A program made the position numbers and the translations under genes. A DNA stretch of 62,621 bases, taken from NCBI GenBank assembly GCA_018675425.1, contig JABGYD010000003.1, forward strand, positions 1 through 62,621, written 5' to 3'. Positions 1 to 62,621 of this stretch are shown in pieces. The notes below the pieces were generated by a model that worked only from the letters and a program-made list of their open reading frames with translations, was not told the DNA's origin and ran no database searches. The DNA comes from Kordiimonadaceae bacterium. GTDB lineage: Bacteria; Pseudomonadota; Alphaproteobacteria; Sphingomonadales; Emcibacteraceae. Position 1 is the stretch's first letter. Each line of letters opens with the position of its first letter.

Positions 1-1586
1 AAACTGAGGAAAAAATTCCTGTAGTTATTGTCGGTGCAGGTCCAGTTGGCCTAACCGCAGCTTTATCATTGGCGCGCTATGGGGTTAGATCGGTAGTATT
101 GGAAGCAAAAAATACCTTTAATGACGGTAGTCGCGCAATTTGTCTTTCTCGATCAAGTATGCATATTTTTGAACAAATTGGTGTCGAAAAAAGTTTTCTC
201 CAAAAGGCACTGCAATGGACTAAAGGGCGATGTTATTATGGTGCTGAGGAGATCTGTTCTTTTGAAATGCCAAATTTGAAAGATGAAAAATATTTTCCAA
301 TGTATAATATCCAGCAGCAATACACAGAACAATTTTTATGGTCTGCAGCTGAAAAAAATGAATTAATTGAAATTCGCTGGGGTTCAAAACTTTTGAATGT
401 CAAGCAAATGGATGAGAATACAACCGTAAACGTAGAATGCGAAAATGGTAATTATGATCTTCTTTCAAAATATTTAATTGCCGCTGACGGCGCACGAAGC
501 GCCACACGTAATAATTTAGGACTTAGTCTAAAAGGAGAAAATTTCGAAGGCCGTTACGCTATCGCTGATGTTCGTGTTTCCATGCAGAAACCAACAGAAA
601 GAATAGCTATTTTCGAGCCAACATCTGATGTTGGTGCAACTGTTCTAGTTCATCGCCAACCGGATGATATTTGGCGTATTGACTGGCAACTTAAAGAAGG
701 TCAATCCGAAAAAGATGTCCTTAAAGAAGAAAATATAAAAGATATCGTATCCAAAGTCCTGATTGAACTGAATTGTCATGAAGATTGGGAATTGGAGTGG
801 TGGAGTATTTATTCCGCTAATACGCTTTGTTTAGATAACTATAGAAATGGTTCTGTATTTTTTGTTGGTGATAGTGCCCATATTGTGCCCATTTTTGGTG
901 TGCGCGGACTTAATAATGGTTTAGCTGACGCTTATAATTTAGGATGGAAACTAGGTTATGTTCATAACAATATGGCACCGAAATCACTTCTTGATACATA
1001 TTCACTTGAACGCAGAGGAGCAACTTTAGACGTATTTAAAAATGCTACTAAAAGTGCACGTTTTATGGCTCCGCATAGCCGCGGGTGGCGTTTAGTTCGC
1101 GAAGCTGTGTTGTCCTTGGCTAAAAGCAATATCTTTGCCCAGCCATTTACAAACCCTCGCCAGATGAGCCCCTATACTTACCGCGAAAATCTAAACACTT
1201 TTGTAAATGAGCAAGAAAAGAAATTTAATAGTGGTATCGTCTTTGGCGATCTGTGTATTGATTTGAAACTCAATGGTGGGGGATATCTTCTTGATCGCGC
1301 AGGTAAAGGTTTCTTCGGAATAATATTTTTGGATATTATTGAAGACCCAAGGGGAGTTGATATTGAAAGCCAGTGTCAGTTATTTGATCCTAATTTTCGG
1401 ATTATTCAGATATATTTAAATTCTCAAAAACCTGATGACTTAAACTTTTATCTAGCCAAAAAACTCGATGCAAAAATAGGTACATTTTATCTGCTTCGAC
1501 CAGATTATCACGTTGGTGGACGCTGGCGAGACCTTGATATTGCTGAAATTTTACAAGCTCTAAAAATCCAAATGGGAAAATTATAA
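1..1586 (+). CDS. FAD-dependent aromatic hydroxylase (PheA/TfdB/MhpA type), 5' end outside window
   Basis: The reading frame is open from base 3, so the true start lies upstream of the window. The FAD-binding GAGPVG motif is encoded at 33-50, followed by AADGARSATRN (DG motif, both FAD and NAD(P)H contact) and GDSAHIVPIFGVRGLNNG with DAYNLGWKL (GD motif, FAD ribose contact). These three motifs in this order define group A flavoprotein monooxygenases that hydroxylate phenolic rings with NAD(P)H and O2; a C-terminal thioredoxin-like region of about 150 residues fits the PheA/TfdB branch. The substrate cannot be read from sequence. The stop codon abuts a DUF2783 gene, a common partner of this enzyme class. 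The canonical PPxGG of the GD motif is PIFGV here. Confidence 0.85.
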   Translation, partial: TEEKIPVVIVGAGPVGLTAALSLARYGVRSVVLEAKNTFNDGSRAICLSRSSMHIFEQIGVEKSFLQKALQWTKGRCYYGAEEICSFEMPNLKDEKYFPMYNIQQQYTEQFLWSAAEKNELIEIRWGSKLLNVKQMDENTTVNVECENGNYDLLSKYLIAADGARSATRNNLGLSLKGENFEGRYAIADVRVSMQKPTERIAIFEPTSDVGATVLVHRQPDDIWRIDWQLKEGQSEKDVLKEENIKDIVSKVLIELNCHEDWELEWWSIYSANTLCLDNYRNGSVFFVGDSAHIVPIFGVRGLNNGLADAYNLGWKLGYVHNNMAPKSLLDTYSLERRGATLDVFKNATKSARFMAPHSRGWRLVREAVLSLAKSNIFAQPFTNPRQMSPYTYRENLNTFVNEQEKKFNSGIVFGDLCIDLKLNGGGYLLDRAGKGFFGIIFLDIIEDPRGVDIESQCQLFDPNFRIIQIYLNSQKPDDLNFYLAKKLDAKIGTFYLLRPDYHVGGRWRDLDIAEILQALKIQMGKL

Positions 1587-1772
1587 ATGACTGGTATTAA
1601 GTTTGATGAACTAGAAATTTTTTATGAAAAATTAGCTGAAAGTATAGATCGAGTAGGGGAAAAAAATGAAAGTTTATTCTTAGCTCGATTAGCGATGACG
1701 ATGGCTAATGAAATGTCAGATTGTAAAAAAACACTCAAGTGTATAGAAGTTGCTATCGAGGATTATAATTAA
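1587..1772 (+). CDS. DUF2783 small protein, partner of the upstream hydroxylase
   Basis: A 61-residue protein whose ATG directly follows the stop codon of the flavin hydroxylase, so the two are probably translationally coupled. The pattern FYEKLAES, then LFLARLAMTMANEMSD, then an acidic helical tail matches what I recall of DUF2783 proteins (FYxxL, LNARLxLxLANxIGD), which are short helical proteins next to FAD hydroxylases. No catalytic residues, signal peptide or membrane segment are visible. The function of the family is unknown; a role as small subunit or stability factor for the hydroxylase is inference from adjacency only. Confidence 0.7.
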   Translation: MTGIKFDELEIFYEKLAESIDRVGEKNESLFLARLAMTMANEMSDCKKTLKCIEVAIEDYN

Positions 1773-1780
1773 TAACTGAA

Positions 1781-1857
1781 TGGCGCGCTTGGGAGGATTC
1801 GAACCCCCGACCCCTTGATTCGTAGTCAAGTACTCTATCCAGCTGAGCTACAAGCGC
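1781..1857 (-). tRNA. tRNA-Arg (anticodon ACG)
   Basis: On the minus strand a complete cloverleaf is readable: a perfect 7-bp acceptor stem GCGCTTG/CAAGCGC, a D arm with AGCTCAGCTGGATAGAG, an anticodon loop CTACGAA presenting ACG, and a T arm with GGTTCGAATCC. The 3' CCA is encoded at 1781-1783. ACG, with A34 edited to inosine, reads the CGU/CGC/CGA arginine codons. It lies between the DUF2783 gene and the glutamyltransferase gene and is antisense to both. Confidence 0.97.
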
Positions 1858-1909
1858 TAACTATTCAAATTTCGAGTGAAACCTACTCATATTGGTGGAT
1901 GATTGCAAG

Positions 1910-1937
1910 CTTCAATTAACAATTTGAAGTGTTTTTT
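1910..1937 (+). terminator. weak terminator-like hairpin
   Basis: CTTCAA at 1910-1915 pairs with TTGAAG at 1924-1929 across an 8-base loop and is followed by TGTTTTTT. The stem is short and A/T-biased, so it would be a weak intrinsic terminator on the plus strand, possibly ending transcripts of the hydroxylase unit before the glutamyltransferase gene. Confidence 0.3.
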
Positions 1938-2013
1938 CTAAAATAACAGAACAAGCATTGTTGCTAATGAGTATACCATAACCTAAAATCTTAAAGTAAC
2001 AGTCATTGAAAAA

Positions 2014-4254
2014 ATGAAAATAACGTCTAATATGAGAAAAATGTCTATATTTAAGAATAATTTGAAAAATATTTCATGTGCACTATTTATTGTTGCACTT
2101 CCTGCTTGTTCGTTTGTCAATTCTGATGATTGGCCACTACTTACTGCTGACCCACTATGGGTTGAGTTAGAAAAAACCAAAAATAGTGATGTTGAAGCTG
2201 AAGTCATTAATACCGTAGTTTTATCAGACCCAATACTTTCCAAGTCCCCATATGCAGCGACAGCATTACCCCTTATAGATGTTAGAGTAATGCTTGATAA
2301 AATCGAACGGGACCTTCCTTATCAAGCACATAATATGGCTAAAGCTCTAGATATGTTTGATGCTGCCGGTAAAGAGGACAAAGCCCTCTATTGGCGAGGT
2401 GTAGAAATTGAGAAATCCCAGGTCAATGAATTTCGTGGTGAGTTGCTTATGATTAAACATCAAATTATGGATAATGACCAAGCTGTCGTTGAACGGCAGC
2501 TGACTAATGTTCTTTTGATGAAGGTAGAAGAAATTACACCGGATGCCCCAAATAGCCTAGACCTCACTCTTATGGAGCAGCCCGAATTGTCTTTGGGTTC
2601 TGATTTATTTAATAACCAAATGGTCGTTGCAGCCAACCCTTATGCTGCTAAGGCAGGTCTTGAAATTTTAAGGCGCGGTGGTAGTGCTGTGGATGCAGCT
2701 ATAGCCGTTGAAACAACACTTAGTCTTGTTGAGCCTCAATCGTCTGGGATTGGAGGAGGTGCGTTTCTTCTACATTTTGATCCAAATAAGAGTTTAGCAG
2801 AACAACTTAATTTTTATGATGGCCGTGAAACAGCCCCTATGGCTGCAACGCCAGACCATTTTAAATCGATTACGGAAATACCCGGAAATGTAAAATTAGA
2901 TGCAGTTTATGGCGGTCTTTCTGTCGGTGTTCCTGGCGCATTAGCAGCTCTAAAAATGGCTCATGAAAAACATGGCATACTTCCATGGGAGGAAGTGTTT
3001 GAGCCGGCAATAAAATTGGCTGAAGAAGGTTTCGTTGTTTCTGAGCGTCTGGAGCATTATATTACTATTGATCAGAAGTTGAAGTTGGTACCTGCATCAA
3101 GAGATTATTTTTATGATCATAAAGGTGAACCACTAAAGGCTGGTTATCTCCTTAAAAACCCAAAGCAAGCTGCAGTGCTAAGGCGTGTAGCAACTGAAGG
3201 AATTTCTGCTTTTTATACTGGTGACATAGCTGAAAAAATTGTGTGGGCGATTAAGAAGGCTCCTAATAATCCTGGTATAATGGAACTTAGCGACTTAGAA
3301 AACTATAAAGCTAAAGAACGTAATGTTATTTGTGGTGATTATAACGTTTATAAAGTTTGTTCGATTCCACCACCATCATCTGGTGGTCACACTATGATTG
3401 CAACTCTGGGAATGCTTGATGAATTCGATATCGATAAAATGCAGCCTCATTCTGCAGAAGCTTATAATATAATCCTTGAGGCTGAAAGTTTAGCCTATGC
3501 TGATCGCAATCAATATACTGGTGATACGGATTTTGTTAAAGTTCCCGTTCAGGGCATGATAAATTCAGACTATTTGAAATCGCGTGCAAAATTGATAATG
3601 CCTGGGATATCGATGGGTAAAGCCACGTATGGGGACCCCTCACCAAAATTAGCTCTTGATTATGATAAAGGTCATATCCTTGATATTCCTTCAACAACTC
3701 ATTTTAGCATTACTGACAAATGGGGCCATGCAGTCTCCATGACAGCTACTGTGGAAAGTATGTTTGGAAGTCGATTAATGGTTGAGGGCTTTATGCTTAA
3801 TAATGAGTTAACAGATTTTTCTTTGATCCCTGTAGGTGAAAACGGAAAGCTGGTTGCCAACAGAGTTCAGGGCGGCAAGCGGCCGATGAGTTCACAAACG
3901 CCAAGTATTGTTTTTGATGATGAAAATAGGCCTGTGCTGATAATAGGTTCACCGGGTGGTGCAAGTATTATAAATTACGTTACTCAAACCATAATCAATG
4001 CGCTTGATTGGGATATGGATATGCAGTCGGCAATAAGTGCGCCACATATTATAAGCCGTAATGGGCCGGCATTAGTTGAGAAAGGAACGGCAGCGGAAAC
4101 CCTTATTGAGCCTTTAAAGGCGATGGGCCACGATGTGAGGGCTGTCACACTAATGAGTGGTCTTCACGGTATTAAATTACTTTATGACGATAAAGGTAGT
4201 CGAACTTTGGATGGCGGTGCTGATCCACGTCGTGAAGGTTACGTGGCCCAGTAG
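2014..4254 (+). CDS. ggt: gamma-glutamyltransferase, lipoprotein with long N-terminal extension
   Basis: Gamma-glutamyltransferase (peptidase family T3) cleaves the gamma-glutamyl bond of glutathione and related peptides, by hydrolysis or transpeptidation. The catalytic domain starts near residue 200 (QMVVAANPYAAKAG) and holds SSGIGGGAF and the autoprocessing site PSTTHFS; the expected catalytic Thr is about residue 561 and would become the N-terminus of the small subunit. GSPGGAS near residue 645 is the usual oxyanion loop. The N-terminus has a hydrophobic segment ending LPAC (Cys32), so a lipoprotein facing the periplasm is likely. At 746 residues it is longer than typical bacterial enzymes (about 580); the excess is a helical segment of roughly 160 residues after the lipobox. 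Starts at 2032 or 2041 are also possible. A 5-oxoprolinase gene in the same window could act on its products. Confidence 0.92.
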   Translation: MKITSNMRKMSIFKNNLKNISCALFIVALPACSFVNSDDWPLLTADPLWVELEKTKNSDVEAEVINTVVLSDPILSKSPYAATALPLIDVRVMLDKIERDLPYQAHNMAKALDMFDAAGKEDKALYWRGVEIEKSQVNEFRGELLMIKHQIMDNDQAVVERQLTNVLLMKVEEITPDAPNSLDLTLMEQPELSLGSDLFNNQMVVAANPYAAKAGLEILRRGGSAVDAAIAVETTLSLVEPQSSGIGGGAFLLHFDPNKSLAEQLNFYDGRETAPMAATPDHFKSITEIPGNVKLDAVYGGLSVGVPGALAALKMAHEKHGILPWEEVFEPAIKLAEEGFVVSERLEHYITIDQKLKLVPASRDYFYDHKGEPLKAGYLLKNPKQAAVLRRVATEGISAFYTGDIAEKIVWAIKKAPNNPGIMELSDLENYKAKERNVICGDYNVYKVCSIPPPSSGGHTMIATLGMLDEFDIDKMQPHSAEAYNIILEAESLAYADRNQYTGDTDFVKVPVQGMINSDYLKSRAKLIMPGISMGKATYGDPSPKLALDYDKGHILDIPSTTHFSITDKWGHAVSMTATVESMFGSRLMVEGFMLNNELTDFSLIPVGENGKLVANRVQGGKRPMSSQTPSIVFDDENRPVLIIGSPGGASIINYVTQTIINALDWDMDMQSAISAPHIISRNGPALVEKGTAAETLIEPLKAMGHDVRAVTLMSGLHGIKLLYDDKGSRTLDGGADPRREGYVAQ

Positions 4255-4288
4255 TGCTCAATTAATTGCGAAGGGCTTCCATTATTTT

Positions 4289-5704
4289 TTAGCCTAAATA
4301 TGATAATAATTTTACAATTTTCTTTGTTTTGTCACTAAAAAGGGTTTCTGTGAAGAAACTTGATGCTGCGCGTTTATTTACTTCACCTAACGTTGGATAA
4401 GGACTGATTAGATTGGCTATGGACTTTATATTTAATCCTTGTGAAATAGCCATGGTCCAAACAGCGAGCAATTCATCGGCCGATGTACCTACAATACAAG
4501 CGCCTAAAATATATCCTTTTTTGGTTACAATTACTTTTACTAACCCGGTTACATCACTTGTAGCCCTTGCCCTGTCATTTTCTTTATAAGGCCAGCTAAT
4601 GATTTTTACGTTATCGCCATACTTTTCTCTGGCAACTTTTTCTGTTAAGCCTACGCTTGCGAGCGCAGGCGATGTATAGGTAGCGCGGGGTAGCGCTTTA
4701 TAATTGGCTTTGGTCCAAAACATGCCAAAAGCTATGCGTCTTATCACAATACCGGCATCGTACCCTGCTTTATGGGTAAACCCTGGCCCGCCTGTGACAT
4801 CACCAATTGCATAAATGGATTTATTGCTTGTACGTAAGTTTGATCCTACAGATATGCCATGCCGCGTATATTCCACGCTAGCGTTATCTAAATTTAATTT
4901 TTGTAAGTTTGGTTCTCGGCCAGTTGCTATTAGTAAATGGGTGCCGGTCACGGTTTCATTATCTAATGTAACTACTACTTGATTGTTATCACCGGAAATT
5001 TTTTTTATGCTAACTTTTTCTTGAAGTTTAATTCCCTCGTGTTTTAATCTACCTAAGAGAACTTTTACTAATTCCGGATCTTCATTCTCCATAAAGTTGA
5101 GAGCTATTATTGTCACATTTGACCCTAGTCTATTATACGCTTGAGCCATCTCGAGACCGATGGAGCCACCACCAATAATAATTAAGTGTTTAGGAGCCTT
5201 TTTTAAGTTAAATATGTTTTCGTTATTAAGGTAAGGCGTTTCGGATAACCCTGGTATTGGTGGTGTACTTGGCGATGACCCTGTAGCAATGACAAAACGT
5301 TTTGCTTTAATAATTTTATCACCAGCCTTTAGTGTGTTTTTATTTACAAAACACCCATATTCAGTGATGACGTTGACCCCAAGTCCTTCAAAACGCTCAA
5401 CTGAATCGTTTGGGGCAATATCAGCTATTACGCCATGAACGTGATCATGAATTTTATTAAAATCGATCAACGATCTAGTGGTAGTAATTCCGAAATTACT
5501 GCCGTTGTTTATCGCATTTGCTGCGTTAGCTGCCGCTAGAAGAGCTTTTGATGGAACACATCCATAATTAAGGCAATCACCACCCATTTTTCCACCCTCA
5601 ACAAGTACAGTGTTCTTGCCGAGCTGAGCTGCGCCTGCCGCGACACTAAGTCCCCCACTGCCACCGCCAATAACACAAATATCAGCTGTTATTATTTTAC
5701 TCAT
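4289..5704 (-). CDS. FAD/NAD(P) disulfide oxidoreductase, dihydrolipoamide dehydrogenase/mercuric reductase-like
   Basis: A 471-residue class I pyridine nucleotide-disulfide oxidoreductase. It has the FAD GxGxxG motif at the N-terminus (VIGGGSGGLSVA), the redox disulfide CLNYGCVPSK, a second Rossmann motif IIGGGSIGLEMAQ, and the FAD motif YAIGDVTGG. In dihydrolipoamide dehydrogenase the C-terminus carries HxHPTxSE with a catalytic His-Glu pair; here it reads SPYPTLGE, keeping Glu but lacking the His, so it is probably not a component of a 2-oxoacid dehydrogenase complex. Its start overlaps the stop of the TVP38/TMEM64 gene (ATGA), a pairing seen in other bacteria. The substrate is unknown; names such as mercuric reductase for such proteins are unproven. 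Confidence 0.85.
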   Translation of the reverse strand: MSKIITADICVIGGGSGGLSVAAGAAQLGKNTVLVEGGKMGGDCLNYGCVPSKALLAAANAANAINNGSNFGITTTRSLIDFNKIHDHVHGVIADIAPNDSVERFEGLGVNVITEYGCFVNKNTLKAGDKIIKAKRFVIATGSSPSTPPIPGLSETPYLNNENIFNLKKAPKHLIIIGGGSIGLEMAQAYNRLGSNVTIIALNFMENEDPELVKVLLGRLKHEGIKLQEKVSIKKISGDNNQVVVTLDNETVTGTHLLIATGREPNLQKLNLDNASVEYTRHGISVGSNLRTSNKSIYAIGDVTGGPGFTHKAGYDAGIVIRRIAFGMFWTKANYKALPRATYTSPALASVGLTEKVAREKYGDNVKIISWPYKENDRARATSDVTGLVKVIVTKKGYILGACIVGTSADELLAVWTMAISQGLNIKSIANLISPYPTLGEVNKRAASSFFTETLFSDKTKKIVKLLSYLG

Positions 5705-6399
5705 ATTTTATGGTTTCCTTTCAATTTTTTATAAACAATAGGAACCAGAGAAAGAAGTCCTAGGGCGGCTAGTGGCAATATAGTTTGTGTTGAACTTAGG
5801 ATGGAAAGGTTAGGATTTTCACCTTTTTCTAAAATATAGCCAATACCATTTCCAATACTAGCGTAAACAAACGTACCAGGAATTATACCAATAAAAGTTG
5901 TTCCAATATAGAGGCGGAGGCTCACGTTCATAAATGCTGGTACTAAATTAACAACAAAAAATGGAAAAAGGGGCACAAATCTTAAAAATAGCAGGTAGCT
6001 GAGTGCGTTTTCATTAAAGCCATCGTGCATTTTTAAAAGCCACGGCCCGGCACGTTTCTTAAGAGTATCTTTCAGCGCGTATTTCGCCGCTAGAAAAAGA
6101 AATGTGGCGCCGATTGTCGCGGATATAACAATAAGAGTGCCGGATACTAAAGTTCCTAGTAAGGCTCCGAACAAAAGTGATAAAATAGATGCTCCAGGAA
6201 TTGAAAAAGCTACTATAAAAATATAGGTGATAGAGAAAAGAAATAAACTAAAAACATAGTCGCCGGCTATATAATTTTTGAGAACACCATAAGTATCACT
6301 TACTGCCTCTAAAGAAAGAAATTTATGAATATCGAAATAAACTGCAAGACATAGACCAACTGCAAGTATAGCTGCGGGAACGTAACGTTTTAAATCCAT
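5701..6399 (-). CDS. TVP38/TMEM64 (VTT/DedA-related) membrane protein
   Basis: A 232-residue inner-membrane protein with about six hydrophobic segments. The central stretch FSIPGASILSLLFGAL followed by GTLIVISATIGATFLFLAAKY and the later FLRFVPLFPFFVVNLVPAF and PGTFVYASIGNG are the conserved re-entrant loop features of the VTT/SNARE-associated domain. Relatives in this superfamily (DedA, TMEM41B) are linked to lipid transport or scrambling and membrane homeostasis; the role of the TVP38 branch in bacteria is not settled. It is the first gene of a two-gene minus-strand operon with the flavin reductase, overlapping it by four bases. Confidence 0.88.
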   Translation of the reverse strand: MDLKRYVPAAILAVGLCLAVYFDIHKFLSLEAVSDTYGVLKNYIAGDYVFSLFLFSITYIFIVAFSIPGASILSLLFGALLGTLVSGTLIVISATIGATFLFLAAKYALKDTLKKRAGPWLLKMHDGFNENALSYLLFLRFVPLFPFFVVNLVPAFMNVSLRLYIGTTFIGIIPGTFVYASIGNGIGYILEKGENPNLSILSSTQTILPLAALGLLSLVPIVYKKLKGNHKI

Positions 6400-6555
6400 T
6401 TAAACTTCTTTCTTTTTTTTAAATTTACTTTATTAACTTAACCGAATTAAGGTTGTGGAACTATAGGAAACTATTGAAATAAAATTGATACACAAATAGT
6501 TTATTTTCTGCGGTTTGTTTGATACAATTTTATTGCTTTTATGGTGACAGAGGCA

Positions 6556-6584
6556 TTGACTTATAATATCATACCTACTATACA
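6556..6584 (+). promoter_or_regulatory. sigma-70 type promoter for the rpmH operon
   Basis: TTGACT at 6556-6561, a 17-base spacer, then TATACA at 6579-6584, closely matching the housekeeping consensus. Transcription would start near 6591, giving a leader of about 70 bases before the GTG of rpmH. The leader contains GGGGCTTGCCCC (6608-6619), a small GC hairpin. The rest of the intergenic region back to 6400 shows nothing further that I can support. Confidence 0.7.
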
Positions 6585-6663
6585 CCCGTTTTCATAAGCG
6601 TAAGTAGGGGCTTGCCCCGAATTAACATTAATTAATAGCCTTTTAGGCAGTTGGAGAAGTCCA

Positions 6664-6798
6664 GTGAAACGTACATATCAACCAAGTGTTTTAGTTCGTA
6701 AACGCCGGCACGGTTTTCGTTCGCGCTCAGCGACAGTTGGTGGAAGACGTGTTCTTGCTGCTCGCCGCGCTAAAGGACGTAAGCGCCTATCAGCATAA
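6664..6798 (+). CDS. rpmH: 50S ribosomal protein L34
   Basis: A 44-residue, strongly basic protein starting VKRTYQPS and ending KGRKRLSA, which is the L34 family from end to end (MKRTYQPS...[11 protein letters not shown]). It starts with GTG and has a GGAG Shine-Dalgarno sequence about eight bases upstream. L34 is a small component of the large ribosomal subunit. The position directly ahead of rnpA is the usual bacterial arrangement. Confidence 0.97.
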
Positions 6799-6808
6799 AA
6801 TGCTGATA
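6788..6808 (+). other. 9-bp perfect hairpin spanning the rpmH stop codon
   Basis: TATCAGCAT (6788-6796) and ATGCTGATA (6800-6808) are exact inverted repeats with an AAA triloop; the TAA stop codon lies at the loop. No T-run follows, so this is not a standard terminator. It may stabilise or help process the rpmH transcript end. Confidence 0.5.
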
Positions 6809-6828
6809 TGTGATTTAGAAACTAATTT

Positions 6829-6866
6829 GAAAGCCGGTCCTTGTAGTAAGTGGCCGGTTTTTTTGT
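6829..6866 (+). terminator. intrinsic terminator or attenuator between rpmH and rnpA
   Basis: The 5' arm AAAGCCGGTCC and the 3' arm GGCCGGTTT pair with one bulged T and a G-U pair, with an 11-base loop, followed by a run of seven T. It ends about 15 bases before the rnpA start. Partial termination here would explain how L34 can be made in large excess over the RNase P protein from one promoter. Confidence 0.6.
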
Positions 6867-6878
6867 GGAATCTCACTA

Positions 6879-7274
6879 ATGTCACAAGTTATTGAAAAAA
6901 AAGAACTAAAAATAAATAAGATTAAGAAGAGACGTGATTTTCTTCGTGTGGCTGCAGGTCAAAGAAAGTGGATTACACCGGCGATGATAGTTCAGTTTGA
7001 ATCCATTCCTGATAATGAAATATTCGAATTAAGGGTAGGGTACACGGCCAGTAAAAGAGTGGGTAATGCGGTAATTCGAAGTCGTGCTAAAAGAAGAATG
7101 CGTGAAGTAGCAAAACAGGTTTTAGGAAAATTTGCACATGTAGGTTATGATTATGTGATTATTGCTAGACGGGAAATTATAAATTATCCCTTTAATGAAT
7201 TGATTCGCGATTTAAAATGGGCGTTAAAAAGACTACATGAAGACCCAGTGACGAAAATGAAGGGAAAAAATTAA
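6879..7274 (+). CDS. rnpA: ribonuclease P protein component
   Basis: A 131-residue basic protein containing the RNR-type signature [20 protein letters not shown] followed by RRMREV, the conserved helix and left-handed crossover that contact the RNase P RNA. It begins [11 protein letters not shown], matching the family N-terminus (LKKRxDFxxV). RNase P removes 5' leaders from pre-tRNA; the RNA subunit gene (rnpB) is at 22170-22542 in this window. It follows rpmH and precedes yidD as in most bacteria. Confidence 0.96.
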
Positions 7275-7321
7275 CAATTTATTTTCTTTTTAAATATTTA
7301 AGCGTATTGGTAGGTTATTTC

Positions 7322-7573
7322 TTGAAAGCATTGATCACTGTCTATAAGTATACTCTCTCGCCCTTGTTTGGACCAAAGTGTAGATATTTGCCAACATGCT
7401 CTTCCTACGCGATAGAGGCAATTGAGGTCCATGGACCGTTTAAGGGTAGCTGGTTTGGTTTAAAACGAATACTAAGGTGTCATCCTTGGGGTAAAAGTGG
7501 TTATGACCCAGTGCCAAATAAAAATGGGTCTGATAAATGTAATTGTAATGCTGATACTTTAGGCGAAAGTTAG
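7322..7573 (+). CDS. yidD: membrane protein insertion efficiency factor YidD
   Basis: A small amphipathic protein with [18 protein letters not shown], then [19 protein letters not shown] and GYDPVPN, the three conserved Cys-containing blocks of YidD. The family associates with the inner membrane and assists YidC/Sec insertion. There is no ATG. I place the start at TTG 7322, giving [10 protein letters not shown] like other members, with GGTAGG about seven bases upstream; TTG 7307 in the same frame is the alternative. It lies between rnpA and yidC as expected. Confidence 0.9.
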
Positions 7574-7583
7574 AGATAGTATA

Positions 7584-9311
7584 ATGGAAGATAACCGTAA
7601 TTTTATATTGGCAATTGTGCTTACCATGATCATTCTTTTTGGTTGGGAGTATTTCTTTAACACTTCCCCACCAAATCAAGAGCTGACGGCCATAGAACAG
7701 GTGTCAGCTCCAGGTCAAACTACAGGTATTCCTAACATGTCCAGCACCTCAAATGGTGGAACTATTCCTGGTATGGCTGCTCCAGTGGTTAAAGAGGTCG
7801 CAGCTGATCGAAGTTCAGTTATTGATAGAAGACAGAATGTTATTATTAATAGTGAACGCCTCAGTGGTTCAATCAGTTTAAAGGGCCTTCGTTTTGATGA
7901 TCTTTCCCTAACCGATTACCATGAAACGGTTGATCCCACTAGTGACATTGTTACGCTTCTTAACCCTTCTGACGCATTTGGCACCTACTTTGCTGACTTT
8001 GGTTGGATTGGTGATGGTAAAAAACCGGATGTGGATTCGTTATGGTCAGCCAATAAATCGTTATTAGGTACTGATGATGCGGTCATTTTTACATGGGATA
8101 ATGGTGAGGGATTGATTTTTTCTCGTGAAGTATCTCTCGATCAAAATTACATGTTTTCAGTAAATCAACGTGTAAAAAATAATACTTTAGCAACTATTTC
8201 GATGGCAACTTATGGTCGTATCTATCGTGAAGGTGGTGAGGGCCAGGGTCTTTTTATTCTTCATGAAGGACCACTTCGTGTTGGGAATGAAGGTAAAGAA
8301 GAAATCACCTTTGAGGACCTTGAAGACGATACTTATGGTGCGGATGAAGTGACCGATGGCGGTTGGGTCGGGATTACTGATAAAGAGTGGCTTGTAGCGC
8401 TTATCCCTAATCAGAGCGAAAATTTTACTACTAATATATCGAGGACAACCCAGAATAATGGGGTTCAGTTTCATGTAAATTTTGCAACGGGTGGTATCTC
8501 AGTAGCTCCAGGCGCAACTGCCGAGCGGACATCACGTTTTTTTGCTGGTGCAAAAGAAGTTGAACTACTTGAATATTATACAGAGATCAAAGGTGTTCGT
8601 ATGTTTGATTACGCAATCGATTGGGGTTGGTTTCATTTCATTACTAAGCCAATTTATATTGGCCTTCATTTCTTCTACGGTATTGTTGGAAACTTCGGTA
8701 TCGCTATACTGCTTCTCACGATGGTGATTAAGGGGCTATTGTTTCCTATGGCTAACAAGCAATACGAAAGCATGGGTAGAATGAAAAAACTTCAACCTAA
8801 AATGTTAAAGTTGAAAGAAAAATATGGTGATGATAAAACTAAAATGCAACAGGAAACAATGGCACTTTATAAAGAAGAAAAAGTAAACCCCCTTGCAAGT
8901 TGCCTACCAATCTTTATTCAGATCCCCATCTTCTTCTCTCTTTATAAAGTTCTATACGTAACGATTGATATGCGGCATGCACCCTTTTTTGGTTGGATCA
9001 AAGATCTTAGCGCTCCAGACCCGATGCTAGTTACTAACCTTTTTGGATTGATCCCTTGGGAGCCAACAGGTTTCTTGGCAATTGGGATTTTACCTATTTT
9101 TATGGGTGTAACTATGTATATACAACAAAAACTCAATCCGCCAATGACTGATCCAATTCAGCAAAAGGTATTTGCTTTGATGCCTATTATGTTTACATTT
9201 ATTTTGGCGGGCTTCTCTGTCGGCCTAGTGATTTACTGGACTTGGAATAATATCCTTACCATTTGCCAGCAATGGTATATTATGCGTAGGGTTGCAGCGA
9301 AGGAAGACTAG
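7584..9311 (+). CDS. yidC: membrane protein insertase YidC (Oxa1 family)
   Basis: A 575-residue insertase that integrates and folds inner-membrane proteins, with or without Sec. The N-terminus has an uncleaved membrane anchor (FILAIVLTMIILFGWEYFF), then a periplasmic beta domain of about 300 residues as in Gram-negative YidC, then the conserved Oxa1 core from FGIAILLLTMVIKG through KMQQETMALYKEEKVNPLASC to FSVGLVIYWTWNN. The length matches alphaproteobacterial YidC. It starts 10 bases after yidD, and its 3' end holds the Shine-Dalgarno sequence for engB. Confidence 0.97.
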   Translation: MEDNRNFILAIVLTMIILFGWEYFFNTSPPNQELTAIEQVSAPGQTTGIPNMSSTSNGGTIPGMAAPVVKEVAADRSSVIDRRQNVIINSERLSGSISLKGLRFDDLSLTDYHETVDPTSDIVTLLNPSDAFGTYFADFGWIGDGKKPDVDSLWSANKSLLGTDDAVIFTWDNGEGLIFSREVSLDQNYMFSVNQRVKNNTLATISMATYGRIYREGGEGQGLFILHEGPLRVGNEGKEEITFEDLEDDTYGADEVTDGGWVGITDKEWLVALIPNQSENFTTNISRTTQNNGVQFHVNFATGGISVAPGATAERTSRFFAGAKEVELLEYYTEIKGVRMFDYAIDWGWFHFITKPIYIGLHFFYGIVGNFGIAILLLTMVIKGLLFPMANKQYESMGRMKKLQPKMLKLKEKYGDDKTKMQQETMALYKEEKVNPLASCLPIFIQIPIFFSLYKVLYVTIDMRHAPFFGWIKDLSAPDPMLVTNLFGLIPWEPTGFLAIGILPIFMGVTMYIQQKLNPPMTDPIQQKVFALMPIMFTFILAGFSVGLVIYWTWNNILTICQQWYIMRRVAAKED

Positions 9312-9315
9312 GCCT

Positions 9316-9975
9316 TTGTCAGAAGATATTGAAACACAAGAAAAGAAACTTGCTTATACTGAGAGAGGACGCCTTCTTTTTCGTGCTCCTTGTGAATTTC
9401 TACTCGGTGCCGCATCGCTTACTCAGCTTCCTGATCCTGACGCTACTGAAGTCGCTTTTGCCGGTAGATCTAATGTTGGAAAATCGAGCCTTCTAAATGC
9501 ATTAACTGGTCGTAATAATCTAGCTAGAACTTCAAATACGCCAGGTAGAACTCAGCAGCTTAACTTTTTTTTCCTTGGAGACCGTAAAAATGATGGTCTC
9601 TACGTTGTTGATCTTCCCGGTTATGGTTATGCAAAAGTATCAAAAAAAATAGCAAAGGACTGGGTAGGTCTTATGCGAGAATACTTGCGTGGGCGACCTA
9701 ATTTACGCCGAGTATTTGTTTTAGTTGATGGCCGTCATGGTTTAAAAGATAGTGACAAAGAACTTATGGCGATGCTTGATAAAACAGCAGTTTCCTATCA
9801 GATAATTTTAACTAAATCTGATAAAGTTAAAATATCAGAGATGGAAAAAACACTTTTAAACACCCAAAAATCTATTGCCAAAAATGTAGCTGCTCATCCA
9901 ATAATATTGATCACAAGTTCGGTTAAGAAATATGGTTTGGATGAACTGAGGGGTATAGTCGCGGACCTAACATAG
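9316..9975 (+). CDS. engB: ribosome biogenesis GTP-binding protein EngB/YsxC
   Basis: A small essential GTPase acting in late 50S subunit assembly. All GTP-binding motifs are visible: G1 GRSNVGKSSLLNAL, G2 TPGRTQQLNFF, G3 DLPGYGYAK and G4 TKSDK. I choose TTG at 9316 (SEDIETQEKK) because AAGGAAG lies about nine bases upstream inside the end of yidC; TTG at 9292 would overlap yidC by 20 bases. In many alphaproteobacteria argB follows directly, but here 108 bases of AT-rich sequence lead to the nucleotidase gene. Confidence 0.93.
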   Translation: MSEDIETQEKKLAYTERGRLLFRAPCEFLLGAASLTQLPDPDATEVAFAGRSNVGKSSLLNALTGRNNLARTSNTPGRTQQLNFFFLGDRKNDGLYVVDLPGYGYAKVSKKIAKDWVGLMREYLRGRPNLRRVFVLVDGRHGLKDSDKELMAMLDKTAVSYQIILTKSDKVKISEMEKTLLNTQKSIAKNVAAHPIILITSSVKKYGLDELRGIVADLT

Positions 9976-10083
9976 CTAAGGGGAACGTTAGTGGCGATGA
10001 AATCTAAAAAATGTATGATAAAAACGCGGTTCTTAGTAATGAAAAATTTTGATTTAACTAGCTTATAAAGTGATAAAAAATTA

Positions 10084-10773
10084 ATGAAAAAAACTATGTG
10101 CAAGCTCTCTGATATGAAAAATATAAAATATTGGATATTTGATTTAGATAACACTCTTTATCCCCATCAAGCTGATTTATTTTCTCAAGTAGATAAAAAA
10201 ATGGGTTTGTTTATTCAGAAAATGTTTAATGTCTCCCATGAGGAAGCAAGACGGCGTCAAAAGAGTTTTTTTAAAACACATGGCACAACATTGCGGGGTT
10301 TAATGACGGAGCACGGAATTGAGCCTTATGACTATCTGAAATTTGTGCATGATATTGATTTTAATGTTCTTAAAATTGATGAGACTTTAATAGCGGCATT
10401 AGATAGGCTCCCTGGAGAGAAGTTTATATATACTAACGCTTCTACGGACTATGCGAAGGTAGTTCTATCCCACATTGGCCTCTCAGGAAAATTTAAAGAT
10501 ATTTTTGATATACATGATGCTAATTTTTTACCAAAGCCTGATGTTAGAAGTTATCATAAAATGATTGATAAATTTTCTATCGATCCGAAATCTTCTGTGA
10601 TGGTAGAAGACCTTGCTGTTAACCTTAATCCAGCGGCTGAACTTGGTATGACTACTGTATGGTTGCCATCGGATGATCTGCGGTCTGGTAATGATTATAC
10701 TCATAAGAATATCGATTATATCACGGAGAGTTTACCGCAGTGGTTGACTAGTGTTGTATCTGAACTAGATTAA
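10084..10773 (+). CDS. HAD-family pyrimidine 5'-nucleotidase
   Basis: A 229-residue HAD hydrolase. Motif I is FDLDNTLYP (nucleophile Asp and acid/base Asp), motif II is YTNAS, motif III Lys is in LPKPDVRSY, and motif IV is MVEDLAVNL. The DLDNTLYP form and helical cap match the SDT1/pyrimidine 5'-nucleotidase branch, which dephosphorylates UMP/CMP and related nucleotides. Homologues sit near engB, argB and dapD in alphaproteobacteria. The start is uncertain: ATG at 10084, 10099 and 10114 are all in frame, and the last lies eight codons before the motif I nucleophile. Confidence 0.88.
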   Translation: MKKTMCKLSDMKNIKYWIFDLDNTLYPHQADLFSQVDKKMGLFIQKMFNVSHEEARRRQKSFFKTHGTTLRGLMTEHGIEPYDYLKFVHDIDFNVLKIDETLIAALDRLPGEKFIYTNASTDYAKVVLSHIGLSGKFKDIFDIHDANFLPKPDVRSYHKMIDKFSIDPKSSVMVEDLAVNLNPAAELGMTTVWLPSDDLRSGNDYTHKNIDYITESLPQWLTSVVSELD

Positions 10774-10884
10774 TTGAGCTAATTTTGATAAAGTTCTGTT
10801 CCATTGCTGAAAATAGTTTTATGAATATTAAAATTACTCTGCAGTGGATGTTTAAGTAATTTCAATAGAAATTAAGAGATAAAA

Positions 10885-11508
10885 ATGACGAACGATAATA
10901 AAATATCATTACCAAATTATATATTGAAATCAATGTCAGGTACCTTGAAGCTTTTGCAAATGAAACCCCAGTCAATGGAGTATTTTGACTTATCACTAGA
11001 TGGTTTTTGGAAAAGCTTTTGGGCACTTGCGGTTATGGCACCTGCCTTTTTACTTGAATTTATTTATGGTGCTCAAGCCGATGTATCTCAGCCACTTACG
11101 ACAAAATTTATTTACTTTTTAGTATCTTTACCGTTGACAGCAACCGTCATGCTTTATTTTACAAAGTTTATGAAAATAAACACAAATTATATGCCTATGG
11201 TTATTGCCTACAACTGGCTCAATGCGGTGACTTATAATATTCTCATTATAGCGGGACTTATATTAAACTTACTGGCACCTGAAAGTCAGGTCACAGGAGT
11301 TATCTTGCTGATGTTTAGTGTATATTTTGGATTGTATGTGGTGTGGTACACGTTAAAAGTATCCTTGGCTATTAGTACATTTTTAGCTGTGGGGGTTTTG
11401 CTGTTTGTAAATATCTTTAATGCAGTGCTTCAGGTCCTGATTTTAAAAGTATTTGACCCCGAAGTATTTGAGATGTTATTTAATCTTGCTAGTAATCAAC
11501 CTTCATAA
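10885..11508 (+). CDS. five-segment inner-membrane protein of unknown function
   Basis: A 207-residue protein with an N-terminal cytoplasmic region of about 40 residues followed by about five hydrophobic segments (near residues 47-62, 75-92, 107-130, 135-160 and 165-190). No catalytic motif is visible. Similar membrane proteins, sometimes labelled Yip1-like, occur next to truA or dapE in alphaproteobacteria, so it is probably an old neighbour, not an import. Its last 20 bases overlap the 3' end of the convergent truA gene. Confidence 0.7.
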   Translation: MTNDNKISLPNYILKSMSGTLKLLQMKPQSMEYFDLSLDGFWKSFWALAVMAPAFLLEFIYGAQADVSQPLTTKFIYFLVSLPLTATVMLYFTKFMKINTNYMPMVIAYNWLNAVTYNILIIAGLILNLLAPESQVTGVILLMFSVYFGLYVVWYTLKVSLAISTFLAVGVLLFVNIFNAVLQVLILKVFDPEVFEMLFNLASNQPS

Positions 11509-12235
11509 AATAAAGCCCGTCCGGCGGTGCATTATAACCCAGAGCCTTTCGATCCTTTGCTCTTAGGGCATTCTCAAGATTTTTTTTAGTCCACTTTCCG
11601 CACCCTACGTAATAAAGGCAGCCCACCATTGAGCGGACTTGATGATGGAGGTAGCTTATGGCAGAAGTATCTATATAAATATTTTCACCATCTCTTGTAA
11701 CTTCAAGTTTTTCTAGTGTTTTTTGAGGTGATTTGGACTGACAGTGAACACTTCTAAAAGTAGTAAAGTCATGCTTGCCAATAAGAATTTTTGCAGCTTC
11801 GTGCATTGATACTACATCTAGGGTCTCTTTGATTTGCCAGGCTTTGTTACGCAATAGACTTAGTTTGGCGCGACGGTTGATAATGTGGTATCGGTAATAT
11901 CTCTTTTTAGCCGAAAATCTTGCGTGAAAATTATCATCTACTGCTTCAGACTTTAATATAGAGATGGGAATACCCTTAAGGTGAAAATTTAGCCCATCCA
12001 TAACTTTAAAGGCTTCAATTTCACCAGGAATATCAACATGTGAAATCATACCTTTGGCATGAACCCCAGCATCGGTGCGCCCGGCACTATGAAATCGACA
12101 CTCATTTTGACAAAATTTATATACTGCTTTTTCAAGTTCACTTTGAATGGAGTCTACATTTTTCTGCTTTTGCCATCCACAATAATTACTGCCGTCATAT
12201 TCGACGGTCAATTTAAAACGATGAAAATCACTCAT
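11489..12235 (-). CDS. truA: tRNA pseudouridine(38-40) synthase
   Basis: A 248-residue enzyme that isomerises uridines 38-40 in the anticodon arm of many tRNAs. The catalytic Asp is in SAGRTDAGVHAKG; the N-terminal KLTVEYDGSNYCGWQ and late FLHHQVR-like segment (SYLHHQVRSMVG) are also diagnostic. It is the last gene of the def-fmt-truA minus-strand unit and its start overlaps the fmt stop by four bases. It converges with the membrane protein gene, overlapping by 20 bases. Confidence 0.97.
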   Translation of the reverse strand: MSDFHRFKLTVEYDGSNYCGWQKQKNVDSIQSELEKAVYKFCQNECRFHSAGRTDAGVHAKGMISHVDIPGEIEAFKVMDGLNFHLKGIPISILKSEAVDDNFHARFSAKKRYYRYHIINRRAKLSLLRNKAWQIKETLDVVSMHEAAKILIGKHDFTTFRSVHCQSKSPQKTLEKLEVTRDGENIYIDTSAISYLHHQVRSMVGCLYYVGCGKWTKKNLENALRAKDRKALGYNAPPDGLYFMKVDY

Positions 12236-13140
12236 TTAAATGTAGCTCCTAGGTTGATATCAACCCCTCGGATTAGGTCCTCTATATTCATTAGTTCTTT
12301 ACCCGCACGCTGAGCATGTAAGATATTTAGTGATTTATTACCGCAAGCGATGGTAAGCGGTGCGGAGATCATTTGACCAGATGGCCCACTCTGATCAGAA
12401 ACCTCCACACTGAGGATTTTTAATCGTTCGCCGTTAAACTCTGTCCACGCGCCAGGAAAGGGTGACATTCCGTGAATATGATTTTTGAGGTCGTTTGCAG
12501 ATTTTGACCAGTCAATATGGGCTTCAGATTTTTTAATTTTTTCCGCGTAGATAACTCCGTTACTGTTTTGTGGTACTGCGCTTAAATCTGAAAGATAATC
12601 AAGTGTTTCAGTGATGGCTTTTGCACCAAGAGTGCTAAGTTTATCGTGAAGAGAACCAGCTGTGTCGCTTGATGCAATAGCGATAGATTTCTCTAGAATT
12701 ATTGGACCTGTATCCAGTCCGGCCTCCATCTGCATAATACCGATGCCAGTTTTCTGATCTCCAGCCATTATAGCTCGTTGGATTGGCGCGGCACCTCTCC
12801 AACGAGGGAGCAATGAAGCATGGATATTTAGGCAGCCAAATTTTGGTGCATCAAGAATTTCTTGAGGTAGTAAGAGACCGTAGGCAACAACAACAGCTAG
12901 ATCTAGGTTCAATTTTTTAAAGACATCAACATCACTTATTTTCTTAAAATTAAGTGGCGTATGAACGGGTATATTATGACTAGATGCAAATTCATGAACT
13001 GGAGATTGACGTTCTTTTTTACCACGACCTGCCGGTCTAGGAATTTGAGTATAAACAGCTACAATATTATGCCCGGCGCCTAAAATAGCCTGAAGCGCGC
13101 TTAAGGAAAAATCAGGTGTTCCCATGAATGCGATGCGCAT
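12232..13140 (-). CDS. fmt: methionyl-tRNA formyltransferase
   Basis: A 302-residue enzyme that formylates Met-tRNAfMet using 10-formyltetrahydrofolate. The folate and catalytic region reads NIHASLLPRWRGAAPIQ (catalytic Asn and His) with the downstream MEAGLDTGPI containing the catalytic Asp; the C-terminal OB-type tRNA-binding domain follows from about residue 205. Its start is 10 bases after the def stop codon, so initiator formylation and later deformylation are co-expressed. Confidence 0.97.
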   Translation of the reverse strand: MRIAFMGTPDFSLSALQAILGAGHNIVAVYTQIPRPAGRGKKERQSPVHEFASSHNIPVHTPLNFKKISDVDVFKKLNLDLAVVVAYGLLLPQEILDAPKFGCLNIHASLLPRWRGAAPIQRAIMAGDQKTGIGIMQMEAGLDTGPIILEKSIAIASSDTAGSLHDKLSTLGAKAITETLDYLSDLSAVPQNSNGVIYAEKIKKSEAHIDWSKSANDLKNHIHGMSPFPGAWTEFNGERLKILSVEVSDQSGPSGQMISAPLTIACGNKSLNILHAQRAGKELMNIEDLIRGVDINLGATFK

Positions 13141-13150
13141 CTAACTTCCC

Positions 13151-13663
13151 CTAATCTTCTTCCATAGTATATTTTTTAACTTTACGCACATACATACCGC
13201 GTTTTAGTTTGGACAGATAATCGATAAATACAATCCCGTTCAGATGATCCATTTCATGCTGAATACAGGTTGCTAGTAGATTAGTCGCATGAATTTCCTG
13301 AAGATCACCGCTATAGTCTAGGAATTTGACTTTACATTCAGCTGGTCGCTCAATATCCGCATATTGCTCGGGAACCGAGAGACATCCTTCATTATAAATA
13401 TTTATATCTTTTGAAGTCCATGTTATTTCGGGATTAATATAGAAATTTGGATTGGGGTCTTCTTCGCCTCGACTTGTATCGATTACTAATATCCGCAGCA
13501 ACTTTCCTACCTGCACAGCGGCGAGACCAATTCCCGGAGCATCATACATAGTTTCAAGCATGTCATCCATGAATGATCTAAGCTTATCATCGACCTTATT
13601 GACTGGCTTAGATATTTTTTTAAGCAGCGGGTCCGGAACTCTAACAATCGGTAAAATAGCCAT
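13151..13663 (-). CDS. def: peptide deformylase
   Basis: A 170-residue metalloprotease that removes the N-terminal formyl group of nascent proteins. All three family motifs are intact: GIGLAAVQVG, EGCLSVP (metal-binding Cys) and QHEMDHLNG (two metal-binding His and the catalytic Glu). Length and motif spacing are standard for type 1 deformylase. It is the first gene of the def-fmt-truA unit and is divergent from rmuC, with about 85 bases between the two start codons. Confidence 0.97.
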   Translation of the reverse strand: MAILPIVRVPDPLLKKISKPVNKVDDKLRSFMDDMLETMYDAPGIGLAAVQVGKLLRILVIDTSRGEEDPNPNFYINPEITWTSKDINIYNEGCLSVPEQYADIERPAECKVKFLDYSGDLQEIHATNLLATCIQHEMDHLNGIVFIDYLSKLKRGMYVRKVKKYTMEED

Positions 13664-13748
13664 AATTTTATATCTTATCCTTTTAATCTTTCAAATGGTA
13701 GGTAATATGTGTTTAAGTCAAGGTCAAGGGTATAAGGAGCAAAGTTTA

Positions 13749-14897
13749 GTGGTCGTTGATCAGAATATGTTTATTTTAATTGCTGTAGGGGTCGTTGCAT
13801 TACTATTAATAGGGATGCTTTGGCTAGTGAGCAGTCGAGCGCGTATGGACAGTGAAGAGCGCCGGATCACTGCTCAAAAATCTACCTCCCAAATATCTGC
13901 TGTTTTACAGGCAAATACAGTTCTTGAAAATCGTATCAAGATTATGAGTGAAAACCATGCTATCGGACAGGAAGAAATTAAACGGGCTATGCATGAGCGT
14001 CTTGACGCCGTTAGCAAGCGGGTTGGTGATAGTATAGAACAATCACGTGAAAAAACGGGTGAAAGTCTTGAAAAATTAAAAGAACGTTTGACTGTGATAG
14101 ACGAAGCACAAAAAAACATAACCGATCTTTCTGGCCAAATGGTTGGACTACAAGAAATTCTTTCTAATAAACAGGCGCGTGGAGCTTTTGGGGAGGTGCA
14201 ATTGAATGATCTAGTTTCTAGTATTTTGCCACCAAATGCATACGAGTTTCAAGCAACTATGGAAAATGGTAAGCGAGCTGATTGTCTGATCAAACTTCCC
14301 AATCCACCCGGATCAATTGTTGTTGATGCTAAATTTCCACTTGAGAGTTATCACCGGCTACATGCTGAGAATACAGACACTGAAAAACGAAAAGCCCAAA
14401 GCCAGTTTAAAGCGGATATTCTTAAACATGTGAAGGATATTTCAGAAAAATATATCATTAATGGCGTAACTGCAGAATCAGCACTTATGTTTCTTCCGTC
14501 CGAAGCGGTCTACGCTGAGTTACACAGTAATTTTGGTGATGTTGTGGAAAAGTCATATAGAGCTAAAGTTTGGATTGTAAGTCCAACCACATTGATGGCT
14601 ACTTTGAATACTGTCCGTGCGGTGCTTAAGGATGCTCGAATGCGTGAGCAGGCTGGTATTATTCAAAAACACGTCACCACGTTAATTGATGATGTGGAAA
14701 GGCTCGATGATCGAGTATATGCTCTTCGCAAGCATTTTGGACAAGCGGAGAAGGATATTGATCTAATAAGTACCTCTTCCAGAAAAATTACTTCAAGAGT
14801 AGATGTTATAGAAAAAATACAGATGGAGGAAGAAGAAGCAGTTGAGGACGCAATAGAAGCTAATACCGCAACACCAAGTAAGCTGCTGAATGATTAA
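13749..14897 (+). CDS. rmuC: DNA recombination protein RmuC homologue
   Basis: RmuC limits inversions between short inverted repeats and has a predicted PD-(D/E)xK-like nuclease fold. The protein has one N-terminal membrane segment (FILIAVGVVALLLIGMLWLV), a long coiled coil (about residues 35-130), and the RmuC core with ARGAFGEVQL, ADCLIKLPN, VVDAKFPLESY and VWIVSPTTLMATL. I place the start at GTG 13749 because AAGGAG lies about nine bases upstream; ATG 13767 is an alternative. The frame stays open upstream over def on the other strand, but those codons are unlikely to be translated. rmuC next to def is a common alphaproteobacterial arrangement. Confidence 0.93.
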   Translation: MVVDQNMFILIAVGVVALLLIGMLWLVSSRARMDSEERRITAQKSTSQISAVLQANTVLENRIKIMSENHAIGQEEIKRAMHERLDAVSKRVGDSIEQSREKTGESLEKLKERLTVIDEAQKNITDLSGQMVGLQEILSNKQARGAFGEVQLNDLVSSILPPNAYEFQATMENGKRADCLIKLPNPPGSIVVDAKFPLESYHRLHAENTDTEKRKAQSQFKADILKHVKDISEKYIINGVTAESALMFLPSEAVYAELHSNFGDVVEKSYRAKVWIVSPTTLMATLNTVRAVLKDARMREQAGIIQKHVTTLIDDVERLDDRVYALRKHFGQAEKDIDLISTSSRKITSRVDVIEKIQMEEEEAVEDAIEANTATPSKLLND

Positions 14898-14971
14898 AAT
14901 TTATTTGCTATTATTATAATAAGTTTTTCTTTAACTTGACATTTATCACCTTATTTGATTCCTTGGCTATT

Positions 14972-15577
14972 ATGAAAACTAAAGTTATTATTGCGACCGT
15001 CATACTTGCAATTTCTGGATGTGCTTCTGCACCACCAAAAAATGTTACCAATAGCTGTTCTATTTTTAATGAAAAAAGTAGTTGGTACAAGGCAACTAAA
15101 AATGTACGTGAAAAATATGGTACCCCTATTCATGTTCAACTTGCCATTATGAGGCAAGAAAGTAGCTTTAAACAAGATGCTAAGCCTGGCCGCGATTTTT
15201 TGATGTGGGTAATTCCCTGGGGCCGCAAGTCATCTGCTTATGGTTATGCACAAGTATTAGACGGAACCTGGGATTGGTACCGAGAAGAAACGGGCAATCG
15301 TGGGGCTGATCGTGACAACTTTGAAGATGCGGCAGACTTTATCGGCTGGTATACTAATATAAGTCAGCGCACTCTCGGTATTTCTAAGTGGGATGCTTAC
15401 AATCAATATTTAGCATACCATGAAGGTCATGGCGGCTATAAACGGAAGACTTTTCTAAAGAAAAAATGGTTGATGGAAGTGGCTAATAAAGTTGATGGGT
15501 ATTCTCAAAATTATGCTACGCAACTGCAAAGCTGTGAAGACGAGCTTGGTGGTGGGTTCTGGCTTTGGCCTTTCTAA
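14972..15577 (+). CDS. lytic transglycosylase-like lipoprotein (SLT domain)
   Basis: A 201-residue exported protein with a signal sequence and lipobox ending ISGC (MKTKVIIATVILAISGC), so it is probably anchored in a membrane facing the periplasm. The core shows a lysozyme-like SLT pattern: HVQLAIMRQESSF with the likely catalytic Glu, AYGYAQVLDGTW, and YNQYLAYHEGHGGY. Such enzymes cleave MurNAc-GlcNAc bonds in peptidoglycan with formation of 1,6-anhydroMurNAc. An in-frame ATG 12 codons upstream would disrupt the signal peptide, so I use 14972. It converges with the 5-oxoprolinase gene. Confidence 0.85.
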   Translation: MKTKVIIATVILAISGCASAPPKNVTNSCSIFNEKSSWYKATKNVREKYGTPIHVQLAIMRQESSFKQDAKPGRDFLMWVIPWGRKSSAYGYAQVLDGTWDWYREETGNRGADRDNFEDAADFIGWYTNISQRTLGISKWDAYNQYLAYHEGHGGYKRKTFLKKKWLMEVANKVDGYSQNYATQLQSCEDELGGGFWLWPF

Positions 15578-15607
15578 ATAAGTTTTATTTATTAAATTCG
15601 ATTTTTC

Positions 15608-18600
15608 TTAAGGTTTTCCATAGCCACCCCCCCCAGGAGTTTTAATGGTAAATACATCACCTCTTCTCACTGACACTTCCTGAGAACTAGTGAGTATTTC
15701 GGTTTTTCCACAGGCTCTTTGTAATAAATTTTTACCGCATGAGGCATTACCGCCCCCATTTAATCCCTTTGGCGCAATTTTACGATTATTAGAGATAATT
15801 GCAGCCTGCATATCTTTTAAGAAGAGAATACTGCGTTCAACGCCGTTTCCTCCGGAAAATATACCTTGTCCGCCACTATTTTCACGAATCTTAAACTCTT
15901 TAACCAGAACGGGATAACGCCATTCAAGAACTTCTGGATCGGTAAGACGACTATTAGTCATGTGGCTTTGTATTGCGCTTGCCCCATTATTTTTTGCAGT
16001 TGCTCCCATTCCTCCAGCTATAGTTTCATAATATTGAATTTCACTATCACCAAATGTAAAATTATTCATTGTTCCCTGCGCTGAAGCCATAACTTTAAAA
16101 GCTAGAAATAATGTGTTCACAATTGCCTGAGACGTTTCAACATTTCCAGCCACAACGGCACTAGGATAATTAGGGTTTAAGAATGACCCCTCAGGTACAA
16201 TAATGTTAACTGGTTTTAAGCAACCCTGGTTAAGAGGTATGTCATCATCGACCATACATCTGAATACGTAAAGCGTAGCTGCATGGCAGATGGAAAGTGG
16301 TGCATTAAAATTACTCTTTAGCTGTTCACTAGTACCAGTGAAATCGATTATAGCTGATCGCTCCTCATGATTGATCTTAACTCTAACTTTAATACGGGCA
16401 CCGTTATCAAGTGGATAATCATAATTTGCATCGGCGAGTTTATGAATGACGCGTCGAACTGCTTCTTCGGCATTATTTTGTACATGGACCATATATGCAC
16501 TAACTGTATCAGCACCGTATTGTTTGGTAATATGTGTTAATTCATAAAGCCCCTTTTCGTTTGCAGCAATTTGTCCTTTAAGGTCAGCAATATTTTGCTC
16601 AGGGTTGCGAGCAGGAAATTTAGATGATTTTAATTTTTTTCTTAGTTGGCTTTCTTTAAATTTTCCTTCTTCGACTAACAAAAAATCATCAAATAGGATA
16701 CCTTCTTCCTGAATGTTACTTGACATTGGAGGCATTGAACCTGGGGTAATACCACCAATATCTGCATGGTGACCACGGGTTGCTACATAATAAAGAGGTT
16801 TTTTTCCTCTCTCATCAAACCAAGGAGAAATTACTGTAATATCTGGTAGGTGAGTACCGCCATTATAAGGATTATTGAGAATATAAACGTCACCTTTTTT
16901 CATAGTTTTAGATCGGCTTTTTATAACCGTTTTGATACTAGTGCTCATGGAACCAAGGTGAACTGGCATATGTGGTGCATTGGCTACTAAGTTTCCAGCC
17001 TCATCAAAAATAGCACAGGAAAAATCTAGGCGTTCTTTCATATTTACCGAATGAGCAACATTTTCTAGTACTGCTCCCATTTGTTCGGCGATGGACATAA
17101 ATAAATTATTAAATATCTCAAGTTGAATCGGATCTGCAACTGTACCTATGGCATGAGTTCTATTTAGTGCTTCTTTACGCTCAAAAATTAGGTTATTTTT
17201 CTGATCACTATAAGCAATCCAACCTTTTTCAAGATAATTTGTGCCGTGATCTTCAAGAATGATGGCTGGACCAGTAAGCTCTTTGATGCTGTTATTTAGC
17301 TGGTTACGGTGGACTATCTCTGCAGATTGCCATCTTCCCTTACGGAATATTTTTGAGCGAATGATCCTATGTTTTACATTTGTTAGGTCAGCATCAATTC
17401 TTACACTGCCGCCACCACCAAAAGATTCAACATGAATTTTTTCTACAATAAGTACTTTGTCCGGTGAGGTAAAACCAAACTGTTGTTTATGAAGATCTTT
17501 AAATTGTTGTTTCATGATTGGAATGCTGGCAAGTGGAACTTCAATTGTACTATCACTTCCACTATATTTTATATGTAAGTGGCTTTGTGTTTTAATATTT
17601 TTAACACCTTGGCTGTGAAGAGTTGAATGAACCTTTTGTGTTAGTTGGGTATTTATTTTTTTTAATTTTGGTCCTTGTTTAGGGCATAAGATTTTTTCGA
17701 TAGTCTGTTCTTTTATTGATCTATGATCCGCAAGGCCCATGCCAAAAGCACTTAGAACACCAGCAAATGGATGTAAAAATATTTTTTTAATATCAAGTCT
17801 ATCTGCAACCTTGCAAGCATGCTGTCCTCCTGCTCCACCGAAACTTACTAAAGTATATTTTCGGACATCATAACCTTTCTCTGTCGATATTTTTTTAATT
17901 GCTGTGGCCATATTCTCTATGGCTACTTTAAGAAAACCCTCCGCAATATCTTCAATATTCTTATGAGAACTTATCCTGGCTCCAAGCTTTATAAATTTAG
18001 TTTTAACTGATTTTATGTCAAGTGATTGAGCCGCTGTCTTTCCAAATGTAGCAGGAAAATAACTGGGGTTAATATAACCAAGCAATAAATTGCAATCAGT
18101 TACGGTAAGTGGCCCATCGTTACGATAACAACAAGGGCCGGGCTCAGCACCGGCACTGTCTGGCCCCACCCTAAAACGATTTCCATCATAATGAAGAATA
18201 GAACCCCCACCGGCGGCAACGGTATGGATATTCATCATTGGTGTACGCATGCTCACACCGGCTAAAACTGTTTCATAAGTTCGCTCAAAAGCTCCGTTAT
18301 AATGACTGACATCGGTGGAGGTACCCCCCATATCAAAACAGATCAGTTTATCATACCCAGAAAGGGTAGCGGTCTTGACAGCGCCAACAATACCTCCAGC
18401 CGGTCCAGAAAGAATAGCATCCTTTCCTTTAAAATGGGTTGCATTTGTAAGCCCCCCATTTGACTGCATAAAATAAATAGGAACACCTTCAAGTTCATTT
18501 TCTATTTTTGTAATATATCGGCGCAGAATGGGACTAAGATAAGCATCGACAACTGTTGTATCTCCTCGACTAACAAACTTCATGAGAGGTGTTGTTTGAT

Positions 18601-19207
18601 GGCTAGTTGAAATTTGTTTAAAACCTATATTTTCAGCGAGAGTAGCAATTTTTTTTTCGTGTATTGGGTACCTATATCCATGCATGGTGACGATTGCAAT
18701 TGTTGTTATTCCATCTTGATAAGCCCTTATCATTTCCTTGTAAGATGAAGAAATATCTAGTGGAGTAAGAATTTCACCTCTAGGACTAATTCGTTCCTCG
18801 ATCTCAATTACTTTTTCATAAAGCTGCTCTGGTAAAATTACTTCAAGGTCAAAAAGGCGAGGCCTAGCCTGATAACCAATCTTTAAAGCATCTTTAAATC
18901 CTTTAGTTGTTACGAGTAAAGTTCGCTCACCATTACGTTCGAGTAATGCGTTAGTTGCTACAGTTGTGCCCATCTTAACAAATTCTATTTTGCTATTATC
19001 TATTATTTCATTTTTAGTTCCCAGGATACGTCTAATAGCCTCGATAGCAGCATCCTCGTATTGTAAATTATTGTCAGAAAGTAATTTTAACGTCTGAATA
19101 TCACCTCTTGGTGATCGTGCTACAACATCTGTAAATGTTCCACCCCTATCAATCCAGAATTGCCACTTCTTTTTATTCAATATATTTATTTTTTGAATTG
19201 CTGACAT
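15608..19207 (-). CDS. ATP-dependent 5-oxoprolinase (HyuA-HyuB fusion)
   Basis: A 1199-residue protein joining a HyuA-type ATP-binding half (FWIDRGGTFTDVVARSP at the N-terminus, FDMGGTSTDVS and SFGGAGGQHA inside) to a HyuB-type half starting near residue 690 (LEIFNNLFMSIAEQMG, VYILNNPYNGGTHLPDI, GGGYG at the end). The fused single-chain form is typical of 5-oxoprolinase (OPLAH family), which uses ATP to open 5-oxo-L-proline to glutamate; hydantoinases usually have separate subunits. Full length, with no frameshift. It stands alone, and its likely link is functional: glutamyltransferase activity on glutathione can yield 5-oxoproline. Confidence 0.88.
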   Translation of the reverse strand: MSAIQKINILNKKKWQFWIDRGGTFTDVVARSPRGDIQTLKLLSDNNLQYEDAAIEAIRRILGTKNEIIDNSKIEFVKMGTTVATNALLERNGERTLLVTTKGFKDALKIGYQARPRLFDLEVILPEQLYEKVIEIEERISPRGEILTPLDISSSYKEMIRAYQDGITTIAIVTMHGYRYPIHEKKIATLAENIGFKQISTSHQTTPLMKFVSRGDTTVVDAYLSPILRRYITKIENELEGVPIYFMQSNGGLTNATHFKGKDAILSGPAGGIVGAVKTATLSGYDKLICFDMGGTSTDVSHYNGAFERTYETVLAGVSMRTPMMNIHTVAAGGGSILHYDGNRFRVGPDSAGAEPGPCCYRNDGPLTVTDCNLLLGYINPSYFPATFGKTAAQSLDIKSVKTKFIKLGARISSHKNIEDIAEGFLKVAIENMATAIKKISTEKGYDVRKYTLVSFGGAGGQHACKVADRLDIKKIFLHPFAGVLSAFGMGLADHRSIKEQTIEKILCPKQGPKLKKINTQLTQKVHSTLHSQGVKNIKTQSHLHIKYSGSDSTIEVPLASIPIMKQQFKDLHKQQFGFTSPDKVLIVEKIHVESFGGGGSVRIDADLTNVKHRIIRSKIFRKGRWQSAEIVHRNQLNNSIKELTGPAIILEDHGTNYLEKGWIAYSDQKNNLIFERKEALNRTHAIGTVADPIQLEIFNNLFMSIAEQMGAVLENVAHSVNMKERLDFSCAIFDEAGNLVANAPHMPVHLGSMSTSIKTVIKSRSKTMKKGDVYILNNPYNGGTHLPDITVISPWFDERGKKPLYYVATRGHHADIGGITPGSMPPMSSNIQEEGILFDDFLLVEEGKFKESQLRKKLKSSKFPARNPEQNIADLKGQIAANEKGLYELTHITKQYGADTVSAYMVHVQNNAEEAVRRVIHKLADANYDYPLDNGARIKVRVKINHEERSAIIDFTGTSEQLKSNFNAPLSICHAATLYVFRCMVDDDIPLNQGCLKPVNIIVPEGSFLNPNYPSAVVAGNVETSQAIVNTLFLAFKVMASAQGTMNNFTFGDSEIQYYETIAGGMGATAKNNGASAIQSHMTNSRLTDPEVLEWRYPVLVKEFKIRENSGGQGIFSGGNGVERSILFLKDMQAAIISNNRKIAPKGLNGGGNASCGKNLLQRACGKTEILTSSQEVSVRRGDVFTIKTPGGGGYGKP

Positions 19208-19366
19208 TTAAATAATTTCTTAAGTTTTGAAATTTGAATATTTTATTAACATTAATTTTTCTTATAAGGAATATTTTTATATATGTGACTTCTTATTGTT
19301 TTTGATTATTATAAGTCTTTAAGTTTTGGTAAATTTAAAAATATTTCATTATTTAGGGAATTTTCT

Positions 19367-20089
19367 ATGTCGATATGGAATACCATTTTAGGTGGTGCAG
19401 CAGGGTTTATGGTTGGTGGACCGATTGGTGGTCTAATGGGCGCAGCGGCTGTTCACTTTGCAGGTAAGGCATCCAGCGGGGTTATTAATTCACAAAGACA
19501 GGAAGCAATTTTTGCAGCTGGATTTATTGCACTATGTGCAAAAATGGCCAAGGCAGATGGGATTGTAACTCGAGAAGAAATTAACGTTTTTAAAAAATCT
19601 TTTCGTGTCCCACCGAATGATGCAAAGCGTGTAGCGTGGCTTTTTGACCAGGCAAAAAAGGAAATGGATGGTTATGAGGGCTATGCTAATCAGCTTTACT
19701 CAAATTTTTATAATCAACCAGCCGTTCTAGAACAAATCATTGACCTTCTTTTCCACATTGCTATGGCTGATGGTGTTATGCATCCAGCTGAAATGAATTA
19801 CCTTAATGAAGTAGCTCGAATTTTCATGATTTCTGAATCTGATTTTTCCAGAATTAGTGAAAGTCATTTATTAGCAGGTAAAAGTGATCCATATACTATT
19901 CTTGGAGTTTCTTATGATGCAACAGATAAGCAGGTTAAATCAGCTTACCGTAAGCTCATAAAAGAGCATCATCCAGACCTTCTAATGGCCCAAGGGGTGC
20001 CAGAGGAACTTATTGAAGTTGCTACTAATAAGATGGCTATAGTAAATAATTCTTATGATAAAATCTGCAAATTACGTGGTATTAAGTAG
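19367..20089 (+). CDS. DjlA-like co-chaperone (TerB and J domains)
   Basis: A 240-residue protein with a Gly-rich hydrophobic N-terminus (ILGGAAGFMVGGPIGGLMGA) that probably inserts in the membrane, a TerB-like helical domain (about residues 45-155), and a C-terminal J domain containing the HPD motif (KEHHPDLLM) after YTILGVSYDATDKQVKSAYR. This order is that of DjlA, a membrane-linked DnaJ protein that stimulates DnaK ATPase and has been tied to envelope stress signalling in E. coli. A GGGA Shine-Dalgarno sequence precedes the ATG. It is divergent from the 5-oxoprolinase gene and lies 12 bases ahead of the exporter gene. Confidence 0.9.
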   Translation: MSIWNTILGGAAGFMVGGPIGGLMGAAAVHFAGKASSGVINSQRQEAIFAAGFIALCAKMAKADGIVTREEINVFKKSFRVPPNDAKRVAWLFDQAKKEMDGYEGYANQLYSNFYNQPAVLEQIIDLLFHIAMADGVMHPAEMNYLNEVARIFMISESDFSRISESHLLAGKSDPYTILGVSYDATDKQVKSAYRKLIKEHHPDLLMAQGVPEELIEVATNKMAIVNNSYDKICKLRGIK

Positions 20090-20101
20090 AGGTATGGCTT
20101 T

Positions 20102-20992
20102 ATGTCAGTAAGACACGCTATATTTGCATTGATTATATGCTCCATTTGGGGTGTTAATTTTACTGTAATGAAAATTGGTTTAATGCAAATAGATCCTTAT
20201 TTATTTGGCTTTTTGCGTTTTAGTATAGTTTTTCTTTTACTTCTACCATGGTTAAAGATTGTTCCAGGAATGATGATTAAGTTGTTTTTACTTGGTAATT
20301 TAATTGGTGGTTTCCAATTTGCGCTTGTATTTCTTGCGATGGATATGACAAATCATGTCTCTGCGATGTCGGTAGTGGTGCAATTGAATATCCCGATCAC
20401 ACTTATTATGGCACATTTCTTCCTTTTTGAGCGAATGAGTTACTGGCGAACTTCTGGTGTTTTAATTTCTTTTCTCGGTGTTCTAATTATTACACTTGAG
20501 CCTGAGATATTAGAAGAAGGCATCGTCATACTCATCGTTGTTGGTGCAACAACTATGTATTCGATAGGAGTGATAATGATGAGAAAAATGGCGTCGATTA
20601 ATGTTTTTCAAACTCAAGCTTGGGTTGCCTTTTTCAGTGTTCCTATCTTTTTTATTATGACACTTATCTTTGAAAGTGGTCAAATTGAACAAGTCCTCAA
20701 TATAGATCTTATAGGAATTTTAATGGTCCTGTATACGTCCATACTTGCTTCAATTGTTGGGTATGGGGGTATTAATTATTTACTCAAGCTTTATCCAGTA
20801 ACACTCATCTCACCATTTATGGTTAGCGTTCCTATATTCGCAACAATTGGATCAGTTACTTTTCTTAATGAGATTTTATCTGTTAAATTTATTTTAGGGG
20901 CATTAGTTACCCTAGTGGGACTTGGTATTATTCATTATCGTGATTGGCAGTTAAAAAGACATTTGAAGGTGATAAGTAATGAAGGTGCTTAA
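20102..20992 (+). CDS. EamA/DMT-family membrane exporter
   Basis: A 296-residue protein with about ten hydrophobic segments in two EamA repeats. The N-terminus ALIICSIWGVNFTVMKIGL has the WGxNF signature of the drug/metabolite transporter superfamily, and the second repeat ends VTFLNEILSVKFILGALVTLVGLG. Many relatives export amino acids or their derivatives, but the substrate cannot be predicted. The coding region overlaps the amidase gene by 14 bases, so the two are probably co-translated. The same arrangement of djlA, exporter and amidase near rnpB suggests a short operon. Confidence 0.88.
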   Translation: MSVRHAIFALIICSIWGVNFTVMKIGLMQIDPYLFGFLRFSIVFLLLLPWLKIVPGMMIKLFLLGNLIGGFQFALVFLAMDMTNHVSAMSVVVQLNIPITLIMAHFFLFERMSYWRTSGVLISFLGVLIITLEPEILEEGIVILIVVGATTMYSIGVIMMRKMASINVFQTQAWVAFFSVPIFFIMTLIFESGQIEQVLNIDLIGILMVLYTSILASIVGYGGINYLLKLYPVTLISPFMVSVPIFATIGSVTFLNEILSVKFILGALVTLVGLGIIHYRDWQLKRHLKVISNEGA

Positions 20993-21695
20993 TTCAGTAA
21001 ATTTTGATAATCGGACTGGAGCAAAAATAAAATATCTTATTATGCATTATACTGGGATGATTAACGGTGCCAATGCTCTTGAGAAACTCTGTGATCCGAA
21101 ATCTAAAGTAAGTGCACATTATCTAGTTGAAGAGAATGGTCAGGTTTATCAGTTAGTAAATGAACAAAAAAGGGCGTGGCATGCCGGTGTTGCAAAATGG
21201 GAGGATGATGAAGATATTAATGATATTTCAATAGGAATTGAGATTGTTAACTCGGGGCATGCTTATGCAGGTTATGAAAGCGTGTATAAGGCTTTCCCTG
21301 AAGTACAAATGGCTCAGGTTATTGGGCTGGCTCAGAAAATTATTAATCGGCATAAAATAAAACGCCACTACGTTTTAGGTCACAGTGACGTTGCGTGGCG
21401 TCGAAAAATTGATCCAGGCGAATTGTTTGACTGGAAAAAACTTTCTCAGAATGGTGTAGGGGTCTGGCCAACGAGTAGTTCAGAAGGGGTGAAAATTAAA
21501 GTAGATTTAAGTAATTTTTTGAGACAGTTAAAAACCTTTGGCTATGATGTTGATTTTGAAAAGGACCCATCAGAAACTATTACCGCGTTTCAACGACATT
21601 TCAGACAAGATAATATCAATGGTCAGTTAGATAAGGAAACGATGTGGCGGCTTTTATCTTTAATTAAACAAAAATCAGTTAATATTAGGCTTTAA
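20979..21695 (+). CDS. N-acetylmuramoyl-L-alanine amidase (AmpD/AmiD type) with peptidoglycan-binding domain
   Basis: A 238-residue zinc amidase of the Amidase_2/PGRP fold. Metal-site histidines are recognisable in MHYTGM, SAHYLVEENG and GHSDVAWRRKIDPG; a PG_binding_1 domain occupies the last 65 residues (FLRQLKTFGYDV to DKETMWRLLSLI). These enzymes cut the bond between MurNAc and L-Ala of the stem peptide. No signal peptide is visible, so it may act in the cytoplasm on recycled anhydromuropeptides like AmpD, although the binding domain is more typical of periplasmic AmiD. The 3' end overlaps the convergent lipoprotein gene by 21 bases. Confidence 0.9.
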   Translation: MKVLNSVNFDNRTGAKIKYLIMHYTGMINGANALEKLCDPKSKVSAHYLVEENGQVYQLVNEQKRAWHAGVAKWEDDEDINDISIGIEIVNSGHAYAGYESVYKAFPEVQMAQVIGLAQKIINRHKIKRHYVLGHSDVAWRRKIDPGELFDWKKLSQNGVGVWPTSSSEGVKIKVDLSNFLRQLKTFGYDVDFEKDPSETITAFQRHFRQDNINGQLDKETMWRLLSLIKQKSVNIRL

Positions 21696-21884
21696 ATTAT
21701 CTTCGCCGTGACGCGCATTCTGTTTGTCCGCAATTAAACCTTCTGGCAGGGGATCAATCAAATCACCTGTATTAGGTCCAGCGGGACCATTTTTAATAAC
21801 TGCAGGTTTTTCTCCACATCCAATTAATAAAAGAAAGGATATAATTATAATTGTAGTAGCAAATAAATTTGAATTTTTAGTCAT
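21675..21884 (-). CDS. small predicted lipoprotein
   Basis: A 69-residue protein with an N-terminal hydrophobic segment and lipobox LIGC (Cys23), leaving a mature lipopeptide of about 47 polar residues rich in Asn, Gly and Pro. I do not recognise a family beyond a general resemblance to the very short outer-membrane lipoproteins of Gram-negative bacteria (the LptM/YifL size class); the sequence after Cys is not the usual GRKG form. The lipobox in frame and the short signal peptide make it a plausible real gene. Confidence 0.55.
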   Translation of the reverse strand: MTKNSNLFATTIIIISFLLLIGCGEKPAVIKNGPAGPNTGDLIDPLPEGLIADKQNARHGEDNLKPNIN

Positions 21885-22169
21885 ATAAGATGTTCTATTT
21901 TATAGTTAAAAAGTGAGAGTAATTTGCCTTAGATTTGAAATTAATACCAGTAAAAAACAGTAATTTTGATATTTTAATACTTTTATAGGTACTGTGTAAA
22001 TTGAGGACTATGGTTAGGTGGTTGGGAAAGTATAATAATAAAATAGATTTTATCGAAGTTCAGAATAAAAAATTTTACTAATTTATATCTAATATTATTA
22101 ACTTAAAGAATAGCTATTAAATTACAAAAATCTTGCTTTTAAAGATACTTCTAGGGTAACTATTACCCA
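21885..22169. other. intergenic region upstream of rnpB
   Basis: AT-rich and without a supportable gene. A 6-bp inverted repeat with a triloop, GGGTAA/TTACCC, lies at 22154-22168 directly before the RNase P RNA. I could not identify a convincing promoter: TTGCTT at 22133 has the right distance from the RNA start but a poor -10 element. Confidence 0.4.
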
Positions 22170-22542
22170 GTCAGATGGCTGGAAGATCGCTGCTGTATTT
22201 TTATGAATACAGGAGAGGAAAGTCCGGGCACCACGAAAGAGCAGTGCTGGTTAACGACCAGCGAAGGTAACTTCAGGGAAAGTGCCACAGAAAGTAAACC
22301 GCCAGCCTAGGCTGGTAAGGGTGAAAGGGTGTGGTAAGAGCGCACCGCCTTTCTGGTGACAGAAAGGGCATGGTAAACCCCACTGGGTGCAAAATCGAAT
22401 AGGAACGACTGGCTTTGGCCACTTATTTTTTCGAAGTGTCGTTCGGGTTGATTGCAAGAGGTTGTTGGTAACAATAGCCCTAGATGAATGATCTTACAGG
22501 TGGGAAACCACCGGACAAAACCCGGCTTATAGGCCATCTGAC
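22170..22542 (+). ncRNA. rnpB: RNase P RNA (class A)
   Basis: The catalytic RNA subunit of RNase P. The helix P1 strands GTCAGATGGC (22170) and GGCCATCTGAC (ending 22542) close the molecule. The conserved core is clear: GAGGAAAGTCCGGGC, then GAAAGGGTGTGGTAAGAGCG, GGTAAACCCC, and TAGATGAATGATCT followed by ACAAAACCCGGCTTA near the 3' end, where CCGG is the loop-type tRNA CCA contact. A T-run follows P1 directly. Open frames on the minus strand across this region are incidental. rnpB upstream of mraZ is an alphaproteobacterial arrangement. Confidence 0.97.
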
Positions 22543-22548
22543 CTTTTT
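22532..22548 (+). terminator. T-tract after the rnpB P1 helix
   Basis: The 3' strand of helix P1 (GCCATCTGAC) is followed by CTTTTTT. In rnpB genes the P1 helix and a T-run often end transcription; no separate hairpin is seen. Confidence 0.45.
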
Positions 22549-22638
22549 TAATTTGTTACTAACTTCTTTTCTGTGGATTTGCTCCAATTTCATTGATAGC
22601 ATTCTAAAGAGTATAAAAATTATAAGAAGGTATATAGA

Positions 22639-24855
22639 ATGTACTTATTTCGGAATATGATAATTGTCTTGGCGTCTGCAAGTATATTTTTATGTACGGC
22701 GATGGCGGCTAGTCTCACAATCAAACAAATTACGGAAAATGTTAACCTTAACGGATCCATTCCAGGCGGGCTTAAATTTTCTCCAGACGGAGCGCGCGTG
22801 ACATTTTTGCGGAGCAGTGTAGCAGATGAACGGGTTCTAGATTTGTGGGAATATAACGTTGCTGAGAAAATATCTCGCCTTTTAGTCAAGGCAACTGACA
22901 TCACGGGTGGAGAAGAGCAATTATCTGAAATAGAACGTGGCCGCCGGGAACGCATGAGAATAACCAATTTTGGAATTGTTGATTTTTCCTGGTCAAAGGA
23001 CGGAAAGAAAATACTGTTCCCATTGGGCGGAGATCTTTATGAGTATTCTCTTGCGAGTCAATCTACTAATCGTCTTACGAATAATAAAACATTTGTGTCG
23101 GATAGCCGTTTTTCTCCTCAGGGAAGCTATATATCTTATATTGAAAATAATAATATTCACATTGTAAATGTGAATAGTAAAGTTATTCAAACGATGACCT
23201 ATTCTTCTTCGCCGACTGTCAAAAATGGTGTAGCAGAGTTTATAGCCATGGAGGAAATGGATCGGGATACAGGCTATTGGTGGTCTGAAGATGAAAAATA
23301 TATAGCCTACATTCAATTTGATGAAAAAAACATAGATGAGCGCGGGCGTTACGAAGTTATCCGCGATGGGTTTAAAGTCTTAAAAGAGAGATACCCGCGC
23401 GCTGGAACCAGCAATGTTACTGTCAAGCTTGGTATTATGGAGGTGGCATCAGGTCAAACAAAATGGATTAATCTGGGTGACAATAAAGATATATATTTAC
23501 CACGTGTTTCATGGGTTCCAAATAGTAGTGGTATTTTTTATCAAATCCAAAACCGAGAACAAAATCGACTGGATCTTATTTATGCTGATGCGAAAACCGC
23601 AAACAAAAGAACAATACTTATCGAACATTCTAAAACGTGGATTAATTTGAACCACGGCTTAAAATTAATCAAAAATGGTAAAGAGTTTTTGTGGCAATCA
23701 GAACGAACGGGGTTTAATCACCTATATCATTACAAATCAGATGGTAAATTAATTAACCAACTTACTGACGGTGACTGGGTTGTAAATGGCCCAGTAAAAT
23801 TAGCAAATGATGAAATTTATTTTTCGGCTAACGCTGACGACTATCTTGAGAGACATTTATATAAAGTGCCATTGATAAGCGATAAACAATTAAGACCAGA
23901 GAAAGTTTCAATTCGTGCAGGTTGGCATACTATTAACTTTCCGGACGAAGGAAATAATTATATAGATCGCTTTTCTTCCGCCGATCAACCTACTCAAGTT
24001 TCGATCCATAATCTTAGTGGTGAGCGAGAGTTATGGATCGAGGAAAATAAAATTAATAGTGACCATCCTTATTCTGCTTATTTGGGGCAGCATATTAAAC
24101 CTGAGTTTGGGAAAATAAATAATAAAAATGGTGATGAGTTGCATTACCGTATGTATAAACCTGAGAATATGGAACCTGGTAAAAAATACCCGGTGATATT
24201 TGCTCTTTATGGTGGACCAGGATCACAGTTGGTAAGAAATGTTTGGGGCAATCTCTTGCATCAGGTTTGGGCTCAGGACGGATATGTTGTTTTTACACTC
24301 GATAATCGTGGCACCAGTAACAAAGGTACTAAATTCGCAGGTGCGGTTTATCATCATTTGGGGGATGTGGAGGTTGAAGATCAAGTCGTGGGCGCTAATT
24401 ATCTAAAAACACTTGATTTTATTGATGGTGATAAAATTGCCGTTCAGGGGCATAGCTATGGAGGCTACATGGTTCTAATGAGCATGTTTAAGGCTGCTGA
24501 TATCTTTAAGGTTGGGGTGTCCGGTGCACCGGTAACAGACTGGAAACTTTATGATACCCACTACACCGAACGTTTTCTTGGACAAACAAGTAGTGATGAG
24601 GGTTTATATGAAAAAAGTAGCGTCTTTCCTTACATTAATGGACTAAAGGGTAAACTTCTTATTCTACATGGATTAGCTGACGATAATGTTCTTTTTAACC
24701 ATACAAGTATGTTAATTGATGAACTACAGCAGCGTGCCATACAGTTTGATTTTATGGCTTATCCTGGTCAGACACATCGTCTAGGAGCAGATAGAATGCG
24801 ACAAAGGCATGTTTATGAAACTCAAAAAAGATATCTTGATGACCACCTTAAATAG
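22639..24855 (+). CDS. secreted dipeptidyl peptidase IV-like S9 peptidase
   Basis: A 738-residue prolyl oligopeptidase-family enzyme with a signal peptide (MIIVLASASIFLCTAMAAS), a beta-propeller N-terminal part, a Glu-rich MEEMDRDTGYWWSEDE segment matching the Glu-Glu motif that binds the substrate N-terminus in DPP IV, and a C-terminal alpha/beta hydrolase. The triad is visible: Ser606 in GHSYGGYM, Asp in HGLADDNVLF, and His713 in GQTHRLG. DPP IV removes X-Pro or X-Ala dipeptides from peptide N-termini, here probably in the periplasm. It separates rnpB from mraZ, which are often closer together. Confidence 0.92.
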   Translation: MYLFRNMIIVLASASIFLCTAMAASLTIKQITENVNLNGSIPGGLKFSPDGARVTFLRSSVADERVLDLWEYNVAEKISRLLVKATDITGGEEQLSEIERGRRERMRITNFGIVDFSWSKDGKKILFPLGGDLYEYSLASQSTNRLTNNKTFVSDSRFSPQGSYISYIENNNIHIVNVNSKVIQTMTYSSSPTVKNGVAEFIAMEEMDRDTGYWWSEDEKYIAYIQFDEKNIDERGRYEVIRDGFKVLKERYPRAGTSNVTVKLGIMEVASGQTKWINLGDNKDIYLPRVSWVPNSSGIFYQIQNREQNRLDLIYADAKTANKRTILIEHSKTWINLNHGLKLIKNGKEFLWQSERTGFNHLYHYKSDGKLINQLTDGDWVVNGPVKLANDEIYFSANADDYLERHLYKVPLISDKQLRPEKVSIRAGWHTINFPDEGNNYIDRFSSADQPTQVSIHNLSGERELWIEENKINSDHPYSAYLGQHIKPEFGKINNKNGDELHYRMYKPENMEPGKKYPVIFALYGGPGSQLVRNVWGNLLHQVWAQDGYVVFTLDNRGTSNKGTKFAGAVYHHLGDVEVEDQVVGANYLKTLDFIDGDKIAVQGHSYGGYMVLMSMFKAADIFKVGVSGAPVTDWKLYDTHYTERFLGQTSSDEGLYEKSSVFPYINGLKGKLLILHGLADDNVLFNHTSMLIDELQQRAIQFDFMAYPGQTHRLGADRMRQRHVYETQKRYLDDHLK

Positions 24856-25119
24856 TTGCAGGCCTATTTAGTAAATTATTTTCTATCATAACTAACCCTT
24901 GATCACCGACGCGATGTCTCTCATGTACTCCGATTCTTATGTTTTGGGGCATCATTTTAATATTTTAGCACGATTTATTCATTAAAACCCATTTGGTGGT
25001 TTTTTATCACTATATATTATTCTATGAAAATAAACTGATATTTTTAACATAAGTTATTGAAAATAAGTAATAATATTAGTTTTCGTAGATTAGTTAATGA
25101 GGTATTAATTTCGTGTAAC
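24856..25119. other. intergenic region between the peptidase and the mraZ operator
   Basis: AT-rich, no gene seen. It contains one GANTC site (24932-24936) and a distal pair of operator-like units, ATTCAT at 24977 and ACCCAT at 24987, spaced 10 bases apart. The 13-base core CATTAAAACCCAT (24980-24992) differs at one base from the copy at 25143-25155 in the mraZ-proximal array. Confidence 0.5.
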
Positions 25120-25165
25120 GAGCATTAAATTCCATTGACGGGCATCAAAACCCATGGTATTCCAT
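25120..25165 (+). promoter_or_regulatory. putative MraZ operator over the division-cluster promoter
   Basis: Five hexamers follow each other with an exact 10-base period: GAGCAT (25120), TTCCAT (25130), GGGCAT (25140), ACCCAT (25150) and TTCCAT (25160). Known MraZ sites are short direct repeats at about 10-bp spacing upstream of mraZ (TGGG-type in E. coli, AAAGTG-type in Mycoplasma); on the complementary strand the units here read ATGGAA, ATGGGT, ATGCCC, so the form matches though the sequence differs. A promoter-like TTGACG (25135) with a 17-base spacer and TATTCC (25158) lies inside the array, as expected for autorepression. The -10 match is weak. Confidence 0.55.
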
Positions 25166-25237
25166 TTAAAGGATAAAAGCGGGAAATTAATCCTCTTCAA
25201 GCTAATCTTTTTTGTTAATAATATTTTGGGCGACAAT

Positions 25238-25720
25238 ATGCCGTTATTTATGTCGAAATATACTAATAAGGTGGACGGAAAGGGTCGCGTCTCTGTTCCA
25301 TCTCAATTTCGAGCTGCGCTGCCTTCTGGTTTCCAGAAATCTATTGTTATGTATCAGGCTGTAAATCATGGAGCTATTGAGTGCTGTGATCTTCTTCATA
25401 TTGAAAAAGTGAATGACAGTCTTGAAGGTTTTGCCCCTTATTCTGACGAGCATGATGAATTTAGTCTTGCTCTTATGTCAGGGCTTACTGAGTTGTGTTT
25501 TGACGGTAATGGGCGGATCATTTTACCTCAAGACCTTATGGAATATGCAGGGATAATGAACCTGGCTACATTTGCTGGTAAAGGTAAAACTTTTCAAATA
25601 TGGGAGCCGGCAGCATTCAATCGTGAGCTAGATATAGCTCGGCATAAAGTTAAAGAGAAAAGAGATCTTTTAAAGTTTAGATTAAAAACAACTGAAGGGA
25701 CAATTAAGGATGGTTCTTAG
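25238..25720 (+). CDS. mraZ: division and cell-wall cluster transcriptional regulator MraZ
   Basis: A 160-residue DNA-binding protein with two AbrB/SpoVT-like swapped-hairpin repeats. Repeat 1 is KVDGKGRVSVPSQFRAAL; repeat 2 is CFDGNGRIILPQDL; both contain the DxxGR core. MraZ forms a ring of subunits that binds spaced direct repeats and represses its own operon in E. coli. I use ATG 25238 (MPLFMSKYTNKVDGKGRVS), which fits family length; the frame is open 28 codons upstream but those overlap the operator array. The last 11 bases overlap rsmH. Confidence 0.95.
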   Translation: MPLFMSKYTNKVDGKGRVSVPSQFRAALPSGFQKSIVMYQAVNHGAIECCDLLHIEKVNDSLEGFAPYSDEHDEFSLALMSGLTELCFDGNGRIILPQDLMEYAGIMNLATFAGKGKTFQIWEPAAFNRELDIARHKVKEKRDLLKFRLKTTEGTIKDGS

Positions 25721-26720
25721 TTCTGTCGGTCAGAAAAACTTAAATGTTTTAAACCATACCTCAGTTATGCTTAATGAAGTTCTCGAAGCGCTTAAGCCTA
25801 ATAATACGGGGGTCCATGTTGATGGGACGTTTGGTGCCGGTGGATATAGTCGTGCGATACTTGATCAAGGTGCATCTATGTTATGGGCTATTGATAGGGA
25901 TCCGACAGTGATTAGTGCGTCTAATTCTATTGAAAATGAATTTCAGGGAAAATTTCAACTTCTTCAGGGTTGCTTTTCAAACATGGAAAAAATTCTTAAA
26001 GAAAAAGGTGTGAAATCCGTGGATGGTATAGTGCTTGATATTGGAGTTTCTTCTATGCAGCTTGATCAAGCTGAAAGAGGTTTTTCATTTATGAGAGATG
26101 GCCCATTGGATATGCGGATGGGCCCCGAGGGTCAAACCGCTGCTGATGTGGTTAATGAAATGGAAGAAGAAGAGCTGGCAAATATTATTTACCGCTACGG
26201 CGAAGAACGTGCATCACGCCGAGTGGCGCGGGCAATTGTTCATGCACGAACAGAAAAAAGTTTCAAGCGCACGCTTGAACTTTCAAAGGTAGTAAAAAAA
26301 GCCGTTGGAGGCCCTGAATATAAAAAAGGAAAGCGACAAATTCATGGTGCAACAAGGACATTTCAGGCTCTGAGAATATATGTCAACGATGAGCTTGGCG
26401 AATTAAAACGGGGTCTAGAGGCAGCTGAGAGAATGTTGGCCCCAGGTGGTCGGCTTTGTGTTGTCACATTTCATTCTCTAGAGGATAGGATCGTTAAAGA
26501 ATTTTTCAAACTTAAAAGTGGAGATGTGCCTCGGAGTTCGCGTCATATGCCTACTTGCGAAACCAATATATCTGAACCTACTTTTAAGATGGTTTTTCGG
26601 GGTGGGAAAAAAGCAACAGAAAGTGAAATAACAATAAATACCCGTTCGCGTTCAGCAAAAATGAGGGCGGCGGTGCGCACTTTGGCACCTTCTTGGTTAG
26701 GAGAGAAAAAATATGATTAA
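25710..26720 (+). CDS. rsmH: 16S rRNA (cytosine1402-N4)-methyltransferase
   Basis: A 336-residue SAM-dependent methyltransferase that adds the N4-methyl to C1402 in the decoding centre of 16S rRNA. Motifs: HTSVMLNEVLEAL at the N-terminus, DGTFGAGGYSRAIL (SAM-binding), DIGVSSMQLDQAERGFSFM, and the late CVVTFHSLEDRIVK. Overlaps mraZ by 11 bases and ftsL by 8, so translation is coupled at both ends. The gene is the second member of the division cluster in nearly all bacteria. Confidence 0.97.
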   Translation: MVLSSVGQKNLNVLNHTSVMLNEVLEALKPNNTGVHVDGTFGAGGYSRAILDQGASMLWAIDRDPTVISASNSIENEFQGKFQLLQGCFSNMEKILKEKGVKSVDGIVLDIGVSSMQLDQAERGFSFMRDGPLDMRMGPEGQTAADVVNEMEEEELANIIYRYGEERASRRVARAIVHARTEKSFKRTLELSKVVKKAVGGPEYKKGKRQIHGATRTFQALRIYVNDELGELKRGLEAAERMLAPGGRLCVVTFHSLEDRIVKEFFKLKSGDVPRSSRHMPTCETNISEPTFKMVFRGGKKATESEITINTRSRSAKMRAAVRTLAPSWLGEKKYD

Positions 26721-27204
26721 AATATTTGCAGCATTTGCGATTTTAACAGTGATGATTTCTATAGGATCTGTTTACAGCCTTAAACAGGCGACTTATAATT
26801 TGGAGGAAAAAAAGCGTGATATAAGAGCCAAAATATTAATGGACCGCGAAGAAATTAAGGTTTTAAAAGCTGAAATGTCCTACCTTTCTCGACCTGAACG
26901 TCTTGAGCGCCTCAGTCGCCGCCATCTAGTGCTCGCTGCAACAACAACTAATCAGCTAGCCCAAGATGTTGGATCATTAACAATACGTGATAATATTCAA
27001 CTGGCAAGTCGGCCAGTTGATAATTTTCAACTTCTTTTACCCCGTCAGAAACCATTCCTAAAAAGTTTTTTAAAAAATAAGAAAAGTGCTCACTTGGTTA
27101 AATTTGATCAATCAATTAATCGAGAAAAAGAAGTGCCAACGTCGAAGGAAAATTTTAACCTAAAAAGTTTATATGTGAACAACATAATTAAAACAGGTAA
27201 TTAA
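26713..27204 (+). CDS. ftsL: cell division protein FtsL
   Basis: A 163-residue protein with a single N-terminal membrane segment (FAAFAILTVMISIGSVYSLK), then a heptad-rich helix (NLEEKKRDIRAKILMDREEIKVLKAEM split over residues 28-55) followed by YLSRPERLERLSRRHL, the pattern of FtsL in alphaproteobacteria. FtsL forms a complex with FtsB and FtsQ that activates septal synthesis by FtsW-FtsI. The identification depends on position between rsmH and ftsI as much as on sequence, since the family diverges quickly. The basic C-terminal tail of about 70 residues is longer than in E. coli FtsL. Confidence 0.85.
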   Translation: MIKIFAAFAILTVMISIGSVYSLKQATYNLEEKKRDIRAKILMDREEIKVLKAEMSYLSRPERLERLSRRHLVLAATTTNQLAQDVGSLTIRDNIQLASRPVDNFQLLLPRQKPFLKSFLKNKKSAHLVKFDQSINREKEVPTSKENFNLKSLYVNNIIKTGN

Positions 27205-27233
27205 AATAGACAATTAAAATAAGGAAACAATAA

Positions 27234-28961
27234 GTGAAGCCAATTGATTTGCGAATGGAGGGAACACACCAAGGTGCAATTGAAATTGCTCGAAATCGAA
27301 TAATTTTTATAATAGTTCTTTTTACTATTGGGTTTTTAATGCTTGCGGTAAAATTAATATCGATTGGTATTTTTCAGGCACATAGTTCTTCTTATTATCC
27401 TACTGTAAACTCTAACGGTTCCTTATTAATGGCGCGTGCAGATATTGTTGACCGTAATGGCGTTGTTTTGGCCACTAATCTTAAGGCCCCGTCACTTGCT
27501 GTTTCAAAGCGAAACCTGAAGTCACCACCTAAAGAAATTGCAACAAAAATTGCTGCAATTTTCCCTGAAATTACTTATGACGATGTCATGAAAATTTTAC
27601 GTAATAAAGCTAACCATAGTTGGATTAAACGTAAATTGACGCCAAAACAGCTTTATGCAATCAAGCAGATTGGTGACCCAGGTCTTGAAATCTCCGATGC
27701 TGAAAAGAGGATCTACCCTCATGGGAGGTTGCTTGCACACGTGCTTGGTGCGCTAAATATTGACAATAAGCCCCTTTCTGGCATTGAGGCTTACTTTGAT
27801 GGAGAACTATCTGATCCTGCGAAATCAGAAGAGCCCATAACCCTCTCTATTGATATAAGACTTCAACACATCCTCAATCAGGAGCTTTCTTTATATAAAG
27901 AAAAATTTTTAGCACTTGGGGCAGCTGGGATTATTCTTGACGTTACGACGGGTGAAATATTGGCTCTTTCATCATTACCAGATTTTGACCCTAACGATGG
28001 AAAGGGACCTCTGTCAAAGGTTGAGCTTAACAGAATTTTACAAGGCTCCTACGAGTTGGGTTCAGGCTTTAAAACTTTTACTATTGCATCAGGTCTCGAT
28101 AATAATGTTATTAGGCAGGTTGATAGTTATGATGCTACATATCCGTTGAGGGTAGGTGGATTTACTATTCGTGATGACCACCCGAAGAAACGCTGGCTAA
28201 GTGTTCAAGAGATTTTTGTGTATTCATCAAATATTGGCACCATAAAAATAGCGCAAGATATTGGTATTGAAATACAAAAAGAGTTTTTTGAAAAATTAGG
28301 ATTATTCAGTAAAACCAAAATTGAGGTTTTCGAAAAAACTAGTCCTCAACTCCCAAAACAGTGGGGGCCAACTGAACTGGCAACTACTGCCTTTGGTCAT
28401 GGGATAGCGGTAACACCCCTACATTTAGCAAGTGGTGTAGCGGCCATGGTCAATGGAGGGCGCCTTATTCCTGCCACCTTAATTAGGAAAGATATTGTTC
28501 CAGCCGCACTTCTTAATTTTGTGTCTTCTAAGGTGAAGCCTGATAATACCTCCAGACAAGTTATTTCATCTAAAACAAGTGAGATAATGAGAAAACTACT
28601 TCATTTTGCTGTTGAGGAAGGAACTGGAAAAAAGGCGAAAGTGGAGGGCTATGAAATAGGGGGTAAGACCGGAACAGCGATTAAGCCGTTTGAAAATAAA
28701 AGGGGATATGATGATAAGGCTGTTATTTCATCGTTTATCTCTATTTTTCCAATTAATGACCCAAAATATCTAATTTTTGCCATGCTTGATGAACCCCAAG
28801 GCATAGAGGAAACATTCAACTTAATTTCAGCTGGTATGACTGCGGCACCATTGGTTGGAAATATTATTAGCCGTGTTGGACCATTAATGGGTATTCCGAC
28901 AACGCATAAAGGTGAAAAGGAATATGACGATTTTATGTTAGTATCTGGAACTAGAAAATGA
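27234..28961 (+). CDS. ftsI: septal peptidoglycan transpeptidase FtsI (PBP3)
   Basis: A 575-residue class B penicillin-binding protein that crosslinks septal peptidoglycan. N-terminal membrane segment near residues 23-45, a pedestal domain (ADIVDRNGVVLATNL), and the transpeptidase domain with Ser277 in GSGFK (SxxK), SSN (YSSNIGTIKIA) and KTG (GGKTGTAIKP). Position 2 of the SxxK motif is Gly where STFK is usual. Start GTG at 27234 after AAGGAA; 29 bases separate it from ftsL. Stop overlaps the start of murE by four bases. Confidence 0.96.
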   Translation: MKPIDLRMEGTHQGAIEIARNRIIFIIVLFTIGFLMLAVKLISIGIFQAHSSSYYPTVNSNGSLLMARADIVDRNGVVLATNLKAPSLAVSKRNLKSPPKEIATKIAAIFPEITYDDVMKILRNKANHSWIKRKLTPKQLYAIKQIGDPGLEISDAEKRIYPHGRLLAHVLGALNIDNKPLSGIEAYFDGELSDPAKSEEPITLSIDIRLQHILNQELSLYKEKFLALGAAGIILDVTTGEILALSSLPDFDPNDGKGPLSKVELNRILQGSYELGSGFKTFTIASGLDNNVIRQVDSYDATYPLRVGGFTIRDDHPKKRWLSVQEIFVYSSNIGTIKIAQDIGIEIQKEFFEKLGLFSKTKIEVFEKTSPQLPKQWGPTELATTAFGHGIAVTPLHLASGVAAMVNGGRLIPATLIRKDIVPAALLNFVSSKVKPDNTSRQVISSKTSEIMRKLLHFAVEEGTGKKAKVEGYEIGGKTGTAIKPFENKRGYDDKAVISSFISIFPINDPKYLIFAMLDEPQGIEETFNLISAGMTAAPLVGNIISRVGPLMGIPTTHKGEKEYDDFMLVSGTRK

Positions 28962-30439
28962 AACTTAGTGAATTACTAAATATTGGTCATAACGGTGCAG
29001 ATATTGAAATTTTTGGTATAGCCGCAGATAGCAGAGAGGTTAAGCGGGGCTATCTATTTGTTGCGCTACCGGGTTTGATCTATAATGGTGCCGACTTTAT
29101 TGATGATGCGATTGATGCTGGTGCTTCGGCAATTTTGTCTATTCCTAAATATAAAAATAATAATAATAATAATAATGCTGTTGTCTGGATAACTAATAAG
29201 TATCCTAGCAAAATATTTCCTAAGATTGTCTCTAAATTTTTTAATTTGCAACCTGAAAATATTGCTGCCGTTACGGGTACAAATGGTAAGACATCGGTGT
29301 CCCTTTTTACCCAACAAATATGGGAAAAGCTTGATATTAAAGCTGCATCTTTAGGAACACTCGGGATTCAGTCAGATAATTACCAAAAATATACCGGACT
29401 CACAACGCCCGATCCAATAATGATCCATCGGTCGCTCAGCGACCTTTATAATTTAGGTGTTAACCATGTAGTAATTGAGGCTTCCAGTCATGGATTGGAT
29501 CAGCGTAGGCTGGACGGGCTAAATATTTCTGCTTCTGCATTTACTAATTTGACTCATGATCATCTAGATTATCACAAAACAGAAGCGGAATATTTAAATG
29601 CTAAAAAGCGCTTGTTTAGTGACTTGATGAGACCATCAAGTACGGCAGTAATTAATATAGATAGTCCGTTTGCCTCTGAAATTCAGGAAATTTGTATTTC
29701 CAAAAGTCATAAAATTATCACCGTTGGTAAGAGTGAGAGCAATATTAGACTGCTTAACCAAAGGACATCTTTGACAGGACAAAAAATTGCTGTGGTCTAT
29801 GAAGAAAAAATTTATGAAATTTCTCTCCCGCTTGTTGGTCACTTTCAAGCTATTAACGCTTTAATGGCAGTTGGGCTTGTAATTGGCTGTGGTGGTAACG
29901 CCGTCCATGCACTTGAAACACTCTCACAACTTCAACCTGTTCGGGGAAGGATGGAGCTTGCCGGTCGCCATCCCAATGGGGCAACAATTTTTGTTGACTA
30001 TGCGCATACGCCGGATGCACTGAAAACGGTCCTTCAAGCGCTTAAACCTCATACTAAGAATGAGCTAAAGGTTATATTTGGGTGTGGCGGTAATAGAGAT
30101 AAAGCTAAACGTAAAATTATGGGTAAATTAGCTTGTAACCTGGCAGATCAAGTATATGTGACTGACGATAACCCGCGTTCTGAAAACCCTAGTATGATCC
30201 GTAATGAAATTTTAAAAGAGTGTCCGGGTGGTCATGATGTTGGAGAACGTTTGGGGGCCATCAAAAATGCAGTTAGTGATCTTAAACCTGGCGATATCTT
30301 ACTTATTGCTGGAAAGGGTCATGAGCAGGGCCAAGTAATTGGAAATAATGTAATTAATTTTGATGATGTCTCGGTTGTGTGTTCAACTATTTTGGCTTTA
30401 GAAAAAGACGAGATAGAAAATAAGAAAGGACTTTCTTAG
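28958..30439 (+). CDS. murE: UDP-MurNAc-L-Ala-D-Glu:meso-diaminopimelate ligase
   Basis: A 493-residue Mur ligase. ATP loop GTNGKTSVSLF; substrate motif DDNPRSENP, in which DNPR marks the meso-diaminopimelate form (lysine ligases differ there). N-terminal UDP-binding part has ADSREVKRG. A tract of seven AAT codons (29156-29176) gives seven Asn in a row near residues 67-73 in the N-terminal domain, not seen in standard MurE. Overlaps ftsI by four bases and abuts murF. It requires diaminopimelate, yet dapD and dapE are not in their usual place elsewhere in this window. Confidence 0.97.
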   Translation: MKLSELLNIGHNGADIEIFGIAADSREVKRGYLFVALPGLIYNGADFIDDAIDAGASAILSIPKYKNNNNNNNAVVWITNKYPSKIFPKIVSKFFNLQPENIAAVTGTNGKTSVSLFTQQIWEKLDIKAASLGTLGIQSDNYQKYTGLTTPDPIMIHRSLSDLYNLGVNHVVIEASSHGLDQRRLDGLNISASAFTNLTHDHLDYHKTEAEYLNAKKRLFSDLMRPSSTAVINIDSPFASEIQEICISKSHKIITVGKSESNIRLLNQRTSLTGQKIAVVYEEKIYEISLPLVGHFQAINALMAVGLVIGCGGNAVHALETLSQLQPVRGRMELAGRHPNGATIFVDYAHTPDALKTVLQALKPHTKNELKVIFGCGGNRDKAKRKIMGKLACNLADQVYVTDDNPRSENPSMIRNEILKECPGGHDVGERLGAIKNAVSDLKPGDILLIAGKGHEQGQVIGNNVINFDDVSVVCSTILALEKDEIENKKGLS

Positions 30440-31882
30440 ATGAGTTTACTACCGCTTTGGACATCCCGAGAATTAGAGAAGTTGTATAATGTTAAAACAG
30501 CTATAACTTGGAATTCTTATGGTGTTTCTATTGATAGTAGGTCTGTCGTTAGCGGTGATCTATTTTTTGCTCTTTCTGGTCCAAATTTCGATGGTCATGA
30601 ATATGTCAAATCTGCGCTAGATAATGGGGCTGTTTGTGCCGTGGTTAACAAAAAGATAAAAGGGACATCAGCCGACAGACTGATTATTGTTGATGATGTC
30701 ATGGATGCCCTTATTACACTTGGTAAGGCGGGTCGGGGTCGTGTTGACGCTAAAATCATTGCTGTGACAGGAAGTGTTGGCAAAACTGGTACAAAAGAGG
30801 CTTTGAAGGCGGCATTGTCGAGGCATAAAAAAACACATGCGAGTGTTCTAAGCTATAATAATGAGGTTGGAGTGCCCTTATCGTTGGCACGAATGCCTTA
30901 TGATGTTGAATATGGTATTTTTGAAATGGGAATGAACCATTCAGGGGAAATTGCCGAACTGGTAAAATTAGTCCGTCCAGATGTAGCAGTTATTACTACC
31001 GTTGAACTTGCACATAGCGAATTTTTTGAAAATATAGAGCAAATTGCTGATGCTAAGGCAGAAATATTTACGGCGATGAATGATGGAGGTATTGCTATAC
31101 TCAATTACGATAATTTCCATTTTAATCGCTTAAAATCTAAAGCCAAAGAGGCGGGCGTAAAAAAAATAATTTCCTTTGGAAGTAGCGAATTGGCAGAAAT
31201 CAGGTTACTAAGGCACTTTTTTCATGATAATTGCAGCTGTGTAATTGCAGATATTTTGGGACAGGTCATGAGCTATAAAGTTGGAATGCTTGGTTACCAT
31301 TGGGTTATGAACTCACTTGCAGTTCTTGGGACGGTTAATGCTGTTGGCGCTGATCTCGGACTGGCTGGCCTTGGACTTGCTGAACTTCAGCCTCTGTCAG
31401 GGCGAGGGCGTCGTGATAGGATCTTTTTTGATATTTCAAATGAAAACTCATTTCTTGTCATTGATGAAAGTTATAATGCAAATCCAGCAAGCATGACAGC
31501 TGCTATAAAAACGCTTGAGCAATGTGAAAGCCCTGCTTTTGGTCGAAAGTTTGCTGTACTTTCTGATATGGGTGAGCTTGGCGAGCAAGCGGTAAAACTC
31601 CACCGTGAACTTGGCAGTGTGCTTGATAATGCTAATGTTGATCAATTATTTGTTGTTGGCAAATATATGAAAGATTTGGCCGATATTGTTGTTAATCAAT
31701 ATCCAAGGATAAACGTTAATTACTTTAACGATAAAAAAGCTCTGGAACGAGCCCTTCTAAATGACGTTAATGATGGTGATATCATTATGATCAAAGGGTC
31801 TAATACCTTTAAAATGTCGACAACAGTAAAAATGTTACAAAAACTTAATGTCTATCAGGATAAACAAACAATAAGTCGGTAA
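30440..31882 (+). CDS. murF: UDP-MurNAc-tripeptide:D-Ala-D-Ala ligase
   Basis: A 480-residue Mur ligase that adds the D-Ala-D-Ala dipeptide to complete the UDP-MurNAc pentapeptide. P-loop VTGSVGKTGTKEAL, MG-site EMGMNHSGEI, and DESYNANPASMTAAI in the C-terminal domain are family signatures. ATG immediately follows the murE stop codon with no spacer. All domains are full length. Product is the substrate of MraY, the next gene. Confidence 0.97.
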   Translation: MSLLPLWTSRELEKLYNVKTAITWNSYGVSIDSRSVVSGDLFFALSGPNFDGHEYVKSALDNGAVCAVVNKKIKGTSADRLIIVDDVMDALITLGKAGRGRVDAKIIAVTGSVGKTGTKEALKAALSRHKKTHASVLSYNNEVGVPLSLARMPYDVEYGIFEMGMNHSGEIAELVKLVRPDVAVITTVELAHSEFFENIEQIADAKAEIFTAMNDGGIAILNYDNFHFNRLKSKAKEAGVKKIISFGSSELAEIRLLRHFFHDNCSCVIADILGQVMSYKVGMLGYHWVMNSLAVLGTVNAVGADLGLAGLGLAELQPLSGRGRRDRIFFDISNENSFLVIDESYNANPASMTAAIKTLEQCESPAFGRKFAVLSDMGELGEQAVKLHRELGSVLDNANVDQLFVVGKYMKDLADIVVNQYPRINVNYFNDKKALERALLNDVNDGDIIMIKGSNTFKMSTTVKMLQKLNVYQDKQTISR

Positions 31883-31903
31883 TGCAAAAAAGAGTAAAAA
31901 ATT

Positions 31904-32992
31904 ATGTTGTATCATCTTTTAATATCAATGAGTGATGAATATACCTTTTTAAACGTCGTTAATTATTTAACGGTTAGGACTGGTATATCCTTATTTACAG
32001 CTTTTTTAATAAGTTTTTTACTGGGCCCTAAAATTATTTTTATGCTCAAAAATAAACAAACCGTGGGTCAACCTATTCGCGAGGATGGTCCGGAAAGCCA
32101 TTTACTCACGAAGCAGGGTACGCCCACAATGGGAGGTGTTTTAATCTTACTTGGTTTTAGTACCGGTACTTTGCTTTGGGCTGATCTTTATAATCCTTAT
32201 ATATGGGCTTGTTTGTTGGTTACAACCGGATTTGGTTTTGTTGGATTTCTTGATGATTATGCTAAAATTATTCATTCGAGCTCTGCAGGTATGTCCGGTC
32301 GATTAAAGTTATTACTCGAGCTAGTTATTTCTTTTTCCGCTGTTTTGATTATTATTAATGCTGCTGGCCCAGATTATGGCGACAAGTTAGCTTTACCATT
32401 CCTTAAAAATGTTCTTCTTGACCTTGGTTGGTTAATGATACCATTTGGTATATTCGTAATTGTTGGCTCTTCTAATAGTGTAAACCTTACCGATGGTTTA
32501 GATGGATTGGCGATCATGCCAGTGATTATAGCTTCGGGTACATTTATTATCATAGCTTATGTTGTAGGTAACATAGTTTATGCAGATTATTTGAACTTAA
32601 CTTATATTGAAGGTACAGGAGAGTTATCAGTGTTTTTAGCTGCCATTATTGGCGCTGGACTTGGTTTTCTTTGGTATAATGCGCCGCCAGCTATGATCTT
32701 TATGGGTGACACTGGCAGTCTTTCGCTTGGAGGTGCGCTTGGTGCGGTAAGTGTTATTACCAAACATGAAATAGTATTGGCTATTGTTGGAGGCCTTTTC
32801 GTTGTTGAAACACTTTCGGTGATTATTCAGGTCGCATCGTTTAAACTTACCGGTAAACGTGTATTTAAGATGGCACCTATTCATCATCATTATGAGAAAA
32901 AAGGTTGGGCCGAACCCACTATCGTTATTCGCTTCTGGATCATTGCAGTCTTACTTGCACTAATTGGTCTTGCTACACTCAAATTAAGGTAA
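31904..32992 (+). CDS. mraY: phospho-N-acetylmuramoyl-pentapeptide transferase
   Basis: A 362-residue polytopic membrane enzyme with about ten hydrophobic segments that transfers phospho-MurNAc-pentapeptide to undecaprenyl phosphate, forming lipid I. Catalytic signatures: [30 protein letters not shown], and [11 protein letters not shown]. The next gene is ftsW, only nine bases on. In most bacteria murD comes between these two; here no trace of it is present. Confidence 0.97.
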
Positions 32993-33001
32993 CAAGGAAA
33001 G

Positions 33002-34150
33002 ATGAGTAGTTTTTCAAGAACAGATAATAGTATTATAAGTACGTGGTGGTGGACAGTTGACCGTTGGCTCTTAATGTCGATCGCCATCTTAATCACTATT
33101 GGCATTGTACTTGTGTTTGGCGCAAGTCCAGCAGTGGCAGAAAAATTAAATCTTTCAAGTTTTCATTTTGTAAAGAGACAGTTAATTTTTCTTGGGCTCT
33201 CCCTCTCAGTTATGTTTTTAGTTTCGCTTATGTCACCGACAACGGTGCGGCGTTTTGGTGTTATCTTGTTTGGGAGTTGTCTGATACTATTATTAGTCAC
33301 TGCTGTGATAGGGGTAGAAGCAAAAGGATCACGTCGGTGGATCCAATTAGGTTCATTTACTCTGCAGTCTTCAGAATTTATGAAGCCGGCCTTTATTATT
33401 TTTACCGCATGGATGCTGTCCGAAAGTAACAGAGTAAAAGACTTTCCTGGGTGGCGGATATCCCTAGTATCATGTGCTGTTGTAATAGCATTTCTTATAT
33501 CTCAGCCTGATTTAGGACAAAGTGTGCTTGTGGCCATTGTTTGGGGAGTGCAGTTGTTTATGGCTGGTCTTGCATGGATTTGGTTTGCTGGGTTAGTTGG
33601 TCTCGCATTTGTAGGATTAATATTGGCTTACTTTACTCTTCCTCACGTAGAAAAAAGAATTGATGGTTTTTTATTTCCACAACCGGGCGGAAATTACCAA
33701 GCTGAGCAATCTTTAAATGCTTTTAAAAATGGGGGGTTATTAGGTCAGGGTCCGGGAGAGGGTATTGTTAAGATGCGTTTGCCAGATGCGCACTCTGATT
33801 ATATTTTTGCTGTGGCGGGTGAAGAATTCGGCGTAGTAATGTGCTTGCTTATTATTTTGATCTTTGGAGTTATTGTGGTTAGGGGTTTCATTAACCTTTT
33901 GAAAGAGAAGGATATGTTCACTGTTCTCGCGATTGCAGGACTTCTTATTCAGTTTGGTACACAGGCCTTTATAAATCTAGCTGTTAATCTTTCAATGATC
34001 CCTTCTAAGGGAATGACCTTACCCTTTATCAGTTATGGTGGTTCATCAATGCTCTCTCTATCGATTGGAATGGGCATGATCTTGTCACTTACGCGGCGCT
34101 ACAGTCAATATAAGCCTGGGCAGATTAATCTCTCATGGAATAAGCGATGA
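33002..34150 (+). CDS. ftsW: septal peptidoglycan polymerase FtsW (SEDS family)
   Basis: A 382-residue SEDS glycosyltransferase with about ten membrane segments that polymerises lipid II at the septum with FtsI. Markers are GVEAKGSRRWIQLGSFTLQSSEFMK (split across residues 99-123), SQPDLGQS, PDAHSDYIFAVAGEEFG and SMIPSKGMTLPFISYGGSS. ATG at 33002 follows AAGGAAAG. Overlaps murG by four bases. The N-terminus is cytoplasmic with a short Trp-rich stretch. Confidence 0.96.
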   Translation: MSSFSRTDNSIISTWWWTVDRWLLMSIAILITIGIVLVFGASPAVAEKLNLSSFHFVKRQLIFLGLSLSVMFLVSLMSPTTVRRFGVILFGSCLILLLVTAVIGVEAKGSRRWIQLGSFTLQSSEFMKPAFIIFTAWMLSESNRVKDFPGWRISLVSCAVVIAFLISQPDLGQSVLVAIVWGVQLFMAGLAWIWFAGLVGLAFVGLILAYFTLPHVEKRIDGFLFPQPGGNYQAEQSLNAFKNGGLLGQGPGEGIVKMRLPDAHSDYIFAVAGEEFGVVMCLLIILIFGVIVVRGFINLLKEKDMFTVLAIAGLLIQFGTQAFINLAVNLSMIPSKGMTLPFISYGGSSMLSLSIGMGMILSLTRRYSQYKPGQINLSWNKR

Positions 34151-35325
34151 TTAGGCGGCGTACTAGTCATATTGTATTATCTGCTGGGGGTACTGGTGGT
34201 CATATGTTCCCTGCACTTGCATTAATGGAAGAACTCCTAGAGCGTGGACATAAAGTATCTCTAATTACAGATAAACGCGGATTGGCTTATCATAAGATAT
34301 TTAAAGGAATTAAAATATATCAAGTTGGCAGTGCATCTTTCACTGGTAAGGGCTTTATTGGAAAACTTTTATCAATTCTAAGAATTATTTCTGGTATATT
34401 TGAGGCTCGCTCAATTTTAAAAAAACTCGATGTGAGTGCAGTTGTTGGATTTGGTGGATATCCTTCATTTCCAACAATTCGAGCAGCACTCTCCATTGGA
34501 ATTCCTACGGTCCTTCACGAACAAAATGCAGTTCTTGGTAAAGTAAATCGATTTATGGCTAAATCCGTTGATGCTGTTGCATTGACCTTTAAAAATACAG
34601 ATAATGTTAACTGGAACCGAAATAAGTATACGACAGTTACCGGAAACCCAGTACGTAAGGAAATTGTTAAAATTGGAAATCTTTATTATCCCAACCTGGA
34701 TGAAGAATGTATTTTCAGAATTCTTGTAATTGGTGGTAGTCAGGGTGCAAAAATATTCAGTGAGGTTGTTCCACAGGCTATTTCCATTTTACCGCGCGCT
34801 TCTCAGCAACGATTGCAAATTACTCAACAATGTAGGGAAGAGGATATTGAAGCGGTGCGCGCACTTTATGAAGATATGAAAATTGCTGTTAATCTTTCTA
34901 CGTTTATTGATGATCTACCAACGTGTCTTCGTTGGACACATTTGGTGATTGGGCGAGCAGGGGCATCAACTATAACAGAGCTGACAGCCGCTGGTAGACC
35001 AGGAATATTTGTTCCTTACCCCCATGCCACCGATGATCATCAAACTATTAATACAAAAGAAATTACGATTAATGGTGGGGGTTGGGTTCATCACAATAAT
35101 AACTTTAATGCTAAAATACTTGCAAAATCGTTACAGCGCTTGATCAGAAATCCAAGTGAAGTTTTAACTGCAGCAAAGGCGGCAAGGAAAATTGGAAAGC
35201 CCTACGCGGCTAAAGACTTGGCCGATATTGTTGAAAGGTTGGCCCTCGTTAAAGGTAATAAAGCTTTTACGAAGGTAAATGAAAATAAAAAATTCTTAGA
35301 AAATGTGGGATTAGGTGTCAAATGA
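34147..35325 (+). CDS. murG: UDP-GlcNAc:lipid I N-acetylglucosaminyltransferase
   Basis: A 392-residue GT-B glycosyltransferase at the inner face of the membrane converting lipid I to lipid II. Motifs: [15 protein letters not shown] at the N-terminus, [33 protein letters not shown], and the C-terminal [19 protein letters not shown] with HQ (nucleotide-sugar site). Length is slightly above the usual 355-360 because of a C-terminal tail of some 25 residues. Start overlaps ftsW, stop overlaps murC (each four bases). Confidence 0.97.
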
Positions 35326-36761
35326 TTACTAATAAAATTAAATCAAATCAAATTGGTCATCCTGTCAATATAGGCATACTCCACTTTGTAGGGATAGGCG
35401 GTATCGGCATGAGCGGGATTGCCGAAGTAATGCATAATTTTGGTTATAAAGTTCAAGGTAGCGATATTTCTGAAAATGCCAATGTTGAACGACTTCGAAA
35501 ACTAGGTATTAAAGTTTATTTAGGACAGCGCAATAAGAACCTTGAGGGAGCGTGGGGAATTGTTGTATCAACTGCGATTAAACCAGATAATCCCGAAGTA
35601 ATTGCAGCGAAAGCAATGAAAATGCCGTTGATTAAGCGCTCCGAAATGCTTGCAGAATTGATGCGCCTAAAGTGGTGTGTCTCTGTTGCGGGGACACACG
35701 GTAAAACAACAACAACGACAATGGTTTCTGCAGTTCTTGACGAGGCAAATTATGATCCGACAGTGATTAATGGGGGAATTATTAATGCCTACGGTACTAA
35801 CGCTCGTCTTGGCGAGGGAGATTGGATGGTGGTCGAGGCTGATGAAAGTGATGGAACATTTATTAAAATTCCATCTACTGTTGCAGTGGTTACTAATATT
35901 GATCCTGAGCACTTAGATTTTTATGGTGACTTTGAAAACGCTAAGACAGCTTTTGAAATGTTTATTAAGAATGTTCCTTTTTATGGGTTTTCTGTGATGT
36001 GCATTGATCACCCTGAAGTTCAAGCGTTGATAGGTAAAGTTATCGACCGGAGAATTATAACTTATGGATTTAGTGTGCAGGCGGAAGTGAGAGGAACAAA
36101 TATATTATTTGACGAAGGGTCAGCTCACTTTGATGTAGAAATTAGTAACGGTAATGACGGGGATTTGAGTTTTCTTAGAAACATTGTAATGCCAATGCCT
36201 GGCCGTCATAATATTTCTAATGCATTGGCAGCTATTGCTGTTTCCTATGAGTTGGGCATATCAGCGGATATTATTCGCAGAACATTTTCGAAATTTTCAG
36301 GGGTTAAACGCCGGTTTACAATTGTAGACAAGGTGGAAGATATAATTATTATAGACGATTACGCCCACCACCCTGTCGAAATCACATCGGTTCTAAGTGC
36401 CGCGCGTGAAGCCTATTCTGGACGTGTTATAGCAGTCGTTCAACCTCACAGATATACTAGGCTTGAAAGTCTTTTTGATGAATTTTGCTCTTGTTTTAAC
36501 AATGCAGATACTGTAATTGTTGCTCCAGTTTTTGATGCGGGTGAACAGCCCATAAAGGGTGCAAATCAAGACGATCTAATCAGTGGCCTGCAGCGTTCTG
36601 GTCATAGAGAAGTGATTAAAATAAATGAACCTAAAGAATTGCCAAAAATAATATCTAATATTGCTGTAGCTGGTGATCTAGTAATCTATCTTGGTGCAGG
36701 TAGTATTAGCTCCTGGGCTTATTTGCTGCCCGACGCATTAAGGCGGCTAAAGACCCAATGA
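35322..36761 (+). CDS. murC: UDP-MurNAc:L-alanine ligase
   Basis: A 479-residue Mur ligase for the first amino acid of the stem peptide. N-terminal [16 protein letters not shown] binds [16 protein letters not shown] is the ATP loop; EADESDGTF and [10 protein letters not shown] are further family motifs. Standard length. It overlaps murG upstream and murB downstream by four bases each. The next enzyme of the path, MurD, is not encoded in this window, although murE, murF, mraY and murG are. Confidence 0.97.
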
Positions 36762-37675
36762 ACACAGAGATGAAAAACATATCATTTGATAAATTAATGT
36801 CTAGAGTTCGGGGTAAAATCCAATTTAATGCGCCAATGGCAAAGTTTACATGGTTTCGTACAGGCGGCAATGCTGACATTTTATTTACACCTGAAGATGA
36901 AGAAGATCTATGTTTTTTTCTGAAAACGTGTCCATCGGACTTGCCTGTAATGCCACTAGGAGTTGGTTCAAATTTGTTAATACGTGATGGTGGTATTGAA
37001 GGTGTAGTGATCCGTTTAGGTAAGAAATTCTCACAAATTACAATTCAAGGTGACACTGTTACTGCGGGAGCAGGAGCGCCAGATATATCGGTGGCCAATG
37101 CCGCATTAAAAAACGGACTTTCCGGCCTCGAATTCTTAAGGGGGGTTCCAGGAACTATTGGTGGTGCTCTAAAAATGAATGCAGGCGCATATGGTAATGA
37201 AGTAAAAGATATATTTAAGTCAGCAACTGCGGTCGACCGATCTGGAAAAATTTATTTTCTTGCAACGCATGATATGCACTTTTCTTATCGTCACAGTGAG
37301 GTACCAGAAGACTTTATATTTATAAATGCCACATTGATTGGTAGGTCTAAAGAGAAAATAAAAATTAAAAAACGTATGGATGAAATTAGAGAAAATCGTG
37401 AAAAAAGCCAACCACTTCGTCAACGAACTGGTGGTAGTACTTTCAAGAACCCTGTTGGAAAATCAGCTTGGAAATTAATTGAAGACGCAGGTTGTCGTGG
37501 TCTCACAATTGGTAACGTTAAAGTTTCTGAAAAACATTGTAATTTTCTAATTAACGTTGGAGGTGTTAATTCCCAGAATATCGAAGACTTAGGTGAGGAG
37601 GTCCGCCGTCGTGTAATGAATAATTCTGGAGTTAAATTAGAGTGGGAAATTAAAAGAGTGGGACGGAAAATATGA
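36758..37675 (+). CDS. murB: UDP-N-acetylenolpyruvoylglucosamine reductase
   Basis: A 305-residue FAD enzyme that reduces enolpyruvyl-UDP-GlcNAc to UDP-MurNAc with NADPH. Motifs: [27 protein letters not shown] (FAD), [22 protein letters not shown] (substrate and FAD) and the catalytic-Ser region [12 protein letters not shown]. Length and motifs match the shorter type II MurB. Overlaps with murC and ddl by four bases. Confidence 0.97.
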
Positions 37676-38577
37676 ATAAATATTCACATGTCTGCGTTCT
37701 TAAAGGGGGGTGGTCTAATGAGCGAGAAATTTCACTATTAAGTGGGACTGCAATTGCCAACGGACTAAAACAAGTAGGTTATGAGGTAACTGAAGTGGAC
37801 GTTGACAAAAATATTGCAAGTGTTCTTAAAAGGCTCAGCCCAGATGCAGTATTTAATGCACTTCATGGAACATGGGGTGAAGATGGGTGTGTTCAAGGTT
37901 TGCTCGAGATAATGAATATTCCCTACACACACTCAGGTGTAAGGTCATCAGCACTTGCAATGAATAAAATTATGTCTAAGAAATTATACAAAACTATCAA
38001 CATTCCCTGTGCTGAAGACAAGATTATTAAGTGTGATGTTCTTTTTGATCGGGATCCAATGAAACGCCCCTTTGTTGTTAAGCCGTATAATGATGGTTCG
38101 AGTGTTGGTGTTAGAATTATAGGTAAAGGGGATGAATTTCGACGAGAATTAAGTGGTCCTTGGAAAGATACAGATCAATTAATGGTAGAGAGATATATAC
38201 CAGGCCGAGAACTTACGGTTTCGGTGATGGGTGATAGAGCCCTTTGTGTTACAGAGCTGAAGCCAATAAACGGGTTTTATGATTATAAGTCAAAATACAA
38301 GGAGGGAATGACGGAGCATATTCTGCCTGCGGAACTACATAAAGATCAAACTGAAAGATTAAAGAATATGGCTATTGATGCTCATAATGTTCTTGGATGC
38401 CGAGGGGTAAGTCGTTCAGACTTTCGAATGGATGGTGATGATATTTTTATTCTTGAGACTAATACCCAGCCTGGAATGACACCCCTCTCCTTAGTTCCAG
38501 AGCAGGCAAAGTATATGGGTATAAGTTTTAATGAATTAGTCCATTGGATGATGGAGGATGCGTCATGCGTGCGGTAA
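37672..38577 (+). CDS. ddl: D-alanine:D-alanine ligase
   Basis: A 301-residue ATP-grasp ligase making the D-Ala-D-Ala used by MurF. N-terminal VLKGGWSNEREISLLSG, then FNALHGTWGEDGCVQGLLE, RPFVVKPYNDGSSVGV (ATP) and FILETNTQPGMTPLSL (Mg-binding Glu and Asn) are diagnostic. N-terminal glycine loop has GGWSNERE where GGxSxEH is usual in E. coli, a variant common in alphaproteobacteria. The final 13 bases overlap ftsQ. Confidence 0.97.
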   Translation: MNKYSHVCVLKGGWSNEREISLLSGTAIANGLKQVGYEVTEVDVDKNIASVLKRLSPDAVFNALHGTWGEDGCVQGLLEIMNIPYTHSGVRSSALAMNKIMSKKLYKTINIPCAEDKIIKCDVLFDRDPMKRPFVVKPYNDGSSVGVRIIGKGDEFRRELSGPWKDTDQLMVERYIPGRELTVSVMGDRALCVTELKPINGFYDYKSKYKEGMTEHILPAELHKDQTERLKNMAIDAHNVLGCRGVSRSDFRMDGDDIFILETNTQPGMTPLSLVPEQAKYMGISFNELVHWMMEDASCVR

Positions 38578-39449
38578 GGACTATTAAAATAAGTGATAAA
38601 AAAATAGTTAAGCGAGGTCAGATAGAAACTATTAGCCTGCTTCGCCGGCGTAGAATGAAATTAATAATAAGGGTAATTTCTATTATATGTATTTGCATGG
38701 CTCTCCTAGGAGCCATGTTTTTTTGGCGTAGCGGTATTGCTACTAATTTTATCAATGATTTTGAAAGTAAGGTTGAGAGAGTATTAGTTGATAGTGGGTT
38801 GATAGTTGAAAATATTAGTATTGTTGGGACAAAGATTATTCCTAAAGATATTATTATTGAGGTAGCTCAGATTAATATAGGTGAAGGTCTCTTGAGGGTT
38901 GACATAAGCAGTATTGTTAAGCGGATTAAACAATTAAAATGGGTTAATAAGGCTACAATTAGGAGAGATTTTTCAGGTAAAATCATTATAGATATTCTTG
39001 AACATGAGCCAGCAGCTTTATGGCAGGTTGATAATAAATTATGGATCGTATCAGATGAAGGTATTAAAATTGATGATCAAAACCTTGCATACTTTTCCAA
39101 CCTTCCAATGATCAGTGGCAAAGGCGCAGAGGCTGAACTTCAAAAATTGTTGGCTGCAGTTTCAATTAATATGGCCATGTTTAACAGGGTTGAAACAGCA
39201 AGTTGGGTTGGTGAAAGACGTTGGGATATTTATTTGAAAAATGGTATAAAAATAATGCTTCCCGAAGAGGGAATTTCTTTAGTATGGCAAAATCTTGTTG
39301 AATTTGAGCAGGAAGAACGTTTACTAGCACGTAATATTTTGGCAGTTGATTTTCGAATTAAAGATAAAACTATTATTCGCCTCACTAGAAAAGAGGCCTC
39401 AAGAAGACGGTTGCTTGCAAAAACAAATGGCAAAGGGGAAAATATATAG
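38565..39449 (+). CDS. ftsQ: cell division protein FtsQ
   Basis: A 294-residue bitopic divisome protein. A basic cytoplasmic tail of about 40 residues with RRRR precedes a membrane segment (IIRVISIICICMALLGAMFF); the periplasmic part holds a POTRA domain (IVENISIVGTKIIPKDII... to KWVNKATIRRDFSGKIII) and the FtsQ beta domain (HEPAALWQVDNKLWIVSDEG). I choose ATG 38565 because GGAGG lies seven bases before it; an in-frame ATG at 38544 is less well placed. FtsQ with FtsL and FtsB controls septal synthesis. ftsA starts right after its stop. Confidence 0.93.
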   Translation: MRAVRTIKISDKKIVKRGQIETISLLRRRRMKLIIRVISIICICMALLGAMFFWRSGIATNFINDFESKVERVLVDSGLIVENISIVGTKIIPKDIIIEVAQINIGEGLLRVDISSIVKRIKQLKWVNKATIRRDFSGKIIIDILEHEPAALWQVDNKLWIVSDEGIKIDDQNLAYFSNLPMISGKGAEAELQKLLAAVSINMAMFNRVETASWVGERRWDIYLKNGIKIMLPEEGISLVWQNLVEFEQEERLLARNILAVDFRIKDKTIIRLTRKEASRRRLLAKTNGKGENI

Positions 39450-40685
39450 ATGCGTAATAAAACTATTGCCATTCTGGATGTTGGAAGTAGTAAAATTTGC
39501 TGTTTTATCGCAGAGGTTAACGTCGAAAAAGGCACCCCGCGGGTTATTGGAATCGGCCACCGTGAAAGCCAGGGACTTAATCTTGGAACTGTAGTTAATA
39601 TGGAAGAAACTGAAAATGCTATTCGTACTGCTGTTGACGCGGCAGAAAAAATGGCAGGCGGCGATCCGATTGAGAATGTAACGGTAAATATTACTTCAGG
39701 TAACCCCCATTCAACTCAGCTTTGTGTAGAAGTTGAAGTATCTGGCCATGAGATTAGCGAAGATGATATCGATCGGGTGCTTGATCTAGGACGTCATCAT
39801 TTAAATGATCAAGAGAGGTTTATAATTCACTCAGGTACTACTAGTTTTTCTATCGATGGTGTGACTGGCGTTAGTGACCCAAGAGGTATGTTTGGTGATA
39901 AATTAGGTGTGGAAATGCACGTGACATCTGCATTGTTAAGTCCACTTAGAAATTTACAAACATGCATTAATCGATGTCACCTTAATATGGCTGGTGTTGT
40001 ATTTTCACCTTATGCATCAGGTCTTTCAACACTGGTTGCTGACGAACTTGAACTGGGTAGTATTTGTATAGATATGGGTGGTGGTATTACTAGTTTTGCA
40101 GCGTTTAAAGGTTCTCAATTTATATACGGTGATATGATTCCCTATGGCGGTCATCATGTTACTAAAGATATTGCTCAAGGCCTATCAACTCCATTATCTG
40201 CTGCAGAGCGTCTTAAAACATTATTTGGTAACTGTCTCTCGGCGATGTCGACTGTACGTCATCAAATTGATGTAACGCAAATAGGGGATAGCGGTCAAGA
40301 AAACGTCACAACTATTCCAAGGAAAATGCTAACATCAATTATAGAGCCGCGGGTCGAGGAAATTTTTGAAATAATACGAGATAAGATTAGAGATGCTGGT
40401 CTTGAAAATACAGTGGGCAGAAGATTAATAATTACTGGTGGTGCTAGTCAACTTGGTGGCGTAGAAGAATTAGCTAAAAAAGTATTCAAATGTCAGGTTA
40501 GGCTCGGGCTTCCTCTCAATATTGATGGTTTGGCGGATACTACTATGGGAGGTGGATTTGCAACAGGTGCAGGTCTCCTATTATACGCAACATCAAGGCC
40601 AGAAGAACTTCATTTTATGGATAAAAAGAAAATAAATCAGGGTCTTTTTGAAAGTATAAGGAATTGGATTAAAAGTAATTTTTGA
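39450..40685 (+). CDS. ftsA: cell division protein FtsA
   Basis: A 411-residue actin-family ATPase that tethers FtsZ to the membrane. Signatures: AILDVGSSKICCFIAEV (phosphate 1), SICIDMGGGITSFAAF (phosphate 2), RRLIITGGASQLGGVEELAK (adenosine), and a C-terminal amphipathic helix (GLFESIRNWIKSNF), the membrane-targeting sequence. ATG immediately follows the ftsQ stop. A 180-base gap follows before ftsZ, the first real break after the start of the cluster. Confidence 0.97.
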   Translation: MRNKTIAILDVGSSKICCFIAEVNVEKGTPRVIGIGHRESQGLNLGTVVNMEETENAIRTAVDAAEKMAGGDPIENVTVNITSGNPHSTQLCVEVEVSGHEISEDDIDRVLDLGRHHLNDQERFIIHSGTTSFSIDGVTGVSDPRGMFGDKLGVEMHVTSALLSPLRNLQTCINRCHLNMAGVVFSPYASGLSTLVADELELGSICIDMGGGITSFAAFKGSQFIYGDMIPYGGHHVTKDIAQGLSTPLSAAERLKTLFGNCLSAMSTVRHQIDVTQIGDSGQENVTTIPRKMLTSIIEPRVEEIFEIIRDKIRDAGLENTVGRRLIITGGASQLGGVEELAKKVFKCQVRLGLPLNIDGLADTTMGGGFATGAGLLLYATSRPEELHFMDKKKINQGLFESIRNWIKSNF

Positions 40686-40752
40686 CATAATGTAATTTTA
40701 TAGACAAAATTTAGAGAATTTAAGCCTATACGACATTAAAATAAAAAAAAAC

Positions 40753-40833
40753 GACTCGGAACCATTTTTTTTTAGACAGTGCGAATCACTTGCTATAGAG
40801 TATTGATAACCAGTTGTTAATGAAGAGTGAATC
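40753..40833 (+). promoter_or_regulatory. ftsZ promoter region with three GANTC sites
   Basis: Three GANTC sequences fall in the 180-base ftsA-ftsZ gap: GACTC at 40753, GAATC at 40783 and GAATC at 40829. A possible promoter has TTAGAC at 40772-40777, a 16-base spacer and TATAGA at 40794-40799, with the middle GANTC inside the spacer. In Caulobacter, CcrM methylates GANTC, and GcrA activates promoters carrying methylated sites between or near the -35 and -10 elements; ftsZ is one of the affected genes. The match is structural and not tested here. Confidence 0.45.
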
Positions 40834-40865
40834 CTGATTTAGCAAAATATTATTAGGGGATAATT

Positions 40866-42422
40866 ATGACAATTGAATTTACATCGCCGGAACTTACAGA
40901 GCTTACTCCTAAAATTACGGTTTTTGGTGTTGGAGGAGCTGGTGGAAACGCTGTAAATAATATGGTGAAGGCTGAGCTTAAGGGCGTGGATTTTGTCTGT
41001 GCTAATACAGACGCTCAAGCGTTAAGCCACTCATTAGCACAACAAAAAATTCAGTTGGGTGCGGAACTCACTCAGGGACTAGGTGCCGGCGCAAGACCTG
41101 AAGTAGGCAAAGCAGCTGCAGAAGAGACTTCCAAAATTATCATTGAGCATCTTGATGGATGTCATATGGCCTTTATTACCGCAGGAATGGGTGGAGGAAC
41201 CGGAACTGGTGCTGCGCCAACAATAGCTAAAATTGCCCGAGAAAAAGGTATACTTACGGTTGGTGTAGTGACAAAGCCATTTCAGTTTGAGGGTGGCCGT
41301 CGCATGAAGCTTGCAGAAGAAGGAATTTTAGAACTTTCAAAACATGTGGATACGTTGATTATTATCCCAAATCAGAACCTATTCAGAATAGCCAACGAGA
41401 GAACTACTTTTGCCGATGCCTTTGCTATGGCAGATGAAGTGCTTCACTCAGGTGTTCGTGGCGTTACCGATTTAATGATGCTTCCAGGACTTGTTAATCT
41501 TGATTTCGCCGATGTGCGAACTGTAATGAGCGAGATGGGCAAAGCGATGATGGGGACGGGTGAAGCAGAAGGCGATAATAGAGCGCTTGAAGCAGCTGAG
41601 GCTGCAATATCTAATCCGTTATTGGATGAGGTATCTATGAAGGGCGCCCAGGGCGTACTTATTAATATTACTGGGGGAATGGATCTTACATTATTTGAGG
41701 TTGATGAAGCGGCAAACCGCATACGTAGTGAAGTCGATCCAGAAGCTAACATTCTTGTTGGATCGTCACTAGATCCCAATCTTGATGGTAAAATGAGGGT
41801 CTCAGTGGTAGCTACTGGAATGGAGAACGGTATAATAAAAATTGAGGAGCTCCCAGAAAAAAAATATTCAATATTAAGTTCAGGTGTGTCTGAAACTAAT
41901 GTTCAAGAGCTAATAAATGAAGAATTAGATGTAGAGAATGATATAGAGGCAGATGAGTTTATTGAAGAATCCGAAAATGACAGTATCGATATGCAGAGTG
42001 TCGATCATTCAGAGGTTGATTTAACAAAAAACAGTGACGCTTCCTTTATAATGCCTGAAGCAATAATGCCAGAAGAAGCTGCTGATTTTGATATGGTTGA
42101 TGAAGAACATTCAGATCCATATGCGGAAGCGGCACTAGAAAATATCGAACCGCAGGATAAACCGAAAATAAAACTTGGACTGTTTCAAAGATTGCGTGGA
42201 GCAAAAAAAGAAGAGGTTATTCAAATTGAACCAGCTCTTAAGCAAGGGGATATGCTTAAAGAACCAAAAGATGTGATGAAGTTTGAAGTAGATGAAAATA
42301 TTTTAGAAGAAAAATTAACTTCCAAGCAAGAACCAAACGTTTCTAAAGATCGATTGGTCAGAAATGAAGAAGCCGATGACCACCTGGAAATACCTGCATT
42401 TTTGAGGCGCCAGGCAAATTAA
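40866..42422 (+). CDS. ftsZ: cell division GTPase FtsZ
   Basis: A 518-residue tubulin homologue that forms the Z ring. GTP-binding [15 protein letters not shown], the tubulin signature [12 protein letters not shown] (about residues 106-117) and FADVRTVM are all present. After the core (about 320 residues) comes an acidic linker of roughly 180 residues, and the tail ends [15 protein letters not shown], the conserved peptide that binds FtsA and other partners. The long linker is typical of alphaproteobacteria. AGGGG precedes the ATG. In this lineage lpxC usually follows; here the next gene is hppD on the opposite strand. Confidence 0.98.
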
Positions 42423-42448
42423 TTTGATTGTTGTATTTTAATGAATTA

Positions 42449-43501
42449 CTAAATAATGCCTCGCCTTATTTGGTCAAGTTCTATAGATTCAAATAGAGCT
42501 TTAAAGTTACCCTCGCCGAAACCGTTATTGCCCTTCCGTTGAATAATTTCAAAAAAGATGGGGCCTATCACAGTGTCAGTAAATATTTGAAGTAGTATGC
42601 CTTCATCCATACTACCATCAATAAGAATATTGCGCTTACGAAGTTCTTCTATACTTTCATTATGTTTACCAATACGCTTATCAATTAGATCGTAGTAAGC
42701 ACCAATGGTATTTTGGAGGGGAACATTGGACACTTTGAGAATGTCTACTGTTTTATAAATATCTTCGGTATAAAGAGCAATATGTTGAATTCCTTCACCT
42801 TGATATTCTTTCAGGTATTCTGCTATTTGTGATTTATCGTCTTTAGATTCATTAAGAGGAATATGAATTTTACCACAGGGACTACTCATGGCCTTACTAA
42901 TTAGTCCCGTCTTCTGTCCGTCAATATCAAAATACTTAAGTTCTTTAAAATTAAAAATTCGTTCGTAAAAATTTGCCCAGTAATCCATACGACCTTTGTA
43001 GACGTTGTGGGTTAAATGGTCGATAAACTTAAAACCAGTGTCCTCAATTATGTGCGGATTTTCTTCCTGGCAAGGGATGAAGTCAATATCATAGATATTA
43101 TTTTCACCATAACGATCGACCAAATAGAGACGGCTTCCACCAATACCTTCAATAGCAGGAATATAAAGTTCCATCGGTGTAATATCTTCTGCAACTGGGT
43201 TTGCGCCTTTAGCTAAGGCATGGTTATAGGCTTCTTTTGCATTTCCTACTCTAAAGGCCATGGCGCACACGCTAGGTCCATGTGCAAAAGCAAAACGTTG
43301 AGCAAAACTATTAGGTTCCGCATTGATTAGGAAATTTACACCGCCAGCTTTATGTAAAGTTACATTTTTGGATTTATGTTTTGAAGTCATTTTAAACCCA
43401 AGTTTTTTAAATAGTTCTCTTAATTTTTCAGGCTCTGGGGACGCATACTCTACAAATTCAAAACCGTCGAGACCCATTGGGTTTTTAAATGAATCAGCCA
43501 T
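42449..43501 (-). CDS. hppD: 4-hydroxyphenylpyruvate dioxygenase
   Basis: A 350-residue non-haem Fe(II) dioxygenase of the vicinal-oxygen-chelate fold converting 4-hydroxyphenylpyruvate to homogentisate in tyrosine breakdown. The three iron ligands appear as His in FIDHLTHNV, His in GIQHIALYT and Glu in GPIFFEIIQRKG. The C-terminal NNGFGEGNFKALFESIELDQ is a family signature (GFGxGNFxxLFxSIE). It is divergent from an Lrp/AsnC gene, a common pairing for amino-acid breakdown genes. No homogentisate dioxygenase or fumarylacetoacetase gene is in the window. Confidence 0.96.
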   Translation of the reverse strand: MADSFKNPMGLDGFEFVEYASPEPEKLRELFKKLGFKMTSKHKSKNVTLHKAGGVNFLINAEPNSFAQRFAFAHGPSVCAMAFRVGNAKEAYNHALAKGANPVAEDITPMELYIPAIEGIGGSRLYLVDRYGENNIYDIDFIPCQEENPHIIEDTGFKFIDHLTHNVYKGRMDYWANFYERIFNFKELKYFDIDGQKTGLISKAMSSPCGKIHIPLNESKDDKSQIAEYLKEYQGEGIQHIALYTEDIYKTVDILKVSNVPLQNTIGAYYDLIDKRIGKHNESIEELRKRNILIDGSMDEGILLQIFTDTVIGPIFFEIIQRKGNNGFGEGNFKALFESIELDQIRRGII

Positions 43502-43635
43502 TTTTATTCCTTTGTCTTTAATAGATTAAAATGTTATTTTTGAATTTATATCCCGATTTTAATGAAATTTACTTTTTATTATTAATATAATTGGTGTTAA
43601 TTTGAAATTATAATTTAGAAATAGGATAATATTGA

Positions 43636-44118
43636 ATGAATATTTCATTAGACCGTTCGGATGTAAATATTTTGAACTTAATACAAAAAAATGCAACTCT
43701 TACAAATCAAGATATTGCTGACCTGACGGGCGTTTCTGCAACATCAGTATGGCGTCGAATAAAAAACCTTGAAGATATTGGTGTCATTAAAGGTACGGTT
43801 GCACTGCTAGATCAAAAGAAAACTGGTTTGGATGTGTGTGCTATTATTCACGTAAGGCTTAGTCGTCATGGAGATAAAACGAGGGTTGAGTTTGAAAATT
43901 TTATTGAGAATAGAGATGAAGTGACAGAATGCTATGCAATTCTAGGAAAACATGACTACGCACTAACAGTGGTTGTTCCTGACGTGGAAAGATTTGAAAA
44001 ATTTCTTGCTGGTCACCTTTTAAACCACCCTATGATTTCAGAATCTACTACATACTTTACGTTAAGGCAGGTGAAGTATTCGACTGCACTTCCTTTAGAC
44101 TTAAACCAAAGAGCTTAG
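43636..44118 (+). CDS. Lrp/AsnC-family transcriptional regulator
   Basis: A 160-residue regulator with an N-terminal winged helix-turn-helix (ILNLIQKNATLTNQDIADLTGVSATSVWRRIKNLE split over residues 11-46) and a C-terminal RAM/AsnC ligand domain (VTECYAILGKHDYALTVVVPD). Such proteins form octamers and sense amino acids. Its divergence from hppD suggests control of that gene in response to an aromatic amino acid or product, an inference from position. The 134-base intergenic region is nearly all A and T, which suits Lrp-type binding. Ends with a four-base overlap on the convergent binding-protein gene. Confidence 0.92.
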   Translation: MNISLDRSDVNILNLIQKNATLTNQDIADLTGVSATSVWRRIKNLEDIGVIKGTVALLDQKKTGLDVCAIIHVRLSRHGDKTRVEFENFIENRDEVTECYAILGKHDYALTVVVPDVERFEKFLAGHLLNHPMISESTTYFTLRQVKYSTALPLDLNQRA

Positions 44119-45065
44119 TTTGAGCCTAACATAAATGCTTCATCTTTTTCTTGACAATCAAGAATACTTTGGGTGATTTCAGACATCAGTTGGAAATAAC
44201 TTTCTGGGCCAGGCTCTAAATACTGACCAAGATGATCAACTACGCCAAATCCTGCTGCAGTGTCTCCCATAACTGCTAAGGCTATGCGAGGGTGGGTGCC
44301 GGGTATTACAAGAATACACGTTACATTTCGGTCTGCAGCCACCTTTTTCAGTGCACTCAAATGTTTGATGCTAGGAGTTTCGTCCACGTTAAGTTGGATA
44401 GCACCAACACTTTTCAACGAAAATGCTTTTTCATAATATTGAAAGGCATCGTGATAAACGATCATAGAACTATCTCGAAGAGGTCGAAGTAACTCGCGAA
44501 TGAGTTCCTCCTGATCGAATAGTCTTTTTATTAGCAAATTAGCATTCTTGATGTAAGTGAGAGAATTTGTTGGGTCAAGTTCTGATAGCGTTTCTTGAAT
44601 GATATTAACTATACGCCTAGTATTCGAGGGATCCAGCCATATATGAAGGTCAACTTCCTCATGCGTATGCGGATCATCTAACCTATTTTCAGATAGCCAT
44701 ACTTTACTAGTTCGATAGGGATAGAGCTTAATATTTTTTTGGTTTGCAAAAGAAATTACATTAAGTGACTTATTATTGGCAATCGATTTTAAAAAAGTTT
44801 CGAATTTTGGTGATATATAAAAAAGTACATCAGCGTTAGCTATTTTTCTAAAATCGGACGGTTTCATTCTAAATATGTGGGGAGTTACGCCACCTTGAAC
44901 TAAAAGTTCGGGTACGCCAGTATTTCCCATAACACTTGAAACCAGAGAGTGAATTGGTTTAATGCTAGTTATAACCTTTAGGTCTTTAGTATTTCCAATA
45001 GAACCCAACATAATTATGAAAGTCGAAAAGGCAGTAAAAATAAATTTAAATATGTGTGGTTTCAT
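44115..45065 (-). CDS. ZnuA-like zinc ABC transporter substrate-binding protein
   Basis: A 316-residue periplasmic cluster A-I metal-binding protein with a signal peptide (FKFIFTAFSTFIIMLGSIG). The metal-site pattern is present: His in IKPIHSLV, His in GGVTPHIFRMKPSD, His in VDLHIWLDPSN and His in MIVYHDAFQYYEK. A short His-containing loop (DDPHTHEEVDLH) precedes the third ligand, as in ZnuA. The permease (znuB), ATPase (znuC) and zur genes that normally accompany it are absent from both sides, so it must pair with a transporter encoded elsewhere. Manganese or other divalent metal cannot be excluded. Confidence 0.85.
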   Translation of the reverse strand: MKPHIFKFIFTAFSTFIIMLGSIGNTKDLKVITSIKPIHSLVSSVMGNTGVPELLVQGGVTPHIFRMKPSDFRKIANADVLFYISPKFETFLKSIANNKSLNVISFANQKNIKLYPYRTSKVWLSENRLDDPHTHEEVDLHIWLDPSNTRRIVNIIQETLSELDPTNSLTYIKNANLLIKRLFDQEELIRELLRPLRDSSMIVYHDAFQYYEKAFSLKSVGAIQLNVDETPSIKHLSALKKVAADRNVTCILVIPGTHPRIALAVMGDTAAGFGVVDHLGQYLEPGPESYFQLMSEITQSILDCQEKDEAFMLGSN

Positions 45066-45111
45066 GATTTTTCAAAGTTGTTGAAATTTTAGTCACTATC
45101 TAACATTATGG

Positions 45112-45130
45112 TTGATAAAGCAATTATCAA
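45112..45130. promoter_or_regulatory. 7-bp inverted repeat upstream of the znuA-like gene
   Basis: TTGATAA (45112-45118) and TTATCAA (45124-45130) are exact inverted repeats five bases apart, 47 bases upstream of the ATG of the binding-protein gene. It could be an operator for that gene, but it does not match the Zur consensus I know. Confidence 0.25.
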
Positions 45131-45215
45131 AATTAAGAAGAGTAAAATTGAAATAAATCTTTTTTATTAGTAATAATATCTTTATTGTAAATTTTTATAA
45201 ATGGCATGGTGATTT

Positions 45216-45244
45216 TTGGATGAACCATGATATAAATTTATACT
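45216..45244 (+). promoter_or_regulatory. sigma-70 type promoter for bamD
   Basis: TTGGAT at 45216-45221, a 17-base spacer, and TATACT at 45239-45244, 30 bases before the bamD start. It would give a short leader and drive bamD, recN and probably ligA. Confidence 0.5.
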
Positions 45245-45274
45245 ATTTAACAATTTCATAATTGGAAAACTGAA

Positions 45275-46063
45275 ATGAAAATGGCGTTGTCTGTATACAA
45301 TATATTAAAAGGCTGTGGTAGTTTTAGAGTTTTAACTACATTATTATCATTATTTATAGTGTCAGCTTGTGGCTCAACTAAGTTGGCTTATAAAGACCTT
45401 CCAGTTGATCAACTTTATATTGAAGCTCAAAAGTCTCTAGATCGTGGAGAATATTTAATGTCGGCTATTAGCTTCGATCAAGTTGAAAGACAGCATCCCT
45501 ATTCACTCTGGGCTAAAAGAGCTCAATTGATGTCGGCGCATTCTTTTTATATGGCGAATGATTATGAAAGCTCTATTTTATCTGCAGAACGATTTTTATC
45601 CCTCCATCCAGCTAATGAGAATGCTCCATTTGCTCGTTACTTAGTCGCTCTTTGTTACTATGAACAAATCGCGGATGTGCGTCGCGATCAAAATTATACA
45701 GAATCGGCCCTTGATGCATTTAGGCAGATTGTGAGGCTCTATCCTGAATCTGAGTACGCTGCGGACGCTAGAGTGAAGATTAATCTCACTCTAGACCATC
45801 TCGCCGGCAAAGAAATGGAAATTGGTCGCTTTTACCAGACTGCAGGAGAATTTTTTGCTGCCATTGGGCGCTATAATAATGTGGTAGGGGATTATCAAAC
45901 TACAAGCCACACCCCAGAAGCATTGCATCGTTTAACTGAAGCCTATTTGGCACTTGGTATAGTTATGGAAGCAAAAAAGTCTGCAAAGGTGCTTGCTCTC
46001 AACTTTCCAAACACCGATTGGAATAAGTTTAGTGCCGAACTTTTAAATCAACATGCTAATTAA
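45275..46063 (+). CDS. bamD: outer membrane protein assembly factor BamD
   Basis: A 262-residue outer-membrane lipoprotein of the BAM complex. Signal sequence with lipobox VSAC (Cys32), then TPR-like helices with YIEAQKSLDRGEYLMSAISF, VERQHPYSLWAKRAQLM and IVRLYPESEYAADAR, which are the BamD/ComL repeats. BamD recruits outer-membrane beta-barrel proteins to BamA. bamD followed by recN and ligA is conserved in alphaproteobacteria, usually directly after ftsZ-lpxC; here three unrelated genes intervene. An ATG two codons downstream (45281) is an alternative start. Confidence 0.95.
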   Translation: MKMALSVYNILKGCGSFRVLTTLLSLFIVSACGSTKLAYKDLPVDQLYIEAQKSLDRGEYLMSAISFDQVERQHPYSLWAKRAQLMSAHSFYMANDYESSILSAERFLSLHPANENAPFARYLVALCYYEQIADVRRDQNYTESALDAFRQIVRLYPESEYAADARVKINLTLDHLAGKEMEIGRFYQTAGEFFAAIGRYNNVVGDYQTTSHTPEALHRLTEAYLALGIVMEAKKSAKVLALNFPNTDWNKFSAELLNQHAN

Positions 46064-46079
46064 AAGGTAATTATTTTTC

Positions 46080-47747
46080 ATGATTGTTTCGCTCACGATC
46101 AAGAATATTGTTCTCATCGACCGCCTTCAAATAGATTTTGAGGGCGGTCTTTGTGTTTTGAGCGGTGAAACAGGTGCTGGAAAGTCAATTCTTTTATCAG
46201 GAATAGGGCTAGTTATTGGCGCGCGCAGCGAAAAAGAGTTGATAAGGCATGGTTGTGATCAAGGAACTGTAAGTGCAGAGATCTCTGTACGGGATGATCA
46301 TAAAGTTTGGAAAATATTTTATGAACAAGGCTTAGAATTTGATAGGGGGCCGGTAATTTTGCGTCGCACTATAATGAGAGACGGACGAAGTCGTGCATTT
46401 ATCAATGACCAGTCTGTAACTATAGCTTTATTGCGGAAGGTTGGAAGATCTCTCATCGAAATTCATGGCCAGCACGATGAAAGAGGACTTCTTAATCCAT
46501 CTGGTCATCGTAATTTACTGGATAATTTTGGCAGTTATGATCCCCTATTGTCAAAGGTTAATTCTACATATAGCACTCTAGTTTCGTTAAAAGAAGAATT
46601 GATACGTGAGCAGGTTAAGTTGGATTTAGCGCAGAGCGATGAAGACTATATTCGCCATAATCTGGAAGAATTAGAAACTTTAGACCCCAAGCTTGGTGAA
46701 GAAGAAAAGCTAGCAAAAGAACGTTCTAGAATGATGCAAGGTGAAACCCTCTCAACTGGACTAAAAGCTCTACTCGGAAAGCTATTAAGTGATAAGGGGG
46801 TTGATACGGTTCTTCGCACAACCCTGAGAAAAATAGAACGTATGAGCGCAAAGGCGCCGGGTCTTCTTGAGGGTGTTTCTAATAGCCTTGAACAGGCTGC
46901 TAATGAAACATCCGAGGGGATCCAAGAGCTTGAGGGTATAATACAAGATCTTGAATATAATCCATATGATCTTGAGAATAATGAAGAGAGGCTGTTTGCA
47001 ATTCGAGCAGCGGCGAGAAAACATAATTGCCAGCCGGATCAACTGATTGCGTTAATGGTAGATTTTAATAAAAAGCTCGATGTATTAAAATTTAGCGATG
47101 ATGAAGTTCACCGGTTGACGAATGAAGTCAAGGCTGTCCAGGTTGTATTTGAGTCGAATGTTCAAAAATTATCGGCTGATCGCTATAAAACAGCTATTGA
47201 TTTGGATAAGCAGGTTAATAAAGAACTTCCCTCCTTAAAAATGGATAAAGCAAAGTTTAAGACTTTTATAGAGCCCCTGGAGCCTGTAAAATGGAATGGT
47301 GAAGGTGGCGAAAGAGTAGACTTTAGGGTGTCAACAAACCCGGGGGCTCCTTTTGGTGGTTTAATTAAGATTGCATCAGGTGGTGAGCTTTCTCGATTTA
47401 TTCTCGCTCTTAAAGTGGTTTTGGCAAGGAAAGGTAGTGTTGCAACGTTGATTTTTGATGAGATTGATCAAGGTGTTGGAGGTGCGGTTGCAAATGCTGT
47501 GGGTGAACGGCTCTCGCAACTTGCGGACAAAGCACAAATATTAGTAATTACTCACTCGCCGCAGGTTGCTGCTAGAGGCCGTACTCACTGGCTTATTAAT
47601 AAAAGTCAAACTGGTGAAGAGATGTTAAAAACGTCAGTAACAAAGCTTATAGAAGAGTGTAGGCGGGAAGAAATTGCCCGCATGATTTCTGGTGCGGAAG
47701 TTACAAAAGAATCTAGGGCTGCAGCAGATAACCTGCTACAATGGTAG
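46080..47747 (+). CDS. recN: DNA repair protein RecN
   Basis: A 555-residue SMC-like ATPase in double-strand break repair. Walker A GETGAGKSILLSGIG, signature FRVSTNPGAPFGGLIKIASGGELSRF (in two pieces near residues 415-440) and Walker B TLIFDEIDQGVGG are intact, with a coiled-coil region of about 200 residues between the ATPase halves. It begins 17 bases after bamD. No LexA-type box is seen upstream, which suits expression from the bamD promoter. Confidence 0.96.
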   Translation: MIVSLTIKNIVLIDRLQIDFEGGLCVLSGETGAGKSILLSGIGLVIGARSEKELIRHGCDQGTVSAEISVRDDHKVWKIFYEQGLEFDRGPVILRRTIMRDGRSRAFINDQSVTIALLRKVGRSLIEIHGQHDERGLLNPSGHRNLLDNFGSYDPLLSKVNSTYSTLVSLKEELIREQVKLDLAQSDEDYIRHNLEELETLDPKLGEEEKLAKERSRMMQGETLSTGLKALLGKLLSDKGVDTVLRTTLRKIERMSAKAPGLLEGVSNSLEQAANETSEGIQELEGIIQDLEYNPYDLENNEERLFAIRAAARKHNCQPDQLIALMVDFNKKLDVLKFSDDEVHRLTNEVKAVQVVFESNVQKLSADRYKTAIDLDKQVNKELPSLKMDKAKFKTFIEPLEPVKWNGEGGERVDFRVSTNPGAPFGGLIKIASGGELSRFILALKVVLARKGSVATLIFDEIDQGVGGAVANAVGERLSQLADKAQILVITHSPQVAARGRTHWLINKSQTGEEMLKTSVTKLIEECRREEIARMISGAEVTKESRAAADNLLQW

Positions 47748-47755
47748 CGTTCTAA

Positions 47756-49855
<2,100 letters not shown>

Positions 49856-49989
49856 GTATGCAATAAACGCATGACTGATTAGCTAATAAGCTCACTACTC
49901 ATAACAAAGTTGTATATGTATAAATTCCTAAAATAGAAGATCATAAGCATTTTCTTTAACTTTAATTTAGAGTATTTAGGGATAAATTA

Positions 49990-50250
49990 ATGACACAAAT
50001 ATCATATACCAACGACTTTATGGGCCTATTGAAAGCCTTTAATTATGTGCCTGACGTAGTAAAAAATGAAATAGAGTATCCGGAAAATATTTCCAGTCTA
50101 GTTGAGCATTTTAAAGATCTTGTAAAATCAAGCACAGAAGATTATGATTTTATGGACCTTCTTGGTGATAAAGGCCATGTTCCAGTAAATGATAATTGGA
50201 AAAAAGTCTCCATTAACGTGACTAATGTAGACATTAATAAAGCATCATAA
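49990..50250 (+). CDS. small acidic protein of unknown function
   Basis: An 86-residue, mildly acidic protein with no signal peptide, membrane segment or motif I recognise. It has a regular alternation of polar and hydrophobic residues that suggests a small helical fold with a beta-like end (WKKVSINVTNVDI). A plausible start context (TTAGGGATAAATTAATG) and a neighbour-like base composition support a real gene. It stands between ligA and the convergent prmA, with 134 bases on the ligA side. Confidence 0.5.
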   Translation: MTQISYTNDFMGLLKAFNYVPDVVKNEIEYPENISSLVEHFKDLVKSSTEDYDFMDLLGDKGHVPVNDNWKKVSINVTNVDINKAS

Positions 50251-50258
50251 TTATCTTT

Positions 50259-50292
50259 GGCTATTCATATTTTTGATAGTTATAGCTAATGA
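50259..50292. terminator. possible bidirectional terminator between the small gene and prmA
   Basis: TTGGCTAT near 50259 can pair with ATAGCTAA near 50282 (seven pairs plus a G-U) around a loop of about 15 bases, and a run of T follows shortly after on the plus strand. The stem is AT-rich and the hairpin weak. Confidence 0.25.
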
Positions 50293-51191
50293 TTACTTTT
50301 TTTCAAAACTAATGTTTGCCATTCAAGTATGGGGTATTTTTTGTCAATTACCATTCCCAGGGAAATATAGGTTTCTATAACAGCATCCTGTTGTTCCCTA
50401 AGAAGTCCAGATAGAATTAAAAAACCACCTTTTTCTAAATGATTAACAATACTAGGCGCTAGCAATATTAATGGACCAGATAAAATATTGGCAACAATTA
50501 AATCATAGGGCCCAGTCTCACCAACAGTCGAATTATTAAATCCATCAGAGGTGATTACTAAGATATCACTATTACCATTCAATATAATATTTTCTTTTGA
50601 AGTATCCGTAGCAATAGGGTCAATATCACTTGCGACAACATTGCAGTTCCAAATTTTAGCCATTGCAATAGCAAGAACACCACTACCACAGCCAAGATCA
50701 AGGGCATTCTTAGGATTTAATTTCGTCTTGAGGCCGCTAATTGCAAGCAAACAACCTTTTGTTGTTTCATGACTGCCAGTGCCAAATGCTTGAGCAGCCT
50801 CCATCTGTATAGAGATTTTATTAGTTGGTATGCTTGTAATATCGTGTTGTCCATATAGATAAAACATTCCAGCTTGGATAGGTTTTAATATTTTCTGCGA
50901 TGCAGCAACCCAGTCAATATCTTCTATTTTTTCTAGCTTTAATGGGGGTGATTTAATCCCAAAACTATAAGCTGTTTTTGAAATTTTTGTATTTAAAATA
51001 TTTATATCAGGTTTGTAGTCAAAATAGATTTCTATAAGTACTATTTCAAGATCATCCTTGATTTCAAATACCGTAATAGATGGAGAATAGTCTCCACCCG
51101 TAATGGTGATCAATTTTTCTATTTCTGACACAAAATTTACGGGAGAAATGATAATTACTTTCCAAATTACTTTTTCATCATTTTGGTTCAT
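50286..51191 (-). CDS. prmA: ribosomal protein L11 methyltransferase
   Basis: A 301-residue SAM methyltransferase that trimethylates ribosomal protein L11. The C-terminal half has MEAAQAFGTGSHETTKGCL, SAM motif I ALDLGCGSGVLAIA, and YDLIVANILSGPLILLAP, all typical of PrmA. N-terminal region is the substrate-recognition domain and is weakly conserved. It is downstream of and on the same strand as uvrD/pcrA with 85 bases between. Confidence 0.94.
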   Translation of the reverse strand: MNQNDEKVIWKVIIISPVNFVSEIEKLITITGGDYSPSITVFEIKDDLEIVLIEIYFDYKPDINILNTKISKTAYSFGIKSPPLKLEKIEDIDWVAASQKILKPIQAGMFYLYGQHDITSIPTNKISIQMEAAQAFGTGSHETTKGCLLAISGLKTKLNPKNALDLGCGSGVLAIAMAKIWNCNVVASDIDPIATDTSKENIILNGNSDILVITSDGFNNSTVGETGPYDLIVANILSGPLILLAPSIVNHLEKGGFLILSGLLREQQDAVIETYISLGMVIDKKYPILEWQTLVLKKSNH

Positions 51192-51276
51192 TAAATAATC
51201 CTATTTTAACTTGAATATAATAAAATATATTTTTCTCATAAGCTGTATGAAATTTATTAACAGTGTTTTATGTGGG

Positions 51277-53559
51277 CTAGACCAATTTAATAAAACTATC
51301 CATAACTTTGCGGGGTGAACCCATCTCAAAATCAATCATTAATTTATTACCATCAATGGCAGTAACCTTACCATAGCCAAATTTATCGTGAAATACGCGG
51401 TCCGCAATTGAAAACTTTGATGGTTCAGGGTTTTTTAGTGCTCTGTCTTGATTGATACTTTTCTTTTTGGCTTTACTGCGATCCAGTTGATAATTTTCTC
51501 GCCCTTCTCCAAAATTAAAGCCAATTGCAGCCGGCTGATAGCTCGCCTGATCAATACTAGTTAAACCCTGCTGGCCATTTCGTTCTATATGTTCATTCGG
51601 CAATTCTTCAATAAAACGCGATGGAATTGGGCTCATATAATTACCAAACATATATCGTGTAGCAGCATAAAATATATGGGCGTTCTTTTTAGCACGTGTA
51701 ATGCCCACGTAAGCAAGTCGACGTTCTTCTTCAAGGCCACGTTCGCCCTGTTCTTCTAAGGATCGCTTGCTTGGAAATAGCTCTTCCTCCCATCCAGGTA
51801 AAAACACAGTGTTGAACTCAAGACCCTTTGAACCATGAAGTGTCATTATATTAACACTATCATATTGGTTGTTAGCTGTATTTTCCATTACCAGTGAAAT
51901 ATGTTCCAAAAATTCCGCTAAGTTCTCAAAAGCTTCCATACCTCGAATAAGTTCAGACAGATTATCAAGCTTACCGGGCGCATCTGGAGATTTATCATTA
52001 CGCCACTTATCATAATAACCGCTTTCTTCTAAAACTCTATCCGTGAGATCTTGATGACTAATATCATTAAATGCTTTGCGCCATTGATCGAAATTATCAA
52101 TTAGTTTCGAAAGTGAGGTCCTTGCCTTTTTATTAATTTCTTCCGTTTGGACTATGTCAATTGATGCTTTTAAAAGTGATGTTCCAGCCATTTGGGCGAT
52201 TCGGTATAATTTAGCGACGGTAGTATCCCCAATACCCCGTTTAGGTACATTAATAATCCGTTCAAAAGCTAGATCATCATCTGGATTAACTATCACTCTG
52301 AGATATGCCATAGTATCCCTAATTTCTGCCCGCTCGTAAAAACGCACCCCACCGATAATTCGGTAAGGGATCGCGAGAGTAAGAAATTGTTCCTCAAATT
52401 CTCTGGTTTGAAAACCAGCGCGAACTAAAATTGCTGTTTCACTTAAGGGCTTTTGTTTACGTTGCTGTTCTTCTATTATCTCGCCAATTGCTCGTGCTTC
52501 GGCGCGACCGTCCCAAACCGCATTTACGGATACTTTTTCTCCGCCTTGTTCAGCGGTCCAAAGAGTTTTTCCAAGGCGACCCTGGTTACTGTTTATCAAG
52601 CCACTTGCAGCACCCAAAATATGGGTAGTTGAACGATAATTTTGTTCAAGGCGGATAATTTTAGCACCCTTAAAATCATTCTCAAACTTTAAAATATTAC
52701 CCACTTCTGCGCCACGCCAACCATAGATGGACTGATCATCATCACCGACACAACAAATATTTTTATGTTCTAATGCTATAAGTCTGAGCCATAAATACTG
52801 GGCAACGTTAGTATCCTGATACTCATCAATGAGTATGTACTTGAACCTTCTTTGGTATTCGTTAAGAATTTTTTGGTTATTTTGAAATAAATTTAAACAT
52901 AGCAATATAAGATCACCAAAATCGGCAGCATTAAGTTCCTTGAGACGACTTTGATAAGCTGTATAAAGCTTAATTCCGTGACCTTCTGCATATTTTTGTG
53001 CTTCATTTTTTGGCACCTGCTGCGGAAGTAGAGCTTTATTTTTCCAGCTGTCAATAAGTCCAGCAAGCATACGCGGCGGAAATCGTTTTTCGTCAATATC
53101 CGCCGCACGAACAAGTTGCTTTATAAGTCTGAGCTGATCATCCTGATCTAAAATGGTATAATTACTGCTCAGGCCGACTAGGTTTGCATGGCGTCTTAAT
53201 ATTTTTACACAGATTGAGTGGAATGTACCAAGCCAAAACATATTTTCGACCGCATCACCAATAATTGAACCAACCCTCTCTTTCATCTCCATAGCGGCCT
53301 TATTTGTAAAAGTCACTGCAAGTATTTGATTAGGAAAGGCGTGTCCACCCGCAAGAATGTGTGCCAGTCGTGTGGTAAGTACACGGGTTTTTCCAGTACC
53401 AGCACCTGCAAGTACTAGCATAGGCCCATTGACGTGTTCTATCGCTTCCAACTGCGGAGGGTTAAGTCCTTCGAGATAGACAGGTGGAGCTTGATTGCGA
53501 GCTACTTTAGCAGGCGTAAAATTTTCAGAAATACTATCGAGGTCAAAAGGGTCAGGCAT
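51277..53559 (-). CDS. UvrD/PcrA-type DNA helicase
   Basis: A 760-residue superfamily 1A 3'-5' helicase for nucleotide-excision and mismatch repair or for clearing replication roadblocks. Motif Ia-type LNPPQLEAIE and Walker A LAGAGTGKTRVL near the N-terminus, motif II DEYQDTN, motif III VGDDDQSIYGWRGAEV, then VMTLHGSKGLEFNTVF-like motif V and VGITRAKKNAH (motif VI). The C-terminal RVFHDKFGYGKVTAIDGNKLMIDFE is the Tudor-like tail of PcrA/UvrD. Divergent from the AsmA gene across 308 bases. Confidence 0.95.
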   Translation of the reverse strand: MPDPFDLDSISENFTPAKVARNQAPPVYLEGLNPPQLEAIEHVNGPMLVLAGAGTGKTRVLTTRLAHILAGGHAFPNQILAVTFTNKAAMEMKERVGSIIGDAVENMFWLGTFHSICVKILRRHANLVGLSSNYTILDQDDQLRLIKQLVRAADIDEKRFPPRMLAGLIDSWKNKALLPQQVPKNEAQKYAEGHGIKLYTAYQSRLKELNAADFGDLILLCLNLFQNNQKILNEYQRRFKYILIDEYQDTNVAQYLWLRLIALEHKNICCVGDDDQSIYGWRGAEVGNILKFENDFKGAKIIRLEQNYRSTTHILGAASGLINSNQGRLGKTLWTAEQGGEKVSVNAVWDGRAEARAIGEIIEEQQRKQKPLSETAILVRAGFQTREFEEQFLTLAIPYRIIGGVRFYERAEIRDTMAYLRVIVNPDDDLAFERIINVPKRGIGDTTVAKLYRIAQMAGTSLLKASIDIVQTEEINKKARTSLSKLIDNFDQWRKAFNDISHQDLTDRVLEESGYYDKWRNDKSPDAPGKLDNLSELIRGMEAFENLAEFLEHISLVMENTANNQYDSVNIMTLHGSKGLEFNTVFLPGWEEELFPSKRSLEEQGERGLEEERRLAYVGITRAKKNAHIFYAATRYMFGNYMSPIPSRFIEELPNEHIERNGQQGLTSIDQASYQPAAIGFNFGEGRENYQLDRSKAKKKSINQDRALKNPEPSKFSIADRVFHDKFGYGKVTAIDGNKLMIDFEMGSPRKVMDSFIKLV

Positions 53560-53603
53560 GAATTATATATAGCCTAATTAATATTAAAAAACAGCGGTAA
53601 ATA

Positions 53604-53620
53604 CAGATAAATTTTATCTG
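53604..53620. promoter_or_regulatory. 17-bp palindrome upstream of uvrD/pcrA
   Basis: CAGATAAA and TTTATCTG flank a single T, a perfect inverted repeat 45 bases upstream of the helicase ATG. Arms of eight bases around one central base are typical of dimeric regulator sites. It is not a LexA box (GTTC or GAAC spaced sites are absent). Confidence 0.3.
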
Positions 53621-53626
53621 CCTTCT

Positions 53627-53663
53627 TTGACTTTATTTTATATTTAATTATAAATGATAATCA
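53627..53663 (+). promoter_or_regulatory. promoter with a Fur-like core upstream of asmA
   Basis: TTGACT (53627-53632), a 16-base spacer and TATAAA (53649-53654) form a strong promoter facing the AsmA gene, about 215 bases upstream. The adjacent TGATAATCA (53655-53663) equals the centre of the Fur/Mur box GATAAT-GATAATC, but the flanks match poorly. The rest of the 53560-53867 gap is AT-rich with no gene. Confidence 0.35.
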
Positions 53664-53867
53664 ATAATACCAAACTTGAGGTCGCTCATTCTCTTAACTT
53701 TAATAATTTTTTATACTTATTTTGATGATATTCTTTTTTTATTTGCAAAAGTATTTGTAAACTTCATAAATTATTGAGCTATTAATACTCCTACTAAAAC
53801 GGTATGTATAGATAAGCGGTTGAATGTAAGTTTCAAAAAATAAATTTTTGCAAACAAGGCAGGGAAA

Positions 53868-56800
53868 ATGAAAAAAATTGTCGGTTTCGCTGGAATAACA
53901 CTATTTTTATTGGTCTGCAGTGCGTTGGTGGTGCCGAGCTTTATTAATTGGAATAAATATAAAACAGAAATTGAAAACACAGCCTCAAACCTTAGTAATA
54001 GAAAGGTTTCTATTAGTGGTGATTTGTTTCTATCTATTTTACCATCACCATCCTTTTCTGCAGAAGAGGTAAGCGTTTCAAATATAGAGGGTGGGCAGGC
54101 TACTAATATTATATCTCTAAAATCGGTTGATGTTAATGTGGCCTTTTTGCCGCTGTTACGTGGCGAAATACAAGTAAAAAAATTCATTCTAATCGAACCT
54201 ATTGTTGCATTAGAAATAGATAAGAGTGGCAAGGAAAATTGGAATTTTGGGGCCCAAGGGGGCACTCAGGAAAAAGAAAGCAGTTATACCGATCTTAGCT
54301 TTGAAAAATTTCAGATAGAAAACGGAAAATTAAGTTACCAAGACTTTTCTAAAGAAGGCGAAGAAACTCTTAGTTCTATTAACGCATCTGTTATTATGGA
54401 CAGCTTGAAGGGCCCGTTCAAAATCATTGGAAATGCTAGGTATAAAAATTTGCCAGTTTCAACAGAATTGATGATTGGAACAGTTAGGGAAGGAAGAAAA
54501 ATACCAATTGGTCTTGTCTTAGGGCTTCTTGATAATGATGTTCGCATTAAATTTAATGGGGGCTTTCTTCCTGCCGCCATTAGTACTCAAGCTGATGGAA
54601 AATTTACCCTTGAAGCAAATGATATCGGTGATTTATTTAGAACCACTAGTCTACTTGATCTTGAAAATCAAAATCTAAATAAACTAAGCTATAATCAACC
54701 TCTATCTTTTGAAAGTACCGTCGTTTACGGCGGGGACGCCATTAATATTTCAGCTTTTGAATTTGAAATGGGTGAGAGCCGAGGCTCGGGAGATATGACT
54801 GCCACCTTTGGAGAACGTGTTAGATTTGATGGAAGGCTGTTAGTAAATAGTTTTGACCTGGATAGTTTTCTTCCTGTACTTCAAGGTAATGAAGAGGTTG
54901 ACCTTGCCAGCAAAAATAAACAAAGTTTTGATTATTCATTTATGGAGCAACTTGAAGGAAACTTTAAGTTTAATCTTGGAGCGTTAAAATATAATGATAA
55001 AATAGCCAGCCAGCTTGAGTTAGACCTAACAACGTTAAACGGTGAAGTTGATTTTACAAATATACGTCTTAATTTGCCTGGCGGTTCCATACTTGGAATG
55101 AATGGTACCTTTAGTGCTGCTGAAAATAAACCGTTATTTGGGGGTAATACAACATTTAATTCTGGTAATTTTAGAGCTTTTCTTGATTGGCTTAAGGTCG
55201 ATGCTTCTGATATTCCAGTCGGTAGGTTAACAAGGCTATCATATCAGGGCGCGGTAAGGGCATCTCCAGATTTACTTCAATTTTATGGTATGAAAGGAAA
55301 CCTAGATACTTTTCAATTTTCTGGGGGAATTTCCTATGCTATTCAAAATAGAACCTCAATGGGACTTGACGTTCAGATAGAAAAACTGAATCTAGATAAT
55401 TACTATTTACCCCACTCCAACAAAGAACTGGCCTTCAAACAAGCCATTTCAATGCTAGCAAAATTTGATGCTAACTATAAGATTAATTTAATTGATTTAA
55501 CTTCAGGTGGTATCAAAATTAAGAAAGTCGCTGTTAGCGGAGAGCTTTTAGGGGGTAACTTAAACGCAAAAACTATTAATATAGAAAATTATGCAGGGTT
55601 TGATTTTAATGGTTCTCTGATAGGTAACGAACTTGGTAGCAACGAGTATTTTGAAACTTATTTTAACACTACTGCAGCCTCACTTGTGCCATTGCAACGG
55701 GCGTTTAGATTTAAGATACCATATAATATATCCAAAATTGGTGCTGTATCCGTAAACGCTAGAATAACAGGTAACTTTAAAAAACTGAATTTAGATTTAA
55801 AATCAACAATTGGTAATAGTAAGGCTGACATTAAAGGAGAAATCAGAGGTCTAGCACTAAAAGAACTATCGGCATTTGGGAGTACGGACCTTACAATCGT
55901 AGCTTCTAATTCAAGTCTCGCAAGCTTAATAAACCAGTTTGATTTACCCGTACTAAAAGCTACTGCTGGATATGACGGACCGGTTGCTTTGACAGCAAGA
56001 GTTAAGGGGACAAAAAATCAATTAGATATTGATAGTACTTTAGATGTTGCTGGGGCTAATATTTTGCTTAATGGATACACAAATTTGGTTAAAAATAAAG
56101 TCCAAAATTACGATTTAACAGTTGATATTCAAGGGCCTAACATTAATAATTTTATTAATGGGTTTGGGGGTGACTTCATACATTTAAATAAAGAAATCGG
56201 AGCATTGGCACTCAGCATGAAGGCATCTGGAAATATGGTTGATATCTGTTTTAATAATATTGTTGGAATGGCAGGACCTACTAAATTTAGTGGTGCAGGA
56301 GAACTAATTGGACTTCGAGAAACCTTAAAATATGATCAAAAAAGAACATTTAACTTTACTCTTATGTTTGAAGAGGTTCCCTTAGCTGATTTCTTGACTT
56401 CACCAACTGATCTTCTTGAACAAAAACAATGGGGTAATTGGAGTAAGGTTCCATTAGATCTAGCGCTACTTCATGAATATAATGGCCAGATTAATCTAGT
56501 AGCTGATAACATTAGTTACCACGATTATGATTTTGAAAAATCACATTTAGAGATTGTGCTTAAGGAGGGCACCCTTAAAGTCAATAACTTTACCGGACAA
56601 TTATTTGGAGGTGATGTTGCTATTATGGGAAGTTACAGCAGCTTGGGTGATCTTAGTATGGATATGTCACTCAAGAATGCCATAATTATTGATACGACGA
56701 GAACCTTTGCCGGGATAAGCCCTATCACTGGCTACTTTGATATAAAGCAAAAAATAATGGGTAAGGGTAATGATCAGTCAACCATTATTTCTTCGCTGAA

Positions 56801-57527
56801 TGGAACTGGAGAATTGACTACTTCTTTAGGAAATATAAATGGAATAAATATTCCCGAACTAAGTAAAGGTATAAATACTTTAGATAAAAAGAATGATATT
56901 TTTAGTTTACTCAATAGTTCATTGTCTGATGGACAGACAGGTTATGATGGTGCGACAACCAGCTTTACTATTAAAAATGGAATTATTCAATTTTTACCGT
57001 TCAATATTAATATGCGCGGTGCTCGAAGTGATATTAATCTGAGTATCAATCTTGCTCAATGGATTGCGGATTTGGCCGGAGATATGACGCTTAGTGAACA
57101 TCCTGGTTCACCATCGATAGATTTTAGGATTTTTGGTGCTCTTCATAACCCAAAGGCAACTTATAATACAAAAAAATTACAGGCTTTTATGGATCAGAAG
57201 ATAGCTGCAAGTTTACTTCAGAATATGGTTGAGGGTAATGGTGGGATTGGGAATTTATTTGGTGAAAATATTAGTCCAGCAGTGGGTGTTCCACAAATAA
57301 GCGGTGAGCCAGATGGAAGAGTTAAGAGTATGCCAGTAACCAATCAGAATAAAATATTTAGTAATCCACTTGAGGGCTCGATAAATCTGAAGTCTGATCC
57401 CTCTAATACATCGAAGCTAGAAAATAAAATAGACCCTGTCAAAGAAGAAGATTCTGAAACCCTTGAGGAGCTTGGTGCTAAGCTTTTAGATCGGTTGCTC
57501 CAGAATCCTTCATCAGCCAAGAATTAG
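53868..57527 (+). CDS. AsmA-family protein
   Basis: A 1219-residue AsmA-like protein: one N-terminal membrane segment (ITLFLLVCSALVVPSF), then a very long periplasmic part of repeated beta segments. The N-terminal SGDLFLSILPSPSFSAEEVSVSN and KSVDVNVAFLPLLRGEIQVKKF, with LIEPIVALE, are the AsmA signature, and the C-terminal half carries the AsmA_2 domain (FTGQLFGGDVAIMGSYSSLG, LNGTGELTTSLGNI). Relatives (YhdP, TamB) form bridges for phospholipid or envelope transport; AsmA itself influences outer-membrane protein assembly. Repeated paralogous segments are seen along the molecule. It ends with a low-complexity tail (EEDSETLEEL). Confidence 0.88.
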   Translation: MKKIVGFAGITLFLLVCSALVVPSFINWNKYKTEIENTASNLSNRKVSISGDLFLSILPSPSFSAEEVSVSNIEGGQATNIISLKSVDVNVAFLPLLRGEIQVKKFILIEPIVALEIDKSGKENWNFGAQGGTQEKESSYTDLSFEKFQIENGKLSYQDFSKEGEETLSSINASVIMDSLKGPFKIIGNARYKNLPVSTELMIGTVREGRKIPIGLVLGLLDNDVRIKFNGGFLPAAISTQADGKFTLEANDIGDLFRTTSLLDLENQNLNKLSYNQPLSFESTVVYGGDAINISAFEFEMGESRGSGDMTATFGERVRFDGRLLVNSFDLDSFLPVLQGNEEVDLASKNKQSFDYSFMEQLEGNFKFNLGALKYNDKIASQLELDLTTLNGEVDFTNIRLNLPGGSILGMNGTFSAAENKPLFGGNTTFNSGNFRAFLDWLKVDASDIPVGRLTRLSYQGAVRASPDLLQFYGMKGNLDTFQFSGGISYAIQNRTSMGLDVQIEKLNLDNYYLPHSNKELAFKQAISMLAKFDANYKINLIDLTSGGIKIKKVAVSGELLGGNLNAKTINIENYAGFDFNGSLIGNELGSNEYFETYFNTTAASLVPLQRAFRFKIPYNISKIGAVSVNARITGNFKKLNLDLKSTIGNSKADIKGEIRGLALKELSAFGSTDLTIVASNSSLASLINQFDLPVLKATAGYDGPVALTARVKGTKNQLDIDSTLDVAGANILLNGYTNLVKNKVQNYDLTVDIQGPNINNFINGFGGDFIHLNKEIGALALSMKASGNMVDICFNNIVGMAGPTKFSGAGELIGLRETLKYDQKRTFNFTLMFEEVPLADFLTSPTDLLEQKQWGNWSKVPLDLALLHEYNGQINLVADNISYHDYDFEKSHLEIVLKEGTLKVNNFTGQLFGGDVAIMGSYSSLGDLSMDMSLKNAIIIDTTRTFAGISPITGYFDIKQKIMGKGNDQSTIISSLNGTGELTTSLGNINGINIPELSKGINTLDKKNDIFSLLNSSLSDGQTGYDGATTSFTIKNGIIQFLPFNINMRGARSDINLSINLAQWIADLAGDMTLSEHPGSPSIDFRIFGALHNPKATYNTKKLQAFMDQKIAASLLQNMVEGNGGIGNLFGENISPAVGVPQISGEPDGRVKSMPVTNQNKIFSNPLEGSINLKSDPSNTSKLENKIDPVKEEDSETLEELGAKLLDRLLQNPSSAKN

Positions 57528-57742
57528 TTTTTTATTCTTTTTATAATATATACCCGGATTGCACTACTTAGGTTAGTCGTGCGTAAATCATCAATTTCTG
57601 TAATGAGTTCTTTTAAGCTTTTACCATCTAAATTGGCAATTATTTTTAGCTGTGACCAAAAAATATTTTCTAGCGTAATGCTGGTTTGATGACCTGCAAT
57701 GACCACAGAATGTTTTTTGAGTATCTCGTCATCTGCGGTCAT
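57524..57742 (-). CDS. ribbon-helix-helix domain protein
   Basis: A 72-residue protein with SVVIAGHQTSITLENIFWSQLKIIANLDGKSLKELITEID spread over residues 12-51 and SSAIRVYII near the end, the pattern of the RHH_4 (PF13467) family: KHSVxIxGHxTSxSLExxFW. Such small DNA-binding proteins are frequent in alphaproteobacteria next to fumarase and sspB. Target genes are unknown. It overlaps the 3' end of the AsmA gene by four bases and follows fumarase by two bases, so it is probably co-transcribed with fumarase. Confidence 0.8.
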   Translation of the reverse strand: MTADDEILKKHSVVIAGHQTSITLENIFWSQLKIIANLDGKSLKELITEIDDLRTTNLSSAIRVYIIKRIKN

Positions 57743-57744
57743 GG

Positions 57745-59361
57745 TTAATTTAATTTAATCTTAAAGAAATCATTACCCTTATCATCAACAATAATAAAAG
57801 CTGGAAAATCCTTAACATCAATTTTCCAAACAGCTTCCATACCGAAATCTTCAAAATCAAGGACTTCAACTTTAGTTATATTATTTGTGGCAAGGATGGC
57901 TGCAGGGCCACCAATAGAACCAAGATAAAAGCCTCCAAATTTTTTACAAGAATCAGTAACCTGATTACTACGATTTCCTTTAGCAAGCATTACCATGCTG
58001 CCGCCCGCTTTTTGAAAGGTTTCGACGTAACTATCCATACGTCCTGCTGTGGTGGGGCCAAAGGAGCCAGATGCATATCCCTTTGGGGTTTTTGCTGGCC
58101 CGGCATAATATACGATGTAATCTTTAAGATAATTAGGCATTGGTTCGCCATCTTCAAGTTTTTTAAGGATAGTTGCATGAGCAAGGTCCCGAGCGACTAC
58201 TATGGTGCCGGTGAGTGATAACCTTGTTCGCACTGGGTGTTTGCTAAGTTCGGCAAGAACTTCATCCATTGGACAGTTAAGGTTAATTTTTATTACACTG
58301 CTACTTAAGATATCTTTTTTAACATCGGGCATAAAGCGGGCTGGGTCGCGCTCAAGTTGTTCTATAAAAATACCGTCTTTAGTAATTTTACCTTTAGCTT
58401 GTCTATCCGCTGAACATGATACACCAATACCTATTGGCACTGATGCTCCATGTCGTGGCATGCGGATAACCCGAACGTCATGGCAGAAATATTTACCACC
58501 AAACTGGGCTCCTATATCAAAGGCCTGGGTCATTTTAAGGATTTTTTCTTCCATCTCTGGGCACCGAATTGCTTGGCCAAAATCACTACCTTCGGTGGGA
58601 AGGTCATCTAAATAATGGGTGCTTGCCATTTTCACAGTTTTAAGATTTTGTTCAGCACTAAGTCCGCCGATGACAACTGCAAGGTGGTAAGGTGGGCACG
58701 CAGAGGTTCCAAGTGTTCGTATTTTTTCATCAAGAAATTCTGATAACTTATCTTCACGCAAGATCGCAGGATTTTGCTGGTATAGGAATGTCTTGTTAGC
58801 ACTGCCACCGCCTTTAGCAATAAAAAGAAAGTGATATTCTTTGCCTTCCGTAGCGTAAATATCAACTTGTGCAGGACCATTTGTTTTAGTGTTTGTTTCT
58901 TCAAATAAGCTTTTTGGCGCTAATTGAGAGTACCGAAGATTATTTTGCGTAAAAGTATCAATAACGCCTTGGTTAATTATTTCATTATCGTCGCCATCGG
59001 TCCAGACAAACTGACCCTTTTTACCCATAACAATGCCAGTCCCAGTATCTTGACAGCTCGGAAGCACCATACCTGCAGCAATGTTAGCATTTTTAAAAAG
59101 TTCTCTGGCAACAAAACGGTCATTATCTGATGCTTCTGGATCATCAAGTATTTTAGCAAGTTTTTCATAATGTGATGTACGTAATAAATGAGAAATATCT
59201 CGCATGGCTTCGACTGTTAACAGACGAAGGCCTTCAGGTTCTACCTTTAAAATTTCTTGCCCATCAACAGTTATGGTGGAAACATAGTCAGATGTAACTT
59301 TTCTGTACTGCGTATCGCTCTCTCCTTGAGCATACATATCCGTATATTTTGGGAATTTCAT
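57745..59361 (-). CDS. class I (iron-sulfur) fumarate hydratase
   Basis: A 538-residue 4Fe-4S fumarase interconverting fumarate and (S)-malate. The N-terminal cluster region is [16 protein letters not shown]; further cysteines occur in [16 protein letters not shown] and [14 protein letters not shown]-like segments, and the beta domain has [24 protein letters not shown], the active-site segment of the class. Single-chain length is standard for FumA/FumB. Class I fumarases lose activity under oxidative stress; no class II gene is visible in the window. It sits 26 bases after sspB. Confidence 0.95.
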
Positions 59362-59387
59362 TAATATGGTTCCAGAGAATTAGAGTA

Positions 59388-59879
59388 TTATTTTTTTTTA
59401 CGAAAGGCATCCAGAGTAACAATATTATCTTTTTTAGTGTTGTCTTTTACGGCACTATCTTGGACTTTTTTTGTAGTACTTGCTCCAATGACTTCAGTCT
59501 CAGCAAATTCAATGGTTGTTTCAAGGTCAGAATTAAAATGAAGTCCAAAATCAACACTGGGGTCAAAGAAGCCAAGTAATGCCTCAAAAGGTACAGAAAG
59601 ATGTTCTTTATTGCGATTGAAACTTAATGATATTTCAAAATGTTCATCATCAATCAATAAATCCCAAAATTGGTTTTGCATGACAATAGTCATATCTTCT
59701 TCATACCTTTCCCTTAGGTAAGGTGGTATTTTTACATCAGGGTGTGTAGTTTGAAATGTTATGTAAAAATGATGTTCACCAGGAAGGCCATTTTTTTTTG
59801 TATCAATGAGGATATCACGCACGACACCAATTAGAGCTACCTGAACCATTTCATCATAATTTATAATATCATCTGACAT
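59388..59879 (-). CDS. sspB: ClpXP adaptor protein SspB (alphaproteobacterial form)
   Basis: A 163-residue protein with the SspB fold region (ALIGVVRDILIDTKKNGLPG, HHFYITFQTTHPDVKIPPYL, SVPFEALLGFFDPSVDFGL) and a C-terminal tail ending VTLDAFRKKK, the segment that docks on ClpX. SspB binds the tmRNA peptide tag and delivers tagged proteins to ClpXP. Its gene is directly downstream of the tmRNA gene on the same strand. Its leader contains a small inverted repeat ACTCT/AGAGT (59908-59921). Confidence 0.9.
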   Translation of the reverse strand: MSDDIINYDEMVQVALIGVVRDILIDTKKNGLPGEHHFYITFQTTHPDVKIPPYLRERYEEDMTIVMQNQFWDLLIDDEHFEISLSFNRNKEHLSVPFEALLGFFDPSVDFGLHFNSDLETTIEFAETEVIGASTTKKVQDSAVKDNTKKDNIVTLDAFRKKK

Positions 59880-59959
59880 TTTTATTATTACTTTTTTAAT
59901 TAATACGACTCTAATGAGAGTAAATTATAGCTGTAACTTATCTTAGGAGCGAGTCATTT

Positions 59960-60280
59960 TGCAAACAATTCAAGCTACTAGATTAGGAATGAAGTGGTAG
60001 GCTTCTGTTGCTAGGTGCCTACCGAACCCCGCGTAACTAACCTATTAGGCAGCTACAGCAAATGCTTCATTATCGTTTGCATTTACAAAATTTGACCCGT
60101 TACAGAGGTGTCATACTGGGCAAAAGGTATATCTTTATTGCGCACGTCGATCCTATTTCGCCCCCATAAAAGTCTATATATCAATGACTTAATATAATGG
60201 TGGAGGCGCCGGGTACCGCCCCCGGGTCCGATACGTTTATTCCATATATCAGTTTATTGCCGTAGTCGGTTACCCGACTC
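59960..60280 (-). ncRNA. ssrA: tmRNA, circularly permuted two-piece form
   Basis: On the minus strand the gene begins with an acceptor piece: hairpin AGTCGG/CCGACT, then GGACCCGGGGGCGGTACCCG and GGCGCCTCCACCA, whose encoded CCA lies at 60198-60200. After a spacer of about 32 bases (60166-60197) the coding piece starts GGGGGCGAAATAGGATCGACG at 60165; GGGGGCG pairs with CGCCTCC of the acceptor piece, six Watson-Crick and one G-U pair. The tag frame at 60045-60080 encodes ANDNEAFAVAA and ends TAA TAG. A 7-bp hairpin GGTAGGC/GCCTACC follows. Such order of pieces is known from alphaproteobacteria, where the precursor is cut to two RNAs. Ends are approximate. Confidence 0.93.
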
Positions 60281-60284
60281 GTTA

Positions 60285-60313
60285 TGTATAAGCTTTAATG
60301 CTTAAGATTTAAA
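60285..60313 (-). promoter_or_regulatory. sigma-70 type promoter for tmRNA
   Basis: On the minus strand TTTAAA (60308-60313), a 17-base spacer and TATACA (60285-60290), placing the RNA start near 60278, at the first hairpin of the acceptor piece. It is divergent from thyA. Confidence 0.5.
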
Positions 60314-60376
60314 TAGATTTGAGTAAAATAATGTGCAAAATACATATAATTATTTAAAATATGAAAATGGATGAGC

Positions 60377-61171
60377 ATGAAACAATATCTTGATCTCGCA
60401 CAGCGGATCCTTGATGAAGGAACCACTAAAAGTGACCGTACCGGTACAGGAACTAAAAGTGTTTTTGGCCATCAGATGAGGTTTAATCTATCAGACGGCT
60501 TTCCAATATTAACAACAAAAAAACTTCATTTAAAGTCAATCGTCCATGAACTCCTGTGGTTTATTGCAGGGGATACTAACATCAAATATCTACAAGATAA
60601 TGGAGTTCGTATCTGGGATGATTGGGCAGATAAAAATGGTGATCTTGGACCAGTTTATGGACATCAGTGGCGTTCTTGGCCAGTCCCAAATGGTGATACG
60701 GTTGATCAGATTAAAAATGTTATTCATATGGTTAAAAATAATCCTGATAGTAGGCGTTTGATCGTTAGTGCTTGGAATGTTGCCGATGTTGACCACATGG
60801 CTCTGCCTCCTTGTCATTGCCTGTTTCAGTTTTATGTGGCTGATGGTAAACTTAGTTGTCAGCTTTATCAAAGAAGTGCCGATGTATTTCTGGGTGTTCC
60901 CTTTAATATTGCTTCCTACGCCCTTCTTAATATGATGGTTGCCCAAGTTTGTGGATTGGAGGCAGGGGATTTTATACATACTTTTGGTGACGCACACCTT
61001 TATTTAAATCACATGGAACAGATCGATTTACAACTTAGTCGAGATTTAATGGTATTACCTACTATGAAAATAAATCCAGATGTAAAAAGTATTTTTGATT
61101 TTAAATTTGAAGATTTTGAATTGAATAATTATGAGGCCCATCCTCACATTAAAGGCATGGTAGCAGTCTGA
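60377..61171 (+). CDS. thyA: thymidylate synthase
   Basis: Makes dTMP from dUMP with 5,10-methylenetetrahydrofolate, giving dihydrofolate that the next gene's product recycles. With ATG at 60377 it has 264 residues, as in E. coli, and the catalytic Cys is residue 146 in [66 protein letters not shown] and [20 protein letters not shown] match the family throughout. An in-frame ATG at 60371 is possible. Its stop overlaps the folA start by one base (TGATG). Confidence 0.97.
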
Positions 61172-61707
61172 TGATTAAGGTATCCATCATTGTTGCCGCT
61201 GCTGAAAATGGTATTATCGGTAAAGATAATGATATGCCATGGAGAATATCATCAGACCTTCAGTATTTTAAAAAAGTTACCATGAATAAACCAGTGATCA
61301 TGGGTAGAAAAACATTTGAAAGTATAGGAAAGCCATTGTCTGGCCGTGTTAATATTATCATTACACGAGATATAAACTTTGTGGCTGAGGGAGCAATTAT
61401 TACTAACAATATAGATACGGCTCTTAAGGTTGCAAAAGATACGGTTAAGACCAAAGATGTTAAGGAAGTGATGGTGATTGGTGGTGCCCAAATTTATCAA
61501 CTTTTTCTACCTATAGCAAACCGACTTTATCTAACTCGAATACATGGAAGTATTATTGGTGACACCAGTTTTCCAGATCTAGATTCAAAAGAATGGATTG
61601 AAAATTTTTGCGAGGACCATCAGGCCGGAAACAAAGACAGCCATGATTATAGTTTTACTATATTGGATCGTGTTGAGCTCTCGAACGTAAAAAATCATTG
61701 TAAATAG
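61171..61707 (+). CDS. folA: dihydrofolate reductase
   Basis: A 178-residue NADPH enzyme that restores tetrahydrofolate used by thymidylate synthase. IIVAAAENGIIGKDNDMPWRISSDLQYFK holds the Met20-loop region and the catalytic Asp (residues about 5-33); GRKTFESIGKPLSGRVNIIITRD binds NADPH; VMVIGGAQIYQLFLP is the second cofactor motif. Standard length. It overlaps thyA. In several alphaproteobacteria hflK and hflC follow; here the next gene is on the other strand. Confidence 0.96.
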   Translation: MIKVSIIVAAAENGIIGKDNDMPWRISSDLQYFKKVTMNKPVIMGRKTFESIGKPLSGRVNIIITRDINFVAEGAIITNNIDTALKVAKDTVKTKDVKEVMVIGGAQIYQLFLPIANRLYLTRIHGSIIGDTSFPDLDSKEWIENFCEDHQAGNKDSHDYSFTILDRVELSNVKNHCK

Positions 61708-61808
61708 GCTGAATTCTTAATTTTTAAAAATTGTAAGGCGGCAAAAATATCTTTTAGTAGGCTGCTCATTACTATATTTATGATTTTGGCCTAACTTCAT
61801 ATTTAAAC

Positions 61809-62621
61809 CTATTTAAATCTTGTATAGTTAATTGGCTGATCTTTATCAAGAAACTGAACCGTTTCTGGCATTGGATACTTAAGACCAGTGGCACAGTTAA
61901 AAAGTATTACTTTATCGTTTTTACTAATACTGCCACTTTCAAGTGCCATTTCCCAGGCAGCAAATGTAGCAGCACCTTCTGGACACAAAAGAATGCCGTC
62001 TTGTTTAGCAACACGGTTACGACAGTCAAAAATATGATCTTCTTTCACAGAAATAGCAAAACCATTGCTTTCACGCACTGCACGCAGGATTAGAAAATCA
62101 CCGACGGCGATAGGAACGCGAATACCCCATGCATGGGTGTATGCTTCTTTCCAAAGTGGGGCATGTTCTTCACCTTCATCGTATGCCTTGACAATTGGGG
62201 CACAACCCTCTGCTTGAACGGCAATCATCTTAGGTCGCTTACTTCCTATCCAACCAATTTTTTCAAGTTCATCAAAGGCTTTCCACATTCCGATGAGGCC
62301 GGTACCTCCACCTGTTGGATAAAAAATAACATCTGGCATCTCCCAACCGAGCTGCTCAGCAAGCTCAAGGCCCATAGTTTTTTTACCTTCGATCCTATAT
62401 GGTTCTTTAAGAGTTGATATGTCAGCCCAGCCCATTTCTTCCTTACCCTCTAAAACAATTTTACCACAATCATTGATCAGCCCGTTCACTGTATAAGTAT
62501 CACCACCCTGAAGTTCAATTTCGCGAATGTTCACGATCGGGGTGTCATCTGGGCATAGTATAGTTGTCTTAAGTCCTGCATAAGTAGCATAAGCAGCAAG
62601 CGCCGCACCAGCATTGCCGTT
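61809..62621 (-). CDS. threonine synthase, N-terminal part outside window
   Basis: The frame is open to the right-hand edge, so the start lies beyond the window; about 270 C-terminal residues are visible. SxNAGAALAAYATYAGLK-type sequence (GNAGAALAAYA) followed by CPDDTPIVNIREIELQGG and IFYPTGGGTGLIGMWKAFDEL match the fold II PLP enzymes, where GGGTG binds the cofactor phosphate. The NAGAALAAYA and CPDDTP blocks suggest a threonine synthase of the plant/archaeal-like group acting on O-phosphohomoserine, more than cysteine synthase or threonine dehydratase. The active-site Lys lies outside the window. Confidence 0.75.
   Translation of the reverse strand, partial: NGNAGAALAAYATYAGLKTTILCPDDTPIVNIREIELQGGDTYTVNGLINDCGKIVLEGKEEMGWADISTLKEPYRIEGKKTMGLELAEQLGWEMPDVIFYPTGGGTGLIGMWKAFDELEKIGWIGSKRPKMIAVQAEGCAPIVKAYDEGEEHAPLWKEAYTHAWGIRVPIAVGDFLILRAVRESNGFAISVKEDHIFDCRNRVAKQDGILLCPEGAATFAAWEMALESGSISKNDKVILFNCATGLKYPMPETVQFLDKDQPINYTRFK

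Follow-up and report, generated by a model that had tools for sequence, protein, structure and literature searches.

MraZ forms rings. In Mollicutes, MraZ boxes stand in coding-strand orientation, and we know of no distal site that accompanies them. The MraZ operator of Escherichia coli, with its promoter mraZ1p, was reportedly described by Eraso et al. in 2014. In the E. coli K-12 sequence, which we read for comparison, three GTGGG repeats are found in 10-bp steps on the coding strand just before mraZ, and with the mraZ leader of 38 nt given in the accessible portion of PMC5089854 these repeats would lie around and after the start site. Mollicutes MraZ boxes are AAAGTG[T/G] repeats upstream of mraZ, and the box repeats occur a single time in the M. 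genitalium chromosome (PMC8475190, accessible portion). The literature that we searched contained no binding or expression data for any alphaproteobacterial MraZ or for the organism considered here.

We analysed a stretch of 62,621 nucleotides from a Kordiimonadaceae bacterium, referred to as the window. As in E. coli, direct repeats of a TGGG core in exactly 10-bp steps are located just upstream of mraZ, but here they are on the opposite strand, with four firm boxes laid over the -35 and -10 and with an additional distal pair. The locus shares with Mollicutes the repeated short boxes upstream of mraZ, although the core differs, and shares with CtrA-controlled alphaproteobacterial mraZ promoters a TTAA-N7-TTAA element by the promoter, although no CtrA orthologue was found here. 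Based on sequence comparison, positions 25131-25165 are very probably the autoregulatory MraZ operator of the division and cell-wall (dcw) cluster, placed over its promoter and serving repression, with the distal pair as a target of the same binder. The orientation, the promoter fusion and the phased distal pair are what is new in this putative operator.

The repeat array and its embedded putative promoter

The initial annotation had described five CAT-ended hexamers at 25120-25165 in exact 10-bp steps, and a base-by-base check bore this out. GAGCAT, TTCCAT, GGGCAT, ACCCAT and TTCCAT start at 25120, 25130, 25140, 25150 and 25160, separated by the spacers taaa, tgac, caaa and ggta, and the array ends 72 bp before the mraZ start. 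The -35-like TTGACG was likewise located where it had been placed, within the array, while an extended -10, also inside the array, was absent from that account (Table 1). Three or more direct repeats of a TGGG-type core, spaced by about 10 bp, precede mraZ, and their core is on the minus strand. Box 1 reads ATGGA on that strand, is CCCAT in most relatives of the genus, and its final T also serves as the opening base of the -35.

Table 1. Positions of sites upstream of mraZ and of the adjoining genes in the window.
Feature	Position	Strand	Remarks
GANTC site, CGATTCT	24932..24936		One or more additional sites further upstream in 11/12 relatives
Distal two-box site, TTCAT-TAAAA-CCCAT	24978..24992	-	Upstream of box 1 by 153 bp in the window and by 152-154 bp in 13/13 genus loci
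TTAA-N7-TTAA	25094..25108	+	37 bp upstream of box 1; resembles CtrA consensus of other alphaproteobacteria
Weak extra unit, AGCAT (first hexamer of the initial annotation)	25121..25125	-	CAT in 5/13, CCA in 0/13 genus loci
MraZ box 1 (putative), TCCAT	25131..25135	-	CAT and xCCA in 13/13 genus loci
-35 hexamer, TTGACG	25135..25140	+	TTGACG in 13/13 genus loci; inside array
MraZ box 2 (putative), GGCAT	25141..25145	-	GGCAT invariant, 13/13 genus loci
MraZ box 3 (putative), CCCAT	25151..25155	-	CAT in 12/13 genus loci; runs into TG of extended -10
Extended -10, TG-G-TATTCC	25155..25163	+	13/13 genus loci; 17 bp after -35
MraZ box 4 (putative), TCCAT	25161..25165	-	CAT in 13/13 genus loci; overlaps -10 hexamer
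mraZ, 160 aa, presumed binder of boxes	25238..25720	+	Pfam MraZ, E 1e-15
rsmH (mraW), next gene of cluster	25710..26720	+	TIGR00006, 333 bits, cut-off 154

Ladder searches singled out the mraZ locus. In the whole 2,202,078-base genome, five CAT-N7 units in succession matched once on the forward and not at all on the reverse strand, and the reversed-pattern control gave no match on either. With up to three mismatches allowed, the five-CAT ladder had three matches in the window against 3.5 expected from shuffles; all three were inside the array, and the exact match alone had fewer than three mismatches. A four-box CCAT ladder searched across the genome at the same tolerance found the mraZ array as its best match, with one mismatch. 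Both ladders were thus found only or best at mraZ, in searches that covered five- and four-unit ladders as distinct from two-box sites. Further MraZ targets in the genome were sought among the same matches and none was convincing, the next four-box match outside the array having two mismatches (C12).

The boxes of the window are degenerate, reading TCCAT, GGCAT, CCCAT and TCCAT against the class consensus CCCAT, and the departure of box 2 from that consensus counts against the operator reading. This degeneracy of the genus array is the reason that CAT, and not CCCAT, was recognised initially. It is also the reason that an exact three-box YCCAT pattern had no match anywhere in the genome, the mraZ array included, a null result that again counts against the operator.

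The promoter-like sequence recurs with the array. In an earlier, smaller set of 140 alphaproteobacterial regions, TTGA(C/T/A) was present at or near the array in 136, and TAT followed after a 17-bp spacer in 71 and after an 18-bp spacer in 26, compared with 0-14 for the other spacers from 10 to 24 bp. TG preceded the TAT in 78 of the 96 regions that had TAT at 16-18 bp. When one locus was taken per family, a -35/-10 pair at 16-18 bp was found in 38/47. Since the boxes and the promoter hexamers have bases in common (CCCA running into TTGAC, and CCCA, TGnTAT and CCCAT running into one another), we read the arrangement as one in which MraZ and RNA polymerase would compete for the same DNA, with transcription expected to start near 25170. 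A generic sigma-70 promoter scan made no call for the mraZ promoter, which counts against the operator reading; the scan missed it because TATTCC is far from TATAAT.

Conservation and orientation in Alphaproteobacteria

Thirteen loci, one from the window and one from each of twelve further genomes of its genus, were aligned upstream of mraZ. Taking the box that runs into TTGACG as position 0, CAT was found at 0, +10, +20 and +30 in 13, 13, 12 and 13 of the 13 loci. The unit at -10, which had been counted as the first of five, carried CAT in 5/13, and a further unit at -21 carried it in 10/13 and is lost in the window. The conserved array of the genus is four firm units plus variable ones, and differs from the five units originally proposed, the first of which is weak. 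All 13 loci keep the 10-bp period, and the proposal thus survived the refutation set for it, namely absence of the period from close relatives. Among the matches listed, the closest named relative was an Emcibacteraceae genome, isolate RIS_SAG_07.

The 10-bp period is also kept outside the genus. We scored a CCA ladder as present when at least three of four units fell at period 10 within 250 bp. By this measure it preceded mraZ in 169/200 distinct alphaproteobacterial upstream regions, whereas control periods of 7, 8, 9, 11, 12, 13 and 14 in the same regions gave 9, 1, 0, 1, 0, 0 and 0. It was absent from the remaining 31/200, which counts against the operator reading. These regions were distinct in their last 120 bp, 30 of 230 having been dropped as duplicates or as shorter than 100 bp; they are not independent, and many are from Pelagibacterales. 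In the one-per-family set the ladder was present in 45/47, with 0-1 at other periods. This set comprised 47 of 49 loci fetched from 98 genomes with MraZ, the 49 being the 29 best matches and 20 picked by hand from the remainder, mostly by rank. Its unit consensus was CCCAT(G/A)NNAT, with 2-6 boxes per array and 4 or 5 in 33/47. The ladder is therefore not peculiar to this organism, and is the common form in Alphaproteobacteria.

In one family of the order (f6, L220-L230) the MraZ N-termini are divergent. The ladder in this family is weak or missing, with 3/11 loci passing the CCCA test and 5/11 by a soft score, and this counts against the operator reading. The operator and the protein may be decaying or co-diverging there.

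The orientation of the array distinguishes the class. The TGGG core of E. coli reads CCCA when reverse-complemented, and its usual though non-defining coding-strand placement, seen in E. coli, is not what is found here. In alphaproteobacterial regions, CCA ladders were found on the coding strand in 169/200 and TGG ladders in 3/200, the latter being near the control level (0-2 at other periods). In non-alpha proteobacterial loci a TGG ladder was on the coding strand in 22/29, and a CCA ladder at period 10 in 0/29; these were 29 of the best 30 loci among 97 genomes with a match, one locus without a recognisable start having been left out. These counts show that the ladder is reversed in Alphaproteobacteria relative to E. 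coli. The reversal had been missed in the initial annotation, and the open-access literature that we searched contained no paper on it, nor on alphaproteobacterial MraZ boxes.

The distal pair and the sites around it

The 13-base core CATCAAAACCCAT at 25143-25155 was said to recur with one base changed at 24980-24992, and direct reading confirmed that it does. Alone this repeat is unremarkable, since the 13-mer CATYAAAACCCAT had 10 matches with up to two mismatches against 6.5 expected. We hold the distal site to be real because it is conserved in relatives, and not because of the 13-mer repeat. The pair CCCATAAAAACCCAT or a near form of it was present in all 13 genus loci, and nine of the twelve relatives carry it as CCCATAAAAACCCAT or CCCATCAAAACCCAT. 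Under a strict threshold for distal pairs 11/13 loci pass, and the window's own TTCAT...CCCAT falls below it because of its first box, TTCAT. The distance had been put at about 150 bases, and it proved to be 152-154 bp upstream of box 1 in every genus locus. Mean pairwise identity across the genus was 0.92 for the proximal array, 0.81 for the distal pair and 0.61 for the TTAA box, while the 89 bp between the sites had an identity of 0.53, compared with 0.49 for shuffled sequence. In the same loci the distance from the array to the start codon varied by 27 bp. This fixed distal spacing suggests that a single complex holds both the distal and the proximal sites.

Of the 43 anchored loci of the order outside the genus, 12 had a distal pair at period 10, against 0-2 at control periods or spacings, and its absence from the other 31/43 counts against the operator reading, as does its being hardly enriched in other orders (4/55 anchored loci, controls 0-3). 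All of these counts include only loci with a recognised -10, which excluded 11 loci of the order together with the whole of family f6 (11 loci) and 67 loci of other orders. The distance from the distal pair to the -10 box in eight genera was 154, 173, 174, 174, 183-184, 184, 185 and 195 bp, and a ninth genus (g18) was an outlier at 411 bp. Clustering of helical phase at 10.5 bp gave R 0.93 with p about 1e-4 for the eight genera, and the weaker R 0.73 with p 0.005 when g18 was added, which counts against the reading; the null was uniform phase, and p is uncorrected for the pattern having been noticed first. One value was used per genus, that for g9 being the mean of L130 and L141, and the additional pairs of L028, L137 and L191 did not enter the test. 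Helical phase was also considered for the other orders, and was dropped as chance because the four pairs were near control level and scattered over 198-513 bp.

Phased spacing of this kind fits a loop or a continuous nucleoprotein complex, without being proof of either. We put forward, tentatively and as something a little short of probable, that Alphaproteobacteria share a reversed, promoter-fused MraZ operator to which genera of families f1, f4 and f5 add an MraZ loop of about 150 bp tuned to whole helical turns. These genera are part of one order and include that of the window.

GANTC sites are concentrated further upstream. The stretch 195-230 bp upstream of box 1 contained 26 GANTC sites in 468 positions over the 13 genus loci, compared with 8 sites in about 5,948 positions elsewhere. 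All 13 loci had one to three of them at 199-229 bp, about 40 times denser than elsewhere, mostly as CGA(G/T)TCT; two or three were present in 11 loci, and one in the window and in L003. Their distance upstream of the distal pair is about 45-60 bp or more, and we take them to be a GcrA/CcrM-like motif. A gcrA gene was identified in the genome (PF07750, 133 bits), with a model that also matched one archaeal control. An N6/N4 methylase gene found with PF01555 adjoins an rnhB-like ORF and is presumably CcrM-like. PF18284 had been tried for CcrM and was the wrong model, matching only E. coli among the controls. Judged by gene presence alone, the genome has both gcrA and a putative CcrM-like methylase.

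The position of these GANTC sites upstream of the distal pair throughout the genus raises a different explanation, namely that the distal pair is the operator of a second, upstream promoter that is read separately, and is not a looping site. In its favour, mraZ belongs to the genes for which secondary transcription starts occur in one or more agrobacterial lineages (PMC10469942, accessible portion), and in Rhodobacter sphaeroides the promoter that serves mraZ lies 268 nt upstream (PMC5089854, accessible portion). However, if the pair simply served an independent promoter, then its spacing would not need to be fixed to 1-2 bp across near-randomly diverged DNA, nor to differ by about whole turns among the other genera. 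We consider this explanation a serious one but, on balance, doubtful. A second promoter and a loop need not exclude each other.

Between the distal pair and the array, the TTAA-N7-TTAA box keeps a distance of exactly 37 bp from box 1 in 11/13 genus loci and in 6/6 loci looked at from other genera of the family. In the 140 regions, a TTAA pair had the N7 spacer in 29, and other spacers in 0-8. A CtrA consensus like this box is quoted in the accessible portion of PMC3616915, which also reports a predicted CtrA motif at S. meliloti mraZ, and in a Caulobacter study mraZ and ftsL rose upon loss of CckA function (PMC12421884, accessible portion). The conservation first favoured CtrA as the binder of the box. 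No CtrA orthologue was found in the window genome (99.62% complete), the best match to Caulobacter CtrA having 30% identity and E 1.1e-18. CtrA was not found in 6/12 genus genomes that are at least 90% complete (G000, the window's, and G001, G002, G004, G006 and G010), nor in a seventh, G011, which is only 53% complete. The other six encode CtrA at 75-76% identity to that of Caulobacter. The box is kept in 5/6 genomes with CtrA and in 6/7 without, and CtrA as its binder is weakened because the presence of the box does not track CtrA. Either CtrA was missed in these assemblies or another factor may use the TTAA site; loss of this master cell-cycle regulator in one subgroup of the genus is possible.

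The candidate binder and its proposed action

The gene behind the array is mraZ. Its product scored 57.9 bits with PF02381 (cut-off 23), where only the second repeat (residues 80-130) passes, and stayed below the cut-off of the NCBIfam MraZ models (best 135.5 of 162). The AlphaFold2 model had a mean pLDDT of 82.9, and a fold search of the PDB returned 16 chains with E up to 0.001, all of them MraZ (E 3.6e-11 to 1e-6), including Mycoplasma MraZ structures. Among these, 9r4j and 9sz7 are, by their titles, complexes of Mycoplasma genitalium MraZ with promoter DNA, one being its promoter and the other a 4-box promoter. The model and the fold search confirm the family and no more. Downstream of mraZ are rsmH, ftsL and a gene for an ftsI-like penicillin-binding protein. 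Upstream are an RNase P RNA gene (22171-22545) and, between it and mraZ, a gene for an S9/DPP IV-type peptidase (22639-24855), in place of which the relative L012 has two PilZ-domain genes. The window also contains an alphaproteobacterial (permuted) tmRNA gene on the minus strand at 59993-60317.

MraZ as the binder in alphaproteobacteria is an assignment made from sequence, and the ladder could instead be the site of another regulator of the dcw cluster, or a phased promoter element. In Rhodobacter sphaeroides NtrX binds upstream of mraZ (PMC7240162, accessible portion), and CenR gave a ChIP signal there that is, according to its authors, maybe an artefact (PMC9275681, accessible portion). However, the motifs given in these portions for NtrX (GCAn9TGC) and CenR (TGA-N8-TGA) are unlike the ladder, reverse-complementing the ladder core gives that of the E. 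coli TGGG box, at the same 10-bp step, and mraZ is the only place of the five-CAT ladder in the genome. We therefore regard a different regulator or a promoter element as quite unlikely. Another reading takes the distal match as coincidence, or as one arm of a hairpin terminating the upstream gene. It was suggested by the unremarkable 13-mer statistics and, in the window alone, by AAAACC...GGTTTTTT beside the distal site, which resembles a weak hairpin, but this is extremely improbable and was rejected on comparison with relatives, since a terminator scan of 24850-25240 found none, relatives keep both boxes and not, by eye, the hairpin partner, and the distal position is held in 13/13 genus loci.

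For the autoregulatory MraZ operator we propose the following action. The four firm boxes, placed every 10 bp, would all lie on one face of the helix, over the -35 and the extended -10. MraZ most likely binds several boxes in a row and would thereby keep RNA polymerase out, which would confine expression of mraZ and its downstream genes to times when MraZ is scarce. The same protein is the most likely binder of the distal pair, and the distal and proximal sites would then be joined in one complex with the intervening DNA probably looped. If this is true, the MraZ ring would bridge two sites and repress by looping, which is unreported as a mechanism of MraZ in the literature that we searched.

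MraZ is a highly conserved regulator of bacteria, and the literature that we reached says little of what it targets outside E. coli and Mollicutes. A class-wide operator with a clear consensus would make the action of MraZ approachable in Caulobacter, Sinorhizobium and their relatives. Depending on the class, as the reversal shows, the boxes can face either way relative to transcription, and this difference constrains how MraZ must bind. The phased distal site, in turn, makes a looping model of MraZ directly testable.
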